Assembly (NCBI GenBank): GCA_030529855.1 | Contig: JAUMWC010000002.1 | Location: 1 to 64,000, forward strand | Reading direction: 5' to 3' | DNA: 64,000 bases | From: Gemella sp. | GTDB lineage: Bacteria; Bacillota; Bacilli; Staphylococcales; Gemellaceae | Shown here: positions 1 to 64,000 of the stretch, piece by piece | Position numbering within the stretch: position 1 is the stretch's first letter | Layout of the letters: the number at the start of each line of letters is the position of its first letter | Position numbers and translations under genes: made by a program | The notes under the pieces: model-generated | What the model was told of the DNA's origin: nothing | Databases searched by the model: none | What the model saw: the letters and a program-made list of their open reading frames with translations, nothing else

Positions 1-53
1 CTTCTGTGTTCGGTATGGGTACAGGTGTGTCCTCTTTGCCATCGCCACCAGAC
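1..53 (-). rRNA. rrf: 5S ribosomal RNA, 5' part, cut by the window edge
   Basis: Read on the minus strand, this stretch begins TCTGGTGGCGATGGC and runs through the conserved ACCCATACCGAACACAGAAG block that marks the first half of bacterial 5S rRNA. The 3' half lies outside the window. The 5' end is placed at about 52-53 by similarity to known 5S starts. The gene sits directly behind a consensus promoter instead of visible 23S sequence, so in this copy the 5S appears to be first in its transcript. Confidence 0.93.
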
Positions 54-65
54 GATACATTAAAT

Positions 66-94
66 ATTATATTAAATATTCCAATTCTTGTCAA
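66..94 (-). promoter_or_regulatory. Consensus sigma-A promoter for the 5S rRNA
   Basis: On the minus strand a perfect TTGACA (89-94) is followed by exactly 17 bases and a perfect TATAAT (66-71). The predicted start is near 59, only a few bases before the mature 5S. The upstream 95-120 segment is A/T tracts, like an UP element. Confidence 0.85.
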
Positions 95-120
95 TACTTT
101 TTTTCATTTTTTTAAAAATT

Positions 121-442
121 CCACGCTCCACTAGCGTTACGCTTCTATCAGGTGATCCTGACCCCTTTCTTTTTTGAATTAAATTTAGAAAGGATATTTA
201 CTTAAAAATGAAAAAAACAATCTTAGTTGTTATTGAATTTACTTCTTGTTTATATGATATTACGGAATTCATACACTTGTCAAATAATCTGCTCACGGAT
301 CCAGTACTATTTTTTACAAATATTATAAATAATCCAAATATTACAGATTACCGTTCTATACTAATATATAATTATGCTCAAAATATTTAAGGATCCCTAT
401 ATCCGCATTACACTACAATATTGGGGATACCTACTAATTAAC
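121..442. other. Intergenic stretch with no gene I can support
   Basis: This segment holds a short G/C-richer patch at 121-172 with small palindromes (AGCGTTACGCT, TCAGGTGATCCTGA), then AT-rich sequence. A 60-codon frame at 208-390 (plus strand) has a weak GAAAGGA 12 bases upstream but no recognisable domain, no clear membrane segment and biased low-complexity composition. I do not annotate it as a gene. The GGATCCC at 391-397 and GGGGATACC at 424-432 could pair weakly. Confidence 0.4.
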
Positions 443-476
443 AAAATACAGACTAGCTATAGCTAGTCTGTATTTT
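443..476. terminator. Perfect 34-base palindrome, bidirectional terminator-like
   Basis: AAAATACAGACTAGCTA is followed immediately by its exact reverse complement, ending in TTTT on either strand. The symmetry and flanking A/T runs fit a bidirectional rho-independent terminator. No confident gene ends on either side, so what it terminates is unknown. Confidence 0.6.
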
Positions 477-606
477 ATACTAAATTTTCATGAAAATAAA
501 ATTGGATAATAAAAATTAACTATCATTTCATGTCTTTTATAAAATTAATTCTTTTTATCTAATCAAACTTTAGTTTTGACTACCCTTAAATCTATATAAA
601 TAAAAA

Positions 607-639
607 TACTACTCATAAGTATAATACTTATAAGTAGTA
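607..639 (-). terminator. Terminator downstream of the transposase remnant
   Basis: A 15-base stem (TACTACTTATAAGTA on the minus strand, one G-U pair) with a 3-base loop is followed by TTTTTATTT. It lies just past the 3' end of the ISL3-type transposase remnant. Confidence 0.7.
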
Positions 640-669
640 AAAATGGTAATTTGTTGGGGATTTGTATAT

Positions 670-1933
670 TTATTTTTTTATTTTTTTATTTTGTTTACTA
701 ACATCCTCAAATAACCTGAATACAATTAATATCCTTAATCTAAAATTGTAAAATGATGCATATCCATAAGATACTCTCTTTATTATTTTTATCTTATTAT
801 TTATTCCTTCTAATATTCCGTTTGAGTATGGATATTTAATGCTGTTTATCATATATTTTTCATATTTTTTAATAGTCTTTATCGCTTTTGTTATTCCTTT
901 TGAGTAATTTTTGTGTTTTATCTTTTATACTTTCTTTGAATCTTTCTACATTTTTTTGTTTTTAATGCGTATCTTATGTCTTGCATTATTTTATAGTTGG
1001 CCGCTAATGTTTTGTCTAGTGAGAGTAAATAATCTAATACTTGTTTGATACTGTTCTTCCAAATGTTTTCGAATAGTGTGTTTTTGCGTATTGTATTTCT
1101 GTTTCATCTTTTAGTAGTAATTTCCAGTATTTCTTTAGCTTTGTATAGTTTCCTTTTTCTTTGTTTTTATATCTGTTCATTATTTCTATTCTGTATTTAT
1201 TGAATTCTCTATTGACATTTTGTACTATTGGGAAGAGTTCTCTTATTAATTTCATGTAGGGTGGATATATGTCTATACTTATTGTTTGTACTTTTTTTCT
1301 TATTTTTAAGGGTATTCTTATAAAGTAGTTTTTTAGTTTGGTGTAGTTTCTCGCATCTACTATGTCTATTAGCCTTCCTGTTTCTGCATCTGCGAAGATG
1401 AAACTCATTTTGTTTTCTGCTGTTTTTATTTCGTCGAAACATAGATTCCTTAGTAAGTCTTTGTAGGCATTGTGTTCTATGTACTTACTTACAGCCTGCA
1501 TTGTTCTTATTACTGGACTTTGGGATATGTTTAGGTCTTTGGCTATGTATTTGTTTGATAGTAGTTCCTTTAATTTTCCTAGCATTGTTGCTTTTACTTG
1601 GTTTGATATGTTGCAGTTTTTTTCTACTAGTCTTGTCTGTGCTGTGAATTTTTGTTTACAGTTTTTACATTGATATATTTGTTTTTTTAGTTTTAGTATT
1701 ACTGGTAGTTCTGATGTTTTTAATAGTTTTATTTTTGTTTCTCTGTGTCCATTTTTTACTATTTTCTGGTCTTCTTTTTTACAGTTTGTACATCTACAGT
1801 TTTCTACATCATAACTTAATGTTCCTTCTATTATCTGTGTTCTTTGTCCTTTTATTATTTCTTCTTGTATTTCTCCTTTTATTTCTATGTTTTCATCTTG
1901 TATTTGTAGTAGTTTTTTGATAGAATTAGCCAT
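670..1933 (-). pseudogene. ISL3-family transposase, frameshifted
   Basis: The first 299 codons (1034-1933) read as an ISL3-type transposase. They carry an N-terminal zinc-ribbon with two CxxC pairs (CTNC near residue 50 and CKNC near 94), a helix-turn-helix-like segment and the start of the DDE domain (FADAETGRLIDIV, then SIDIYPPY). The frame then breaks near 1076. The expected continuation (VLDYLLSLDKTLAANYKIMQ) is in another frame. Further shifts occur near the A-run at about 950 and again near 900. The conserved C-terminus (YPYSNGILEGINNKIK) reappears in the 670-852 frame. An intact protein would be about 420 residues. So this is a dead copy with two, probably three, frameshifts. Clear terminal inverted repeats were not identified. 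Confidence 0.9.
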
Positions 1934-2028
1934 GACGTAAATTACCTTTCTTTAACTTTGTTTGGCGATAATTTTATTGTATTGGTTTTTTACGTTTTTT
2001 TATATATTTTTTTTGTAATTTATAATAA

Positions 2029-2062
2029 AAATACGAGGGATGTTTTTTCATCCCTCGTATTT
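2029..2062. terminator. Strong bidirectional stem-loop terminator
   Basis: A perfect 14-base stem (AAATACGAGGGATG) closes a TTTTTT loop and is flanked by A/T runs. It lies between the AbiH operon end and the transposase start and could stop transcription from either side. Confidence 0.75.
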
Positions 2063-2080
2063 AGTATAGAGCCACAAAAT

Positions 2081-2106
2081 AACGCAACAGATTTCTCTGT
2101 CACGTT
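2081..2106 (-). terminator. Terminator of the abiH operon
   Basis: On the minus strand, AACGTGACAGA, loop GAAA, TCTGTTGCGTT is followed by ATTTT. The stem has an internal TG/TG mismatch. It lies 28 bases after the stop of the 104-codon gene. Confidence 0.65.
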
Positions 2107-2134
2107 ACTAAAAGTCTAACTTTTTTGAGGCACC

Positions 2135-2449
2135 TTATCCCTTAATTTCGAAAAAATCTTTGGCTAATTTTTCTGCTTTAGTAAAGTTAAACATATCAGC
2201 ATTATATAAATAATAATTCCACTCCGGATCCCCTATTGTTCCGGCGATATAGTTAGCCTCCAAATTTGAAAATAATTTTCGTAACGCTTCTTCGCCATGT
2301 TCAATCAAGTTTGAAGTAACTAAACCACCACACTCTCCTTCATAAATAATTCCTCTATTTAAAAAATTATTTTTTAAGTTTTCAAATTCTCCTTTGCTCT
2401 TAAATTTTTCTTCAATTTCAACTGGATTTTTATACCATTCATTTACCAT
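2135..2449 (-). CDS. Small protein of unknown function coupled to abiH
   Basis: A 104-residue soluble acidic protein that I do not recognise. The start is set at the ATG at 2449 because AAGGAG lies 7 bases upstream; a longer frame back to 2479 has no such site. The start lies inside the last codons of the AbiH gene (11-base overlap), which predicts translational coupling. A terminator follows. No membrane segment, signal peptide or metal motif is visible. The sequence contains CGGLVTSNLIEHGEEAL in the middle and IAGTIGDPEWNYYLYNAD near the C-terminus. Context suggests an accessory or regulatory partner of the phage-defence protein; that role is inference only. Confidence 0.75.
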   Translation of the reverse strand: MVNEWYKNPVEIEEKFKSKGEFENLKNNFLNRGIIYEGECGGLVTSNLIEHGEEALRKLFSNLEANYIAGTIGDPEWNYYLYNADMFNFTKAEKLAKDFFEIKG

Positions 2450-3623
2450 AAATGTACTCCTTAATACTCTTTCTATCACTCAATTTAAATGCATCTAAGT
2501 TCTTTTCGCGAGTATACTGAACAATTGCAATTTTTGAATGTAATTTATCTCTGTCTATTACTATATCATCTGACATAGCAAGATTTATAAAATCATCTAT
2601 TACTCTTTCTTTTGTTTCATTAATCTCATTTTGATAATACTTATATATTATTAACTCAGAACTTGTTGTTAATAATGCCCCTAGTATATTACTCCACCAC
2701 CAATAATCACTATTTCCTAATGACATACCATATATAATAAATAAATCTGTTTCTTTAAAGTATGATTTATACTTTTTGTCATTTTGTGCCCAATAAGGTT
2801 TTAAGTAATACTTGGCTAATTCTTTATTATTAGTTATTTGATTCTTATTATCAAATCCAAATAACATTGATTTAGGAACATTTTGATAACCATGCGGATG
2901 TCTTATATTAGTCATTAAGTAACATGAAAAAATTGTACTACTATTAAATTTACAATAATTGTTTTTATAATTATTTGGATTAACATAATAATTTATTTGC
3001 CTGTCTACAGTTTTTCTCGGTTCTGGATCAAATTGTATTTTATCTAATGTTAATATGTTATCCAACAAGGAAGTATAATTGAAATTTAAAATTTCCCAAT
3101 TAAATAATTTATAATGATCTACTTCAGATGGAAAATTTAATTTTTTATAGTCTTCTTCACTAAGATCTCCTAAAAATCGAGTAAAAGAATTTACAGCAAG
3201 ATTCCTCTCTGTGCTATCACTTCCTAATCTTGCTAACATTTCTGGGGTAACTATTTCATTTAAAAAATTAGAAAATTCCTTTTGAAACCTGTCAAAATCA
3301 ATAGCTAATTTTTTGTCATCTATTTCTTTATCTTCGTTAAATATTTCAATTAAACTATTTTCAAAATCACTCCAATTATTCTTCATATTGTGATTATATT
3401 CATTTTCTTTTTTATCTTGTTTCATTTTTCTGAATATTATATTTTTATCATCAAAATTTTTATAGCACAAATATTTATAAAAATTCTCATATGAGGTTCT
3501 GTAAGGTGAGCTCAAATACTCCATCAATTGCATATCTACACCATTACCAAACAAAGCTAAAATATTAATTTGTCCATCATCTAATGCAGAAAATTCTTCG
3601 TTCGTATACTTTATAAATCCCAT
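2439..3623 (-). CDS. abiH: AbiH-type phage abortive-infection protein
   Basis: The 394-residue protein matches the AbiH family pattern. It has NILALFGNGVD at residues 20-30, SPYRTSYENFYKYL right after it, NNWSDFE near 82-88, NFNYTSLLDN at 180-189, HPHG at 242-245 with SMLFGFDN following, and a C-terminal FIIYGMSLGNSDYWWW at 295-310. The G-N-G-x-D, NFNYT and HxHG motifs recall SIR2-like nucleotide-binding folds; that fold assignment is inference. AbiH proteins are known to give phage resistance by abortive infection. The gene has its own promoter, AGGAAA upstream of the ATG, and overlaps a small downstream gene. It sits beside IS debris, as defence genes often do. Confidence 0.88.
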   Translation of the reverse strand: MGFIKYTNEEFSALDDGQINILALFGNGVDMQLMEYLSSPYRTSYENFYKYLCYKNFDDKNIIFRKMKQDKKENEYNHNMKNNWSDFENSLIEIFNEDKEIDDKKLAIDFDRFQKEFSNFLNEIVTPEMLARLGSDSTERNLAVNSFTRFLGDLSEEDYKKLNFPSEVDHYKLFNWEILNFNYTSLLDNILTLDKIQFDPEPRKTVDRQINYYVNPNNYKNNYCKFNSSTIFSCYLMTNIRHPHGYQNVPKSMLFGFDNKNQITNNKELAKYYLKPYWAQNDKKYKSYFKETDLFIIYGMSLGNSDYWWWSNILGALLTTSSELIIYKYYQNEINETKERVIDDFINLAMSDDIVIDRDKLHSKIAIVQYTREKNLDAFKLSDRKSIKEYIYGK

Positions 3624-3659
3624 ATTATAATTTCCTTTTATTTATTTTGAATTTATTAT

Positions 3660-3688
3660 ATTATAACACTTTTTATTTTGAGTATCAA
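3660..3688 (-). promoter_or_regulatory. Promoter of the abiH operon
   Basis: TTGATA (3683-3688), 17 bases, TATAAT (3660-3665) on the minus strand, with TGT directly before the -10. Predicted start near 3653, about 30 bases before the abiH ATG. Confidence 0.7.
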
Positions 3689-3766
3689 ATTATACTTTTC
3701 TCTTAATCATTTATAATTAGTAAAGATTATCTTATATAATTTTTCTTTATTCAGTATATAATCAAA

Positions 3767-3799
3767 AACACCCATCAACTACATTAGTTAACAGGTGTT
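3767..3799 (-). terminator. Terminator at the end of the dead flippase gene
   Basis: An imperfect stem pairs AACACCCATCAACTA with TAGTTAACAGGTGTT and is followed by TTTTTGATT on the minus strand. It overlaps the last codons of the flippase remnant. Confidence 0.6.
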
Positions 3800-5242
3800 C
3801 TCATATAAATATTCAATTCTACTTCCATATTCTCTATTTCTAATACAAATTCATTTTTGAATAGTCTTAGTACTATATAATAAACTACAAAGAATAAAAT
3901 TGATGATGTTACTAGAATAGAGAAATCTCCTTCAAAGAATTTCACACTTAATAGCGATGCAAATGATGCTAATATTAGAGATATCGCCATAGAAATATAG
4001 TTTGTTCCCTTAACTATATCAGGTAACATATCTCTTATAAAGTACATCTGTACAAGTAATACTGCCAGTTCTGCTGCCAAGTTAGCATAGGCTGTTCCTA
4101 CATAAGAATAAATAGGAATTAACCACCAGTTTATCAAAGCATTAACAATAGCACCTACTACCACAGAATACACAACTAATTTTTCCTTCCCTAAAAGTAC
4201 TAAAATCTGAATTCCAAACAAATTAGTTATTCCTATAAAAATAACCGTTGGTAAAATTAATTGCATTGGCAATATTGATTCCTAGAATGAATCTCCTGCT
4301 AAAAAGTATATAGCTTCTTTTGAATAAAGTATAAAATACACAGTTACTGAAAAAGCTAATACTAGAATAAACTTGAATTATTTATTACTTAACTCTAAAA
4401 ACTTCTCTCTTTCTCCATTCTGAATATAAAAAGATAATCTAGGTAGTAAGACTGTTCCCAAAGCTGTAACTATACTTAATAATATGTATTTCACCTTAAC
4501 AGATGTATTATAGTAACCTACTTCCGCGTCTCCATGTATAAACCCAAGCATTACCGAGTCAAGATTAGTATAAATTGTAGCAGCTGCGGATAAAGCAAAT
4601 AAAACTAAGATAGGTTTCATGTGTTGTTTAAAATCATAATCTGTTCTCAACTTATAAAACTGCACGTGTTTTCTAATATTAATAAAATTTAATAAACTTG
4701 ATGCTGAACCTGCAAAAATAGTTACCATCCCATAAATTATATAATCAGATTTGTCATGTACAAACAAGAACATTAAACAGATACCAATCACCTTAAAAAC
4801 AAGAGATCTAACAGTTATATAAAAATATTCTTCTAAAGACTTATACAACCATTCCATCCCTATAAGATTAAAAGCAAGTGTAGAGGCAAATATTAGAAAT
4901 AAAATTCCTTCTTCATTAAACTTATCTACACTAATATAAGCTATAAATAAAGCTATATACACCACAATACTCATTACAAAATTTATAAAAAATATCTCTT
5001 GTACGGTCTTAGCAAGTTTTTCTTTGTCATTTCTTACTTTAGCACAAGCTCTAATACCATAAGTAGGTATCCCTAGCTGAGCAAATAATGAAAAATATGC
5101 TACTACTGAAGTAAAGAAAGTAATCTTCCCTACACCGTCTGCTTGCAAAACTCTAGATATAAGGAAATGTAAGCAAGGGAAAAAGAAAATTCGATGCTGT
5201 TAACAGCATATTCATTACAAAATTAAATTTTAACGACTTCAT
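3784..5242 (-). pseudogene. Wzx-type polysaccharide flippase, inactivated copy
   Basis: The remnant aligns end to end with the intact flippase at 16097-17545; for example both carry ADGVGK, GIRACAKVR and KTVQEIFFIN. The ATG at 5242 and about 30 codons read well (MKSLKFNFVMNMLL onward). Then a 2-base deletion in a TA run near 5158 (TATATC against TATATATC in the intact gene) shifts the frame. Two in-frame stops follow: TAA at 4378-4380, where the paralogue has serine, and TAG at 4282-4284. Three independent lesions mean a fixed pseudogene, not a switchable one. The rest of the frame is still open, so decay looks fairly recent. Confidence 0.93.
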
Positions 5243-5316
5243 TTTATATAAACTCCAAATTTGGAATTACTCTAATTATATCATAGATAATGGTAATATC
5301 AATATGCCCAAAATAA

Positions 5317-5341
5317 AAAACAAGACTACACATCTTGTTTT
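5317..5341. terminator. Terminator after the SDR gene
   Basis: AAAACAAGA, 7-base loop, TCTTGTTTT, followed on the minus strand by more T residues. It lies 15 bases past the stop of the epimerase/dehydratase gene and marks the end of polysaccharide locus 1 transcripts. Confidence 0.75.
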
Positions 5342-5356
5342 CTTACTGTCAATACT

Positions 5357-6403
5357 TTACTTCAATATCTCAAGTGTTCTCTCAATACCTTTTTCTATAT
5401 CATATCTAGGTACCCATCCTAATGAGCGAAGTTTACTTCCATCAAGTCTAGCTTTTGTTGCCTTACTAAATCCTTTGCTTTCTACTTCATCAGGTAATTC
5501 AAAAACTACTTTTTTTCCTACTTGTCCTGCAATAATCCCCGCTAAATCTTTCAAGGTAATATCAGATGATAAATCAGCAATATTATAGGCTTCTCCAGAT
5601 TCCCCTTTAGTTAAAATTATTAATAATCCAGAAATAGCATCAGCTACATAAGTGTATGAATAATACTGATTCCCTTCACTTTTCAACACTATATCCTCAT
5701 TATTTATTGCTTTGAAAATAAACTGACTAATAGCTTTTGTGTCAGTTGACAATATTGTTGGACCATAAGAACGTGTAAATCTAGGAACTACCACATCTAG
5801 ACCTTTTTGTTCTTTATATGCTTGACATAGAGCTTCTCCAGCTCTCTTACTCTCTGGATACCCAGCTCTTAAGGTATTAGAATTTATATATCCAGAATAA
5901 TCCTCATCAAATAGCTCTACATCTCCCCTATTTTCTCCATATATTTCATTGGTAGATGCAAAAGCAAATCTTTTCGCATTAAAATCTACACATAGATCCA
6001 ACATATTTTTTAAACCAATAATATTAGTCGTTATTGTTCCAATCGGATCTGTTGCATATTGCAGAGGATGAGTATTAGACGCTAAATGAACAACATAATC
6101 TAATTTATCACCCTTAAAATTCAAAGGCTCATTAATGTCATAAGGAATAAATTCAAAATAATCTCTGTCAAAATAAACAAATCTTTCCTTTGCTTTTTCT
6201 TCATTTCTCCCCAGAGCATATATTTTGCAGTTAAGTCCTGATTTTTCATTCTTTTCAGCAATCACATCTACTAAAAACGATCCTAAAAGACCTGTCGCTC
6301 CTGAAATCAAAATAGAAGAATCCTTAAACTTAGACCAATCTAAATCTAAATTAGATACATATTCAACATCATTTAAATATAATTCATGTTTGAAAATACT
6401 CAT
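5357..6403 (-). CDS. NAD-dependent epimerase/dehydratase (extended SDR)
   Basis: A 348-residue extended short-chain dehydrogenase/reductase. The Rossmann motif GATGLLG is at 35-41, a serine/threonine pair at 150-151 in FASTNEIYG, and the catalytic Y182xxxK186 in YPESK. The sequence is of the sugar-nucleotide epimerase/dehydratase type. It lies 10 bases after a TarI/IspD-like cytidylyltransferase, so its substrate may be a CDP-activated sugar or the sugar phosphate feeding it. Such pairs occur in pneumococcal capsule loci, where alditols such as mannitol or arabinitol are activated. The exact substrate cannot be read from the sequence. It is the last gene of its unit. Confidence 0.85.
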   Translation of the reverse strand: MSIFKHELYLNDVEYVSNLDLDWSKFKDSSILISGATGLLGSFLVDVIAEKNEKSGLNCKIYALGRNEEKAKERFVYFDRDYFEFIPYDINEPLNFKGDKLDYVVHLASNTHPLQYATDPIGTITTNIIGLKNMLDLCVDFNAKRFAFASTNEIYGENRGDVELFDEDYSGYINSNTLRAGYPESKRAGEALCQAYKEQKGLDVVVPRFTRSYGPTILSTDTKAISQFIFKAINNEDIVLKSEGNQYYSYTYVADAISGLLIILTKGESGEAYNIADLSSDITLKDLAGIIAGQVGKKVVFELPDEVESKGFSKATKARLDGSKLRSLGWVPRYDIEKGIERTLEILK

Positions 6404-6413
6404 ACTTACTCCC

Positions 6414-7136
6414 CTATTTTAGCCACTTATCTTTATCTAATTTTAGATAAGCCTTAAACATTTCTAAATCATCTTTAGTTGTTAATTTGATGTTCTTGTC
6501 AGACCCCTTAGCAAAATATAATTTTTCTCCTAAGTCTACCATCATAGTATTAGTGTATGATGATCCGTAGATACCAATTTTCTTCTCAAACGCTTCTTGG
6601 TATTTAGTGTATAGTAAGTTATAGTTATATGCTTGAGGTGTTGCAACACGTCTTAATGTTTCTCTTACAACATATTTCTGAGTAGTTGTTTCATCTTCTT
6701 CATTAATCACAAAAATTTGTTCGTTGTAAGGTAGTGACGTTACACCATTACCATATTCTTTAGCTTTAGCAATTACATCTTCTAATACACTATCGTCTAC
6801 TAAAGGACGAATTCCATCGTGAATAATTACAATATCATCTTCCGAAACCCTGTCTTTTAAATTATAAACACCATTTCTAATAGATTCTTGTCCTGTTTCT
6901 CCACCAGAAATTACCCATTTTAATTTATCGATATTAAATTGTTTTGCATATGCCCACAATACATCATGCCAGCCATCAATACACACTACTTCAATAGCAT
7001 CTATTAAAGGATTTCTTTGAAATGATTCCAGTGTATAGATAATCACTGGCTTATCATATACGTTTATAAATTGTTTTGGTATATCTTGACCCATTCTTGA
7101 TCCAGATCCACCAGCTATTATTACTGCTATGTTCAT
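6414..7136 (-). CDS. TarI/IspD-like cytidylyltransferase
   Basis: A 240-residue nucleotidyltransferase that would transfer CMP from CTP to an alditol or sugar phosphate. The N-terminal AGGSGSRMG followed by PKQF (residues 8-23) is the CTP-binding signature. HDGIRPLV at 106-113 fits the TarI subgroup (ribitol-5-phosphate cytidylyltransferase). A housekeeping IspD role is not excluded by sequence alone. Placement between a LicD gene and an SDR gene in a polysaccharide locus favours making a CDP-polyol donor for phosphodiester decoration. The partner reductase here is an SDR, not the TarJ-type enzyme normally paired with TarI, so the product may not be CDP-ribitol. Confidence 0.85.
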   Translation of the reverse strand: MNIAVIIAGGSGSRMGQDIPKQFINVYDKPVIIYTLESFQRNPLIDAIEVVCIDGWHDVLWAYAKQFNIDKLKWVISGGETGQESIRNGVYNLKDRVSEDDIVIIHDGIRPLVDDSVLEDVIAKAKEYGNGVTSLPYNEQIFVINEEDETTTQKYVVRETLRRVATPQAYNYNLLYTKYQEAFEKKIGIYGSSYTNTMMVDLGEKLYFAKGSDKNIKLTTKDDLEMFKAYLKLDKDKWLK

Positions 7137-7161
7137 AAAAAATCTCCTAAATTATTATACT

Positions 7162-7986
7162 TTACTCCCCCAAATCAATGATATCATATTGGTGTGGCAC
7201 TCTTTTTTCTACTGGAGGTAACTCCATATAATTTGGTCCATATATAGCTCTCAAATACGATTCATATTTTTCAGGAACTCTTATTTGTATTCCTTCAAAT
7301 TCCAAATAATCTCCATTTCCAAAAAACGATGTCGGTACAATCTCTTTCAATTTATACGCCCCTGCCAAATTTCCAGCGTAACTTTCATTCATATTATATT
7401 TAGACAATGTTTTTATATAATATTTCTGACACTTATCATAAGGTAGAATTTTTTCTATTTTAGTCACATCTGCAAATTTAATCAAAGCTTTCTCCACAAA
7501 AGGTCTATCATCTTTATTCTGATTTACTATCTTATTAAATTGCGATAATTGAACTAACATTCTAGAAAATAAATATCTTTTCTCATGAATAAATCTAGAA
7601 ACCTTCCCTTCCGGCATACCGTCTATTGGAAAAACATCTATCCATATACTTTGCTCTTTAGCCACATTACTGTACGTCATTCTTATTTTGGTACTAGTAT
7701 CTTGAATATTTATAAATGCTTTTGTGAAAGAAGGAGTATTTTTTTCAGTAATACATGTATAAGGACTACTAAACTCATCTTCTGGAAGATTCATTAAAAT
7801 TTCATAATCCTCTCTAGGCATACCTAGATCTATATCATCATCCCAAGGAATGAATCCCTTGTGTCTTACTGCACCTAATAAAGTTCCACCAAGAGCGAAA
7901 TACTTAAGATTATGCTTTTCACATACTCTTATAAATTCCATAAATATCCCTATTTCTTTTTTCTGAATTATTTTAATACTATCCAT
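7162..7986 (-). CDS. LicD-family phosphotransferase 1
   Basis: A 274-residue LicD protein. The family core is at residues 30-60: GGTLLGAVRHKGFIPWDDDI, then DLGMPREDY; the aspartates are expected to bind metal. LicD proteins transfer a phospho-group (phosphocholine, phosphoribitol, phosphoglycerol and similar) from a CDP donor onto a glycan. The cytidylyltransferase and SDR genes directly downstream probably make that donor. The gene ends 25 bases before the cytidylyltransferase and starts 19 bases after a GT2 gene, as in one operon. Confidence 0.88.
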   Translation of the reverse strand: MDSIKIIQKKEIGIFMEFIRVCEKHNLKYFALGGTLLGAVRHKGFIPWDDDIDLGMPREDYEILMNLPEDEFSSPYTCITEKNTPSFTKAFINIQDTSTKIRMTYSNVAKEQSIWIDVFPIDGMPEGKVSRFIHEKRYLFSRMLVQLSQFNKIVNQNKDDRPFVEKALIKFADVTKIEKILPYDKCQKYYIKTLSKYNMNESYAGNLAGAYKLKEIVPTSFFGNGDYLEFEGIQIRVPEKYESYLRAIYGPNYMELPPVEKRVPHQYDIIDLGE

Positions 7987-8005
7987 AAATCACCTTATCA
8001 CCAAA

Positions 8006-8965
8006 CTATTTACTTCGTAAAGCTAAAACATAAAGCTTTTCACTCAACATAAGAGCCGTCATTGCCAATTTTCTAGAATTTTTTACATATCTATTCTTTA
8101 AAATATCCAAGTATCTGCTTTTCAGAAATTTAATTATTTTCTTTTTATTCTCAAAATCATCAAAATTTTCTGTACCTAACATTCTATCCAGCACATAAAA
8201 ATTACTCCAGTAAAGTCTGTACTCTGCACCCTCTAAAAATTCTGGTGTATCCTTTAAAAGTTTATAATTACTTTCATGAGCTTCTAAAACAGCTAAATCT
8301 GCTTTAGAGTAAGGACTATTAACAATACTTCCCTCTCTTTTTATGTACCTATACAAAGGTTCCATTATCGCTACTGCTTTTTTACAATCTAAAAAATAAG
8401 GTATTGTAAAAAATGCATCTTCATAAGTTTTTCCTACTGGAAATTTGTGTCTTAAAGCAATCTCTTTCTTGTATAATTTAGTCCATAAATGCATGGTTAG
8501 ATTATTAGAATATAGAACATTTTTAGTAATTTCCTTACCACTATAAATAAACTTCCCACTAGTCAACTTATAATCAGGCCTATTTATCCCATTCTCCACA
8601 TGATAGAATCCACAATACGATAAATCCGCTTGATTTTCTATTAGTTCCTTATAAAGAACTTCATACATATTGGGAGCTATATAATCATCAGAATCAACAA
8701 AACCTATATAATCAGCACTAGCAGCTTCCATTCCCACATTTCTGGCATCACTAACTCCACCATTTTCTTTATGAATAACTTTTATTCTAGAATCTTCACT
8801 AGCCAATCTATCACATAATTCAGAAGAACCATCTGTGGATCCATCATCAACCAAAACTATTTCAATATTTTCTAGAGTTTGATCTCTAACAGTTCTAACA
8901 CTATCTTCCAAATATTCCTTAACATTATAAACAGGAATTATTACTGAAACTAATGGTTTTGTCAC
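8006..8965 (-). CDS. GT2 family glycosyltransferase
   Basis: A GT-A fold family 2 enzyme of 319 residues from the GTG at 8965. That start has GAGG with 7 bases spacing; a frame extending to a TTG at 9007 has no ribosome site. It shows SVIIPVYNVKEYLEDSV, the nucleotide-binding LVDDGSTDGS, ENGGVSDARN and the metal-binding DSDD in VDSDDYI. It would add one sugar to the lipid-linked repeat unit; the sugar cannot be told. It is the first gene of the SDR unit, separated from the next upstream glycosyltransferase by a terminator and a promoter. Confidence 0.88.
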   Translation of the reverse strand: MTKPLVSVIIPVYNVKEYLEDSVRTVRDQTLENIEIVLVDDGSTDGSSELCDRLASEDSRIKVIHKENGGVSDARNVGMEAASADYIGFVDSDDYIAPNMYEVLYKELIENQADLSYCGFYHVENGINRPDYKLTSGKFIYSGKEITKNVLYSNNLTMHLWTKLYKKEIALRHKFPVGKTYEDAFFTIPYFLDCKKAVAIMEPLYRYIKREGSIVNSPYSKADLAVLEAHESNYKLLKDTPEFLEGAEYRLYWSNFYVLDRMLGTENFDDFENKKKIIKFLKSRYLDILKNRYVKNSRKLAMTALMLSEKLYVLALRSK

Positions 8966-9027
8966 TCCTCTACCTCGCACATCATATATAATTCTACATA
9001 TCAACAAAATTGTACATATTACCTTTA

Positions 9028-9036
9028 ATTATAACA
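9028..9036 (-). promoter_or_regulatory. Extended -10 promoter for the four-gene SDR unit
   Basis: TGTTATAAT on the minus strand, an extended -10 with no good -35. It lies between a terminator and the GT2 gene starting at 8965, so the GT2-licD-cytidylyltransferase-SDR unit can be transcribed on its own. Confidence 0.5.
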
Positions 9037-9074
9037 TTATATTAAAATAAATTCTATATATTCCTATATAATAA

Positions 9075-9104
9075 AAAAGTCCTAGACAAATGTCTAGAAC
9101 TTTT
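9075..9104 (-). terminator. Terminator inside polysaccharide locus 1
   Basis: On the minus strand AAAAGTTCTAGACA pairs with TGTCTAGGACTTTT and is followed by a T-rich run. It begins right at the stop of the GT2 gene 9105-10100 and separates it from the downstream SDR unit. Confidence 0.75.
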
Positions 9105-10100
9105 CTATCTAATACTCGCTTTTCTTGCTCTTTTAGCAACAAGTGAGAATAAGAATCCATTAGTTTTTGTTAAGATTTTAATATTCTTGCTATTTGCATT
9201 TTTCCAGAAGAACTTATTAGTTGATAATACTTTATCTTTATATTCCAAGAATTCTGTTTTTCCTACAGATAAATCTGAAACATGATAAATTATTCTAGTA
9301 TCTAATACTACTTCATATAGTAATTGATTCTTTAAGATTTCTACTCTAACCGAACCAGGTTTCACTTTTTGCAAATCATTGTAAGTTTCGATAAGTCTTA
9401 GAGTAACGTGTCTGTGCATATGTCTATTTTTAACAAAGTTTTCTGGACTTACACTCTGCTCTCTTGTCCCCATTCTATAACAATATACTTTTTGTGGTAA
9501 GTAAATCGCTGTTTCTAAATGTTTCATAGGGAAAATAATATATTCCATATCAACATAGAACATTTTCTCGTCTATTGTAATATTGTTTTCTTTTAAAATT
9601 GATGTTCTAAATGTAGTTGCATGCATCATAGGTAGTCTATTAGCTTTTCCTAATAATTCATCATAAGAATATACTGTATTAAAGTCAACTGGATATTCTT
9701 GTACTTTGATTGTATTAGTATCCATGTTGTGGTCCTCATATGGGTTTACTACTATATCAGCATCTACCTTCTCTAAGTTTTCAACAAAGGCAACAAACTC
9801 TTCTGTATTAACCCAGTCATCACCATCGATAACCTTGAAGAATTTTCCTGTTGCTAACTCTATCCCCTTGTTGATAGTCGATCCATGTCCACCGTTTTCT
9901 TTATCCACAACTTTGATTGTGTTAGGGTACCTAGCTTCATACGTTTTTGCCTTGGCAGAAGTTCCATCACTAGATCCATCATTAACCATAAGAATCTCTA
10001 TCTTATCATTAATTCTCTCATCTAATAATGTTGGTAAGCATTCATCTATATATTTTTCTGTATTATATGACGGTACAGTTACCGTTAAAATTTTACTCAT
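9105..10100 (-). CDS. GT2 family glycosyltransferase
   Basis: A 331-residue family 2 glycosyltransferase with TVTVPSYNTEKYIDECL at the N-terminus, MVNDGSSDGTS, ENGGHGSTINKGIE and the metal-binding IDGDDWV. The ENGGHGS variant and the DGDD in place of DSDD set it apart from the other GT2 enzymes here and suggest a different donor or acceptor. The C-terminal third is basic. Its start shares one base with the stop of the preceding gene (10100-11095), so the two are probably co-translated. A terminator follows its stop. Confidence 0.87.
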   Translation of the reverse strand: MSKILTVTVPSYNTEKYIDECLPTLLDERINDKIEILMVNDGSSDGTSAKAKTYEARYPNTIKVVDKENGGHGSTINKGIELATGKFFKVIDGDDWVNTEEFVAFVENLEKVDADIVVNPYEDHNMDTNTIKVQEYPVDFNTVYSYDELLGKANRLPMMHATTFRTSILKENNITIDEKMFYVDMEYIIFPMKHLETAIYLPQKVYCYRMGTREQSVSPENFVKNRHMHRHVTLRLIETYNDLQKVKPGSVRVEILKNQLLYEVVLDTRIIYHVSDLSVGKTEFLEYKDKVLSTNKFFWKNANSKNIKILTKTNGFLFSLVAKRARKASIR

Positions 10101-11095
10101 TATTTCTTAATCCTTTTTATAAATTTATTTATATCTTTTAATCTAATAAATAAAGCTATATTACCTCTAACAAGAGTTAACTTAAATCTTCTATTAAAAT
10201 ATTCATTAGAATAAGTTAATAAACCACTAAAGAATTCATCTTCATATAGAGATTTTAATTCTTTATATTTCTCATTATATGACATATTCGAATCAACTAT
10301 GTTATTAGCAACGTTAATAAATATTCTAGTTCTCATATATTTTGATAAATCACCATATTCACAACCAAAATCTTTACATAATTTTTCGACTTTTCTATAT
10401 TCATCTTGTTTAATAGTCAATCTTTCTTTTCTATAAACATTAGCCGCAGAAGTTGGTCTACCAAATATATAAATATAATAATTTGTATTTTCAAAATATA
10501 CATTATTAACTTTCCTATACAAATCCAAATTGAATACTACATCTTCTCCGAAATATGCAGACTTCTCAAATTTCATTGAATTATCTAATAAAAATTCTCT
10601 TCTATACAATTTATTCCAAACTGTGAAAAACATGTCTGTTCTAAATAATTTAGCAAAATTACTTCTAAATTTTTCTCTATCAGCATAACCACTAAATGGT
10701 ACTACTTTATCTTTATATTTTTTCGATATGTAATTATAATCCTGATAATTAAAAACCACTAGTTCTGGTTTGTGCTCATCTAATTTATTAGCAAGCTCCG
10801 CTAAAGGTTGACCTACTATGTAATCATCAGCATCTAAGAACCAAATATAGTCTCCACTAGCTTTCGATAATCCAAAATTTCGAGCATTTGATACTCCACC
10901 ATTTTCTAAGTGGAAAACCTTAAAGTTATCATATTTTTCTGCATATCTATCACATATTTGTCCACTTGAATCAGTAGAGCCATCATTTACTAATATTACT
11001 TCATAATTATCAAAGTTTTGACTTATAATTGATTCAAAACATCTTTCTAAAAATTCAGCAATATTATATATAGGTAATATTAAAGAATATTTCAT
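10100..11095 (-). CDS. GT2 family glycosyltransferase
   Basis: A 331-residue family 2 glycosyltransferase: SLILPIYNIAEFLERCFESI, LVNDGSTDSSG, ENGGVSNARNFG and LDADDYI in order over the first about 100 residues. The C-terminal half is typical of capsule GT2 enzymes and does not reveal the sugar. It lies 10 bases after the next upstream GT2 gene and overlaps the downstream one by one base, so it is in the middle of the main locus 1 operon. Confidence 0.87.
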   Translation of the reverse strand: MKYSLILPIYNIAEFLERCFESIISQNFDNYEVILVNDGSTDSSGQICDRYAEKYDNFKVFHLENGGVSNARNFGLSKASGDYIWFLDADDYIVGQPLAELANKLDEHKPELVVFNYQDYNYISKKYKDKVVPFSGYADREKFRSNFAKLFRTDMFFTVWNKLYRREFLLDNSMKFEKSAYFGEDVVFNLDLYRKVNNVYFENTNYYIYIFGRPTSAANVYRKERLTIKQDEYRKVEKLCKDFGCEYGDLSKYMRTRIFINVANNIVDSNMSYNEKYKELKSLYEDEFFSGLLTYSNEYFNRRFKLTLVRGNIALFIRLKDINKFIKRIKK

Positions 11096-11105
11096 AACTT
11101 CTCTC

Positions 11106-12050
11106 CTATCTAATAACCAGTCTTAAAAATTTCTTATTTAGTAAATATAAGATATAAGAAATATAATATTTCAGACCAGTTTTATAACCATTTCTAATGA
11201 AGTTCCATTTATATTTATCCAGTTCTTTAAAAATTATATTCTCATATTTAGTAATATCCTCTTGCGGAGCTTTTCTATAAACTTGCCCCACAAGCCACAT
11301 CATTACCCTTGTATAATCTGTCATTGCATCAATTCTATTTTTCTTAGAAAAATTCATAGAAAGTATATAATCAAATGTTTTTATAACAGACATTTTTTTA
11401 TCTTGCCAAGAAGATGTCATAATCCCATCTTCACTTATATAATAATCATAAAGTTGGCTAGTATTTAAATATACCGACTCTACAAAGTTAGCATAATTTA
11501 GACAAAATTCTAAATCTTCCATTATCGATAAATCTTCTTTGAAATATATAGTATTATCTACTAATATTTTTTTCTTGAATAATTTATTCCAAGAATATCC
11601 CTTAGTCATATCACTTTGGAAAATTGAAGTAATAAATTCTTCTTTATCTACTTTATTACATTCTACTCTATTCCTTGGCAAAGACGTACTTTTTAAAACA
11701 CCTATTACAGATATATCTACATCATTACTAGTCATATCTCCAAATAAAGTTTCTAAAAATGTCTCTTCTACACTATCATCAGGGTCTACAAAAGATATAT
11801 ATTCTCCCCTAGCTAATCTCAAACCTACATTCCTTGCCGCAGAAACTCCAGCATTTTTTTGATTTATAATTTCAATATTCATTTCAGTATTATTTTTCTT
11901 AATTTCTTCTAGTAATTCTAAAGTATTATCAATAGAACCATCATTTATAAAAATAAGTTCGAAATCTTTATATGTTTGTTTTTTTAAACTTTCAAAACAC
12001 TTATTCAAAGTCTTGCTTGAATTATAACAAGGAATAATAATACTGATCAT
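11106..12050 (-). CDS. GT2 family glycosyltransferase
   Basis: A 314-residue family 2 glycosyltransferase with SIIIPCYNSSKTLNKCFESL at the N-terminus, FINDGSIDNT, QKNAGVSAARNVG and VDPDDSV as the metal-binding motif. Its start codon overlaps the stop of the licD gene (12047-12886) by four bases, which predicts coupling of the two. The linked LicD may act on the sugar this enzyme adds; that link is inference. Confidence 0.87.
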   Translation of the reverse strand: MISIIIPCYNSSKTLNKCFESLKKQTYKDFELIFINDGSIDNTLELLEEIKKNNTEMNIEIINQKNAGVSAARNVGLRLARGEYISFVDPDDSVEETFLETLFGDMTSNDVDISVIGVLKSTSLPRNRVECNKVDKEEFITSIFQSDMTKGYSWNKLFKKKILVDNTIYFKEDLSIMEDLEFCLNYANFVESVYLNTSQLYDYYISEDGIMTSSWQDKKMSVIKTFDYILSMNFSKKNRIDAMTDYTRVMMWLVGQVYRKAPQEDITKYENIIFKELDKYKWNFIRNGYKTGLKYYISYILYLLNKKFLRLVIR

Positions 12051-12886
12051 TTTCTTACCTCTGATAATTTTTCATATTCAATTAAATGTGAAGGTACTTG
12101 CTCTTCTTTCGGTGGATATTTAACCAAGTTCTTGTATTGAACATTTAAATAGTACTCTATGTCTTTAGGTGCTGGATACTCTTTATCTCCAAATTTTATT
12201 GTAGATAAAGGAAAGACTCTAGATTTTTCAAAGTAATAATTATAGGTTGCTTTATTTATTGATCTTAGATCATATCTCATATACCTGTATTCTGGATTTG
12301 AACACTCATTTTTTTCTATTTTTTTTCTTCTTAAGCTTTCAAAAGGTAAGAAGTGAAAAATCTCAAAGAACATTCTGTATAATACTTGCTCTATATACGA
12401 ATATTTAAAGGATATTGGATTCTCATTAAAACAAGAATAAGGTGTATCGTCATATACAAATATATCTATAAACAATCCTTGGTGTTCATTTGATTTAGAT
12501 GACCAAAATCTACCATCATTTATATATGAATGCTTATCTCTTAATTTATAAAATTTAATCGAATTGAAATTCTTATCATTCCCATAAGTTTGAAGCAACA
12601 TATCATTCCACTTTGGATTTAATTTAACTAACTTTCTCCAGTTTTCTCTAGTCATAGCTAGATCTAAATCATCATCCCAAGGAATTATTCCATTATGAAA
12701 GTGGGCACCAATAAGTGTCCCACCCTCTAACCAATATTCTATGTTATTTTTCTTACAGAATTTATCAAAATCTTCTAACATTCTATAATGTGTAGAATTT
12801 ATCTCTTCTTTTTTCTGCCAAAATAATTCTACATTCACTTTATCCTGTATTCTTTTTTGTCTGTATTCTAATAATTTATTAAACAT
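12047..12886 (-). CDS. LicD-family phosphotransferase 2
   Basis: A 279-residue LicD protein with the core EGGTLIGAHFHNGIIPWDDD followed by LDLAMTRENW near residues 54-83. The AHFHNG variant differs from the RHxGF of the other two LicD proteins in the window, so it may use another donor or acceptor. It would move a phosphorylated group from a CDP donor onto the repeat unit. It overlaps the downstream GT2 gene by four bases and starts 9 bases after the acyltransferase gene. Confidence 0.87.
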   Translation of the reverse strand: MFNKLLEYRQKRIQDKVNVELFWQKKEEINSTHYRMLEDFDKFCKKNNIEYWLEGGTLIGAHFHNGIIPWDDDLDLAMTRENWRKLVKLNPKWNDMLLQTYGNDKNFNSIKFYKLRDKHSYINDGRFWSSKSNEHQGLFIDIFVYDDTPYSCFNENPISFKYSYIEQVLYRMFFEIFHFLPFESLRRKKIEKNECSNPEYRYMRYDLRSINKATYNYYFEKSRVFPLSTIKFGDKEYPAPKDIEYYLNVQYKNLVKYPPKEEQVPSHLIEYEKLSEVRK

Positions 12887-12895
12887 AGTTCTCCC

Positions 12896-13900
12896 TTATT
12901 TTTTTATATACTTTAGTGGGTAGAATATAAATTCAAAATACTTTACTCTTTTTATTATATAATTTGCAAGCAACGGTACTACTAATCCAAGTATAGAACC
13001 AACTATTATATGTGTTTCTGCAGAATCTATTCCTAATTTTAAAAGAATAATTCTTACAAATGATACCACTGGTGCATGAAGTAAGTATATAACTAGGCTA
13101 TCTCTTCCTAAATTTAACATAAATTTAGATTTTGTATTAATTTTAGGAATCAGTAGAAACGCCCATACAATACTAATCACAAATATAAGGGCCCACCATT
13201 GAGGTAAATGGTAACTTATCCTATCTTCAAAATCATATTTAAACCATGTGAATATGTATAGTATGTGCGATAGTAATAGGAGTGCTATCACTTTCCAATT
13301 TCTAATAACATCAAGATTAACATATCTTAATACATATCCTAGTACAAAGAAAAACGACCATAATAGCGTCCTTTGTATTATATAGATATCCGTATTAAAG
13401 ATATTTATAAATATCATAAGAATAAATGTTATTCCTAATAATTGATACTTACTCTTCACAAATAAAGAAATAAATCCTACTAATACAAATACTCCCCATA
13501 AAATATATAAGTACCATGAAACACTTACTGGTTCTCTATAGATATTTATTAAATCATAAATATTTGATTTATCTCTAACCGATGCCCCACCTACTTGTTG
13601 CAATGAAAAGTGAAGTATATTGTAAAATATATAAGGTAATCCTAGCGAAATAGTCTTATTTTTCACATAATTTCCATATTCTGAAAATGAATTTATCGGT
13701 TTAAAAAAATATCCTGATAGTGCAAAAAATACAGGGATATGTATTGTGTACAATACTTGTACTACAATCCATATCCAAGTACTATCAGACTGGAATTTAT
13801 TCGATTCATACAATCCTAGAAAGACATGTCCTACTATTACTAGTAACAACATTAATGCTTTGGAATAATCAATCCACTCATATCTAGTACTTTTTACCAT
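12896..13900 (-). CDS. Acyltransferase family 3 membrane protein
   Basis: A 334-residue polytopic membrane protein of the acyltransferase-3 family, with about ten hydrophobic helices. The N-terminal RYEWIDYSKALMLLLVIVGH carries the arginine and histidine typical of the family, and FFALSGYFF follows in the second helix region. These proteins O-acetylate polysaccharides; a comparable role on the locus 1 repeat unit is likely. The gene ends just before licD 2 and starts 1 base after the glf stop, so it is tightly packed in the operon. Confidence 0.85.
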   Translation of the reverse strand: MVKSTRYEWIDYSKALMLLLVIVGHVFLGLYESNKFQSDSTWIWIVVQVLYTIHIPVFFALSGYFFKPINSFSEYGNYVKNKTISLGLPYIFYNILHFSLQQVGGASVRDKSNIYDLINIYREPVSVSWYLYILWGVFVLVGFISLFVKSKYQLLGITFILMIFINIFNTDIYIIQRTLLWSFFFVLGYVLRYVNLDVIRNWKVIALLLLSHILYIFTWFKYDFEDRISYHLPQWWALIFVISIVWAFLLIPKINTKSKFMLNLGRDSLVIYLLHAPVVSFVRIILLKLGIDSAETHIIVGSILGLVVPLLANYIIKRVKYFEFIFYPLKYIKK

Positions 13901-13901
13901 A

Positions 13902-14996
13902 TTATTCTAATTCTTTCTTACAGAAGTCTAGTGATGATCTAATTACTTTATCCATATCGTAGTATTTGTACTCACCTAAACGTCCACCAAATACAATGTT
14001 TTCTTCTTTATCAGCTAAAGCTCTGTATTGTTGATATAACTCATTGTTTTTAGCATCGTTGATTGGGTAGTATGGCTCATCTCCTAATTTCCACTCACTT
14101 GAATATTCTTTAGAGATTACAGTTTTTTCTTGCTCACCGAATTCAAAGTGCTTGTGCTCGATGATTCTTGTGTAAGGTACTTCTCTTTCTGTGTAGTTTA
14201 CTACTGCATTTCCTTGGAAATTATCAGTATCTAAAATTTCATTCTCAAAACGGATTGATCTATATGCTAATTCTCCTAACTCGTAGTTGAAGTATGCATC
14301 GATTGGTCCTGTGTAAATTACTTTTTTAGCTAGTGCTGTTAATTCTTCTTTGTTTTCTAAGAAGTCTACACCAGTTCTTACTTCAATTCCTTCTAATAAT
14401 CTTTCTACTAATTCTGTATATCCGTTTACTGGAATACCTTGGTATCTGTCACGGAAGTAGTTGTTATCGAATGTGAAACGCACTGGTAATCTCTTGATAA
14501 TGAAGGCTGGGATTTCTGTACAATCTCTTTCCCATTGTTTTTCTGTGTATCCTTTGATTAATTTTTCATAGATATCACGCCCTACTAGAGAGATAGCTTG
14601 CTCTTCTAAGTTTTGAGGTTCACCTTTGATTTCTTTTCTTTGCTCTTCAATAATATCTTTTGCTTCTTGAGGAGTTTTGATGTTCCACATTTTTGAGAAT
14701 GTGTTCATGTTGAATGGTAAGTTGTATAACTCATCTTTGTATCTTGCAACTGGTGCATTGATGTAGTTGTTAAACTCTACAAAGCTATTTACATAATCCC
14801 AAATTTCTTTGTCAGAAGTATGGAAAATGTGAGCTCCATATTTGTGAACGTTAATTCCTTCTACTTTTTCAGTGTAGATGTTACCAGCAATGTGGTCTCT
14901 CTTTTCTACTACTAAAACTTTTTTTCCTTTTTTTGTTGCTTCGTGAGCGAAGACTGCTCCGTATGGACCAGCTCCTACTACTAAATAATCGTACAT
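13902..14996 (-). CDS. glf: UDP-galactopyranose mutase
   Basis: A 364-residue flavoenzyme that converts UDP-galactopyranose to UDP-galactofuranose. The FAD-binding VGAGPYGA lies at residues 7-14, VVEKRDHIAGN ends the first strand region, and KYGAHIFHTSD at 52-62 is the strongly conserved active-site loop of Glf. Length matches the family. Its codon use looks more optimised and less AT-rich than its neighbours. Presence of glf means the polymer contains galactofuranose, and the gene directly downstream in transcription order after Wzx, at 15029, is a candidate to use it. Confidence 0.97.
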   Translation of the reverse strand: MYDYLVVGAGPYGAVFAHEATKKGKKVLVVEKRDHIAGNIYTEKVEGINVHKYGAHIFHTSDKEIWDYVNSFVEFNNYINAPVARYKDELYNLPFNMNTFSKMWNIKTPQEAKDIIEEQRKEIKGEPQNLEEQAISLVGRDIYEKLIKGYTEKQWERDCTEIPAFIIKRLPVRFTFDNNYFRDRYQGIPVNGYTELVERLLEGIEVRTGVDFLENKEELTALAKKVIYTGPIDAYFNYELGELAYRSIRFENEILDTDNFQGNAVVNYTEREVPYTRIIEHKHFEFGEQEKTVISKEYSSEWKLGDEPYYPINDAKNNELYQQYRALADKEENIVFGGRLGEYKYYDMDKVIRSSLDFCKKELE

Positions 14997-15028
14997 AATT
15001 TTTTCTCCTTTGATTTATAATGTTTATC

Positions 15029-16075
15029 TTAAATAGATTCTATAGCTTTGTTTATTGCTTTCTTTAAGTAATACCCACTTTGAAGTTTTTCCTGAATACC
15101 TCTTGCATTTTCTACCATTTGATAGTATTCTTCTTTACTTAAGTTATCAAATTTTTCTTTTAATTCATGTAGTGATGATACTACAATCCCTACATTATGT
15201 TTCTTAACAAAATCAGCTTCAGCAGCTTGATCCCAAATAATAACTGGTAATGCCGAAGATAAGTATAATGATAATTTATGAGGGTTGTTATATCTTAAAT
15301 ATTTACCTGTATCACCATCACAAGTATCTACACTACTTCCGTCCCACACTAGTCCAAATCCTTTGTTTAACTGCATAGGGACTTCTTCTGCCGGAAAAGC
15401 ACCGTGATATACAACATTATTTTGTTCTATACTTGATTCAAATTCTACTCCAAACAAGTCAAATTCCACACCAGAAACTTCTTTCAATTTGTAAATGTAT
15501 GGACTTTTATATATCCAAAGATTCCCCGCTAACTGTACTCGTTTAGAGAATTCTATTTTTTTATCTGGTGAATCAGAATTTAAGTAATCAAATATCTCTA
15601 ATTCAACTAATCTATTTTCTTCAATTCCATAATCAATAAACCATTGTTTCATCTTTTCATTGTGAACAATAAACTTATCTGATATCTCTAACATTTCTTT
15701 AAATTCTTTTTCTGTTTTAGAATCTTGCCATGATTCTCTAATTAGATTTACATCATGTACTATAGAAATAAATTTAACATTTTTTTTATTTTTTAATTTT
15801 TTGAGTGTTGTATATCTCGACAACTGGAAATATTTGAATGGGTTTTGTAAAACCATTACAGAATTTTCTTCAACATTATCGTATATCTCTTTAAAGTTTT
15901 TTACATAATCAATATGTCTTTTTATCTTATCTGTTACACTATATGTGTTTGTAGTTCCTCTCAAAGCACATATTTCAAAATTTATACTAGATAGAATATC
16001 CACACAATCGTTTGTTGCTTTACTTCCTGCATGAAAATCATTTCCATATACATCTACTAATTGATATTTTTTCAA
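15029..16075 (-). CDS. Galactofuranosyltransferase-like glycosyltransferase
   Basis: A 348-residue glycosyltransferase of the Gtf3/galactofuranosyltransferase type, with a split GT-B-like layout. Visible features are VDVYGNDFHAGSKATND at the N-terminus, VLQNPFKYF, SIVHDVNLIRESW, FIVHNEKMKQWFIDYGI in the first half, and GFGLVWDGSSVDTCDG with NNPHKLSLYLSSALPVI in the second half. It lies between wzx and glf, the arrangement seen in streptococcal receptor polysaccharide loci, so transfer of Galf is plausible but not proven. Confidence 0.8.
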   Translation of the reverse strand: MKKYQLVDVYGNDFHAGSKATNDCVDILSSINFEICALRGTTNTYSVTDKIKRHIDYVKNFKEIYDNVEENSVMVLQNPFKYFQLSRYTTLKKLKNKKNVKFISIVHDVNLIRESWQDSKTEKEFKEMLEISDKFIVHNEKMKQWFIDYGIEENRLVELEIFDYLNSDSPDKKIEFSKRVQLAGNLWIYKSPYIYKLKEVSGVEFDLFGVEFESSIEQNNVVYHGAFPAEEVPMQLNKGFGLVWDGSSVDTCDGDTGKYLRYNNPHKLSLYLSSALPVIIWDQAAEADFVKKHNVGIVVSSLHELKEKFDNLSKEEYYQMVENARGIQEKLQSGYYLKKAINKAIESI

Positions 16076-16096
16076 AATTTTAAACTCCTATCTTTC

Positions 16097-17545
16097 TTAT
16101 CTTCTTATCATCCTTATAATTTGATGCTCAACATATAAAATGAATTTATTTTTAAATATTCTTAATATTATGTAGTAAATCAGGAAGAATATACTTGCTG
16201 AAATTACTAAAATTAGAAAGTCTGAATTTGTAAATTTCAAGCTATATAGCGAAAGGAAACTTGCGATTGGTAATGCCATTAGTATTGGTAAATAATTGAC
16301 ACCTTTTACTATTTCCTTCACTATATCTCTAATATAATAAACTTGAACCATCAATACTACTAATTCTGCAATTAAATTAGAGAACGCTGTCCCATAATAT
16401 GCGTACCTTGGGATGAGATATATATTAAGCGCCAAATTTATAACTGCACCTACAATTACCGAATATAAAACTAATCTCTCTTTTCCTAACGGAACTAAAA
16501 TCTGTAATCCAAATAAATTAGAAATACCAATAAATACTACTGAAGGTAATAAAATCTGCATTGGTAATATGGATTCATTATAAGTACTTCCTGCTAGTAA
16601 GTGTATAACTTCTTTTGAAAATAATATAAAGTAGACCGTTAAAGCCACAGATATTATCATTATAAACTGAAATGATTTATTAGATACACCTATAAATTTG
16701 TCTCTCTCTCCTCTTTCTACATAATACGACAATCTAGGGAGTAGTACACCACCTATCGAAGTAACTATCCCTAAAAGAATTCCCTTCATTTTAACTGATG
16801 CATTATAATAACCTACTGCTGCATCATTATGCATAAATCCTAACATTACAGTATCCAAGTTAGTGTAAATTGTTGTTGCACATGTTAAAGCAAAAAATAC
16901 TAATATCGGCCTTATATGTTTTTTTATATTATAAAAACTTCTTATTTTATAAAAATCTATATGTTTTCTGATATTAATAAAGTTCAAAATATTTGATGCT
17001 GATGATGCAAATATACTAATTGCACCATAAATCAAAGTATCCTCTGTATCTTTAACAAACAGCACCATCATTATTACTGCTATAAACTTGAAAAATATTG
17101 ACCTTGTCGTGATATACTTATATTCTTCCAAGGCTCTGTATAACCACTCCATACCAAAGGAGTTTAATAAAACTGTTATACTTATTATTAAAAATAATGT
17201 CGAATTCTCCCTAAGTCTATCTATACTAAAACATAATATCAATAATACTGTATAGGATATAATTGTCATCACTGTATTTATAAAAAATATTTCTTGAACA
17301 GTTTTTGCTAACTTTTCTTTGTCATCTCTAACTTTCGCACAAGCTCTAATTCCGTATGTAGGTACTCCTAATTGTGCAAACATTACAAAATATGCAACTA
17401 TTGAAGCAAAAAAAGTTACTTTCCCTACACCATCTGCTTGTAACACTCTAGATATATAAGGAAATGTTATTAAAGGAAATAAAATTGATGATACAGTCAG
17501 TATCATATTCATAATAAGATTAACTTTTAATGATTTTAACCCCAT
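16097..17545 (-). CDS. wzx: Wzx polysaccharide flippase (locus 1)
   Basis: A 482-residue MATE/MOP-superfamily flippase with about 12-14 membrane helices. The N-terminus reads LKVNLIMNMILTVSSILFPL and is followed by PYISRVLQADGVGKV, GIRACAKVR and ANLDTVMLGF-like segments typical of capsule flippases. It would move the lipid-linked repeat unit across the membrane. It follows wzy by 4 bases. The decayed copy at 3784-5242 is its close paralogue in the same orientation, 11 kb downstream. Confidence 0.93.
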   Translation of the reverse strand: MGLKSLKVNLIMNMILTVSSILFPLITFPYISRVLQADGVGKVTFFASIVAYFVMFAQLGVPTYGIRACAKVRDDKEKLAKTVQEIFFINTVMTIISYTVLLILCFSIDRLRENSTLFLIISITVLLNSFGMEWLYRALEEYKYITTRSIFFKFIAVIMMVLFVKDTEDTLIYGAISIFASSASNILNFINIRKHIDFYKIRSFYNIKKHIRPILVFFALTCATTIYTNLDTVMLGFMHNDAAVGYYNASVKMKGILLGIVTSIGGVLLPRLSYYVERGERDKFIGVSNKSFQFIMIISVALTVYFILFSKEVIHLLAGSTYNESILPMQILLPSVVFIGISNLFGLQILVPLGKERLVLYSVIVGAVINLALNIYLIPRYAYYGTAFSNLIAELVVLMVQVYYIRDIVKEIVKGVNYLPILMALPIASFLSLYSLKFTNSDFLILVISASIFFLIYYIILRIFKNKFILYVEHQIIRMIRR

Positions 17546-17549
17546 ATTT

Positions 17550-18884
17550 TTATCCTCTATTTTTATCTGCTCTATTAAGGAAATGAGCTATAATTATACT
17601 GTAAATTATAAATTTAACAAAGTCTGGCGTCGCTGTAGTTTCATAAAATCTATTAGAAAATAGTAACATTACCAAATCATTAAATAGATATGCATAAATA
17701 AATACTTCTACACTTATTCTTGAAGTTTTTATTTTCGAAGAAATATTGCTATAAGAAAAAATATAGTAAATAAACATAATTAGTGAAAATACAAAAACGC
17801 TTAAATAACCATTATCGTACATAAACATATAAAATGTAGTATATACATTACCTAATCCTATATTATTATCGCTTCTAATAAACGGTAAAAATTCACTTAT
17901 CGGTATTACCTTATATTCTAAATTTCCTGTCATGTACGCAATATAGTTATATATTCCACCTAAAGTTTGTTCTCCAAAGTAGTTATCTGGATTATAGGTA
18001 TATATATCCCTAATATAGTTACTCAAATTAACTATAGGTGCTGCTGTATACATAAAAATATATCTATATAAACCAAATTCCTCATAGTCTATATCTCGAC
18101 CTACTACATATACTGATAATAATGAACCTATTATTATAAAAGCAAACCAACTTAAAAATTTAATAACTGTTCCAAAAGTTAAATTAACAAATTTTTTATT
18201 AGATTTTATATTAATAAATAAATATAAAAATATAACAAATGTTATTACTCTTAATATCGGTGAACGGCTACCATTCAGCACATAATAAAATATTAAATTA
18301 CCTATAATTATTAAATTTAATAAATTTACTCTTTTTGTAACAATATAATTATTAACAACTATATAAATAATATAATATGAAATAACTATAAAAATAGGAC
18401 TTAAAAATGAAGCTATAGTATCCATCCCTACAGTTACAGTAACATCTAAGAATTTTGCATAATGTTGATATTTATCGGACATATCCGAAAGATCATCATA
18501 TCCTCCAAAAACTTGTATAACAACTTCTGATATATATTTGTATGAATAATAAATATAATACAGTTGTAATAAAATGATTCCCCATATCACCGACTTACTT
18601 ATCACTATTTCTTTAAGTTCTTCTTCATAGAATACATATTTTCTTTTGTAAAACAATTTACTAATTATCGTTAGACCAGTTATAACAGATAGAAATATAA
18701 GGAAAATATAGACCACTTCTTCTACTATCTCTATCTGAAAAATATCTATAGAGAACAATATCATCGTTTGATAAAGTAAAGCTATTGCTATTATTATATT
18801 ACTTGGATGTAGGTAATCTTTTTTTGTTATTATCCAATTAAAGAACAGAAATATTAATGTCATAAAAAATAATACGTATGCCAT
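17550..18884 (-). CDS. wzy: Wzy-type polysaccharide polymerase (locus 1)
   Basis: A 444-residue integral membrane protein with about 12 helices, very AT-rich. LNGSRSPILRVI in the middle and LYRYIFMYTAAPIVNLSNYI after the large loop match the O-antigen-polymerase Wzy type of Gram-positive capsule loci. It would join repeat units on the outer face of the membrane. It sits between the DUF4422 glycosyltransferase gene and wzx, as in comparable streptococcal loci. Wzy proteins diverge strongly, so assignment rests on topology and context. Confidence 0.82.
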   Translation of the reverse strand: MAYVLFFMTLIFLFFNWIITKKDYLHPSNIIIAIALLYQTMILFSIDIFQIEIVEEVVYIFLIFLSVITGLTIISKLFYKRKYVFYEEELKEIVISKSVIWGIILLQLYYIYYSYKYISEVVIQVFGGYDDLSDMSDKYQHYAKFLDVTVTVGMDTIASFLSPIFIVISYYIIYIVVNNYIVTKRVNLLNLIIIGNLIFYYVLNGSRSPILRVITFVIFLYLFINIKSNKKFVNLTFGTVIKFLSWFAFIIIGSLLSVYVVGRDIDYEEFGLYRYIFMYTAAPIVNLSNYIRDIYTYNPDNYFGEQTLGGIYNYIAYMTGNLEYKVIPISEFLPFIRSDNNIGLGNVYTTFYMFMYDNGYLSVFVFSLIMFIYYIFSYSNISSKIKTSRISVEVFIYAYLFNDLVMLLFSNRFYETTATPDFVKFIIYSIIIAHFLNRADKNRG

Positions 18885-18895
18885 GTATTCTCCTC

Positions 18896-19687
18896 CTAAA
18901 AACTCTTTCCATATTTTTTCTTAAATACTTTTGCCATTAGGAAAGCTGATCCTTTTTTTATCCAATCAACTTTGAAATGATCATATAAAGGAAGTTCTGT
19001 CACTTTAATATTATTTTTATCAAGCCACACATTAAATAACCTTTCACTTACTCTTCCGAATAATCGTGCTTCAAATGGTGTAAGGTCTTCAACACTAACT
19101 CTCTTTTGAAGTTCAAATAATATCGGGAATAGCCATTCACAATACTTATCAGCTAACTTTTTATTAGTTATAAACATATTAAACATATACCCATAATTTC
19201 GCTTCATAACTTTGTCAAAACTTGAAACATAATCTGGGTGCATCTCTGATAAAATATCTCTAGTTTTGTCTAAATGACTAGCATCAAATGTATTTGCATA
19301 ATGACTATATAAAGATTCAATATAGTACTTTCTCTTCGTCGGAACTATGATATTATCTTCACCTAATAAAGAAACTAAGTCTTCTTTATTTACAATAAGA
19401 TCTTCTAATTTTTTATTAGGGTCGAATTTATGTTTACTTGTAGCTAAGTACCTTCTATAATGTACAAGCCCTACATAGTCAGCATCTAAGTTTTTCCAAG
19501 CCCAATAAAGCCCAGTTAATTCACAGAGATATGGATTTTCTTTAGATATATTATCTCCTTCATTATCCTTTTGATATTCTGTTTTTATATCATTTACTTC
19601 CGCACCTACTTGAACTGGTAAGTAAATATCTGATTTAGGCAGTTCTACCTCTTTATGAGCTGCCACTAATATTTTTATATTTTCCAA
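18896..19687 (-). CDS. DUF4422 glycosyltransferase
   Basis: A 263-residue protein of the DUF4422 family, a group of glycosyltransferases found in capsule loci. Diagnostic are KILVAAHKEVELP at the N-terminus, NPYLCELTGLYWAWKN near residue 52 and YVGLVHYRRYL near 75. The start is a TTG at 19687 with AGGAG 6 bases upstream. It is the first gene of the main locus 1 operon and lies downstream of a terminator, so it needs its own promoter in 19688-19845; a TATAAT is present at 19791-19796 but without a clear -35. Confidence 0.87.
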   Translation of the reverse strand: MENIKILVAAHKEVELPKSDIYLPVQVGAEVNDIKTEYQKDNEGDNISKENPYLCELTGLYWAWKNLDADYVGLVHYRRYLATSKHKFDPNKKLEDLIVNKEDLVSLLGEDNIIVPTKRKYYIESLYSHYANTFDASHLDKTRDILSEMHPDYVSSFDKVMKRNYGYMFNMFITNKKLADKYCEWLFPILFELQKRVSVEDLTPFEARLFGRVSERLFNVWLDKNNIKVTELPLYDHFKVDWIKKGSAFLMAKVFKKKYGKSF

Positions 19688-19850
19688 AATAATCTCCTAA
19701 ATTTTACTCTTATATACCACTTTAAAATATATTTAGATTTTAATAAACTATATACCCACAGTACATAATTATTCTAGAATATTATACTATAATAATGATA
19801 TATTTAACAAGTTATTGTCTATATTTATGCCTATCAATAATGTAAATAAA

Positions 19851-19882
19851 AAAGACAACTTGAATAGTTTCAAGTCATCTTT
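19851..19882 (-). terminator. Terminator after the initiating sugar transferase gene
   Basis: On the minus strand AAAGATGACTTGAA, loop ACTA, TTCAAGTTGTCTTT is followed by TTTATTT. It separates the initiating transferase from the rest of locus 1. Confidence 0.8.
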
Positions 19883-19892
19883 CACATAACGA

Positions 19893-20498
19893 TTAATGAT
19901 TTCCTAGTGCAAGTACAACCCTTATTGCTTTGATAAATATTTTTATATCTACTAAAGGACTTACTTCATCTATGTATTTCATATCTAAAGCCATTCTATC
20001 TTCAAATGGCATATCTGATTTATTCTTTGTTACTTGCCAGTAACAAATAAGCCCTGGTCTTATAGAATTTTTTTTCTCCATATCTAGAAATTCTTGAATT
20101 CTTTCTACTTCATTCTCATTAAGTGGTCTTGGCCCTACAATTGCCATATCACCTTTTAAGATATTAAATAGCTGTGGTAATTCATCTATCGATGTTGCAC
20201 GAATAACTTTTCCAATTTTTGTTATTCTGTCATCATGTTTATCTTTCACTTCAAGAACATCAACTTCTCCACTAGCCAATCTCTCTTCAAGAATAGCATC
20301 AGAATTTCTCACCATAGATCTGAATTTATAAATCTTGAATTTTTTCCCATGAATACCCACTCTATCTTGAGTATAAACTGCTCCTCCACCAGAAATACTA
20401 ATCATTACATATACTAAAATCATGATTGGAGCGGTTATAATAATCAATATTAAACTAATTATTATACTCAAAATTCTTTTAAATATTTTATAATCCAT
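19893..20498 (-). CDS. Undecaprenyl-phosphate sugar phosphotransferase (locus 1)
   Basis: A 201-residue initiating enzyme that moves a sugar phosphate from a UDP-sugar to undecaprenyl phosphate. It is the short, PglC-like form: one N-terminal membrane segment (about residues 8-35) and only the catalytic domain. Conserved blocks are KIYKFRSM, DRITKIGKVIRATSIDELPQ, LFNILKGDMAIVGPRP and RPGLICYWQV. The D-E of SIDELPQ is the expected catalytic pair. Unusually, it has its own promoter and terminator, so its level can be set apart from the other locus 1 genes. Confidence 0.93.
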   Translation of the reverse strand: MDYKIFKRILSIIISLILIIITAPIMILVYVMISISGGGAVYTQDRVGIHGKKFKIYKFRSMVRNSDAILEERLASGEVDVLEVKDKHDDRITKIGKVIRATSIDELPQLFNILKGDMAIVGPRPLNENEVERIQEFLDMEKKNSIRPGLICYWQVTKNKSDMPFEDRMALDMKYIDEVSPLVDIKIFIKAIRVVLALGNH

Positions 20499-20543
20499 TA
20501 ACTATTTCTCCATCATTATTTTTCAACATAATAAGTCTTTATA

Positions 20544-20572
20544 ATTTTACCACAAAAATCCTATTATATCAA
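20544..20572 (-). promoter_or_regulatory. Promoter of the initiating transferase gene
   Basis: TTGATA (20567-20572), 17 bases, TAAAAT (20544-20549) on the minus strand. Predicted start near 20537, about 40 bases before the ATG. Confidence 0.65.
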
Positions 20573-20635
20573 TAATTATAAGGAATATACTTCTATATAA
20601 TTTAAGTATATTTTAATTTTGTTGAAACAAAAAAT

Positions 20636-20661
20636 AAATACGCTCTTTTTGGAGCGTATTT
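20636..20661 (-). terminator. Terminator after the GT2 gene of the tagD unit
   Basis: AAATACGCTC, 6-base loop, GAGCGTATTT, then ATTTTTTG on the minus strand, immediately after the stop of the 20663-21487 gene. Confidence 0.85.
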
Positions 20662-20662
20662 A

Positions 20663-21487
20663 CTATTTTCTAAGTAACTTTTTAAATATAAATTCTCTAG
20701 TATTATTAGGTACTGAGGCTACTCCTAACTGGATAGAAAGGCTTAGCAAGTAATCTTTATGTGATATTTGTTTTCTATCTAACATTTTCTTTCTTGCTTC
20801 TTTATAGTATTCAAAATAGTCTAACCCGCCCCTTCTTTGATACATACCATTTCCTACTCTTACTTTACATAAAGTCATATCTAGATTTTTCATTTTCGAA
20901 GCTGTTTGAAGCATATTATGCCAAAGCAAATCATCTTCCATATATAGACCATCTTCGTAGTTTCCTGCCCTTAGTACTGCTGATTTTTTGAACATTACTG
21001 TCATATGATTAAAGGCAGATCTCATTTTTTGATATTTAGCTATGTGCTTATGAGTTAATGGCACAGCTCTTTTTGAATGAGGAGCATTTGGGTCTGTGTC
21101 AAATTCCTCAATATGCCCACCAACAATATCTAGTCTGAAATCTTCTAAGAAAGCTTTCTCCTGCATTTCTATACGATTAGGTACTGCTATATCATCAGTA
21201 TCCATCCTAGCGATAAGTTCATGTGAACATTTCTCTACTCCAAATTTTAAAGCAAGTCCTAGTCCCATATTTTCTTTTAAGGCATATCTTTTAATTATCT
21301 TACCGTATTCTTCTTCTAAATAATTTAATTCAGCGTATAAGGTTTCTGTTAAAGGACCATCTTCTATTATTACTATCTCATCAACAGGTCTCGTCTGTTT
21401 AATTATTGATTCTACCGCTTCTCTTAAGTATTCTGCATTCTCTTTTTTGTAAACAGAAAAAAGAACGCTTATTCCATATTTTTTCAT
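20663..21487 (-). CDS. GT2 family glycosyltransferase (tagD-linked)
   Basis: A 274-residue family 2 glycosyltransferase of the shorter capsule type: VLFSVYKKENAEYLREAVES, IVIIEDGPLTETLY, NMGLGLALKFGVE and ARMDTDDIAVPNRIE in the catalytic half, ending with a basic tail. The EDGPL variant in place of DDGS is typical of a subgroup of galactosyl/rhamnosyl-type capsule enzymes; the sugar remains unknown. It is co-transcribed with the tagD-like gene 19 bases upstream and ends at a terminator. Confidence 0.87.
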   Translation of the reverse strand: MKKYGISVLFSVYKKENAEYLREAVESIIKQTRPVDEIVIIEDGPLTETLYAELNYLEEEYGKIIKRYALKENMGLGLALKFGVEKCSHELIARMDTDDIAVPNRIEMQEKAFLEDFRLDIVGGHIEEFDTDPNAPHSKRAVPLTHKHIAKYQKMRSAFNHMTVMFKKSAVLRAGNYEDGLYMEDDLLWHNMLQTASKMKNLDMTLCKVRVGNGMYQRRGGLDYFEYYKEARKKMLDRKQISHKDYLLSLSIQLGVASVPNNTREFIFKKLLRK

Positions 21488-21506
21488 TCTTTCTCCTAAG
21501 CTAATT

Positions 21507-21977
21507 TTACTTCTTCGTATCTATCAATATTTCTACTATATCTAACGTCGAATTTATTGATTCTTTTATTTTTACTAACTCTTCTTTATTTATTGATGAT
21601 AATTTCTTCTTAATATCTGTTGTAGAGATATCCTCTGTTCTTTCTAAATATACTACCTGACAAATGTCTGATAAGTCATCAAACTTTCCTTGCCAGTCAT
21701 TACCCATCCCTAAAATATCAGCCTTATATTTTAAAATATCATCTCTTTTTTGTGACCAATCATTCTCTGGGAAAACTTCGTCAACATATTTACAAGATGA
21801 CACTATTTCTGCTCTTTCTTCGTAAGAGAAAAATGATTTTTTTCCTTTAATAGCGTTAAATTCATCACTCGAAATCCCTACTATTAACTTATCTCCCATC
21901 TCTCTAAGTCTTTTTAATATTCTTACATGTCCTACATGAAACAAGTCAAATGTTCCATACGTTATTACAATTTTCAT
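21507..21977 (-). CDS. tagD: Glycerol-3-phosphate cytidylyltransferase
   Basis: A 156-residue nucleotidyltransferase that makes CDP-glycerol from CTP and glycerol-3-phosphate. The HVGH motif is at 14-17 within YGTFDLFHVGHVRILKRL, and RTEDISTT at 113-120 is the second CTP-binding signature. It is about 25 residues longer than the B. subtilis enzyme because of a C-terminal helical extension. Its promoter is strong (TTGACT-17-TATAAT) and a GAGG precedes the ATG. CDP-glycerol could serve wall teichoic acid or the LicD proteins in this locus; the sequence does not decide between them. Confidence 0.93.
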   Translation of the reverse strand: MKIVITYGTFDLFHVGHVRILKRLREMGDKLIVGISSDEFNAIKGKKSFFSYEERAEIVSSCKYVDEVFPENDWSQKRDDILKYKADILGMGNDWQGKFDDLSDICQVVYLERTEDISTTDIKKKLSSINKEELVKIKESINSTLDIVEILIDTKK

Positions 21978-22006
21978 ATCTACCTCTATTACTTATTCTC
22001 CTGCTT

Positions 22007-22035
22007 ATTATAAATAATATCCCTTCACTAGTCAA
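22007..22035 (-). promoter_or_regulatory. Promoter of the tagD-GT2 unit
   Basis: TTGACT (22030-22035), 17 bases, TATAAT (22007-22012) on the minus strand. Predicted start near 22000. It is divergent from the flippase-licD pair. Confidence 0.8.
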
Positions 22036-22071
22036 CAGCTATTATCCGCAATACCCTTGACCCTATTTTTA

Positions 22072-22080
22072 TGTTATAAT
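22072..22080 (+). promoter_or_regulatory. Extended -10 promoter of the plus-strand flippase unit
   Basis: TGTTATAAT, an extended -10, 31 bases before the flippase ATG. The TTGACC further upstream is only 12 bases away from TATAAT and is not a usable -35. Confidence 0.5.
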
Positions 22081-22111
22081 ATTTCCATATATAAAAAGGA
22101 GTTTTTTGTAA

Positions 22112-23593
22112 ATGAAAAGCTTAAAAATAAATGCTCTAGCTGCAATTTTAGTTAGGGTTTTGAATATTATATTTCCTTTGATAACAGGTCCTTATATAGC
22201 TAGAACCTTGTCCAAAGAAAATATAGGATATTTTGATTCTGCTAATATTTTAGTTCAACTATTGATTCCTTTGGCTACATTTGGTGTCTATAATTATGGA
22301 ATTAGAAATATTAGTAAAGTGAAAAATGACAAGGCAGAAATTAATAAATTATTCTCTGAATTATTTTATGTTTCAGCTATTTCTACCTTATTTATGTCTA
22401 GTATTTATCTGTTATACGTAGGAGCTTTTAGTAATTTAGATAGTCAAGCTATTCTCTATACTTACTATATTCTTGGTTTCCAGTTATTCTGCCAATTTTT
22501 AGCAATAGAATGGCTTAACGAAGCCTTTGAGAACTATACCTTTATTCTTTACAAGACTATTATAGTAAGACTTGTTATGTTTACTCTTACCTTTGTAATG
22601 ATTAAGGATGCTGATGATTTACTAGCCTATGCTTTTGTAATGACTTTGGCTGAAGTTCTAAATATTCTTTTATCATTTATTTGGATAAAGAGAGAAGTTA
22701 AACTAGTAAGAGTACCCCTTAGAAGACTATCTAAGTTATTCTATCTACTTTTCCCAATGCTTATTTTGGCAAATGTTAATATGCTGTACACTTATCTAGA
22801 TAGAATATTCTTATCTAATGCGGATTCTTCTACCTATATAGCTGATTATGTTATGGCTCAGAATATTGTTATGATAATAACCGGGATAATAACAGGTGCA
22901 ATAAGCGTTAATATACCTAGACTTTCTTATTATTTAGGACACGATCAAGAAGATGAATACAATAAACTTATATACAAGGGTAGTCAGGTCTTCTTATTCT
23001 TCACTATTCCTATTGCTTTCGGTATAGCAATCCTTGCTTCTGATATAGCTGTTATTTATGGTGGGGATAAATTTCTTACAGCTGGTTTATCAACTGCTAT
23101 CTTTGCCTTAAGGTCTATTGTCTTAGCTGTAAATAATGTTTTAGGTATTCAAATAATTTTTATCAAAGGTTATGAAAAAATGATGACCCTATTTGTATTT
23201 ATAGGTGGTTTATCTAACCTTACCCTAAATACTATCCTTTACAAATTCGGTCAGTGGAATGCTGAATACTTCATAGCTACTACACTTATATCCGAGATTA
23301 TAGTAACTTTAATCTATATCGGATTTATCAATAAAAATAAATTATTCGATATAAGACCTATCTTGAAAAATTCTCTGAGATATACTCTTACAGCTGCAAG
23401 TTTTGTATTAATATCATACTTATGTAACTTGCTTATTAGCTACGAAACTTATATGAGTATAGAGCATTTTTCAAATATAGCGTGTAAGATAGCACTATCA
23501 GCTCTGACCTACTTTTGCATCTTGCACTTTACTAAGGATACTGTTATGATTGATATTATCACATTTATTAAAAAGAAAATTAGAAGGAGTTAA
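22112..23593 (+). CDS. Polysaccharide flippase, second Wzx-type
   Basis: A 493-residue MOP-superfamily flippase with about 14 helices. It starts LKINALAAILVRVLNIIFPL and has GPYIARTLSKENIGYFDSAN, a segment diagnostic of RfbX/Wzx-like exporters, and GVYNYGIRNISKVKND. It is only distantly similar to the locus 1 Wzx. AAGGAG lies 10 bases before the ATG. It is one of very few plus-strand genes in the polysaccharide region and forms a unit with a licD gene 3 bases downstream. It may serve operon 2, which has no flippase, or export a separate glycan. Confidence 0.9.
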   Translation: MKSLKINALAAILVRVLNIIFPLITGPYIARTLSKENIGYFDSANILVQLLIPLATFGVYNYGIRNISKVKNDKAEINKLFSELFYVSAISTLFMSSIYLLYVGAFSNLDSQAILYTYYILGFQLFCQFLAIEWLNEAFENYTFILYKTIIVRLVMFTLTFVMIKDADDLLAYAFVMTLAEVLNILLSFIWIKREVKLVRVPLRRLSKLFYLLFPMLILANVNMLYTYLDRIFLSNADSSTYIADYVMAQNIVMIITGIITGAISVNIPRLSYYLGHDQEDEYNKLIYKGSQVFLFFTIPIAFGIAILASDIAVIYGGDKFLTAGLSTAIFALRSIVLAVNNVLGIQIIFIKGYEKMMTLFVFIGGLSNLTLNTILYKFGQWNAEYFIATTLISEIIVTLIYIGFINKNKLFDIRPILKNSLRYTLTAASFVLISYLCNLLISYETYMSIEHFSNIACKIALSALTYFCILHFTKDTVMIDIITFIKKKIRRS

Positions 23594-23596
23594 GTT

Positions 23597-24394
23597 ATGC
23601 AAAAACTGCATCCTGATGAAATTAAAAAAATTGAATTAGAAATATTAAGACACATCGATAAATTCTGTAAGGAAAATGGAATTGAATACTTTCTAAACTA
23701 CGGTACCCTACTTGGTGCTATCAGACACGGTGGTTTTATCCCTTGGGATGATGATCTAGATATTTCTATGACTCGTGAAAATTATGAAAAATTTATTAAG
23801 TTATACAAAGAGAAAAATTCTTCTAAGTATGAAATCCTTTCTTATGAAACGGATAAGAATTACTTTAATACTTTTATCAAAATTCACGATACAGACACTC
23901 ATCTAGTTTATACAAATCTAACCAAATCTTATAATTCTGGTATTTTTGTAGATATCTTCCCAATTGATAGATTCGAATCTAAGTCTATTATTTCTATATC
24001 TTACTTCTTAGATTCTTTGGCTTATCTTACTTACAATAAAAAAGAAACTATTCAATATGGAGATTCGAAATTAAAAGACCTTGCTAGAAGAATAATGTGG
24101 CACTTGGTTCAACCAATCTCGCCATCAATCTTTCCAAAATTAATAAACAAACTTATTCCATTCTATAAAACAGACAAGCCTACATATTCTATTTTTATTA
24201 TCAATAAGTTTAAGGAAGAAAATATCTTACCGCTTAATATTGGAGAAGAATTAACAGAAGTTTCTTTCGAAGGAGAAATGTTCCCAGCACCGAAAAATTA
24301 TCACGAAGTACTGACTGCAAGATACGGTGACTATATGACACCTCCTCCAGAAGGACAAAGAATTACTCATGAATTTGAGGCTTATAGGAAGTAA
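23597..24394 (+). CDS. LicD-family phosphotransferase 3
   Basis: A 265-residue LicD protein. The core NYGTLLGAIRHGGFIPWDDD then LDISMTRENY lies near residues 34-64. Like LicD 1 and 2 it should use a CDP-linked donor; the nearest candidate is the CDP-glycerol enzyme encoded divergently at 21507. AAGGAG precedes its ATG and the gap to the flippase stop is 3 bases, so both are made from one mRNA. A terminator follows its stop. Confidence 0.88.
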   Translation: MQKLHPDEIKKIELEILRHIDKFCKENGIEYFLNYGTLLGAIRHGGFIPWDDDLDISMTRENYEKFIKLYKEKNSSKYEILSYETDKNYFNTFIKIHDTDTHLVYTNLTKSYNSGIFVDIFPIDRFESKSIISISYFLDSLAYLTYNKKETIQYGDSKLKDLARRIMWHLVQPISPSIFPKLINKLIPFYKTDKPTYSIFIINKFKEENILPLNIGEELTEVSFEGEMFPAPKNYHEVLTARYGDYMTPPPEGQRITHEFEAYRK

Positions 24395-24398
24395 GTTA

Positions 24399-24440
24399 AA
24401 GAGAGAATTTATTTTACTAAATTCTCTCTTGTTTATTTTA
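24399..24440 (+). terminator. Terminator of the flippase-licD unit
   Basis: AAGAGAGAATTT, 8-base loop, AAATTCTCTCTT, then GTTTATTTTA on the plus strand, directly after the licD stop. The T-tract overlaps the predicted -35 of the downstream toxin gene. Confidence 0.85.
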
Positions 24441-24456
24441 TCAAAATATCTATAAT
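24429..24456 (+). promoter_or_regulatory. Predicted toxin promoter
   Basis: TTGTTT (24429-24434), 16 bases, TATAAT (24451-24456). The -10 is perfect, the -35 weak. Predicted start near 24463, leaving a roughly 50-base leader before the toxin ATG in which CCCC (24465-24468) could pair with the GGGG of the ribosome site. Confidence 0.5.
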
Positions 24457-24511
24457 ATAAGTATCCCCGATAAGGAAACTAGCTAATAATAGGCAGTAAG
24501 GGGTGTGAAAA

Positions 24512-24664
24512 ATGGAGAGATTTATTTTATTTTTAGATATTATTTACAAAATACTTAGTATTTTAGCAACTACGATATCTGTCTGGGGTAGTTTCTTATT
24601 TATAAAAAATCGAAAACGACAAAAAAATAAACGCCCGTTCAGGAACAACAGGCGAAAAAAATAA
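24512..24664 (+). CDS. Predicted type I toxin, 50-residue membrane peptide
   Basis: A 50-residue peptide. It has a short N-terminus (MERF), one hydrophobic segment at about residues 5-31 and a strongly basic tail (NRKRQKNKRPFRNNRRKK). This is the shape of holin-like type I toxins. AAGGGG lies 8 bases upstream of the ATG. The gene has its own promoter and terminator. An opposing promoter downstream drives an antisense RNA across its 3' end. I do not recognise the exact family; TxpA- and BsrG-like toxins are the nearest in organisation. Neither toxicity nor membrane action is shown by sequence alone. Confidence 0.72.
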   Translation: MERFILFLDIIYKILSILATTISVWGSFLFIKNRKRQKNKRPFRNNRRKK

Positions 24665-24719
24665 AATTTATACATTTTTCAAAGGGTGGACGAGTAGTGA
24701 CGTTCGCCCTTTCCTTTAT
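24622..24719 (-). ncRNA. Predicted antisense antitoxin RNA
   Basis: A transcript of about 95-100 bases is predicted on the minus strand. It starts near 24719 from a TTGACT-17-TATATT promoter. It ends at a rho-independent terminator lying inside the toxin coding region: CGCCTGTT, loop GTTCCTG, AACGGGCG (24632-24654), then TTTATTTTTTT. The RNA would be complementary to the last dozen or so toxin codons and the toxin 3' untranslated region, the 3'-overlap layout known from RatA/TxpA and SR4/BsrG. No expression evidence is available from sequence. Confidence 0.65.
24681..24712 (+). terminator. Toxin mRNA terminator
   Basis: AAAGGGTGGACG, 8-base loop, CGTTCGCCCTTT, then CCTTTATA on the plus strand. 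The stem has two mismatched or wobble pairs. It begins 16 bases after the toxin stop. Confidence 0.65.
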
Positions 24720-24725
24720 AAAATA

Positions 24726-24754
24726 AATATAACGGATTATACTATAAAAGTCAA
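24726..24754 (-). promoter_or_regulatory. Promoter of the antisense antitoxin RNA
   Basis: TTGACT (24749-24754), exactly 17 bases, TATATT (24726-24731) on the minus strand, pointing into the 3' end of the toxin gene. It starts right after the terminator of the Wzy gene, so its transcript is insulated from operon 2. Confidence 0.75.
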
Positions 24755-24788
24755 TAAGAGTGAGTATTCAGTAGTACTCACTCTTATT
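24753..24788. terminator. Terminator of polysaccharide operon 2
   Basis: A perfect 14-base stem (AATAAGAGTGAGTA) with an 8-base loop, flanked by T-runs on either strand. It ends the minus-strand operon 2 and can stop plus-strand readthrough from the toxin gene. Confidence 0.85.
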
Positions 24789-24806
24789 TTTGAAAATTTT
24801 CTACTG

Positions 24807-26276
24807 TTATTTTGATATCTCTTTTATATTCTTCACTAAATACCCTAATAGTAGCCAAAAAATAACTATTGTTGCTTCATTATTAAAGAATACTGTTGTA
24901 TCAAATAACATATTAGTTACTGTAAAGATTAATATTACTATCGCAAAGTTAATATATGAATTTCCACCATCTTTATATAAATAATTAAATATTTTTCTTA
25001 ATAGTAAAATTGCATATGTTAAAAATAGCGTCAAACCTAATAGACCAGTTGTAACATACAAGTATATATATGAATTATGGGGCTGGTAAACAATACCTTT
25101 TTCATACTTGTCTGGCATATTTTCTTTCACATAATTCACTATAAATAAGTCTTCATGATTATCCTGAATATATTTAGAAAAATTATATGGAGATAATCCA
25201 AATATACCTATATCTTTGTATAAACTAAGATAATCTTTCCAAATTGAAATTCTGTTATTAGAAGGGTTCTCTAAACTCGCATCTTCTCTTTCAAGTACCG
25301 CTTCCGAAGAAACTTCAGCATTATCTTCAGGAACTTCTTCTTTACTTTCTTGCTTAACCTTTGGCATTTTTTGAACTAATTCAAAATAAGGTTCTTGGTT
25401 ATTTGTGAATACACTTAATTGCTGAATTGCACCTAAGGCAACTTTACTATAATTAAATATAGAATAAGACAATCCTATTGTAATAATAGCAACTATACCT
25501 AAATACACTACTCTATTAATTACTTTAAATGAAGATAATTTCTTCTTATAAAAATAATATATCACTACTAAAGTTAAAGTAATAATAAGTGATACCATAG
25601 CACTTCTTGCTCCACTTAAAATAACATGTATTAAAAATATTGTTGCATAAACTAATAAATATTTTTTCTTATGAACAATATAAAAGAATACACTAGCAAT
25701 TAATAACATCGCTGAAAACATTGCAGAAGTATACATAGCCATAAAAATACCAAATAATCTATGCTCTAAGAACCCTTGTCTTATATATGCTCCTTCCACA
25801 TGCATATCTAACTGTATAAAATATCCTGTATTAAAAAGAAATGCTGTTATCGATACTATACAGGCAACTAACCAGACAACTGAAATAACTTTATATACAG
25901 TGTACATTTTTTTATGAAATATTTGATTCTCTACTCTTAGGGAATATGTATATATTATAGCCAAAGTTAGTGTCATCCATATTATTGAAAATAAATTATG
26001 TTTCACATCATATGATATAGTTAATATTGAAGATATAGCCGCTGAACCTACTATCCCATATAATAAATATCCATATTTTTCCTTAAACATATATCTATTT
26101 GTAATTAAATCTATTCCTAATAAAACTATACCAATTAAAGCAAAATATCTTTGAAAACTATATAAAGGTGTCCCTAGAAATAATGCATTGGTTGGTGCTA
26201 TGATGAATAGTACATGTAGAATTATTAGTGAAAATAAATATATTCCCACAACATTATTCAAATTTATATTTTTCAC
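24807..26276 (-). CDS. Wzy/O-antigen ligase-type polymerase (operon 2)
   Basis: A 489-residue membrane protein with about ten to twelve helices. A large acidic loop at about residues 295-345 is followed by NNRISIWKDYLSLYKDIGIF then GLSPYNF, the Wzy_C / O-antigen ligase pattern. GARSAMVSLIITL in an earlier helix fits too. Start is a GTG at 26276 with AGGAGG 7 bases upstream. As last gene of operon 2 it is the likely polymerase; a ligase role attaching finished polymer to the wall cannot be excluded. It is unrelated in sequence to the locus 1 Wzy. Confidence 0.83.
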   Translation of the reverse strand: MKNINLNNVVGIYLFSLIILHVLFIIAPTNALFLGTPLYSFQRYFALIGIVLLGIDLITNRYMFKEKYGYLLYGIVGSAAISSILTISYDVKHNLFSIIWMTLTLAIIYTYSLRVENQIFHKKMYTVYKVISVVWLVACIVSITAFLFNTGYFIQLDMHVEGAYIRQGFLEHRLFGIFMAMYTSAMFSAMLLIASVFFYIVHKKKYLLVYATIFLIHVILSGARSAMVSLIITLTLVVIYYFYKKKLSSFKVINRVVYLGIVAIITIGLSYSIFNYSKVALGAIQQLSVFTNNQEPYFELVQKMPKVKQESKEEVPEDNAEVSSEAVLEREDASLENPSNNRISIWKDYLSLYKDIGIFGLSPYNFSKYIQDNHEDLFIVNYVKENMPDKYEKGIVYQPHNSYIYLYVTTGLLGLTLFLTYAILLLRKIFNYLYKDGGNSYINFAIVILIFTVTNMLFDTTVFFNNEATIVIFWLLLGYLVKNIKEISK

Positions 26277-26287
26277 ATTTACTCCTC

Positions 26288-27388
26288 CTATTCTTTATTA
26301 AATTTTTTCATTTTTTCTCTTGAAAAATAATTTTCTGCGAATGTATATTCTGCTACTTCAAAAATAACTATATCTGGTTTGAATTTTGTATAATGTTCTT
26401 TCATATCAAACACATTTTGATAGTTATGTATAGCAATATATTCTGAAAAACTAGTTTTCATGAATTTTTCTCGTCCATTCAGATAAGAACCTTGATAAAC
26501 TAAGGCTCTAGGCTTAGCTTGTTCTAGTTTGTTCTTTGTATAAGAAAAAGTAGGATAATTCTTATCTAATTTTAAATCCTTGTATTGTTTTGAAAAATCT
26601 TCATAATTTTGAGGATTTTTCAAAACAAAATCAGGTGTATCTTCATTTATAGGAAACTTTGATACTTTAAGACTTGTTTCTACTTTATTTTTCACTTCAA
26701 AATTTGATAAATCTACTTCTCTCACAGTAGAGAAATCTTTACTTATCATTTTCAGTAAACCATTCAATCCGTGATAAGCACCCCAGTCATTCCAATGTCC
26801 AGCATCATATTTTTTATTATAGACATCTTGAGTCTTACTCTTTTCTCTTAGTAGATTTGTTGTATCTATATATTTTATTTCTTTACTATCTAAACCACGT
26901 TCAAATTCTTCAATCCACTTACGATTGTAATTGAAACCTTGTGGTAAGTATTCTTTATATACAGATTTTTTTTCTGGATTTATCATCAGATAAAACTGAC
27001 CGCCTTGCGATTCAACATAATCTCTCATCCTTGAGATTGATTCTAAAAAATCTTTATGGTAGTCTGTATATTTTTTCTCATCGGCTAAAAAGAAAAATAC
27101 ATGTCCATCCTTACCATAAGTGTAAACAGGATGAACTAATTCTCCAAATACTTTATCATTCATTTCTACATATGAATTTACAGCAAGTTCTCTTCCACCG
27201 TATCTATCGTCAAAATAAGAATATATATCTTTGAAAGTATCAGCACTAAAATTACTTAGATTTGGAAATTCTTTTAATTTTCTATTATCTATTTCTGATA
27301 CTACATTTGATTTAAAATTGAAAAAGATAAGTGGTAAAAATATTAACAAGGAGAAGATACTTATAAATATAATCTTTAATTTTTTCAT
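26288..27388 (-). CDS. DHHW/AlgX-like polysaccharide acylation protein
   Basis: A 366-residue protein with one N-terminal membrane anchor (about residues 5-25) and an extracellular SGNH-hydrolase-like domain of the DHHW / AlgJ-AlgX type. The diagnostic DAGHWNDWGAY lies near residue 200, and EVAEYTFAENYF near the C-terminus. GGAGGGAG precedes the start. Such proteins complete O-acetyl transfer to a glycan after an MBOAT partner passes the acyl group across the membrane. The partner is encoded directly upstream at 27404-28807. Confidence 0.83.
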   Translation of the reverse strand: MKKLKIIFISIFSLLIFLPLIFFNFKSNVVSEIDNRKLKEFPNLSNFSADTFKDIYSYFDDRYGGRELAVNSYVEMNDKVFGELVHPVYTYGKDGHVFFFLADEKKYTDYHKDFLESISRMRDYVESQGGQFYLMINPEKKSVYKEYLPQGFNYNRKWIEEFERGLDSKEIKYIDTTNLLREKSKTQDVYNKKYDAGHWNDWGAYHGLNGLLKMISKDFSTVREVDLSNFEVKNKVETSLKVSKFPINEDTPDFVLKNPQNYEDFSKQYKDLKLDKNYPTFSYTKNKLEQAKPRALVYQGSYLNGREKFMKTSFSEYIAIHNYQNVFDMKEHYTKFKPDIVIFEVAEYTFAENYFSREKMKKFNKE

Positions 27389-27403
27389 ATACTAATCTCC
27401 CTC

Positions 27404-28807
27404 CTAAAATTGAAAGTATAAGAATGGACTGTAAGTTGAATTTATCATAAATAATATACCTAGTATAAAGCATATTAGAAGGATTAGGTATGTAATAACT
27501 AATCCTAGAAATGTATTTCTAGACCAATCTCTTATCCTATCCAAGTATTTCCATTTACCAATAAAAGCCCCTATCAAAGCAATAATTGTTATAAAGATAA
27601 TTTTATTACTTAGGAAGTATTCATAAGTAAAGTAAATATTACCCTTTGGTTGCCCTAGCATTGATAGGTAATAGACTTTTGCTTGCCAAAGTTCTGGCAA
27701 CATAAATATTATCCACGTTATCATTATAAATATCATTAAGCCTAACCATTTTATAAAACTTGGAATAGCAATATAAAATTTCTTATCTCTGACATATCTT
27801 TCTAACATAATAACAATAGCATGAGCAAATCCCCATAGAACAAAGTTTATTGTAGACCCATGCCAAATACCTGTAGTCATAAACACGATAAATAGATTTA
27901 GGTAAATATTTTTTCTATTACCCCCTAAAGGAATATAGATATAGGTTCTAAACCAAGTTCCTAATGATATGTGCCATCTACGCCAGAATTCTCCTAGGCT
28001 TGTGGCTGTATATGGATAATTGAAGTTTTCTTTGAAATCAAATCCAAATAATCTACTGATTCCTATGGCTATATCTGAGTACGCCGAGAAATCATAGTAG
28101 ATTTGAAGGAAATACAGAACTGCTCCTAAAACAGCTGTTTGCCAGTCTATTCCTGAACTTGTTGCATTAGTAGTTATTTTTAAAACAGTAGCCCCTAAGG
28201 TATCTGCAATAATAGCTTTTTTCGCAAATCCTATCATTATTCTCTCAATTCCAGAGAAGAACATATCTATCGATACTTGCCTTGACCTTAATTGCGGAGC
28301 AAAATCTCGCCATAATACTATAGGTCCAGATGTAACTTTTGGGAAAAATAGGAAGAATAACAATGTATCTAAATACGTTCCAGCCTTGGCTTCGTTTTTA
28401 TAAATATCTACTAGATATGATATCGATTCAAATATTATAAATGACATACCTAGTGGTACGATAATATCAGTGAATGTTACTGCAAGTAGACTAATATTAG
28501 AAAATGAGCTATATAACATCTGTCCATACTTGTAATATGCCATTATTAAAATAGGGATTGATATAAATAATGTTAAATTCCCTAAACTTGCTTTCTTTTC
28601 TAGTATTTTTCCCATTATATAAATAAGTGTGATAAATACTAATAGATATAGTATGTTTTTAAAACCTGCACTTGCGTAAAATAACAAGCTCAAAACTACT
28701 AGAACAAAATTATTAAGAGTGCTTTTCTTAAATAAATTTAGTACATAGTAAAGCAACACAGCTATAGGCAGGAACAAAAATAGAAAACTAGTTGTCGTAA
28801 ATGCCAT
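27404..28807 (-). CDS. MBOAT-family O-acyltransferase (AlgI/PatA-like)
   Basis: A 467-residue polytopic MBOAT protein. The family signature is ENFNYPYTATSLGEFWRRWH then ISLGTWFRTYIYIPLGGNR, followed by FMTTGIWHGSTINFVLWGFA with the catalytic histidine region (WHG and FAHA). AlgI, PatA and DltB share this fold. With the DHHW protein immediately downstream it forms a two-part acylation machine for the operon 2 polymer; O-acetylation is the most likely chemistry. The upstream gene stop lies one base before its start. Confidence 0.92.
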   Translation of the reverse strand: MAFTTTSFLFLFLPIAVLLYYVLNLFKKSTLNNFVLVVLSLLFYASAGFKNILYLLVFITLIYIMGKILEKKASLGNLTLFISIPILIMAYYKYGQMLYSSFSNISLLAVTFTDIIVPLGMSFIIFESISYLVDIYKNEAKAGTYLDTLLFFLFFPKVTSGPIVLWRDFAPQLRSRQVSIDMFFSGIERIMIGFAKKAIIADTLGATVLKITTNATSSGIDWQTAVLGAVLYFLQIYYDFSAYSDIAIGISRLFGFDFKENFNYPYTATSLGEFWRRWHISLGTWFRTYIYIPLGGNRKNIYLNLFIVFMTTGIWHGSTINFVLWGFAHAIVIMLERYVRDKKFYIAIPSFIKWLGLMIFIMITWIIFMLPELWQAKVYYLSMLGQPKGNIYFTYEYFLSNKIIFITIIALIGAFIGKWKYLDRIRDWSRNTFLGLVITYLILLICFILGILFMINSTYSPFLYFQF

Positions 28808-28808
28808 T

Positions 28809-30335
28809 TTATACTTCCTCCTTTTTAGTTAATTTTGTTACTCTAACATAAACTCCCTTTATATAATACTCTAAATTTTTTATTGAATATACAAATAAAA
28901 TAATAAACAGTGGTAAATTTGTAAATAAATATCTAGACCTAGCCTCAAAAATTATTAAAAATAAAAATAGGGCTATTAAAGTCAACTGAATCAGATAAAT
29001 TTCTTTTTCTTTGCTAGAAATACTAATAGAAAAAATTGTAAATGCTAGTACCACTAGCCAATTAGCCTGACTCACTATCACAAAATACTTATAGTTTTCT
29101 CCATTAGAATAATATATAGATCTAAAAAACTTGGAAATTAAACTTTTTTCTTTTAATATTTCTCTATAAAATTCACCTTCAACACCCCACGCAAATGTTC
29201 CGTCGTTATAATTAATCAGTATTTTTTTCAACACGTGATTAGATAATCCTGTGATTCCAAACTTTTCAATTCTATTCTCAATTTCCAATAAATTATAGTA
29301 ATTTCTTTCTTCTCTTGTTTCATATGATATAGATTCTTTAACATCAGGATAATAATAAATACCATTCGTTTGATTGTTTAATCCCATTTTCACAAAATGT
29401 AATATCCCTACTGATTTTTCTTTATCTATCCCACTCTTTTCTGTAATCGTAAATTTTTGAACTTGAGAACAGGAAAACACTAAAAAAACAGCCAATAAAA
29501 TAAACTTAAATTTTTCTTGGATATTTCTCTCTCGAAAAATTTCATAAATAATTATAGCTATAAAAATTAAAAAAGATTGTGGTTTTATTGCTAAAGAAAA
29601 ATAAGCTAGAAGGGCTATCAAAATAACATAACCATAAGAGAATTTACCTATCTTTAAATATCTTAAATATAAATATAAGATACTTATAGGAAAAATTAAG
29701 CCTAGCGAATCTGAATAAGGTATTGATACCCAAGGTGAAAACATAACTAACAAATTATAATAAATATAAGTCAGGATACTATACTCTCTATTTTTAAATA
29801 AAATCCTACTCGTCTTATAGACAATAATAGCCACAAAATTATATAATCCTGCCATAATTGAAAGTAAAATAAAGTAATTATAATTTTCTAAACCTAGCAA
29901 GTTAGAAAATTTAATAATTCCTGCAAAAATCCAAACAATAAAAATATTATTAGGATATTGTGAAAAATACTCTACATTTTTTATTTTTCCCTCCACAGCT
30001 AAATTTTGAGCTGCTATCAAAATATCTCTAACATCCCAATCCGTTAGAAAATAATAATTATAAATTATAAAATTATGAAAAATAAAAATTAGACCTTGAA
30101 ATAAATATAAAAATTTTATTGTTTTATTACTAAATGCCTTATCTATGAATTTTGATAAAAATAAAATTGCTATTAAAAAGACTGCTCCTGCTGAAAATAG
30201 ATAAAAATTATACTGACTTTCTGCTAACTTAGTTTTATATTCTATATCATTAGAAAAGAAAATAGCTAATAATATTACTAGTATTATGACAAAATACCCT
30301 AGTCTTACAAAATTATTAAGATATTTAATGTACAT
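28809..30335 (-). CDS. GT-C-like integral membrane glycosyltransferase
   Basis: A 508-residue very hydrophobic protein with about 11-12 helices. The acidic TDWDVRDILIAAQNLAVEG on the first outer loop fits GT-C enzymes of the mannosyltransferase/GT39 type, which use polyprenyl-phosphate sugar donors. VQFEARSRYLFTNLPLF-like text (IFEARSRYLFTNLPLF) occurs near the C-terminus. In a Wzy-type operon it could add a side-branch sugar outside the membrane. A polymer-length or flippase role seems less likely. Function is inferred from topology. It overlaps the upstream GT4 gene by 11 bases. Confidence 0.68.
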   Translation of the reverse strand: MYIKYLNNFVRLGYFVIILVILLAIFFSNDIEYKTKLAESQYNFYLFSAGAVFLIAILFLSKFIDKAFSNKTIKFLYLFQGLIFIFHNFIIYNYYFLTDWDVRDILIAAQNLAVEGKIKNVEYFSQYPNNIFIVWIFAGIIKFSNLLGLENYNYFILLSIMAGLYNFVAIIVYKTSRILFKNREYSILTYIYYNLLVMFSPWVSIPYSDSLGLIFPISILYLYLRYLKIGKFSYGYVILIALLAYFSLAIKPQSFLIFIAIIIYEIFRERNIQEKFKFILLAVFLVFSCSQVQKFTITEKSGIDKEKSVGILHFVKMGLNNQTNGIYYYPDVKESISYETREERNYYNLLEIENRIEKFGITGLSNHVLKKILINYNDGTFAWGVEGEFYREILKEKSLISKFFRSIYYSNGENYKYFVIVSQANWLVVLAFTIFSISISSKEKEIYLIQLTLIALFLFLIIFEARSRYLFTNLPLFIILFVYSIKNLEYYIKGVYVRVTKLTKKEEV

Positions 30336-31455
30336 TACTATCTCCTTGTGGTTCTAAACCTTCTAGTAGTTTCTTAAAGTTAGCTACTTGATTTTCTAGG
30401 GTAAAGTTTTCTATAAAGGCAGTCATCTCTTCTTTATTAACTTGCTCTTTTCCTTCTAGATAATTTACTAGGGATTCTTCTGCTTGAGTATTTGAGTAAA
30501 TCACTTTTCCAAATTTTCCATTTTGAGAAAGTTCTTCTGAACCTCCTACTTCTGTCGAAACAAAGGGAATACCCAGAGACATAGCTTCAACATAGGCTCC
30601 TGAAAATCCTTCTTGCAGGGACATAGATAAGAGACAAGACATATTTTTCATTATCTTGTATGGGTTAGACTGATATCCTAGAAAATGAACATAATCACCA
30701 AGTCCGTAATCTTGTACTTTTTGCTTCAGTTCTTCTTCCATAACTCCGCTTCCTACATAATAAAGATTATATTTATATCCCTTTTCGTGAAGTGATTTTA
30801 TAATTTCTAACACTTTGTCAGAACCTTTTTCTTTGGATATTCTCCCCAGAGTAAAGATTGATTTTTCTTTTACTGCTATCTCTGATTCTTCTTTAGCTTT
30901 TTCTTTTATCGATTCAAAATCATAGCCATTATATACTAGAGAAATTTTATTTTCATACTGCGGATATAAGTCGATAATAGACTGTCTTGTTTTTTTAGAA
31001 ATCGCCACTATTTTGTTAGCTTGTCCGAAGTGGTTTTTATAATTTTCTTTTCTCCAAGCGTATCTATCTTCAGCAAAGTCTTCTATAGAACCGTGCACCC
31101 AATGTATTTTTCTATTATTATTTTTCGAAAAAGGCATATCCGGATACATTATCTCAAAGTGTATTTCTATATCATAGTTATCATCTCTAACTAGATATTT
31201 TCTTAATAAATTAGGAAACTTTTTCCCTAATTGCATTAGTAATATATTTAAGAAATTAGGATATTTATAAGAGTATAAATAATTTTTTATACTTACATTA
31301 GCAGGGTATTTTTCCAGTCCTCTGCTTCCTCTTTCTGTTTCTATAATATCAAATTTATAATCAGCAAAATCCCCATTATTCAGGATTGCTGACAGTATTT
31401 TTTCTGCCCCTCCCCCTGATGAGAAAGACGGAATAAGTATTAAAACTTTTTTCAT
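30325..31455 (-). CDS. GT4 family glycosyltransferase
   Basis: A 376-residue GT-B enzyme of family 4. The N-terminus has LIPSFSSGGGAEKIL, the donor-site region RISKEKGSDKVLEIIKSLHE near residue 207, and the retaining-enzyme motif SLQEGFSGAYVEAMSLGIP near 275-293 with the E-x7-E glutamates. It adds one sugar with retention. It overlaps its neighbours on both sides (1 base with the upstream GT2 gene, 11 bases with the GT-C gene), consistent with one tightly packed operon. Confidence 0.9.
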   Translation of the reverse strand: MKKVLILIPSFSSGGGAEKILSAILNNGDFADYKFDIIETERGSRGLEKYPANVSIKNYLYSYKYPNFLNILLMQLGKKFPNLLRKYLVRDDNYDIEIHFEIMYPDMPFSKNNNRKIHWVHGSIEDFAEDRYAWRKENYKNHFGQANKIVAISKKTRQSIIDLYPQYENKISLVYNGYDFESIKEKAKEESEIAVKEKSIFTLGRISKEKGSDKVLEIIKSLHEKGYKYNLYYVGSGVMEEELKQKVQDYGLGDYVHFLGYQSNPYKIMKNMSCLLSMSLQEGFSGAYVEAMSLGIPFVSTEVGGSEELSQNGKFGKVIYSNTQAEESLVNYLEGKEQVNKEEMTAFIENFTLENQVANFKKLLEGLEPQGDSNVH

Positions 31456-32438
31456 TACTTATTAAGCACCATCCTTGATTTATAAACTTTATATAGTATT
31501 TTGTATAGTCCTGCATTAACACTTAATACTGCAAGTGATAATTTTAAATTCTTAGCTGCATTTTTACTAGCTAGAACTTTTGATTTATTATCTTTTAGGA
31601 ATTTATATACCTCATCAAATCTCTCGATAGACTTGTAATTATCTTCTAAAATCATATGATTAAAAGTTGATAAGTAGGCATACACTTGTCTAATAAAGGC
31701 TTCTTCTTTTAAATCTGGATAAGATATATCAACAAAGCTTTTTAGCTTATCTAGTATTTCGATAAGATCTAATTGCTTAGGACTATATTTTTCTGTTGTT
31801 ATAGAATTTTCTCTAATATAGTAATAATAGTGGGCTTCACTTGTGATACTTATCTTATCTATTTTTTGAACTAGGTCATAGTTATAATAAATATCTTCGT
31901 AGTATTTCCCCTTAGGAAAAGTTAATTCTTTGGCTAGGTTAGCATCTATCAACTTGCACCAAACAGAACCATAGACTTTTTCCATAGTTAGATACTCTCT
32001 TATATATTCTTTAGTATCAATCGTTTTTCTATAAGAAGGACCTTCATAATGAGGTCTTTCTTTATTACCATAAATTCTAGTGACATTAGATTCTGCTACT
32101 AGTGTATTTTCTGTTTTAATCAAATCATATAGGTTTTGGTACATATTCTCGTTAATGTAGTCATCTGAATCTACAAATCCTATATAAGTACCTTTGGCTC
32201 CTGCTACTCCATAATTTCTAGCATCAGATAAACCACCATTTTCTTTATGATAGACTACAATACGGTCATCTTTTTTAGCTAATTCATCAGCTAGTTTTCC
32301 TGAATTATCAGGAGAACCATCATCCACTAGAATTATTTCTAAATTCTTATAGGTCTGATTGATTATTGAATCTACACATCTCTCTAGGTATTTTTCTACC
32401 TTATAGACTGGAACTATTATACTTATCATTTCACTCAT
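31455..32438 (-). CDS. GT2 family glycosyltransferase, tandem copy B
   Basis: A 327-residue family 2 enzyme: IIVPVYKVEKYLERCVDSII, LVDDGSPDNSGKLADELAKK, ENGGLSDARNYGV and VDSDDYINENMYQ. The first about 110 residues are nearly identical to the adjacent copy at 32438-33415, while the C-terminal acceptor halves differ more. It is thus one half of a tandem duplication. Adjacent gene ends overlap by one base. The pair would add two consecutive sugars in the operon 2 repeat unit. Confidence 0.88.
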   Translation of the reverse strand: MSEMISIIVPVYKVEKYLERCVDSIINQTYKNLEIILVDDGSPDNSGKLADELAKKDDRIVVYHKENGGLSDARNYGVAGAKGTYIGFVDSDDYINENMYQNLYDLIKTENTLVAESNVTRIYGNKERPHYEGPSYRKTIDTKEYIREYLTMEKVYGSVWCKLIDANLAKELTFPKGKYYEDIYYNYDLVQKIDKISITSEAHYYYYIRENSITTEKYSPKQLDLIEILDKLKSFVDISYPDLKEEAFIRQVYAYLSTFNHMILEDNYKSIERFDEVYKFLKDNKSKVLASKNAAKNLKLSLAVLSVNAGLYKILYKVYKSRMVLNK

Positions 32439-33415
32439 TAGTTTTTACCCAATCCTTTCGTGTATTTTTTCAGTACCTCTTTGTAAAATCTTGTACTAGT
32501 TACTAGCAGTAGTGACGATAATTTTCTCTTTTTATCTATTACTGGATTTTTTAAGATATTAAAAATATTTCCCTGGAAATATTTTTTTATTCTAGGATAA
32601 TTTATATTTTTTTTGTACTCATCTAGCATTATTATCTGGTTCATTATTCCAAAGTAAGCGTACATTTCTCGGCTATTAGCTTCATTTTCTAAAGTTGGAT
32701 AAGTTACTTTAGCATAATCACTGATTTCTTTTGATATATCTATCAAGGTTAATTGCCTGTCATTAAATTTTTCGTGAGTAATAGAATCTTCTCTAACTAA
32801 ATAGTAGTAATAAGGCTTAGATGTAATCATAAATTTCTCTGCATTTTTTATTAAGTCTAAGGCATAGTACATATCTTCATAAATTTTTCCTACAGGGAAA
32901 TTTATAGATTTAGCTATATTTGATTTTATCAATCTACACGCTGTAGCTCCGTATAATTTTTCCATAAGAAGATATTCTTTCAAGTAGCCTTGTCTATCTA
33001 ATTTCAAATAGTATTCTTCTTCGTATTGATACTTATATACTTCATTTGGATAAACAAAGGTAAAGTTACACTCTGCTACATCTGCATCTTCTTTTTTTAT
33101 TGTCTCATACAGGTGCTGATACATATCTGGATGAATATAATCATCTGAATCTACGAATCCTATAAAGTCCCCCTTAGATTTCTCTACTCCATAGTTTCTA
33201 GCGTCTGATAAACCACCATTTTCTTTATGATAAACTACAATACGCTCATCTTTTTTTGCCAATTCATCAGCTAGTTTTCCTGAATTATCCGGTGATCCAT
33301 CATTCACCAAGATAATTTCTAAATTTTTATATGTCTGATTTATTAGTGAATTTACACATTTTTCTAGATATTTTTCTACGTTATAAACTGGTACTATTAC
33401 ACTTATTAGTTCCAT
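32438..33415 (-). CDS. GT2 family glycosyltransferase, tandem copy A
   Basis: A 325-residue family 2 enzyme: VIVPVYNVEKYLEKCVNSLI, LVNDGSPDNSGKLADELAKK, ENGGLSDARNYGV and VDSDDYIHPDMYQ. It shares the catalytic half with copy B next to it. The ACRLIKSNIAKSINFPVGKIYED segment in the middle has an equivalent in copy B (VWCKLIDANLAKELTFPKGK), so the duplication covers the whole gene. Divergence of the C-termini suggests changed acceptor choice. It follows the aminotransferase gene by one base. Confidence 0.88.
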   Translation of the reverse strand: MELISVIVPVYNVEKYLEKCVNSLINQTYKNLEIILVNDGSPDNSGKLADELAKKDERIVVYHKENGGLSDARNYGVEKSKGDFIGFVDSDDYIHPDMYQHLYETIKKEDADVAECNFTFVYPNEVYKYQYEEEYYLKLDRQGYLKEYLLMEKLYGATACRLIKSNIAKSINFPVGKIYEDMYYALDLIKNAEKFMITSKPYYYYLVREDSITHEKFNDRQLTLIDISKEISDYAKVTYPTLENEANSREMYAYFGIMNQIIMLDEYKKNINYPRIKKYFQGNIFNILKNPVIDKKRKLSSLLLVTSTRFYKEVLKKYTKGLGKN

Positions 33416-33416
33416 A

Positions 33417-34634
33417 CTAAACTCCTAGTACTTCAGCTACTACTTCCTTGTAGTTACTTACAATGTAGTCTATTTCTTCATCAGTTAATCTCGTATGTAG
33501 TGGCAAGGTAATTTCATTTTCATAATACTTATATGCATTTGGATAGTTTGCTATGTCGAATCCTTTGTCCTTATATGCAGTTAGTAAAGGAAGTGGCTTG
33601 TAGTGAACATTTGTTGAAATTCCGAGTTCAGCCATTCTCTTTATAATCTCATTTCTTTCTTCTAAACTAGCTCCTTCTACGTGTGTAATGTATAAGTGAT
33701 GAGATGACAAGTAGCTCTCCGTCTTATGTTTTAGTGATGTTATTCTTGTTCCTTCTAAGGCTTTGTCATATTTATCTGCTACTTGGTAACGTTTTTCTAA
33801 GAGACTTGGGTATCTCTTGAATTGAACAAGCCCTATTGCTGCTGCTATATCTGTCATATTGCACTTGTAGGCAGGGATTAGAATATCATATTCCCAAGAG
33901 CCTGCTTGTGTTTTAGCCAAGGCATCTTTGGTTTGACCGTGTAGTGAATAAATTTGGAATTCTTTGTATAGTTCTTCATTATCAAAATTTGGATTTTCTT
34001 TCCAAGTTACTGATCCACCTTCTGCTGTTGTGAAGTTTTTTACTGCGTGGAATGAGAATGTAGAAAAATCTGCGATTGATCCTACTTTTTGTCCTTTGTA
34101 AACAGAACCTAAAGCGTGGGCTGCATCTGTAATTATTGCTACTCGTCCTAGTTTTTCTTGATATTTAGAGTCTGCCTTGAATAATGATTTTTTCTCTTCT
34201 ACGATTTGGAATAGTCTATCGTAATCACAAGGAATACCACATAAATCTACTGGTATAATTGCCTTTGTTTTTTCTGTAATGGCATCCGATAATTTGTCAT
34301 AATCCATTTCAAATGAGTTTGCTTGAATATCTACCATTACTGGAGTAGCTCCAACGTGATAGATTACTGAACAAGATGCAGTATAAGTCATAGCTGGTAC
34401 TATTACTTCATCTCCTGCACCTATCCCTAAAACTCGAAGTGTCATCTCTAGCGACGCAGTGGCTGAGTTTAAACAAACTGTTTTTGGTGTATTTGTAAAT
34501 GTTGATAGTTTTTTCTCTAATTCTTTTACTCTTGGCCCTGTTGTTATCCAACCTGATTTTAGGGCTTCTACTACTTCGTTAATTTCTTCTTCACTTATAT
34601 CCGGTGGTGAAAATGGTATATTTAACTTTGTCAT
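33417..34634 (-). CDS. DegT/DnrJ/EryC1 sugar aminotransferase
   Basis: A 405-residue PLP enzyme of the sugar-nucleotide aminotransferase family. The N-terminal FSPPDISEEEINEVVEALKS is typical. ITDAAHALGS at 168-177 holds the cofactor-contacting aspartate and SFHAVKNFTTAEGG has the PLP lysine at residue 199. It would aminate a 4-keto (or 3-keto) UDP-sugar, for example to a 4-amino-4,6-dideoxy sugar as in PglE-type or AATGal-type pathways. No 4,6-dehydratase is encoded in the window, so that step must come from elsewhere. It follows the initiating transferase by 9 bases, which suggests the amino sugar is the first residue loaded. Confidence 0.9.
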   Translation of the reverse strand: MTKLNIPFSPPDISEEEINEVVEALKSGWITTGPRVKELEKKLSTFTNTPKTVCLNSATASLEMTLRVLGIGAGDEVIVPAMTYTASCSVIYHVGATPVMVDIQANSFEMDYDKLSDAITEKTKAIIPVDLCGIPCDYDRLFQIVEEKKSLFKADSKYQEKLGRVAIITDAAHALGSVYKGQKVGSIADFSTFSFHAVKNFTTAEGGSVTWKENPNFDNEELYKEFQIYSLHGQTKDALAKTQAGSWEYDILIPAYKCNMTDIAAAIGLVQFKRYPSLLEKRYQVADKYDKALEGTRITSLKHKTESYLSSHHLYITHVEGASLEERNEIIKRMAELGISTNVHYKPLPLLTAYKDKGFDIANYPNAYKYYENEITLPLHTRLTDEEIDYIVSNYKEVVAEVLGV

Positions 34635-34643
34635 TTCTTTCTC

Positions 34644-35336
34644 CTATTTTAGCACTCCGAAGAATGTTGCTATCATAATTTTTATATCTTTTATAAATGA
34701 AAATTCTTCTAAATATTCTAGATTATATTTCATCTTATCTGGTAGTACTTTTTCTACGTAGGCTTGGTCTACGTCCATACCTTGACTTGTCCATTTTTCT
34801 AGGACTGCATCCTCATCTTTGTACTTGATACTAGCTGTAGATGTTACTCCTGCTGGCAACAATAATGTTGCATACATTTCTTTGCTGTATCTATCTACAT
34901 ACTTAGCTACTTCTGGTCTTGTTCCTACAAAAGACATGTCTCCTAAAAGGATATTTATTAATTGTGGAACTTCGTCTAATCTAGATTTTCTTAATTTTTT
35001 TCCTACTCTTGATATTCTAGGGTCATCTTGCAGAGTTACTGCCGAACCTAGTTTATCAGCATTTTGAACCATAGTTCTAAATTTAAAAATTTTAAATTCT
35101 TTTCCGTAAGTAGTTATTCTGGTTTGTCTATAAAAGACTGGCCCTTCACTATCTAACTTTATCCAGATTGCGATAAAAGCTAGAATGGGGCTTACTAGAA
35201 TAAGCATTAGTGCTGCTAAAATTTTATCAAATATTTTTTTTATTAGTAATGAAACTTTTTTCTTTTTTATTATTTTGTAATATCTCTCAACTTCTTCTGT
35301 TTGAAACCGAGAATCTAAGTCTGTGAATTTTCTCAT
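34644..35336 (-). CDS. Undecaprenyl-phosphate sugar phosphotransferase (operon 2)
   Basis: A 230-residue initiating transferase of the PglC/WecP type. It has a 30-residue cytosolic head, one membrane segment (about residues 34-58) and a catalytic domain with KIFKFRTM, DPRISRVGKKLRKSRLDEVP, NILLGDMSFVGTRP and an acidic C-terminal region. The catalytic pair is D-E in RLDEVPQ. The GVTSTASIKYKDE segment resembles enzymes using amino or diamino sugars, in line with the aminotransferase next to it. It is the first gene of operon 2. Confidence 0.92.
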   Translation of the reverse strand: MRKFTDLDSRFQTEEVERYYKIIKKKKVSLLIKKIFDKILAALMLILVSPILAFIAIWIKLDSEGPVFYRQTRITTYGKEFKIFKFRTMVQNADKLGSAVTLQDDPRISRVGKKLRKSRLDEVPQLINILLGDMSFVGTRPEVAKYVDRYSKEMYATLLLPAGVTSTASIKYKDEDAVLEKWTSQGMDVDQAYVEKVLPDKMKYNLEYLEEFSFIKDIKIMIATFFGVLK

Positions 35337-35370
35337 ACTGCACCTATTTTATCCATAATATATCTAATTT

Positions 35371-35379
35371 ATTATATCA
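35371..35379 (-). promoter_or_regulatory. Extended -10 promoter of polysaccharide operon 2
   Basis: TGATATAAT on the minus strand, about 35 bases before the first gene. No convincing -35 is seen, so recognition probably relies on the TG extension. Confidence 0.5.
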
Positions 35380-35403
35380 TAAAACACTATTTCTAGGCAT
35401 AAT

Positions 35404-35430
35404 AAAAAGAGAGCTTTGAGCTCTCTTTTT
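35404..35430. terminator. Terminator after the M23 peptidase gene
   Basis: AAAAAGAGAGCT, loop TTG, AGCTCTCTTTTT: perfect 12-base stem with T-run, directly after the stop of the peptidase gene. Confidence 0.88.
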
Positions 35431-35432
35431 AT

Positions 35433-37085
35433 TTATTTTACATTTTTTAAATATTCCATAGGATCTTGATGAGTATCGAATACATCTGGAGTTAATCCGT
35501 GACTAAAGTGTAAATGTATTCCTGTTGATAACCCTGTCGTTCCCATTATACCAATCTTTTGACCTGCTTTTACAGTATCCCCTGCTTTTACAGTAATAGT
35601 ATTTGGTGCCATATGCCAATAAGCTGTATAAGAATTTTCTGCATGTTTAATAATTACACGTTCAGCTTTATGATTCCCTGTTCCAGCTTTAAGAACAACA
35701 CCATCATCTGTAGCTAAAATTGGTTCTCTCCTATTATTTGTTACAAAATCTACACCGTCATGAATATCATATACACCAATAGAACCTATACTTCTTTTAA
35801 CTGCCCATGGTGATGTTATTTTATAATTTTTCGATTCTATCGGCATAGATTTAGCAAGGTGTTGTGGTAATGTTACATTCGGTGTTTCTTGGTTCTCTTT
35901 AGGATTTATCCAATATCCTACTTCTTTTTTATTCCTAGCAATACTTAAGATTCCTCTATTATTATCATAGACATAATATGTTCCTTTTTCTAAAGTTCCG
36001 ATAGGATTTTTTCTATTTTTTGCGTTTGCTGCACTTGAATAAACATTAACATCTCTTATTAAATTATATTCTATTTGAGTAGGTCCTAGTGGTAATCTAG
36101 TTGCTTTTTTAGGGGTTGGTAATTTTGACGAACTGACCACTAAACCTTGTTGTGGTTCAGATGCTTTCTCTTCCTTAACACCTATAATAGTAGGATTAAT
36201 CCATGCTCCAGCTCTTCCTCTAGTTCTTGAGATATTTATCATTCCATTATGAGTTTTATACACATAATAAGTTCCTTGATTGTAATCTGCTGTAGAATTT
36301 TTCGAATTTTGAGCATCTACCGCGTTATTGTAAACACTTGTTCTATTTTTCAAAACATAAGTAGATGATTCTGTTTGTGCAGTATTATTATTTGTTGTAG
36401 GTTTTGGTGTATTATTGTTGCTTGTTGACGTTGTTACTGGAGTCGTTTTCGTTGGAGTAGATTTTACTTCTGTTGGTTTTTGTTGTGTCGTTGTTGGATT
36501 TGTTTTCGCAATTATTACCTTGTTATCTGCTGGATTTATCCACGCTCCCGCTCTTCCCGAAACTCTTGAAATATTTAGCATTCCATTAAACTCTTTGAAA
36601 ATAAAGTAATTCCCTGATTTGTATGTTGACTTAGAACCTTTTTGAGATTTCGCTGCAACTGCATTATTATATACTTTTACATCATTATTAAGTGTATAAG
36701 CATTTGTTTGTTTTTGTACTGGTGTCGATGTTTGCGATGTAGACTTAACTACTGCTTGTTCCTTAGGAGATGAAACTGTATTTTGTGATGGATTTTTTAC
36801 TTCTACCGGTTTATTTGTTGCTGGGTTTATCCAAGAACCTGGCTTCCCTTTAGTTTTTGAAATATTAATCATACCATTATGTTCTTTATAAACATAGTAT
36901 GTTCCTGATTTATATGTTTTATTAGTATTTCCTTGTTTTGCTGCATTTTGTGCAGTTTCATATACTTTTACGCTTTGAGTTAAATTATATTGAGTATTAG
37001 CACTTGCTACATTTGTTTCTACTAGGTTTTCTACTACAAATGGTGTGGCTAATACACTTAGTGATAATAACAATTTTTTATTCAT
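35433..37085 (-). CDS. Secreted M23 peptidase with four SH3-like repeats
   Basis: A 550-residue exported protein. A signal peptide spans residues 1-29, ending ASA|N. Four related repeats of about 58 residues follow at 32-89, 129-187, 242-298 and 339-395; each has VY..A..A, a GTYYVYK-type strand, GMINIS and WINP. The linkers are rich in Thr, Ser, Asn and Pro. The C-terminal domain (about 428-535) is a LytM/M23 metallopeptidase with HDGVD (H442, D446) and HLHF (H524, H526) as zinc and catalytic residues. It would cut peptidoglycan cross-bridges, with the repeats probably binding the wall. AAGGAG precedes the ATG. The fourth repeat is the most diverged. Confidence 0.93.
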   Translation of the reverse strand: MNKKLLLSLSVLATPFVVENLVETNVASANTQYNLTQSVKVYETAQNAAKQGNTNKTYKSGTYYVYKEHNGMINISKTKGKPGSWINPATNKPVEVKNPSQNTVSSPKEQAVVKSTSQTSTPVQKQTNAYTLNNDVKVYNNAVAAKSQKGSKSTYKSGNYFIFKEFNGMLNISRVSGRAGAWINPADNKVIIAKTNPTTTQQKPTEVKSTPTKTTPVTTSTSNNNTPKPTTNNNTAQTESSTYVLKNRTSVYNNAVDAQNSKNSTADYNQGTYYVYKTHNGMINISRTRGRAGAWINPTIIGVKEEKASEPQQGLVVSSSKLPTPKKATRLPLGPTQIEYNLIRDVNVYSSAANAKNRKNPIGTLEKGTYYVYDNNRGILSIARNKKEVGYWINPKENQETPNVTLPQHLAKSMPIESKNYKITSPWAVKRSIGSIGVYDIHDGVDFVTNNRREPILATDDGVVLKAGTGNHKAERVIIKHAENSYTAYWHMAPNTITVKAGDTVKAGQKIGIMGTTGLSTGIHLHFSHGLTPDVFDTHQDPMEYLKNVK

Positions 37086-37189
37086 ACGTTTTCTCCTTCT
37101 TATTCACATTTATTAATTTCACAATAATATTACAATTATACCACAAATAAAAAAATACATTAAGTAATACATTTATCAGAATAAACTAA

Positions 37190-37209
37190 AAGAGACCTTC
37201 CGGTCTCTT
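37190..37209 (-). terminator. Terminator after the ABC exporter pair
   Basis: AAGAGACC, loop GGAA, GGTCTCTT, then TTAGTTT on the minus strand, overlapping the last bases of the second ABC gene. Confidence 0.8.
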
Positions 37210-38953
37210 ATGAATTAGTTTGTGTTTTGTACATTTTGCTGTATCTTCCGCCCAGTTCTAATAACTCTTGATGAGTTCCTGATTCTACTATTTCTCCGTA
37301 GTGGAGTACAAAGATTTTATCAGCATTTTTTATTGTAGATAGTCTGTGAGCAATTATCAGCGTTGTTCTGTCTTGCTTCAACTCTTCGATAGCTCGACCT
37401 ACATATTGCTCAGTCTCACTATCTACGTTGGCTGTTGATTCATCTAAGATCAGTATCTTAGGATTTTTAGCCAAGGCTCTTGCTAAGCAAATAAGTTGTT
37501 TTTCTCCTGTTGAGAAGTTTGAACCAGCGACTTCTACCTTAGAATCTAGTGATCTAGATTCTAGGATAAATCCACCACCTACTCTCTCTAGTGATTTTCT
37601 AGCTAATTCTCTATCCCCTTTAGGACTGATGTTATCTAGTAGGCTTCCTTCGAAAAGGAATGAATCTTGCAATACTATAGAAACTTCTTCTCGTAAGTAG
37701 CTTCTTGTATAGTTCTTAACATCTTCTCCACTTATTTTTACCCTCCCCTTATTAGCATCGTAAAACTTAATAAGTAGGTTCATAATCGTAGATTTTCCAG
37801 AACCTGTTGATCCTACAAAGGCTACTGTCTGATTCTCTTTGATTTCTAAATTGATATTTTTAAGAACATAATTGTCATCTTTGTAAGCAAAGTATACATT
37901 CTCAAATTCAATATTTCCTTGGAAATTTTCTTTTTTAGAAATTTTACCAGAATCTTCTTCCGCTTCCAAAGCAAGAACTTCATTGATATTTACTGCTGCA
38001 CCAATAGCCTTATTGTAGACAGCTATTTCAGCTGTGAAGTCTGTAATACGGTAAATAATATCTTGCGTGTAAGATACAAACAGGTAAATAACTCCTAATG
38101 TAAGCCCAAATTTATTATCGTGGAAGTATGAGTATGAGTAGTAGAAAATAATCCCTGTAAAAATCATAATCTGCATAAATCCTGTTAATGTATGCAATAA
38201 CGTTGCATCTGCAAGATTTATTTTCTTACCAAGTCTATATCTCTCATCATTTACCTTTTCCCAGTAAGCAAGAGATTCTTTTTCTTTGTTATAAGATTTT
38301 ATTATCTCTAGGTTTTGGTAAGATTCGTTGATAATACCACTGGCTGTTGAGTAAGTTTTACGATAATCAACCATATTTTTCGCTGTTATTTTATTGTAAA
38401 TTCTCATTATCAGATACATAAATGGAACTAACAACAACATAACTCCTGCAAAGTATGGGTCTACCATAAATAAAACTGCATAAGTAAAAACTAGTTTTAA
38501 TACTACTACCAAGATATTTACAAAGGTATTAGTAAAGAAGTTTCTTATAACATTGGCATCTGATGTTATACGAGATACTACCGAACCTGCTGGCATATTA
38601 TCAAAGTATGATATGGGAAGGTTTTGTATATGGTCGTAAATTCTTTCTTGAATAGATACATAAACCGAGTTAGCACCTTGTATTAAGAATATATTTCTTA
38701 TATAAGTAAGTATCCCCGAGAAGATAAGCGTTACCCCGTAAGCTGCAGCTATTAGGATTGAACGATAGATAATTTGTTCATTAATCGTTCCTTCTACCTT
38801 ATCAAAAACTTTTGATAAAAGATAGATAGCTATAACATTACCAAGAACTGCTAGTACTGCTGTTGATAAACCTAGTACATATTCTCTCTTTGCTTTTTTC
38901 ATATAAGGAATAAACTGAAATAGTAGTCTTGAATTATTTTTATTTTTCATCAC
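37208..38953 (-). CDS. ABC exporter half, catalytic-site subunit
   Basis: A 581-residue half-transporter: six-helix membrane domain (about 1-320) and an ATPase domain with Walker A GSTGSGKST, Q-loop VLQDS, the unusual signature NFSTGEKQ in place of LSGGQ, and Walker B ILILDES with the catalytic glutamate present. The pair with the upstream gene has the asymmetry of heterodimeric exporters such as LmrCD and BmrCD, where one composite ATP site is active and one is degenerate. Substrates may be drugs, lipids or peptides; nothing here decides. Its start overlaps the upstream partner by 14 bases. Confidence 0.93.
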   Translation of the reverse strand: MMKNKNNSRLLFQFIPYMKKAKREYVLGLSTAVLAVLGNVIAIYLLSKVFDKVEGTINEQIIYRSILIAAAYGVTLIFSGILTYIRNIFLIQGANSVYVSIQERIYDHIQNLPISYFDNMPAGSVVSRITSDANVIRNFFTNTFVNILVVVLKLVFTYAVLFMVDPYFAGVMLLLVPFMYLIMRIYNKITAKNMVDYRKTYSTASGIINESYQNLEIIKSYNKEKESLAYWEKVNDERYRLGKKINLADATLLHTLTGFMQIMIFTGIIFYYSYSYFHDNKFGLTLGVIYLFVSYTQDIIYRITDFTAEIAVYNKAIGAAVNINEVLALEAEEDSGKISKKENFQGNIEFENVYFAYKDDNYVLKNINLEIKENQTVAFVGSTGSGKSTIMNLLIKFYDANKGRVKISGEDVKNYTRSYLREEVSIVLQDSFLFEGSLLDNISPKGDRELARKSLERVGGGFILESRSLDSKVEVAGSNFSTGEKQLICLARALAKNPKILILDESTANVDSETEQYVGRAIEELKQDRTTLIIAHRLSTIKNADKIFVLHYGEIVESGTHQELLELGGRYSKMYKTQTNS

Positions 38954-40670
38954 TTACAGCCTCCTTATTTTGATACTCATCTAATTCTTTATACCAGTCG
39001 CAAGTTTGAACTAGTTCTTCGTGTTTTCCTTGCCCAATAATCTGACCGTCAGATAGGACTATGATTTTATCAGCGTGTCTTACTGCTGAAATTCTGTGGG
39101 CAACAATTATATTAGTTTTACCTTGTCTTGATGATTTAATATTCTCTATAATATTCTTTTCTGTTGCAGCATCTACTGCTGATAAAGAGTCATCTAATAT
39201 TAAGATTTCTGGTTGACCTATCAGGGCTCTAGCTATTCCTATTCTTTGTTTTTGTCCACCAGATAATGATAGTCCGTTCTCACCTATCATCGTATCCACA
39301 CCATCAGTAAATTTATCAACATCTTTCTTTAAATCAGCTGTTATCAAGGCTTCTTCTAATTTATGTTCTAAGTTTTCTCTGTAGAATAAAACATTATCTT
39401 TTAATGTTTTTGAGAATAATTGATAGTCTTGATAAGCTACTCCAATATTTTCTCTTATTGAATAGTCATAATATTTTTCTATTGATTTCCCATCTAATAG
39501 TAAGGCGTCTTTATCCACTGGATATAATCTCAATAATTGTTTTATAAGCGTAGATTTACCTGAACCAGTCTTTCCTACGATACCAACAGTTTCTCCCTTG
39601 TTTATTTCAAAGGAAATATTTTTTAATATTAAGTCTTCATCGTATTTGAAGTTAAAGTCTTTAAATTCAATTTTATCAGTGAATTTGAATTCAGAATCAG
39701 CCCCATTATTATTTACAAGTATCTCTTCTTTTTCTACTTCTTCAATTCTCTCTATACCTTTTTTAGTTTCAATAAATGACACTATGAATTGAGAAAGAGC
39801 TATATACGGCCATTGTATAAGCGTTAGAACAATAAAAATAGACATCATTCCACCAATTGTCATCTCACCTTGTTCTATTAAGTAGAATCCGTAGATAACT
39901 GCGATTAGGTAAGAAATAGCAGTTGAAATCATATTTATTGGTTGGAATAATTTTACTTTTTTAGAGTATTCTAGGTTATTATCTGTATATACTCTAAGTT
40001 TAGACGTAAATGATAATCGCACCTTGTCTAATAAGTTGTAGGTTCTAATTACCCTAACACCTTTTACATTTTCTAAGGTTTCGTCAGTTATTCTATCCAT
40101 AGTTTTTAGCATCTTATCATAGTAAATTTCTTGATGAGATTTTCTTTTGTATAGATAAATCGTTTGGATTATATAAGGCAGGATTATCAGAATTGTGTAA
40201 ATAAATGTTGATTTTGAAAAGATAAGGGCTGTGATATAACCGTTATAGATTACCCCCTCCATAAAACAGAATAATCCAAAGGATGCCATAGGACTGATAT
40301 AGTCAATAACATCGTTGGTTGACCTACTTATAAGGTCTCCTGATGAGTGTTTACCAAATAAAATTGGCGTATGTTTATAAACAGCAACCTGTATATCTCT
40401 ACTGATTCCCCTAATTGTGTTGTAGTAGCCTAAAAATGAGAAATAATCATATATTGATGAAACCATATATTTTAGGACACCGACTCCTAGCAGTATCAGA
40501 GACTCTCTAATAACATCATCAAAAGTGATAGTTGAATTAGCTATGGAATCGACTATATAAGACACCCTAGTTACTGGATATAGAGTCAGCATATTACCTA
40601 TCATAGATGAAATTAAGACAATAAAGACCCTTAGTTTGTCATTCATAAAAACTCTTAGTACTTTCGACAT
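38940..40670 (-). CDS. ABC exporter half, degenerate-site subunit
   Basis: A 576-residue half-transporter with six helices and an ATPase domain. Walker A VGKTGSGKST ends at residue 373, the canonical signature LSGGQ is at 469-473, and Walker B ILILDDS places aspartate (D494) where the catalytic glutamate normally stands. With a canonical signature and a weakened catalytic residue it complements the downstream subunit, which has an odd signature and an intact glutamate. First gene of the two-gene operon. Confidence 0.93.
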   Translation of the reverse strand: MSKVLRVFMNDKLRVFIVLISSMIGNMLTLYPVTRVSYIVDSIANSTITFDDVIRESLILLGVGVLKYMVSSIYDYFSFLGYYNTIRGISRDIQVAVYKHTPILFGKHSSGDLISRSTNDVIDYISPMASFGLFCFMEGVIYNGYITALIFSKSTFIYTILIILPYIIQTIYLYKRKSHQEIYYDKMLKTMDRITDETLENVKGVRVIRTYNLLDKVRLSFTSKLRVYTDNNLEYSKKVKLFQPINMISTAISYLIAVIYGFYLIEQGEMTIGGMMSIFIVLTLIQWPYIALSQFIVSFIETKKGIERIEEVEKEEILVNNNGADSEFKFTDKIEFKDFNFKYDEDLILKNISFEINKGETVGIVGKTGSGKSTLIKQLLRLYPVDKDALLLDGKSIEKYYDYSIRENIGVAYQDYQLFSKTLKDNVLFYRENLEHKLEEALITADLKKDVDKFTDGVDTMIGENGLSLSGGQKQRIGIARALIGQPEILILDDSLSAVDAATEKNIIENIKSSRQGKTNIIVAHRISAVRHADKIIVLSDGQIIGQGKHEELVQTCDWYKELDEYQNKEAVSDEK

Positions 40671-40756
40671 AACAATCTCCTTTCTTTAATTTAATCTGTG
40701 ATTATACTAACATATCTAGGCTATATTTTCAATGTTATTTAAATGTTTGTTTAATA

Positions 40757-40787
40757 AAAAACTCCAATGCATAAACATTGAAGTTTT
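40757..40787 (-). terminator. Terminator after the DAACS symporter gene
   Basis: AAAACTTCAATG, 7-base loop, CATTGGAGTTTT, then TTTATT on the minus strand, just past the symporter stop. Confidence 0.8.
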
Positions 40788-40792
40788 CTTAA

Positions 40793-41977
40793 TTATTTTT
40801 CTTTTGAAAATCTCTTGTTGAATTTATCAACGATTGAAGCTAGGGCACCATCTCCTGCTATGTTAGCTGCTGTTCCAAAGCTATCTTGAGCAATGTATAA
40901 AGCAATCATTAGAGATGTCATAATTTCGTTAAACCCTAGAACTGATTGTAATAAACCTAGAGCTGCCATAACTCCTCCACCAGGTACACCAGGCGCTGCA
41001 ACCATCGTTACTCCTAGTAATACGATGAATTGAACCATAGTTGCCATATCTGGGAATTGTGATCCATTTTGTAACCAGTATACAGCAGTCGCACAAGTTG
41101 TAAGTGTGATAGTTGATCCTGATAAGTGGATTGTTGCGAATAACGGTACTGTAAAGTTAGCAACTGACTTACTTACTCCCATATTCTCTGTAGATTTCAT
41201 AGTTACAGGAATAGTCGCAGCTGATGATTGAGTACCGATAGCTGTTGCATAAGCTGGAGCAATCTTAGCTAACATCTTGAATGGATTACGTCCGTTAACT
41301 GAACCTGCCACTAAGTATTGTGTTACGATAATAACAGCGTGTAATACTAAGATTAATACGAATACTAATAAGAAGATTTTTAGGATCTTAAATACTTCTC
41401 CAGATTTAGTAATGTTAGAAAATACTCCTAAGATGTAGAATGGTAATAATGGAATTATAACTTTGTTTAATAATAATTCGATTAATTTTCCAAACTCATC
41501 AAATCCTTTTTTCATTGCATCTAATTTCAGAACTGAAATACCGATACCAAAAACGAATGACAAGATTAAAGCACTTGTTACTGAGAAGATTGGTGGTATT
41601 TCTAATTTGATATATCCTGAAAGTAATAATTCTTCTGGATTTGCTAATGATTGCAGAGCTGTTCCTTGAAGAATTGATGGTAAGAAATTAATAGAAGCAA
41701 AGAAAGCAACGAATCCAGCTATTAAAGTAGAAATGTAAGCTAGTCCTGTTGAAACTCCTAATAACTTCCCTGCATTTGTAGATAACTGGCTAATACCAGG
41801 TACTATGAATGCTACGATAATAAGTGGTATAGTAAAACCTAAAAAGGCTGAAAATAGAGAAGAAAATGTTACAAATACTCTAACTAGTGATTCTGGTAAC
41901 ACACTTCCTAATACTATACCAAGTGCTAGTGCTAATACTAGTCTAGCTAATAATGGTAATTTTTTATAAAAAGACAT
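40793..41977 (-). CDS. Dicarboxylate/amino acid:cation symporter (DAACS)
   Basis: A 394-residue secondary transporter with about eight helices and two re-entrant loops. TQSSAATIPVTM marks the first serine-rich hairpin and the conserved substrate-site helix is represented by HLSGSTITLTTCA, where many family members have NMDGT. APGVPGGGVMAALGLL is the second hairpin. The family takes up glutamate, aspartate, serine/threonine or dicarboxylates with sodium or protons. The LSGST variant argues against assigning classic glutamate specificity. Single-gene transcript with its own promoter and terminator. Confidence 0.92.
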   Translation of the reverse strand: MSFYKKLPLLARLVLALALGIVLGSVLPESLVRVFVTFSSLFSAFLGFTIPLIIVAFIVPGISQLSTNAGKLLGVSTGLAYISTLIAGFVAFFASINFLPSILQGTALQSLANPEELLLSGYIKLEIPPIFSVTSALILSFVFGIGISVLKLDAMKKGFDEFGKLIELLLNKVIIPLLPFYILGVFSNITKSGEVFKILKIFLLVFVLILVLHAVIIVTQYLVAGSVNGRNPFKMLAKIAPAYATAIGTQSSAATIPVTMKSTENMGVSKSVANFTVPLFATIHLSGSTITLTTCATAVYWLQNGSQFPDMATMVQFIVLLGVTMVAAPGVPGGGVMAALGLLQSVLGFNEIMTSLMIALYIAQDSFGTAANIAGDGALASIVDKFNKRFSKEK

Positions 41978-42024
41978 TTATAATAACTCCTTTAAATTTG
42001 TTTTTCTGAGAAATACATGTGTAT

Positions 42025-42053
42025 ATTTTAACACGATATTAGACAAGTGTAAA
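42025..42053 (-). promoter_or_regulatory. Promoter of the DAACS symporter gene
   Basis: TTTACA (42048-42053), 17 bases ending TGT, TAAAAT (42025-42030) on the minus strand. Predicted start near 42018, about 40 bases before the ATG. Confidence 0.65.
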
Positions 42054-42144
42054 GTTATTTGTTTTTCTAAACTAACTAGATTATTTACTTTCATAAGATT
42101 TGATTATATAATTAATTTGAATACTATTAATAGGAGTTATTATT

Positions 42145-43116
42145 ATGGAAAAATTTTATCTTGGAACATATACAAAAAGAGAAAGTAAAGGAATCTATTC
42201 TGTAGAATTAGATACAGTAAACAAAAAGTTACTTAATCTAAAATTAGAACAAGAAGCAACTAACCCTACTTATTTATCAACTGCTGGAACTAATATATAT
42301 TCAGTATCTGGTAAAGGTGATTTAGGTGGTTTAAGTGTTTTTTCGGCAGATACTAGATTAGACTTACATACAGAAAAATCAGTACCTTGTCATATTTCTT
42401 ACAACAAAGAAAAAAATATAATCCTTACATCGAACTACCACATAGGGACTCTAGGTGTTTATACAACTAGTGATAATGAAATAAAAATCTTGGATAAAGT
42501 AGAACACAACTTAGAGAACGATGAAGTTAAATCTCATCTTCACTATGCTGACTGGTCATTAGATAAGCAATTTATCTTTGCTTGTGATCTTGGAAAAGAC
42601 GCATTACATACTTATAGATTAGTAGATAATAAATTAGAACTTGTGTCTAGCTACAAATCTGCTCAAAATGCTGGACCAAGACACATCGTCCAACACCCTA
42701 CTCTAGATGTAGTCTATCTGATTTGCGAATTAGATGCATCTGTAGAAGTTCTATCATTAAAAGATGGTTCTTTTGAATTAGTAGAAAAAATTAATTTATT
42801 AGAAAATCAAGAAGATAAAAAATGGGCTGCAGCTGTTAAATTATCTAATAACGCTAAATACTTATATGCAAGTAACAGGGGGAAAAATGTACTAGTTGCC
42901 TACTCTGTTCTTGAAGATGGAAAATTAGAAAAAATAGCTTCTTACGATACTCAAGGTTCTGTACCTAGAGATTTCGCTATTTCTAGTAATGATAGATTTA
43001 TTATTGTTGGACACCAGGAATCTGACAATCTTACTCTATTCGAAGTAAAAGAAAATGGAAAACTAGAACTATTAGAAAAAGACTTCTATGCACCAGAAGT
43101 TGTTTGTGTAAAATAA
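42145..43116 (+). CDS. Lactonase family protein (6-phosphogluconolactonase-like)
   Basis: A 323-residue seven-bladed beta-propeller of the YbhE/lactonase type. It has GTYTKRESKGIYSVELD at the start, NYHIGTLGVYT near 98, NAGPRHIVQHP and SNRGKNVLVAY in later blades, and the C-terminal PRDFAISSNDRFIIVGHQES. Known relatives hydrolyse 6-phosphogluconolactone in the pentose phosphate pathway, but this family is broad, so the substrate is tentative. It is a lone plus-strand gene, converging with the AI-2E-family gene at a shared terminator. Confidence 0.85.
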   Translation: MEKFYLGTYTKRESKGIYSVELDTVNKKLLNLKLEQEATNPTYLSTAGTNIYSVSGKGDLGGLSVFSADTRLDLHTEKSVPCHISYNKEKNIILTSNYHIGTLGVYTTSDNEIKILDKVEHNLENDEVKSHLHYADWSLDKQFIFACDLGKDALHTYRLVDNKLELVSSYKSAQNAGPRHIVQHPTLDVVYLICELDASVEVLSLKDGSFELVEKINLLENQEDKKWAAAVKLSNNAKYLYASNRGKNVLVAYSVLEDGKLEKIASYDTQGSVPRDFAISSNDRFIIVGHQESDNLTLFEVKENGKLELLEKDFYAPEVVCVK

Positions 43117-43123
43117 TATAAAC

Positions 43124-43154
43124 AAAAGAAGATTAGAAATTCTAATCTTCTTTT
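43124..43154. terminator. Shared bidirectional terminator
   Basis: A perfect 14-base stem (AAAAGAAGATTAGA) with loop AAT between two converging genes; it overlaps the final codons of the minus-strand gene. Confidence 0.88.
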
Positions 43155-44359
43155 ATTTCTTCTGTTAATTTTTCTAAATTTTCTTCAACATCTTCCAAGT
43201 GGAAAATTCGATTATATCTTGCAAGTAATGTAGTCACTAATTTACTTACTAATACTTTAATGATTGCATAGGCAGGAATTCCTACCACTGCTCCTACTAC
43301 ACCAAAAGTAGAAGTTGCAATTAAAATAACAAATATTACTGTTAAAGGATGTATCTTTAAACTGTGCCCCATTATATTAGGAGAAATAAAGTTTCCTTCT
43401 AAGAACTGAACTATAGCCCAAACTATCAATATCTTAACTACCATAAACCAACCAGTTGCTAAGGCTACTAAGACTGCTGGCAATATTGCAAGCATAGGCC
43501 CAAGATAAGGGACTACAGATAATACGGCAGCTAATGTTGCTAATGACATAGCATATTCTAAACCAATAATGTTATAACCTATAAATAATAATACCCCTAT
43601 ACAAAAGGCTACTAGCATCTGACCAGAAATATATGAACCTACTTTATCATCTATTTCAGATACAATTTCATCTACTTCTTTTCTAGAATATTTAGGCAAA
43701 TTATTAATCACATAATTTCTAAATTTAGTTGAATCTTTTAATAGATAGAACAGTACGAAAGGCGCTGTTACTACTATAGTTGCCATCGATGATAGAATCC
43801 CTGTAGCATTCGATATAAAATTAGAAAATATATCTAAGGCTGTTGACGAAAGTTGGTTAATATTTAGACTGGTATTGATATAGTCAATTATATATTTAAC
43901 TATTGCATTATCTGCATTAGCTTCTAGATATGTTCTTAAGGTATTAATATATCTCGGTGCTGACATAATTAAACTTTGCGTTTGTTCTACCATAACAGGT
44001 ATAACTCCTACAAAAATAGAAACAATTACCACTATTCCAAAAAGAATAGATAGTATTGCAGCTATACCAGATGGAATTTTGAACCTTACATTCAATAATT
44101 TATGAACAGGCTTTAAGATATAAAATAATATGTAGGCTACTAAAACTGGCGCAACTAAAATATTGAATATTATACTAATAGGAGCCAGTATTCCTGATAT
44201 TTGATTATATAACCAAATAGTTGTAAATAGTAAGATTAGTATAGCTAATACATATATACTTAAATTTCCACCAAGAAATTGAATTATCTTATTTTCTTTA
44301 GTGTTCTCTATTTCAAGATTTAATTTTTCTTTTATTAAGTCTTCTTTTTTATTATACAT
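43142..44359 (-). CDS. AI-2E family (UPF0118) membrane transporter
   Basis: A 405-residue membrane protein with about eight helices. The central loop (VEQTQSLIMSAPRYINTLRT) is followed by FVLFYLLKDSTKFRNYV and, near the C-terminus, VPYLGPMLAILPA and GNFISPNIMGHSLKIHPLTV, all hallmarks of the AI-2E/TqsA/PerM family. Members export diverse small molecules or ions (sodium-proton exchange has been described for some). The acidic C-terminal tail lies beyond the last helix. A GGGGGTG ribosome site precedes the ATG. Single-gene transcript. Confidence 0.93.
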   Translation of the reverse strand: MYNKKEDLIKEKLNLEIENTKENKIIQFLGGNLSIYVLAILILLFTTIWLYNQISGILAPISIIFNILVAPVLVAYILFYILKPVHKLLNVRFKIPSGIAAILSILFGIVVIVSIFVGVIPVMVEQTQSLIMSAPRYINTLRTYLEANADNAIVKYIIDYINTSLNINQLSSTALDIFSNFISNATGILSSMATIVVTAPFVLFYLLKDSTKFRNYVINNLPKYSRKEVDEIVSEIDDKVGSYISGQMLVAFCIGVLLFIGYNIIGLEYAMSLATLAAVLSVVPYLGPMLAILPAVLVALATGWFMVVKILIVWAIVQFLEGNFISPNIMGHSLKIHPLTVIFVILIATSTFGVVGAVVGIPAYAIIKVLVSKLVTTLLARYNRIFHLEDVEENLEKLTEEIKED

Positions 44360-44420
44360 AAATTCACCCCCAAAAGTGATATATTAATCTTATCATATTT
44401 TTTAGTAAATTTAAAATTTA

Positions 44421-44446
44421 AAAACAGCCCATTACTGGACTGTTTT
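44421..44446 (-). terminator. Terminator after D-lactate dehydrogenase 1
   Basis: AAAACAGTCC, short loop, GGGCTGTTTT then TAAATTTT on the minus strand, just past the stop at 44455. Confidence 0.75.
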
Positions 44447-44454
44447 AATTATAA

Positions 44455-45453
44455 TTATATTTTTACAATATTATCAGAATGACCTGTTCTAATTACATCT
44501 ACAGCTGCTCCTAAAGAACCATCTATTAAGTTCTCTACTGCTGTTTCTGTAAAGAAAGCTGTATGCGGAGTATATAGGATGTCATCTCTATCTATAACTT
44601 CTTTGTATAGTTTATCTTTTATTTCTTGTCCTGTTAAATCTCTAGGAATGTAGTCACCTTCATCCTCATAAACATCTAGGGCTGCTCCTAATAACTTACC
44701 TGAATCTAAGGCTTTAATTAAAGCTTTAGTATCTACTAGGATTCCCCTTGCTGCATTTACTAAAATAGAATTATCTTTCATTTTTGATAAGAAATCCTCA
44801 TTTACTAGGTACTTGTATTTTTCAAGTGCTGGTATATGTAAGGAAATTACATCTGATTGAGCTACTAACTCATCAATAGTGTCTACATAAGTTAGATATT
44901 CTTTACTCGCTTCACTTGGGTATAAGTCATATCCAATTACATTGGCTCCTAGTCCTTTGAATAGTTTCGCTGCTTGAGTTCCTATTCTACCAGTACCTAA
45001 GATACCTACTGTTAGTGTTCTAAATTCTCTAGATACAATTTCCTTTGTCCAAGAGAAGTTGTGCTCAGCAACTCGGTTTGTTATTTTTTTGAAATTTCTA
45101 CTTAAGTATAGCGCTGCTGCTACTGAGTGCTCTGCAATAGCATTAGGTGAATATGATGGTACATTTGTTAAAGTTATTCCATACTCTTTTAATAGGTCTT
45201 TTCTATACATGTCAAAACCTGCTGTTCTCGTTGACCAAACTTTAATCCCTACTTCTTTAGCAAAATCATATACTTCTTTATCTATTTCTTTAAATTGGAA
45301 AAGTACAACTCCTGAAGCACCTACTAATAAATCTTTATTTTCCGTCGATAAAGGCTCACTTGTTACAGTTAATTCAACATCTGGATTTTTTGCTTTCCAA
45401 TTTTCTAAGGCAAACTTCTCATCTTCTCTTAAATTAAATACTGCTAATTTCAT
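44455..45453 (-). CDS. ldhD: D-lactate dehydrogenase paralogue 1
   Basis: A 332-residue D-2-hydroxyacid dehydrogenase reducing pyruvate to D-lactate with NADH. The Rossmann motif GTGRIGTQAAKLFKGLG lies near 150-170, the catalytic arginine is in VNAARGILVDT (near 235), and the histidine in TPHTAFFTE (near 300). AGGAGG sits before the ATG. It is a near neighbour in sequence of the dehydrogenase encoded 284 bases upstream. Its leader carries two cre-like sites and a very short coding frame. A 2-hydroxyisocaproate or similar substrate is possible. Confidence 0.9.
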   Translation of the reverse strand: MKLAVFNLREDEKFALENWKAKNPDVELTVTSEPLSTENKDLLVGASGVVLFQFKEIDKEVYDFAKEVGIKVWSTRTAGFDMYRKDLLKEYGITLTNVPSYSPNAIAEHSVAAALYLSRNFKKITNRVAEHNFSWTKEIVSREFRTLTVGILGTGRIGTQAAKLFKGLGANVIGYDLYPSEASKEYLTYVDTIDELVAQSDVISLHIPALEKYKYLVNEDFLSKMKDNSILVNAARGILVDTKALIKALDSGKLLGAALDVYEDEGDYIPRDLTGQEIKDKLYKEVIDRDDILYTPHTAFFTETAVENLIDGSLGAAVDVIRTGHSDNIVKI

Positions 45454-45556
45454 AAATTATGTCCTCCTGTATTATCAATTTGAATATAAAAATATTGTGT
45501 TTGTAATTTTTTAATAAATGTTTTATTTGTTGAATTCCCTTAATTTTAATTATTGA

Positions 45557-45589
45557 TTACCGTCGAAAATAAGTTTTTATTCTATCCAT
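45557..45589 (-). CDS. Possible 10-residue leader peptide ahead of ldhD 1
   Basis: An ATG at 45589 opens the frame MDRIKTYFRR-stop, preceded by AGGAGAGG with 6 bases spacing. That is a stronger ribosome site than chance would give. It lies between the predicted promoter and the ldhD 1 ATG, so it would be translated from the ldhD 1 leader. It could be a regulatory upstream peptide, or the degenerate start of a lost gene. No attenuator hairpin is obvious downstream. Confidence 0.35.
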   Translation of the reverse strand: MDRIKTYFRR

Positions 45590-45624
45590 AAGTATCCTCT
45601 CCTTTATTCTTATTCTCACTTATA

Positions 45625-45663
45625 ATTTTAAACGTTTTCACTTAAAAAGTAAAGCGCTTTACT
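45625..45663 (-). promoter_or_regulatory. Promoter of ldhD 1 overlapped by two cre-like sites
   Basis: TTTACT (45648-45653), 17 bases, TAAAAT (45625-45630) on the minus strand. AGTAAAGCGCTTTACT (45648-45663), a perfect 16-base palindrome, covers the -35; its AAAGCGCTTT core matches the CcpA cre core. TGAAAACGTTTAAA (45627-45640) covers the -10 and fits the cre consensus at 12 of 14 positions. Binding at either would block the promoter, so carbon catabolite repression is predicted. Confidence 0.6.
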
Positions 45664-45683
45664 CCTTGGTGTATAAAAAATAA

Positions 45684-45708
45684 TTTAGCGCTAATCGTTA
45701 GCGCTAAA
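45684..45708 (-). terminator. Terminator after D-lactate dehydrogenase 2
   Basis: TTTAGCGCTAA with a 3-base loop and its exact complement, followed by T-rich sequence on the minus strand. It separates the two dehydrogenase genes transcriptionally. Confidence 0.85.
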
Positions 45709-45737
45709 CCACTTAATTTTTTAAATTTTTCATTGTA

Positions 45738-46736
45738 TTATATGTTTACAATATTATCAGATTTCCCTGTTTTTATCACTTGTACAGCAGAGTCCAAAGC
45801 TCCATGAACTAGATTTTCTATAGCTGTTTCTGTATAAAAGGCAGTATGTGGCGTGTAAATTATATCATCTCTATCAATAATTTCTTGTAATAAAGCATCA
45901 TCTATTCCACTTGCTGATAAATCTTTTGGTACATAGTTTGCTTCATTCTCGTAAACATCTAAAGCCGCACCTAATAATTTACCTGAATCTAAGGCTCTTA
46001 TTACTGCTTTTGTATCTACAAGCATACCTCTTGCTGCGTTTACTAAGATAGAATTATCTTTCATTTTTGAAATAAATTCATCATTTACCATATGCTTGTA
46101 TTCTTCGATAGCTGGCATGTGTAAACTAATTACATCAACTTCTTTTACTAAGTCATCTAAATTTTCTACATAAGTTAATACTTCTTTACTTGCTTCGTTT
46201 TGATATAGGTCGTATCCTAATACATTTGCTCCTAACCCTTTGAATAGTCTAGCTGCTTGACTTCCTATTCTTCCTGTACCTACTATCCCTACTGTCATAG
46301 TTCTAAGTTCCCTAGATACTATGTCTTTTGTCCAAGAGAAGTTATGTTTCTCTACTCTATTTGTAATTTTTTTTATATTTCTACTTAAGTATAGAGTTGT
46401 CGCAACTGCATGTTCTGCGATAGCATTTGGTGAATATGATGGAACATTAGTCAACTTGATTCCATGTTCTTTAAGTAAGTCAGTTCTATACATATCAAAT
46501 CCAGCTGATCTTGTAGACCAAACTTTCACCCCTGCTTCTTTAACAAAATCATATACTTCTTTGTCTATTCCCATAATTTGAGATATAACAACTCCTGATA
46601 CTCCTGATAATAAATCTTGGTTATCTTTAGATAAAGGAGTAGTTGTTACTAGTAGTTCTATTTCTGGATTTTTTGTTTTCCATTCTTCTAAAGCTACTTT
46701 TTCATCTTCTCTTAAATTAAATACGGCTAGTTTCAT
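45738..46736 (-). CDS. ldhD: D-lactate dehydrogenase paralogue 2
   Basis: A 332-residue D-2-hydroxyacid dehydrogenase of the same length as paralogue 1, colinear with it and highly similar. It has GTGRIGSQAARLFKGLG, VNAARGMLVDT and TPHTAFYTE. Both start MKLAVFNLREDEK. AAGGAG precedes the ATG. Only about 40 bases separate its start from the pgi terminator, leaving little room for a private promoter; it may depend on readthrough from pgi or on a promoter inside pgi. Confidence 0.9.
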   Translation of the reverse strand: MKLAVFNLREDEKVALEEWKTKNPEIELLVTTTPLSKDNQDLLSGVSGVVISQIMGIDKEVYDFVKEAGVKVWSTRSAGFDMYRTDLLKEHGIKLTNVPSYSPNAIAEHAVATTLYLSRNIKKITNRVEKHNFSWTKDIVSRELRTMTVGIVGTGRIGSQAARLFKGLGANVLGYDLYQNEASKEVLTYVENLDDLVKEVDVISLHMPAIEEYKHMVNDEFISKMKDNSILVNAARGMLVDTKAVIRALDSGKLLGAALDVYENEANYVPKDLSASGIDDALLQEIIDRDDIIYTPHTAFYTETAIENLVHGALDSAVQVIKTGKSDNIVNI

Positions 46737-46777
46737 AATATTACTCTCCTTAATAAATAATTTATTTAAAATAAAAA

Positions 46778-46806
46778 CTTACTAGAAATTATTAGTTCCT
46801 AGTAAG
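46778..46806 (-). terminator. Stem-loop between pgi and D-LDH 2
   Basis: CTTACTAG pairs with CTAGTAAG across a partly pairing 13-base middle, followed by TTTTTATTTT on the minus strand, just after the pgi stop. Possibly leaky, since the next gene is so close. Confidence 0.65.
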
Positions 46807-46821
46807 CTTGTCATCAATAGA

Positions 46822-48171
46822 TTATAGTCTATCTTCTAATTCTTTTCTTAAGTCTTCAAATCCTGGTTTTCCAAGTAAAGCAAACATGTTTTTCTTATAT
46901 GCTTCTACTCCTGGTTGGTCAAATGGGTTTAATCCTTGTAGGTAACCAGAAATCGCTACAGCTTTTTCAAAGAAGTAAACTAGGTATCCAAATGTGAATT
47001 CTGACATATCTGGTAATTCAACTACAAAGTTAGGTACTCCACCATCTGTGTGAGCTAATAATGTTCCTTCGAATGCTTTTGTATTAACGAAGTCCATTGT
47101 TTTCCCTGCTAAATAGTTTAATCCATCTAAGTCTGTTTCTTCTTCTTTTAAAGTAATATCGTGGTTGGGTGATTTAACTTTTAATACTGTTTCTAAAAGA
47201 ATACGACGTCCTTCTTGGATGTATTGTCCCATTGAGTGTAGGTCTGTTGAGAATACAACACTTGATGGATATAAAGCTTTTCCATCTTTACCTTCAGACT
47301 CTCCGTATAATTGTTTCCACCACTCGTTGAAGTACATCATTGATGGTTCATAAGTTACTAATAACTCAATCAATTTACCTTTTTGTTGTAAGATATTTCT
47401 CATTACTGCATATTGGTAAGCAATGTTTTCTTCTAAGTTATCAGTTGCTAATTGGTCTTGAGCTAATTTAGCTCCTTCCATCATTTTATCAATGTTGATT
47501 CCTGATACAGCGATTGGTAATAACCCCACTGCTGTTAATACTGTGAAACGTCCACCTACATCATCAGGTACTACGAATGTTTCGTACCCTTCACTATCAG
47601 CAAGTGTTTTTAGAGCTCCACGTGCTCTATCTGTTGTTGCATAAATTCTTGATTTAGCTTCTTCTTTCCCATATTTTTCTTCTAATAGATCTTTGAATAC
47701 ACGGAAAGCGATAGCTGGCTCTGTTGTAGTTCCTGATTTAGAAATTACGTTAACAGAGAAGTCTTTTCCAGTTGTTTTTAGGTAGTTTACTAATTCTTGT
47801 GTGTAAGATGAAGAAATAGTGTGCCCAGCGAAGAATACTTGTGGTCTCTTTCTGTTTTCTTTGTCGTAGAAGTTGTAGAATGAGTCATTAAGCATTTCAA
47901 TTGCAGCTCTTGCTCCTAAGTAAGAACCACCGATCCCGATAACTACTAATACTTCAGAATCGTTTTGAATTTTTTCTGCTGCTTTCTTAATACGAGCAAA
48001 TTCTTCTTTATCGTAGTTAGTTGGTAAGTCTAACCATCCAACGAAGTCATTCCCTGCTCCTGTTTTTTCGTGTAGTTGTTTATGAGCAACTTTTACGTAT
48101 TCAGACATATTTTTTACTTCTTGTTCATTAAAGAAGTTTAAAGCTTTTGAATAATCAAATTTTAAATGCAT
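46822..48171 (-). CDS. pgi: Glucose-6-phosphate isomerase
   Basis: A 449-residue enzyme interconverting glucose-6-phosphate and fructose-6-phosphate, at the branch between glycolysis and the glycogen and sugar-nucleotide pathways encoded nearby. [18 protein letters not shown] near residue 77, [20 protein letters not shown] near 145 and [16 protein letters not shown] near 288 are the sugar-phosphate and active-site blocks of the Gram-positive type. The C-terminal lysine lies in [20 protein letters not shown] precedes the ATG and a good promoter lies upstream. Length is standard. Confidence 0.98.
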
Positions 48172-48214
48172 GATATATTCTCCCTCTATTATTTTTTTAT
48201 TCTATACCTATATA

Positions 48215-48243
48215 ATTTTAAGGCATTTATCTAATCTTGTAAA
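48215..48243 (-). promoter_or_regulatory. Promoter of pgi
   Basis: TTTACA (48238-48243), 17 bases, TAAAAT (48215-48220) on the minus strand. Predicted start near 48208, about 37 bases before the ATG. Confidence 0.7.
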
Positions 48244-48258
48244 TAGTTTATTTCACTT

Positions 48259-49227
48259 TTAGTTTTCTGATTTTTTATTTTCTAAGATATAATCATAAAT
48301 CATTTCTGCTATTTTATGGGTATTGTGCCTAATAAGGTTATCTTGCTCAATTATTACATCATCATGGGCTACTATTTTTATATCCATATAATCCAAAGCT
48401 TCTACATCAAGTTTCACTATATCTTGTTTTTTTTCATTATATCTTTTCAAAGTTAGAGGTGATATTTCTTTATCATTAGTAATTACCATATCAAAAATAT
48501 TACTATTTAAATGTTTATTTATAGCTTTAATATGATCAGAAACTGAATACTCATCAGTTTCCCCTGGTTGGGTCATTACATTAGCCACATATATTTTTTT
48601 CGCAGCTGATTCAACTATTCTTCCCCCTATTCCATCTATTACTAGGTTGGGAATTATTGATGTGTATAAAGATCCTGGTCCCATTATTATATAATCCGCT
48701 TCTTCTATTGCTTCAAAAACATAGTTAGTAGATTTAACATTTTCAGGTGTAATATAGACTCTATCTATCTGACCACCATATTTTGTTATTGTTGATTCTC
48801 CAGTTACTACTGTTCCATCTTTCATCACAGCATTTAATGTCGCTATATCATTAGTCGTCGGAAGAACTGTCCCTCTAACATTAAGAATTTTACTCATATA
48901 TTTTACAGCTGTTGAGAAATCTCCATGGATATCAGCCATTGCCGCTATCATAAGATTTCCTACTGGATGCCCCGATACTTGACCTGTATCAAATCTATAT
49001 TGAAACATCTTTTCAAGTTCTGGCTCCACGTCTGATAAAGCTGCAATTACATTACGAATATCTCCTGGTGAAGGTATATTCATGTCATTTCTTATTTTAC
49101 CAGATGAACCACCATCATCCGCTACCGTTACCAGCGCTGTTATATCAATGGGGTAATTTTTTAGTCCACGTAGTAAAACTGAAAGACCAGTTCCACCACC
49201 TATACATACTACTTTTATCTTTTCCAT
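48259..49227 (-). CDS. yvcK: YvcK/CofD-like morphogenesis factor
   Basis: A 322-residue CofD-like protein. GGGTGLSVLLRGLKNYPIDI opens the protein after six residues, TVADDGGSSGKIRNDMNIPS and PGDIRNVIAALSD follow, and MGPGSLYTSIIPNL near 178 completes the UDP-sugar-binding site known for YvcK. In Bacillus it is needed for growth on gluconeogenic carbon and for cell shape, and it binds UDP-GlcNAc. It is 2 bases from rapZ, so co-transcribed. The usual third partner gene whiA does not follow; pgi with its own promoter does. Confidence 0.96.
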   Translation of the reverse strand: MEKIKVVCIGGGTGLSVLLRGLKNYPIDITALVTVADDGGSSGKIRNDMNIPSPGDIRNVIAALSDVEPELEKMFQYRFDTGQVSGHPVGNLMIAAMADIHGDFSTAVKYMSKILNVRGTVLPTTNDIATLNAVMKDGTVVTGESTITKYGGQIDRVYITPENVKSTNYVFEAIEEADYIIMGPGSLYTSIIPNLVIDGIGGRIVESAAKKIYVANVMTQPGETDEYSVSDHIKAINKHLNSNIFDMVITNDKEISPLTLKRYNEKKQDIVKLDVEALDYMDIKIVAHDDVIIEQDNLIRHNTHKIAEMIYDYILENKKSEN

Positions 49228-49229
49228 AC

Positions 49230-50090
49230 TTACCTTCCTTTAGTTATATCTCTATGAGAAATGTAAGTTGTGTAACCTGCTGCTTCTACATCAGCAAATA
49301 AAGATCTGGCTATTGATACCGAACGATGTTTCCCGCCCGTACATCCGATAGCTATAGATACTTTATCTCTACCCTCATATCTATATTTATCAATCATAAA
49401 TAGCATTAAGTCTCTTAATTTTGGATAAAATTCCTTAGTTAGTGGTTCATTCATCACAAAATCAAATACTTCTTGTTCTAACCCTGTTTTTTCTCTTAAC
49501 TCTTCTATGTAGAAAGGATTATTTAAGAAACGTACATCTATTACATCATCAGCATCTATTGGCATACCGTGTTTGTAACCGAAAGATGATATTAATACGT
49601 GATATTTATCTTCTTTTTTAATAGAAAAGTCTTCTGATATTCTTGTAACAAAATCTTTTACTTTGTAATCACTAGTGTCATATACATAGTTAGCTACTGT
49701 TTTTAAGGTAGCCATTATTTCTCTCTCTATTTTTATCCCTTCTAATAAACTCGATGTTGCTGATAAGGGGTGATTTTTCCTTGTTTCCTTATATCTGTTT
49801 ACTAAGACTTCGTCAGAGCAATCTATATAAAGTATCTTAACGACAAACTTATCATCTTTTTGAAGTTCTTGGATTAGCGTATTTAATTCTAAAGAAAAAC
49901 CTTTACTTCTTATATCTATTATAATCGCTGCTTTATTTATATCTTTTTCTATTAAAAGTTTTAAAAACGAATCTACTAATAGAGCTGGCATATTATCTAC
50001 ACAAAAGTAACCAAAATCCTCGAACACATTAAGTGCTGTATTTTTCCCTGCTCCACTAATTCCTGTTATTATAACTAGTTCCTTTTTCAT
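49230..50090 (-). CDS. rapZ: RapZ/YvcJ nucleotide-binding protein
   Basis: A 286-residue P-loop protein from the ATG at 50090. A frame back to a GTG at 50099 puts the ribosome site directly against the start and is less likely. Walker A is GISGAGKNT at 10-18, with asparagine where most relatives have serine. FEDFGYFCVDNMPALL follows, then VDVRFLNNPF-like (VIDVRFLNNPFYI) and GCTGGKHRSV in the C-terminal domain. In enteric bacteria RapZ guides RNase E to GlmZ; in Bacillus YvcJ hydrolyses GTP and affects competence. Co-transcribed with yvcK. Confidence 0.95.
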   Translation of the reverse strand: MKKELVIITGISGAGKNTALNVFEDFGYFCVDNMPALLVDSFLKLLIEKDINKAAIIIDIRSKGFSLELNTLIQELQKDDKFVVKILYIDCSDEVLVNRYKETRKNHPLSATSSLLEGIKIEREIMATLKTVANYVYDTSDYKVKDFVTRISEDFSIKKEDKYHVLISSFGYKHGMPIDADDVIDVRFLNNPFYIEELREKTGLEQEVFDFVMNEPLTKEFYPKLRDLMLFMIDKYRYEGRDKVSIAIGCTGGKHRSVSIARSLFADVEAAGYTTYISHRDITKGR

Positions 50091-50165
50091 AACTATCACC
50101 CTCTGAATTTTATTCTTAATTTAATTATACAATATTTTTTTGTATAAAACATTTTTTTAGTAAAG

Positions 50166-50425
50166 AAAAAGACAATCTCGCGATTGCCTAATTTGTACTA
50201 GACTTATTCACCCTACTCTTAGTTTATTCATTACTACTTAGACACCTAAAAATATTCTACTGGAATATTTTATGCGAAAGAGCCTATAATAAAAACTCTA
50301 ATCATATGATTAGAGTTTTCCTAACACACTTCGCCCTCAAACCTCACACTGTGAGATTTTCGTGCATAAGAACCACTAAACAAAAAGACAATTTTGCGAT
50401 TGCCTTTTTACTAAGTGGTTCTTTA
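50166..50425. other. Structured intergenic element between rapZ and polA
   Basis: A 260-base gene-free stretch with five hairpin-forming elements. At 50166-50189 and again at 50382-50405 there is a near-repeat of AAAAAGACAAT, 6 bases, ATTGCC. Between them lie AAAATATTC/GAATATTTT (50249-50271), the 28-base palindrome at 50292-50319, and CTCACAGTGTGAG. The right repeat is enclosed in an outer AAGAACCACT/AGTGGTTCTT stem that is a plausible polA terminator. The flanking repeats suggest a small mobile or duplicated element, or a structured RNA. No coding frame is credible. Confidence 0.45.
50292..50319. terminator. Perfect 28-base palindrome, terminator-like
   Basis: AAAACTCTAATCAT joined directly to its reverse complement, with A and T runs outside. 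Works in either direction in principle. Confidence 0.6.
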
Positions 50426-53032
50426 TTACTTAGCCTCATACCAATTATCACCGTGTGATGAATCGGCTACTAGTTTTACTTTTAAGTTTGCTGATGCTTC
50501 CATCAGTTCTTTTACTACTTTTTCTAACTTTTCTCTATCTTCTTTGTGTACATCGAAGATAAGCTCATCGTGTACTTGTAGTAATAGTTTGGCTCTTAGA
50601 TCCGAGTTTTCCAGGTAATCAAACACTTTTATCATAGCTATTTTTATTATATCTGCAGCTGTTCCTTGGATTGGTGAGTTCATAGCTATACGTGCATTTA
50701 AGTTAGCTACTATCTTATTCTTAGCGTTGATTTCTGGTAATCTACGACGGCGACCGAATAGTGTTTCTACATATTCATTTTCCTTAGCAAAGTCTACTAT
50801 GTTATCCATAAAGTTTTGAACTCCGTAGAATGTTTCAAGATATTTATCTATAAATTCTTTGGCTCTCTTACGTGTTATACCTAAGTTTGTTGCTAATCCA
50901 AAGTCAGAAATTCCATAAACTATACCAAAGTTTACTGCTTTAGCTTCACGACGCATCGATTCAGTTACATCACATAAAGGTACTCCATTTATCTGTGATG
51001 CTGTTCTTGTATGAATATCTTGGTCATTATTGAAGGCTTCTATCATAACTGGGTCATTTGCTATATCAGCTAATACTCTAAGCTCAATTTGTGAGTAGTC
51101 TATTGATAATATTTCGTGGTCTTTTGATGATGGTATGAATGCACGACGTATCTTCTTACCATCTTCCATTCTTACTGGTATGTTTTGTAAGTTAGGGTTG
51201 ATTGATGATAATCTACCTGTTTGAGCCAGAGTTTGTTCATAACGAGTATGTATTTTACCTTGGCTAGAAATATCTTTTACAAGACCTTTAGCATATGTTG
51301 AATTTAGTTTAGTAATCATTCTATAATCCATAATCGCTGGAATTATTGGGTGCTTGTCTACTAACATTTCTAAGACTTCTGCTGCAGTTGAATATCCTGT
51401 CTTGGTTTTCTTCACAGCAGGCAGACCCATATCTTCAAAAAGAATATTTCCTAATTGTTTTGGCGATGCTATATTAAATTCTTGTCCAGCATAGTCATAG
51501 ATTTCTGCTTCTAAAACTTTCGTTCTAGCATCTAGGTCTCTAGAAATTTCTTCTAGTACTGATTTACTTACATCGATTCCAGTAAACTCCATATCAGCTA
51601 GAACTCTTGCAGTTGGAAGTTCAATCTCTTCATAAAGTTTCAGCATATTTTGCTCTTCTAGTGATTCGCGTAATACTTCTTTTAATTCAAATACAATTCT
51701 CGCAACTTGCGAAAGATATTGATATAAAGTTTCCTTATCAGGAACTGCTCTCTTAGCTCCTTTTCCATAGATATCTTCATCGCTAGCAAGAGATTCTCCT
51801 AGGTGGTGCATAGCAATTTTATCTAATTTATCAGCAACTGTTACATCTGCTAGGTAATTAGCGATTCTTGGGTCAAATACTTTTGTATTAATATCTAGAC
51901 CACGTAACTTAGCTCTGAATAATAATTTTTTATAGTCATAGATTATTTTTTCTTTATCGCTTGTCAGATATTCTAACATACCTTTATGTTCAAAGAAATC
52001 ATCTTCTGAAAAGATGTATGCCTTGTTATCTTCGTATACAACAACAGCCAGTACATCAGACTTATGATAATCATCTGTATATGTTTCTAAGTGGATTGCT
52101 GCCGTTTCTAATTTAAGTTTAGTATTTACATCTGCTTCTATTATTTCAACTTCAACCTGCTCTTTTTTCTTAGTATCAGCCTGTAATTTTTTCAGAAATG
52201 ATGTAAATTCTAATTTTTCATATAGTTCTATTTTTTTATCAAGTTCTTCTTCAAAAGATAAGTTTCCTAATTCTTTTTCTACTGGTACTTGTCTGTAAAT
52301 TGTTGCTAGTTCCTTAGATACTAGGGCATCTTCACGACCATTTGTAAGTCTTTCTTTTAGTTTAGCTCCTGAGATATTATCGATATTATCAAGAACTTCT
52401 TCTACACTACCGTATTGAGTTAGTAACTTAATGGCAGTCTTTTCTCCAATTCCAGCAATCCCTGGAATGTTATCAGACTTATCTCCCATAAGTCCCTTCA
52501 TATCAATTATTTGAAGTGGTTTTAGACCGTATTTTTCATTTATAAATTCTGGTGTGTAGTAATCAATATCAGTTACTCCGCGTTTTGTGTAGTAAACTGT
52601 AATCTTGTCAGATGCTAATTGTGTTAAGTCCTTATCTCCAGAAACTATAACTACTTCGTGTCCAGCTTCTTCTGCTAAACGTGAGTAAGTTCCGATAATG
52701 TCATCTGCTTCATACTCATCAGAATCTTCGTAAGAAACTCCATAAGAATCTAATAGTTCTCTTACGTAGCCGAATTGTTCAACAAGTTCACTAGGTGTTT
52801 TATCACGAGTTCCCTTGTAGTCTTCGTATGCCTTATGCCTAAAAGTCGCTTTTCCTCTATCAAAAGCAACTAGAGCTAAGTCTGGTTTTACATCTTCTAG
52901 TAATTTGTCTAACATTAAGCTGAAACCATAGACAGCATTAGTGTATAGACCTTTTTTATTTTTTAACGGAGGCATAGCATAGAATGCCCTGTACGTTAAT
53001 GAATTTCCATCTAGTAATATTATTTTTGCCAT
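50426..53032 (-). CDS. polA: DNA polymerase I
   Basis: An 868-residue protein for Okazaki fragment processing and repair. The 5' nuclease domain (1-about 290) begins ILLDGNSLTYRAFYAMPPL and has EADDIIGTYSRLAEE and VSGDKDLTQL. The middle 3'-5' exonuclease domain is degenerate: the first motif reads IHLET where proofreading enzymes have D-x-E, and the second lacks its aspartate, as in Bacillus. The polymerase domain has DYSQIELRVLADI, RREAKAVNFGIVYG and QVHDELIFD. No proofreading is expected. Length is standard. The downstream region holds multiple hairpins. Confidence 0.98.
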   Translation of the reverse strand: MAKIILLDGNSLTYRAFYAMPPLKNKKGLYTNAVYGFSLMLDKLLEDVKPDLALVAFDRGKATFRHKAYEDYKGTRDKTPSELVEQFGYVRELLDSYGVSYEDSDEYEADDIIGTYSRLAEEAGHEVVIVSGDKDLTQLASDKITVYYTKRGVTDIDYYTPEFINEKYGLKPLQIIDMKGLMGDKSDNIPGIAGIGEKTAIKLLTQYGSVEEVLDNIDNISGAKLKERLTNGREDALVSKELATIYRQVPVEKELGNLSFEEELDKKIELYEKLEFTSFLKKLQADTKKKEQVEVEIIEADVNTKLKLETAAIHLETYTDDYHKSDVLAVVVYEDNKAYIFSEDDFFEHKGMLEYLTSDKEKIIYDYKKLLFRAKLRGLDINTKVFDPRIANYLADVTVADKLDKIAMHHLGESLASDEDIYGKGAKRAVPDKETLYQYLSQVARIVFELKEVLRESLEEQNMLKLYEEIELPTARVLADMEFTGIDVSKSVLEEISRDLDARTKVLEAEIYDYAGQEFNIASPKQLGNILFEDMGLPAVKKTKTGYSTAAEVLEMLVDKHPIIPAIMDYRMITKLNSTYAKGLVKDISSQGKIHTRYEQTLAQTGRLSSINPNLQNIPVRMEDGKKIRRAFIPSSKDHEILSIDYSQIELRVLADIANDPVMIEAFNNDQDIHTRTASQINGVPLCDVTESMRREAKAVNFGIVYGISDFGLATNLGITRKRAKEFIDKYLETFYGVQNFMDNIVDFAKENEYVETLFGRRRRLPEINAKNKIVANLNARIAMNSPIQGTAADIIKIAMIKVFDYLENSDLRAKLLLQVHDELIFDVHKEDREKLEKVVKELMEASANLKVKLVADSSHGDNWYEAK

Positions 53033-53111
53033 TTCTTTATCCTTTAATCTTTGATAGTAATATTATAGCATAAAGAAGGATAAAAGACCCTTGTTTACTA
53101 TACTTAGCCCC

Positions 53112-53140
53112 TTGACTGAAAACCCTTTAAGGTGTACAAT
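53112..53140 (+). promoter_or_regulatory. Promoter of the 59-residue membrane protein gene
   Basis: TTGACT (53112-53117), 17 bases, TACAAT (53135-53140). Predicted start near 53147; the ATG is at 53186. Confidence 0.75.
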
Positions 53141-53185
53141 TATAGTAATTAAAGATATAAAATTTATATAAAGGAGATTTTTATT

Positions 53186-53365
53186 ATGAAAAAGACTGTC
53201 GTTCCGTTTATACTAGCTATTTTAATCGCTGTGGCATATGCTGTTTTATTAAAACTCCTTGGTTTTGGTGAAGCTTCAGGTGGAGGCGTAGGAGTAATGG
53301 CTGTTATGTCTTACATAGCTTTATACAAAAAATTCAATAAAGAAAACAAAAACGAGCTTGACTAA
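53186..53365 (+). CDS. Small membrane protein, 59 residues
   Basis: A 59-residue protein with a basic start (MKKTVVPF) and two hydrophobic segments at about 5-26 and 34-47, linked by a glycine-rich GFGEASGGGVGV turn, then a charged tail (KKFNKENKNELD). AAGGAG is 9 bases before the ATG. It has its own promoter and a terminator that starts inside its last codons. It is a complete single-gene unit on the strand opposite its neighbours polA and gltS. I do not recognise the family; a membrane-shaped hairpin peptide, possibly regulatory, is all that can be said. Confidence 0.8.
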   Translation: MKKTVVPFILAILIAVAYAVLLKLLGFGEASGGGVGVMAVMSYIALYKKFNKENKNELD

Positions 53366-53378
53366 GCTCGTTTTTTTT
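53351..53378 (+). terminator. Terminator of the small membrane protein gene
   Basis: AACGAGCTT, 4-base loop, AAGCTCGTT, then six more T residues. The loop overlaps the stop codon. Confidence 0.9.
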
Positions 53379-53389
53379 CTGGTATTTAA

Positions 53390-54595
53390 TTATGATAACC
53401 AAGATAAGAAACTTGAGATTATCGTAATATTGAAGAAGTCGATAAATAGCGCTCCTACTATTGGTAATACGAAGAAGGCTACTCTTGAGTAAGTGTAACT
53501 TTCACTAATACTTCTCATATTTGCCATACCGTTAGGTGTAGCTCCTAAACCGAATCCCATGTGTCCTGCTGACATTACTACTGCATCGTAGTTAGATCCC
53601 ATTATTCTGAACGTTACGAAGTAGATGTAGATCCACGCTAAGACAGCTTGAGCGATTAACAGAACTGTTAATGACCCTGCAACTCCTGCAAGTTCCCAAA
53701 CTTTAAGAGTAATCATAGCCATTCCTAAGAATAAGTTTAACGATACGTCTTCGATAATTCTAATTTCTTCATAGTGGATAGACCATTTATCTGTGTTATC
53801 AGCAACATTTCTAAGAATCGCTGCTACTAACATTGGTCCGATGTAAGCCGGGAATTTTACGAATTGGTTAATAAATTCTGATAAGTATGATCCGATAAAC
53901 ATAGCTACTAAAATTACAAAGAATGCTTTTGTAAAGTTTTCTCCATTTAGAACTTTTACTTCTTTACCGAATAATAATTCATTATCTTCATCTGTAGCTT
54001 TACTTGAATCTTCTGTTTCGATTTTTACATTTTTTCTCTTAATTAAAGTTCTAGCAAGTGGTCCACCTAGAGATGATCCTGCAATTAAACCAAACGTCGC
54101 TGCTGCGATAGCTACTGTTGACGCACCTTGAATTCCTAATGCTTCAACTTGTGGTGCAACTGCTGCTGATGTTCCGTGTCCACCAGTCATCGGTGTAGAC
54201 CCTGTCATTAAGGCAAGTAATGGATCAATTCCTAATAGAGTACCAATACCTACTGCTGTAAAGTTTTGTGCCACTACTAATCCTACTGCTGCAGTTAAGA
54301 AAAGAACTACTTTCTTTCCTCCAAGTTTTAGTAACTTCCAAGAAGCGTTAAACCCGATACTTGTAAAGAACATCGTCATAAAGAATGTTTGTAGTGTATT
54401 ATCGAACTTAAAAGTCACAAGCCCACTAACATATAACCCTAAATGTATAAGGGCAAATAAGAACCCTCCTACTACTGGCGCTGGGATATGAAAATTCGAC
54501 AAGAATTTTACTCTTTTTACTAATATATTACCTATAATAAGTGCAAGTACGGCCAAACCAATGGTCTGAACCATATTCATTTTTATTTCTAACAT
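53390..54595 (-). CDS. gltS: Sodium/glutamate symporter
   Basis: A 401-residue transporter of the ESS family with about ten to twelve helices and two re-entrant loops. GSTPMTGGHGTSAAVAPQVE in the first half and AGHMGFGLGATPNGMANM in the second are the paired pore-loop signatures. The central hydrophilic linker is rich in charged residues (IKRKNVKIETEDSSKATDED). It imports glutamate with sodium. Single-gene transcript. The terminator of the plus-strand small membrane protein gene lies just past its stop. Confidence 0.96.
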   Translation of the reverse strand: MLEIKMNMVQTIGLAVLALIIGNILVKRVKFLSNFHIPAPVVGGFLFALIHLGLYVSGLVTFKFDNTLQTFFMTMFFTSIGFNASWKLLKLGGKKVVLFLTAAVGLVVAQNFTAVGIGTLLGIDPLLALMTGSTPMTGGHGTSAAVAPQVEALGIQGASTVAIAAATFGLIAGSSLGGPLARTLIKRKNVKIETEDSSKATDEDNELLFGKEVKVLNGENFTKAFFVILVAMFIGSYLSEFINQFVKFPAYIGPMLVAAILRNVADNTDKWSIHYEEIRIIEDVSLNLFLGMAMITLKVWELAGVAGSLTVLLIAQAVLAWIYIYFVTFRIMGSNYDAVVMSAGHMGFGLGATPNGMANMRSISESYTYSRVAFFVLPIVGALFIDFFNITIISSFLSWLS

Positions 54596-54766
54596 AAAAT
54601 AAATTCCTTTCTAAATAAAGATCAATTTCTAATTATATTATAAAGTTATAATCTCTATATAATAAACTAGATGTTTTCATTTTACACTACTTTTTTATAT
54701 TTTTGTAATATTTGTCAGAAAATATGACACAATATATTAAAAACGGAAAAATAACCTATAAAAATA

Positions 54767-54792
54767 AAGACAAGGTATAAAAACCTTGTCTT
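54767..54792 (-). terminator. Terminator after the YitT-family gene
   Basis: AAGACAAGG, 8-base loop, CCTTGTCTT, then TATTTTTA on the minus strand. Confidence 0.85.
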
Positions 54793-55633
54793 AGTGAATA
54801 TCTTTCTTTTTAAAGTTAGCTCCTGCTACTTCAGATATATTTCCTATTGATAAGAAAGCATTGCTATCCATATCCATTACTATTTCTTTTAATTTCGCTT
54901 CTTCTATACGAGTGATTACACAGAAAATAACTTTTGTATCTTCTCCGCTATAACCACCTTCAGCTTTAAGCAGAGTTACTCCCCTACCTAATCTATCTTG
55001 AATCGCTGAACTAATTTCTTCGTATTCTTTTGAAATAATCATTACAGATTTAGATTCGTTTATCCCTTCAATTACTACATCCATAACCTTGGCTGCAACA
55101 AAATATGAAATCATCGAATATAAAGCCGATTCCCAAGAAAATACAAATCCTGCTACTGTGAATATAATTACATTAATAATCAGAACCATATCTCCAACCG
55201 ATAACGGTAAATTCTTAGTCGCAAAGATAGAAAACATCTCACTTCCATCTAAAGTACCACCTGATCTAATAACAAGTCCTACTCCAAGACCTAAAATAAT
55301 CCCACCAAAGATACAAGCTAAAAATGGGTCAGTTATTAATGGTGGATAGGGATGAAATACACTAGTAAATGATGACATGACTATAATCCCAAAAATAGAT
55401 GCTACTGTAAATGATACCCCTATTTGCTTATAACCTAGATAAATAAATGGAATATTTAATAGAACAATAAATATACCTAAAGGTAAATCTATATAACGTT
55501 GAATAATCATAGAGATACCTACAACCCCACCGTCTAATATGTTATTTGGTATAAGAAAAAACTCTAATCCTGCAGCAAATAAGATAGCTCCCAGGGTTAT
55601 CAATGCGTACTTTTGAATACTCGCTCTCTTCAA
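54791..55633 (-). CDS. YitT-family membrane protein (DUF161/DUF2179)
   Basis: A 280-residue protein with about five to six helices (residues 10-180), containing FLIPNNILDGGVVGISMIIQ and GLVIRSGGTLDGSEMFSIFA, and a cytosolic C-terminal DUF2179 domain (about 195-275) with RLGRGVTLLKAEGGYSG. The start is a TTG at 55633 with GTAGGAGG 7 bases upstream. The family is widespread in Gram-positive bacteria and of unknown molecular function, proposed to be a transporter with a ligand-sensing tail. Single-gene transcript with an extended -10 promoter. Confidence 0.93.
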   Translation of the reverse strand: MKRASIQKYALITLGAILFAAGLEFFLIPNNILDGGVVGISMIIQRYIDLPLGIFIVLLNIPFIYLGYKQIGVSFTVASIFGIIVMSSFTSVFHPYPPLITDPFLACIFGGIILGLGVGLVIRSGGTLDGSEMFSIFATKNLPLSVGDMVLIINVIIFTVAGFVFSWESALYSMISYFVAAKVMDVVIEGINESKSVMIISKEYEEISSAIQDRLGRGVTLLKAEGGYSGEDTKVIFCVITRIEEAKLKEIVMDMDSNAFLSIGNISEVAGANFKKKDIH

Positions 55634-55681
55634 TATGAAACCTCCTACTAATTTAATTTATTTTTCTAACTCTTATATAAA

Positions 55682-55690
55682 ATTATAACA
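55682..55690 (-). promoter_or_regulatory. Extended -10 promoter of the YitT-family gene
   Basis: TGTTATAAT on the minus strand, about 50 bases before the TTG start; no clear -35. Confidence 0.5.
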
Positions 55691-55726
55691 TAATATCTAT
55701 AAAAATTCTAATTATTACTATCTAGT

Positions 55727-55764
55727 AAAAAATACTAGTAGCACTAAGTCTACTAGTATTTTTT
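55727..55764. terminator. Terminator of the glycogen operon
   Basis: AAAAAATACTAGTAG, 8-base loop and its complement ending TTTTTT, directly after the glgP stop. Perfect 15-base stem. Confidence 0.9.
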
Positions 55765-55774
55765 ACCGTATTAG

Positions 55775-58222
55775 TTACTTAACTTTTTCAATTTTCCAAA
55801 TGTTCTTAGCATATTCTTCTACTGAACGATCAGCTGAGAAGATACCCGCATTTGCTGTATTGATTAGGCTCATACGTCCCCATAATTCTTTATCTTCGAA
55901 TACTTTAGCTGCATCTGCTTGACGGTCTACATAAGAGTCAAAGTCTGCTAAACACATGTAAGTATCATTAGTTAATAGAGAATCTACTAAGTAAGAGAAG
56001 TTCATTCCTCCTACTGTGATAGTTCTGATGAAGTCTAATGTTTCTTTAACTCTTTGAGAATTATTGTAGTATTCCCATGGTCTGTATCCGTTACGGTTCA
56101 GTTCTTCAACTTCTGGAGTTGTTAGACCGAAGATAAAGATGTTATCTTCTCCTACTGCATCGTAGATTTCAACGTTAGCTCCGTCCATCGTTCCAACAGT
56201 AACAGCTCCGTTAAGCATTAGTTTCATGTTTCCTGTTCCCGATGCTTCTTTACCTGCTTGAGAAATTTGCTCAGAAATATCTGCTGCTGGAATAATGATT
56301 TCTGCTAGTGATACTTTGTAGTCTTCTAAGAATACTACTTTAATGTAGTCACGTACTTCTGGATCTGCTTCAATCATTTGTCCTAATGAGTGAATGAACT
56401 TGATGATGTTCTTAGCTACGTGGTATCCTGATGATGCTTTAGCCGCAAAGATAAATGTTCTTGGTGTTGGTTTTAATCCATTGAACTTGATTTCTTTGTA
56501 TAGGTAAGCAATGTGCAGAGCGTTTAATAATTGACGCTTGTATTCGTGAAGTCTCTTAACTTGTACATCAAAGATTGAATCTGGATTTACTTCGATTCCT
56601 TGAGTTTCACGGATGTAGTTTGCTAATTGCTCTTTTTTAGTTCTCTTAATCTTATTAATTTCAGCGATTACTTTTTTATCTTTAGCGAATTTGTTTAATT
56701 CTGAAATCTTAGATAAGTCTTTTACGAAATCTACTTTTAAGATTTTTTCTAGATATTCAGTAAGCTCTGGGTTGGCTTGTCCAATCCAACGACGGTGTGC
56801 AATACCATTTGTAACATTTCCAAATCTTCCTGGGAATAACTCATTAAATGTCTTGAATGTTGAATCTACTAAAATATCTGAGTGCAGTTTAGAAACTCCA
56901 TTTACATTGTAAGATGCAACGATACATAAGTTAGCCATTCTAATCATTCCGTCATAGATAATAGCTGTTTCTGCTAGTGTGTACTCTTTACCTTGATCAA
57001 TTACCCATTGGCAGAATCTCTTGTTGATTTCTTCAATGATTGAATAAATACGTGGTAATAATGGTTTGAATAAGTCTACTGACCATTTTTCTAAGGCTTC
57101 AGCCATAATTGTGTGGTTTGTGTAAGCGAAAGTCTCTGTAGAGATTTCCCAAGCTCTCTCCCAAGTGTAGTTGTACTCATCGATTAATAAACGCATTAAT
57201 TCAGCTACTGCTAGTGATGGGTGAGTGTCGTTGATGTGTAAACTTACTTTTTCTGATAAGTTTTCTAAAGTTCCGTATTCTACAAAGTGGTTCTTTAATA
57301 ATTGTTGTAGAGATGCACTTACGAAGAAGTATTGTTGCTTGATACGTAACTCTTTTCCTTCATTTGTAGCATCTGCTGGGTATAATAATTTAGAGATTGA
57401 TGATGCAATGTTCTCTGCTTCTGCTGATTTAGAGTAGTCTCCTGCTTCGAACATTTTCATATTAAATCCAGTTTTAGCTTTTGCTTCCCATAAACGTAAT
57501 GTGTTTACAGATTCAGATTTGTATCCTGAAATTAATAAGTCATAAGGTTCTGCAATTACTGATGCATAATCTTTATGTTCAACTACTAATTTTCCATTTT
57601 CGAATCTCTCTTCTACGTGTCCGTAGAATTTAACTTCGATTTCTTCATCATTACGGTAAACAAGTCCATATTTTCCTAAGTCTAACCAGTGGTCAGGGAA
57701 TTCTTGTTGCCAACCATTGTTGATTACTTGTTTGAAGATTCCGTACTCGTAAAGAATTGAGAATCCTGTTACTGGATAGTCAGTTGCTGTTAAGGCATCT
57801 AGGTAACAAGACGCTAAACGTCCAAGACCACCATTTCCTAAACCTGGATCTGGCTCAATTGCATAGATATCGTTTAAATCAAAGTTGTTTTTAGCAAGGT
57901 ATTTTTTCACATCTTCTTCAATGTTTAAGTTGAATAAGTTATTACGTAAAGTTTTACCTACTAAGAACTCCATCGACATGTAGTAAGCACGTTTTTGTTT
58001 ATTTTCTTTTATTTTGTTTTCAAAAGCAAATTTTTTAGCTGATAATTCATCTCTTACTACTGACATCACAGCTTCATATACTTGTCGTTTACTTGCTTTC
58101 TTAATCTCAATCCCAAATCTATTAGCTAAATATTTTTCAATATCTTTTTCAAATGTTTTTTTAGTCACGTTTTCCTTCTCCTTTTTCTTGGATAAAAATT
58201 TCTTTTTCATTTTTTTATACAT
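55775..58222 (-). CDS. glgP: Glycogen phosphorylase
   Basis: An 815-residue GT35 enzyme that releases glucose-1-phosphate from glycogen. YYMSMEFLVGKTLRNNL near 75, DPGLGNGGLGRLASCYLDAL near 125, and EASGTGNMKLMLNGA with the PLP lysine near 660 are the diagnostic blocks. It has a short basic N-terminal extension (about 25 residues of Lys-rich sequence). The ATG at 58222 has AAGGAG in front. As last gene of glgBCDAP it pairs breakdown with synthesis in one transcript. Confidence 0.98.
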   Translation of the reverse strand: MYKKMKKKFLSKKKEKENVTKKTFEKDIEKYLANRFGIEIKKASKRQVYEAVMSVVRDELSAKKFAFENKIKENKQKRAYYMSMEFLVGKTLRNNLFNLNIEEDVKKYLAKNNFDLNDIYAIEPDPGLGNGGLGRLASCYLDALTATDYPVTGFSILYEYGIFKQVINNGWQQEFPDHWLDLGKYGLVYRNDEEIEVKFYGHVEERFENGKLVVEHKDYASVIAEPYDLLISGYKSESVNTLRLWEAKAKTGFNMKMFEAGDYSKSAEAENIASSISKLLYPADATNEGKELRIKQQYFFVSASLQQLLKNHFVEYGTLENLSEKVSLHINDTHPSLAVAELMRLLIDEYNYTWERAWEISTETFAYTNHTIMAEALEKWSVDLFKPLLPRIYSIIEEINKRFCQWVIDQGKEYTLAETAIIYDGMIRMANLCIVASYNVNGVSKLHSDILVDSTFKTFNELFPGRFGNVTNGIAHRRWIGQANPELTEYLEKILKVDFVKDLSKISELNKFAKDKKVIAEINKIKRTKKEQLANYIRETQGIEVNPDSIFDVQVKRLHEYKRQLLNALHIAYLYKEIKFNGLKPTPRTFIFAAKASSGYHVAKNIIKFIHSLGQMIEADPEVRDYIKVVFLEDYKVSLAEIIIPAADISEQISQAGKEASGTGNMKLMLNGAVTVGTMDGANVEIYDAVGEDNIFIFGLTTPEVEELNRNGYRPWEYYNNSQRVKETLDFIRTITVGGMNFSYLVDSLLTNDTYMCLADFDSYVDRQADAAKVFEDKELWGRMSLINTANAGIFSADRSVEEYAKNIWKIEKVK

Positions 58223-58242
58223 TCAGCTCTCCTTTTTAATGG

Positions 58243-59667
58243 TTACGCTAAAGTTTTAAATATTTCTAAGTACTTCTTAGCTGATTTTTCCCAAGATACA
58301 TCGTACTTGATCGCATTAGTCATAACCTTTTTCCAGTGATCTTTGTGGTTGTAGTAAGTATCTACAGCCCTATGGATAGCTCCAAGCATATCATGCGCAT
58401 TGTATGATTGGAATGTAAATCCACGTCCATGTCCAGTTTCTGGATTGTAAGCTTCTACTGTATCTCTAAGTCCACCTACTTCGTGAACGATAGGCACCGT
58501 TGCATATCTCATAGAAATAAGTTGTGATAATCCACAAGGCTCTGTTTTAGATGGCATCAAGAACATATCACATGATGAGTATACTTTTGATGACACTTCA
58601 TTAGAGAACATAATTAAAGCTCTAGCCTTATCATAACGACGGTGTTCAATTGCTCTTAGAGCATCTTCATAAGCACTTGCCCCTGTTCCTAATATTACTA
58701 ATTGAGCTCCTGTATTAAGTATTTCATCAGCAACGTGTAAAACTAGGTCTATTCCTTTTTGATGAGTAAGTCTTGTAACCATTCCTATCATTGGAATATC
58801 TGCATTAACTTCTAACCCTAATTCTTTTTGGAAAGCAAGTTTGTTTTCTTTTTTTAGTTTTAGTGATTTTAAATCAAAGTTTTTTGTTATTAACGGATCT
58901 TTTTTAGAGTTAAATTTATCAACATCAATACCATTTACAATTCCATATAGTTTTCCTCTTTCTACATTTAGAATAGAGTCTAAACCGTAAGAATATGCTG
59001 GTGTTAGAATTTCATGAGCATACGTTTCACTCACTGTATTAATTCTATCAGCTAATTGGATAGCACCTTTTAATAAGTTAAGTGTTCCCTTGTAAATCAA
59101 AGCATCATAGTATTTGTTGTCTAATCCAAATAATGAACCTAAGATAAGTGGGTCAAATTGTCCTTGGAATTCAATATTGTGAATTGATAATAAAGTTTTT
59201 GTATTAGCGAAAAATTCACTTCCACAAGATTTAAAGTGGTCTAAGTAAATAACCGATAAAGCTGCGTGCCAATCATTAGCATTAATTACATCTGGCTTGT
59301 AGTCAATATGTGGAAGAATTTCTAAAGCTGCTTTAGAGAAGAATGCAAATCTCTCTGCATCATCATACTCTCCATAAGTTGCATCTCTTCCAAAGTAGTA
59401 TTCATTATCTATAAAGTAGAATTTTATACCATCTACTTCTGTTTCAAAAATACCACAGTATACGTGTCTCCAACCTAAATCAACAAAAATATATTTAACG
59501 TATCTTAAACCATATTTTTCTCTATCAATAGATTTATATAAAGGCAGAACTACTCTTGCTTCCGCTCCTTCTTCTTTTAAAGCTTTAGGTAATGATCCGA
59601 TAACATCTCCTAATCCCCCAACTTTAACAAAAGGTGCCGCTTCTGCTGCTATAAAATATAATTTCAT
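58243..59667 (-). CDS. glgA: Glycogen synthase (ADP-glucose)
   Basis: A 474-residue GT5 enzyme adding glucose from ADP-glucose to the growing glucan. KVGGLGDVIGSLPKAL at 15-30 is the donor-binding KxGGL motif, ANDWHAALSVIYLDHF near 130 and TRLTHQKGIDLVL follow, and PSKTEPCGLSQLISMRYATV near 378 carries the E-x7-E-like catalytic region. Length matches the bacterial enzyme. It lies 80 bases after glgD, with a hairpin in between, and 20 bases before glgP. Confidence 0.98.
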   Translation of the reverse strand: MKLYFIAAEAAPFVKVGGLGDVIGSLPKALKEEGAEARVVLPLYKSIDREKYGLRYVKYIFVDLGWRHVYCGIFETEVDGIKFYFIDNEYYFGRDATYGEYDDAERFAFFSKAALEILPHIDYKPDVINANDWHAALSVIYLDHFKSCGSEFFANTKTLLSIHNIEFQGQFDPLILGSLFGLDNKYYDALIYKGTLNLLKGAIQLADRINTVSETYAHEILTPAYSYGLDSILNVERGKLYGIVNGIDVDKFNSKKDPLITKNFDLKSLKLKKENKLAFQKELGLEVNADIPMIGMVTRLTHQKGIDLVLHVADEILNTGAQLVILGTGASAYEDALRAIEHRRYDKARALIMFSNEVSSKVYSSCDMFLMPSKTEPCGLSQLISMRYATVPIVHEVGGLRDTVEAYNPETGHGRGFTFQSYNAHDMLGAIHRAVDTYYNHKDHWKKVMTNAIKYDVSWEKSAKKYLEIFKTLA

Positions 59668-59699
59668 AATCTTTTCTCCTAATTATCAATAAAGCAGTT

Positions 59700-59732
59700 A
59701 TAGAGAATACTCAATTTTTGAATATTCTCTAT
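59700..59732 (-). other. Hairpin between glgD and glgA
   Basis: A 15-base stem (ATAGAGAATATTCAA, one G-U pair) with a 3-base loop, on the minus strand, without a following T-run. It is not a typical terminator. It could be an mRNA-processing or stabilising element, or a weak attenuator, changing the ratio of the upstream to the downstream glg proteins. Confidence 0.5.
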
Positions 59733-59747
59733 ATCCAATATTAGTTA

Positions 59748-60857
59748 CTATATTTCTACTTCTTTATGTACAATATACGGTTCAGTTGCTGTTCCCGATA
59801 CTGCTACCCCTTCAGAAACCTTAGCTCTTCTATCCATTATTGTATGGTTTATGTTTGTATTTTTACCAATTACACATCCATTCATAATAATAGAATTTCT
59901 TACTACTGCTCCTTCTTCTACAACTACACCACGTGAAATTACAGAATTTTCCACCATTCCTTTAATAGTACATCCGTCAGCTAAAACAGAGTTCTTAACT
60001 TCTGATGTTTCTGTATAAAGTGATGGTACACTATCCTTAACTCTAGTAAGAATATCTGTTCCAGATAAGAATAACTCTTCTCTCACTTCATCGTGTAGTA
60101 AATCCATATTAAAGTTATAGTAATCTTGAATATTATTAATTACTTTACAGTATCCGTGCACTCTATAAGCTTGAACATTTAACTTATTGTAATTCTTAGA
60201 AATATAATCTCTCATTAGGTTTTCCCATCCAAGAGTAACACCTCTTTGAACTAAATCTTTTAACAAATGCTTAGATAGAATATGAACTTTTAATTGAGTT
60301 GGAACTACTTCATTAAATCCATTAACATGGTAGAATGAATCGTATATCTTACCTCTATCATTAAATACTATTTGTGTATCTTGTGGTGCTGGTTCTTGGT
60401 ATGTATAAGCTACTGTAATATCTGCACCTGTGTTTTTGTGATACTCTAACATTTCTTCATAGTTAATATTAGCAACAATGTTAGTATCTGCTAAAATTAC
60501 ATAGTCTTGTAATACAGAATCTAAGTAGAATAATGCATTTCCTAAAGCCTCGAATTTATTGTTTATCACTGCTTTTAGACCTGTACCAGTTACTGGTGTT
60601 ATAATTTTTAGCCCTGCATTCTTTCTGTTAAGATCCCAGTCTTTCCCCCAACCTACGTGATCAACTAGAGAGTTATAGTTGTTACTAACTATAAGTCCTA
60701 TATTAGCAACTTGTGCTTTTACTAGTGATGATAGGGTAAAGTCTATTAATCTATAACGTGCACCTATTGGTAATGATGCTAGAGTTCTTTTCTTTGTTAA
60801 TCCTGATAAGTCATCTCCTCTGAAATTATCAGAAAATAAAATACTAAATGCGTTCAT
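59748..60857 (-). CDS. glgD: GlgD, regulatory subunit of ADP-glucose pyrophosphorylase
   Basis: A 369-residue paralogue of GlgC. The N-terminal nucleotide loop is degenerate: SDNFRGDDLSGLTKKRTLAS replaces the AGGxGxRL loop. SLPIGARYRLIDFTLSSLVK is kept, and the C-terminal left-handed beta-helix (SVLADGCTIKGMVENSVISR then GVVVEEGAVVRN) is intact. In Firmicutes GlgD is catalytically poor but raises the activity of GlgC in a hetero-oligomer. It follows glgC by 10 bases. Confidence 0.96.
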   Translation of the reverse strand: MNAFSILFSDNFRGDDLSGLTKKRTLASLPIGARYRLIDFTLSSLVKAQVANIGLIVSNNYNSLVDHVGWGKDWDLNRKNAGLKIITPVTGTGLKAVINNKFEALGNALFYLDSVLQDYVILADTNIVANINYEEMLEYHKNTGADITVAYTYQEPAPQDTQIVFNDRGKIYDSFYHVNGFNEVVPTQLKVHILSKHLLKDLVQRGVTLGWENLMRDYISKNYNKLNVQAYRVHGYCKVINNIQDYYNFNMDLLHDEVREELFLSGTDILTRVKDSVPSLYTETSEVKNSVLADGCTIKGMVENSVISRGVVVEEGAVVRNSIIMNGCVIGKNTNINHTIMDRRAKVSEGVAVSGTATEPYIVHKEVEI

Positions 60858-60867
60858 ATTATTCCTC

Positions 60868-62034
60868 CTATTTTGTAGCTACATCTTCTGTAACTACTTC
60901 ATTTTTCGGTACTACAGTAATCATATCTGCACCAGGTGTTATCTCTCTATGTCCTACTGTAACTCCTGATTTAATAACAGCACCTTCAGCAATAATAGAG
61001 TTATATACTTTGGCTCCTGACTCTACTACCGCACCTTCCATCAAGATAGATCCAACCACTTCTGCACCTTCATCAATCTTAACTCCTGAAGATAAAATCG
61101 ATTCTGTTAAGCTACCTTTAACTCTTGCACCATCTGGGATTAAAGAGTTCTTAACCTTCGCTTGACTTCCGATAAATTGCGGAGCTTTTTGAGTATGTCT
61201 GTAGTAAATTCTCCATAATGGATCTTGGATATTGAAGTTTCCTGTGTTCTTAATAAGATCCATATTAGCTTCCCATAGCGACTCAATAGTTCCTACATCT
61301 TTCCAGTAACCACTGAATGGGTAAGCATAGATAGCTTTTCCTTGAGATAACATAGTTGGAATAATATTATTACCAAAATCGTTCTCACTTGATTCATCAG
61401 CTTCATCTAAAATAAGTGCATCTCTTAAAACTTTCCAATTGAAAATGTAGATACCCATAGATGCCTTAGTAGAAATTGGGTGTTCTGGTTTTTCTACGAA
61501 AGCCTCTACTCTTAATTCATGGTTTGTATTTAAAATTCCAAAACGCTTAGCTTCTTCTAAACTTACATCAATATGAGCAATAGTTAGGTCTGCATTTTTT
61601 TCCTTGTGGAATTTAAGCATTTGGTCATAATTCATTTTGTAAATGTGGTCTCCAGATAGAATTAATACATATTCTGGATCATATTGTTCTAAATATTTAA
61701 TATTTTGGTAAATGGCATTGGCTGTTCCCTTGTACCATTCTCCAGATTTTCCTGCTGTATATGGTGGCAGGATTGATAATCCACCGTGCATTCTATCTAA
61801 GTCCCAAGGCTGACCGTTACCCATGTATGAGTTAAGCTCAAGTGGCATAAACTGAGTAAGTACTCCTACTGTAGAAATCCCCGAGTTTACACAGTTCGAT
61901 AACGGGAAATCAATTATTCTATATTTCCCTCCAAATGGAACCGCAGGTTTGGCCATATCTTTTGTTAGGGCGTGTAACCTAGTCCCTTGCCCTCCAGCAA
62001 GTAGCATTGCAACTATTTCTTTTTTTCTTACCAT
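60868..62034 (-). CDS. glgC: Glucose-1-phosphate adenylyltransferase
   Basis: A 388-residue enzyme making ADP-glucose from glucose-1-phosphate and ATP, the committed step of glycogen synthesis. [20 protein letters not shown] at 12-31 is the intact catalytic loop, [16 protein letters not shown] follows, and [14 protein letters not shown] and EKPEHP line the sugar site. The C-terminal beta-helix has repeated SxL/I-GA/V rungs. It pairs with the neighbouring GlgD. Confidence 0.98.
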
Positions 62035-62069
62035 AACTATTCTCTCCTAATAAATTTAATTCTTTAAGT

Positions 62070-63932
62070 TTAGTATTTCTTTGTTATATATATTGTTGAG
62101 TAAGGTGGTATATTGACTTTCAGAGTATAGTCAAATCCATTACATTTATCTTTACTAGTTCTTAGAACCCTGTTAGATAATCCTGATCCACCAAATTTTT
62201 TAGCATCAGAGTTTAGTAGTATCTTGTAGTTACCCCACTCGTTAACACCTATTCCATAACCTTTTAGAACTTGTGATGAGAAGTTAGAAACGACTAATAC
62301 TTCTTTTTTAGTTTCAGCATCTATTCTAGAAAATGCAAAAACATTATTGTTTCCATCATCTACTACATGCCATCTAAATCCTTCCCAAGAGCGTTCATCC
62401 TTCCAGAAAGGAGCGTTGTCTTTATATACCTTATTTAATTCACTAACAAATCTTTGATTATCGTGGTGTTTTGGGTAATCTAGTAAGAACCATTCTAGTT
62501 CTTTTTCTTCATTCCATTCTGCAAATTGCGCTATATCTATACCCATAAAGTTTAATTTCTTACCTGGGTGGGCATACATATATCCTAAAAAGGCTTTTAA
62601 ATTAGCAAATTTTTCTTCATATGAAACTGGCGCTCTATCTAATAAAGACTTTTTACCATGTACTACTTCGTCGTGTGATACTGGTAATACATAGTTCTCT
62701 GAGAATGCATAAGTCATTGAAAATGTCATCTTATTATGCACTCCTTTTCTAAAGAATGGATCTGTTTCTAAGTATTCTAGAGAATCATTCATCCATCCCA
62801 TATTCCATTTAAAATCAAAACCAAGACCTCCAACAGATGGATCTTCTGTTACTCTGGCGTAACTAGTTGATTCTTCTGCAATCATCGAAACTCCTTTGAA
62901 TTCTGATTTTACATATCTATTTAAGTTTTGTAGCAGTTCTATTGCTTCTAGATTTTCAAATCCACCATGAATATTTCTAGCCGATTCATGCTCTTCTCTG
63001 CAGTAATTTAGATACAACATTGATGATACAGCATCAACTCTTATTCCGTCGATATGATATTTATCCAACCAGTATGTCGCTGATGAAATAAGGAATGATT
63101 TTACTTCGTTTCTACCAAAATCAAATACCCTAGTTCCCCAACCTTTATGTTCTTGCTTTCTAGTATCTGAATATTCATAACAACAAGAACCATCAAATTC
63201 ATAAAGACCATGGGCATCTTTAGTAAAGTGTCCCGGTACCCAATCAAGTATTACACCTATATTATTTTGGTGACACTTATCTACAAAGTACATAAAATCA
63301 TGAGGCGTTCCGTATCTTGATGTTGGAGCGAAATACCCTGTCGCTTGATATCCCCAAGATTTATCATAAGGATATTCCGTAACAGGCAATAGCTCTACGT
63401 GTGTGTAGTTCATTTTCTTCACATAAGCCACTAGCTTATCAGCTATATCTCTATAAGAATAAAATTCTTCTCCGTTTTTCATCCATGAACCAAGATGAAC
63501 TTCATATATATTCATAGGTTTTGTGTAAGGTATTTCTCTATTTTCAAGCCACTTTTTATCTTTCCATTCGTAACCATCTAATTTGTAAACTTTACTAGCT
63601 GTTTGTGGTCTTGTTTCATTGTGGTAGGCGTAGGGATCTGCTTTTAATAGTTCTCTACCATCATGAGTAAGGATTACATATTTATATGTATCATACTCTT
63701 TTATTCCATGTATTGTACATTCAAAAATTCCTGTATCATTAACTTTTTCTAAAGGAAATCTTCGTTTATCCCAATCACAAAAATCTCCTGTTACATATAC
63801 TTCTTTCGCATTAGGTGCCCAAACTCTAAATGTACATTTTTCTTCTTCTAAAAAAGACCCTAAATATTCGTAACTCTTATAATTTACACCATTATGAAAA
63901 TAGTACTCTGCTTTATTATCCGAATTTTTCAT
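62070..63932 (-). CDS. glgB: 1,4-alpha-glucan branching enzyme
   Basis: A GH13 enzyme of about 620 residues that makes alpha-1,6 branches. An N-terminal CBM48 domain (FRVWAPNAKEVYVTGDFCDW near 35) precedes the barrel with WVPGHFTKDAHGL, the nucleophile in GIRVDAVSSMLYL, the acid in SMIAEESTSYARV and the HDEVVHGKKSLL block. The start is put at the ATG at 63932, since GGAGGAGG abuts a GTG at 63938 but is correctly spaced from this ATG. It is the first gene of the glycogen operon. Confidence 0.97.
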   Translation of the reverse strand: MKNSDNKAEYYFHNGVNYKSYEYLGSFLEEEKCTFRVWAPNAKEVYVTGDFCDWDKRRFPLEKVNDTGIFECTIHGIKEYDTYKYVILTHDGRELLKADPYAYHNETRPQTASKVYKLDGYEWKDKKWLENREIPYTKPMNIYEVHLGSWMKNGEEFYSYRDIADKLVAYVKKMNYTHVELLPVTEYPYDKSWGYQATGYFAPTSRYGTPHDFMYFVDKCHQNNIGVILDWVPGHFTKDAHGLYEFDGSCCYEYSDTRKQEHKGWGTRVFDFGRNEVKSFLISSATYWLDKYHIDGIRVDAVSSMLYLNYCREEHESARNIHGGFENLEAIELLQNLNRYVKSEFKGVSMIAEESTSYARVTEDPSVGGLGFDFKWNMGWMNDSLEYLETDPFFRKGVHNKMTFSMTYAFSENYVLPVSHDEVVHGKKSLLDRAPVSYEEKFANLKAFLGYMYAHPGKKLNFMGIDIAQFAEWNEEKELEWFLLDYPKHHDNQRFVSELNKVYKDNAPFWKDERSWEGFRWHVVDDGNNNVFAFSRIDAETKKEVLVVSNFSSQVLKGYGIGVNEWGNYKILLNSDAKKFGGSGLSNRVLRTSKDKCNGFDYTLKVNIPPYSTIYITKKY

Positions 63933-63971
63933 TTTCACCCTCCTCCATATTTTTTCATAACTTATAATATA

Positions 63972-64000
63972 ATTATATTATACATTAAATTTTTTGTAAA
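63972..64000 (-). promoter_or_regulatory. Promoter of the glgBCDAP operon
   Basis: TTTACA (63995-64000), 17 bases, TATAAT (63972-63977) on the minus strand. Predicted start near 63965, about 33 bases before the glgB ATG. It ends exactly at the window edge, so operators further upstream cannot be seen. Confidence 0.75.

Follow-up and report, generated by a model that had tools for sequence, protein, structure and literature searches.

A SIR2-type AbiH gene and an overlapping small gene from a very rare family in Gemella sp.

In the Gemella sp. contig JAUMWC010000002.1 (assembly GCA_030529855.1), an AbiH-type gene and a small gene lie one behind the other on the minus strand and overlap by 11 bases (2439-2449) in different frames. 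Positions are those of the analysed window, which comprises 64,000 nucleotides of this contig, and the main features are collected in Table 1. The small gene carries its own Shine-Dalgarno sequence, AAGGAG, placed 7 nt 5' of the ATG; the coordinates and this motif thus bear out the 11-base overlap and the strong ribosome site described in the original prediction. The same prediction had given the AbiH-type gene a promoter of its own, and an extended -10 promoter is indeed found at 3688-3660. Eleven of its 12 positions match; 1.4% of 160-base Markov sequences score as high, and 0.07% when the TG is also required, which makes the promoter better than expected by chance in that sequence.

Table 1. 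Features of the abiH locus, in window coordinates.
Feature	Position	Strand	Description
ISL3-type transposase gene	1034..1933	minus	PF01610 E 1e-12, PF14690 E 1.7e-9
Terminator hairpin	2029..2062	minus	14-bp perfect stem and T-run
Small gene	2135..2449	minus	104 aa, pI 4.8, very rare family
abiH	2439..3623	minus	394 aa, putative SIR2-fold effector
Extended -10 promoter	3660..3688	minus	TTGATA-17-TATAAT upstream of abiH; 11/12 matches, TG before -10

Downstream of the small gene, the hairpin is strong (dG -21.2, z -7.9), in agreement with the proposal that one common terminator ends both genes. The hairpin itself, however, belongs to an approximately 175-base segment (about 1899-2074) that abuts the operon, recurs with 93% identity on contig C28 and also takes in the start of the ISL3-type transposase gene. 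Because it lies in this insertion sequence-linked repeat, the terminator came with the mobile element and not with the gene pair; it serves both genes in effect, though brought by that element. Movement of the AbiH pair by the ISL3 element was considered and rejected, as the repeat stops about 60 bases short of the small gene's end and the genome holds no second copy of the pair. The transposase gene is split into two open reading frames (670-1933), so this copy of the element looks inactive. A perfect 34-base inverted repeat (443-476) lies between the window start and the element. On the other side of the operon, a polysaccharide flippase gene (3784-5250) is broken into at least two frames, and a stretch 69% similar to it is present at 16446-17536 of the same contig.

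The larger protein was identified as AbiH by its match to Pfam PF14253 (E 5.9e-20; 72.9 bits against a gathering cut-off of 30.9), which aligns residues 24-326 with model positions 3-258 of 260 and confirms the family assignment made from the sequence. PADLOC models did not detect the AbiH system of the window. AbiH has been known since 1996, and its mode of action is listed as unknown; in S. thermophilus, AbiH systems are active against phages of one genus (PMC12322248). Three motifs stand out in the Gemella protein, namely G26-N-G-x-D30, N180-F-N182-Y-T184 and H242-P-H244-G245. In an alignment of 29 AbiH proteins, G26-N27-G28-x-D30 and H242-P-H244-G245 (H244-G245 in 29/29) are invariant, while N180 and N182 are kept in at least 90% of the sequences, N182 in more than 90%. 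Judging by motif order, these conserved Asn and His positions would match SIR2-type catalytic residues, N182 and H244 probably forming the catalytic pair. In two homologs (L009 1719-2837 and L028 3998-5116), DFCYT stands in place of NFNYT and the candidate catalytic Asn is thereby missing; a GmrSD_N (DUF262-type) gene within 25 bp after both homologs might be a source of another activity. An AbiH fragment in Streptococcus sp. UBA6071 (L039 24-1687) is found 38 bp upstream of a gene for a C-5 cytosine DNA methylase.

AlphaFold modeling of AbiH, with an alignment drawn from the genome loci only, yielded a model with pLDDT 85.2 and pTM 0.87. A Foldseek search with this model returned a single match under 0.001, the SIR2 protein of Nezha (8j4u, 9.6e-5), followed by ThsA. 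In a structural re-alignment (VIA), the highest scores went to SIR2 proteins from Nezha, Kongming, Thoeris, DSR2 and Avs5 (Z from 12.4 to 8.6), the best match covering 255 residues at an rmsd of 5.0. A PDB sequence search with the AbiH profile gave no SIR2 match by sequence. The matches to the Rossmann-type SIR2 fold, together with the conserved Asn/His motifs, support the SIR2-like pocket that had been read from G-N-G-x-D, NFNYT and HPHG. As far as the predicted structure goes, the SIR2 reading holds, yet it has a precedent: AbiH was named a predicted component of the Sir2 superfamily in a 2012 paper (PMC3506569). By analogy with its fold relatives, AbiH most likely responds to a phage trigger by consuming NAD+ or a nucleotide derived from NAD, and may well be a self-sufficient, single-gene abortive-infection effector.

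The small gene is genuinely coding: its coding score of 0.247 bits per codon falls with the real genes of the window (0.229 +/- 0.121) and not with wrong frames (-0.338 +/- 0.214), and 104 stop-free codons would arise by chance with a probability of about 2e-4. Searches with its product against Pfam, NCBIfam, PADLOC, PHROGs and PDB gave nothing below E 0.1, consistent with the earlier description of a partner of no known family. Single-sequence AlphaFold modeling of the small protein gave a pLDDT of 37, too low for the model to be used. One true relative was identified, a 116-aa protein of a Streptococcus prophage (L076, G543:C33:9933-10268), which matches along its full length at 45-50% identity (E 9e-21) and scores 88.6 bits, compared with 23.5 for the best of 200 shuffles. 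The two proteins have the same start, and the alignment begins at residue 1, which supports the start assigned to the small gene. They share the core EFENLK...G-I-I-x-E-G-x-C-G-G-L-V-T-S-x-L-I-E-H-G...WNYYLY, and the relative is likewise acidic (pI 4.4). In the prophage, the relative follows two serine integrases; it is part of the lysis end, among amidase, holin and tail proteins, and stands 28 bp before a gene for a 478-aa PIN_12 protein; it thus precedes its neighbor, whereas the Gemella small gene comes after AbiH. Relatives of the PIN gene were sought in phages, plasmids, viral contigs and 279 Streptococcus genomes, and only the gene itself was recovered.

The search for the small protein covered 157 genomes of the order, 399 of the class, 398 of the phylum (with a two-sequence profile) and 284 of Streptococcus, one genome per species, together with plasmids, phages and pattern scans run over 84,980 species and over viral contigs. 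In these more than 1,200 genome searches, with overlapping sets, no relative besides the prophage protein was found. Weak matches inside large unrelated open reading frames, in a FolB-like frame (L049) and at L079 were attributed to chance by their size, reading frame or stop codons.

To establish whether the pair is conserved, an AbiH alignment scan of 84,980 species was run; it returned 38 loci, and with genomes, plasmids and phages the collection reached 43 distinct AbiH loci besides the window. A relative of the small gene was present at 0 of the 43 in the fetched flanks, searched by tblastn and the two-sequence profile at maximum sensitivity, with the contig of one locus (L032) stopping just after AbiH, so that its downstream side falls outside the view. 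The three closest AbiHs (S. mitis SK667, S. infantis DD18 and Streptococcus sp. Marseille-Q0941) are 60-65% identical to the Gemella protein, and the about 150-280 bases behind them hold neither a small gene nor a remnant of one. The possible two-gene AbiH defence system put forward in the original prediction is therefore not supported as a conserved unit: lack of the small gene beside AbiH elsewhere is the outcome that this prediction had itself named as refuting, and the proposed check for the 104-residue family beside AbiH genes elsewhere led instead to a sole relative that adjoins a PIN-domain gene. Fusion of the small domain to an AbiH relative was also considered, and none was seen in the alignment. 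The Gemella AbiH extends about nine residues past its two closest relatives, and this extension spans the small gene's ribosome site, which is what a junction with an added gene would produce. The three closest AbiHs each begin 18 bp behind a gene reading as parE. This arrangement in three Streptococcus species (L010, L011 and L012, about 3982-4001), in which AbiH is inserted behind the parE-like gene and has a streptomycin-adenylyltransferase-like gene after it at varying distance, is a possible insertion hot spot.

Since other AbiH genes lack this neighbor and its sole relative sits beside a different enzyme, the small gene looks like a passing companion and not a fixed partner. We consider it somewhat probable that the locus combines a single-gene, SIR2-type AbiH with a small cargo gene that, in this lineage, has been attached to the 3' end of abiH. 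The small gene would then encode a real, translated acidic protein, carried as cargo and derived from a mobile source (prophage or island), expressed with abiH yet neither a required nor a co-evolved subunit. Two observations count against cargo: the 11-base overlap and the strong internal ribosome site give a tight coupling such as genes for cooperating proteins often show, and each of the two members of the small family has a gene of the toxic-effector type no more than 30 bp away.

As both members directly adjoin effector-type genes, the small protein could be a transferable modulator (of an immunity, antitoxin-like or activating kind) that pairs with different toxic defence effectors, SIR2-type AbiH here and a PIN-domain nuclease in Streptococcus, and binds the effector or its trigger to set its firing. 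We regard this as unlikely, although both members are small, acidic and co-directional with the effector-type gene, which they overlap or approach within 28 bp, the core of the family is strongly conserved, and some SIR2 effectors do have a separate partner (Nezha HerA, KomBC). The two cases amount to a lead only, and they differ in gene order, after AbiH against before PIN; SIR2 and PIN effectors offer no obvious common surface for one protein to bind, and the nearest AbiHs do without the small gene. That the small protein is the founding member of a rare mobile family attaching to unrelated toxic effectors (SIR2-type AbiH, PIN nuclease) and controlling them in phage defence is a more doubtful proposition still. 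A small protein modulating both a SIR2 and a PIN effector would, if real, be an unusual shared regulator, whereas mere cargo would be an ordinary finding. Similarly doubtful is an orphan immunity gene against a secreted polymorphic toxin of competing bacteria, carried along as cargo unconnected with phage defence. Such a role would suit a small, acidic product that occurs sporadically in two Firmicute lineages and is encoded in mobile regions, but the protein matches no Pfam or NCBIfam immunity family, and no toxin gene was recognized beside either copy. An obligate two-gene AbiH system with the small protein as required co-factor, as first proposed, draws on the overlap, the separate ribosome site and the common promoter and is very improbable, given that the small gene is missing at all the other AbiH loci, the three closest included.

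Compared with known systems, the single-gene AbiH with joined cargo that we favor agrees with the AbiH family of Lactococcus and Streptococcus abortive infection, to which the Gemella protein belongs over its whole length and with which it shares the conserved GNG-D, NFNYT and HPHG motifs. Those relatives are single genes, whereas the Gemella abiH has an additional overlapping small gene behind it. The SIR2 effectors of Nezha (SIR2-HerA), Kongming (KomB), Thoeris (ThsA), DSR2 and Avs5 resemble AbiH in predicted fold and in the order of motifs and NAD pocket elements, although sequence identity is only about 9-15%. Unlike these effectors, AbiH has no HerA, KomC, ThsB or STAND partner.
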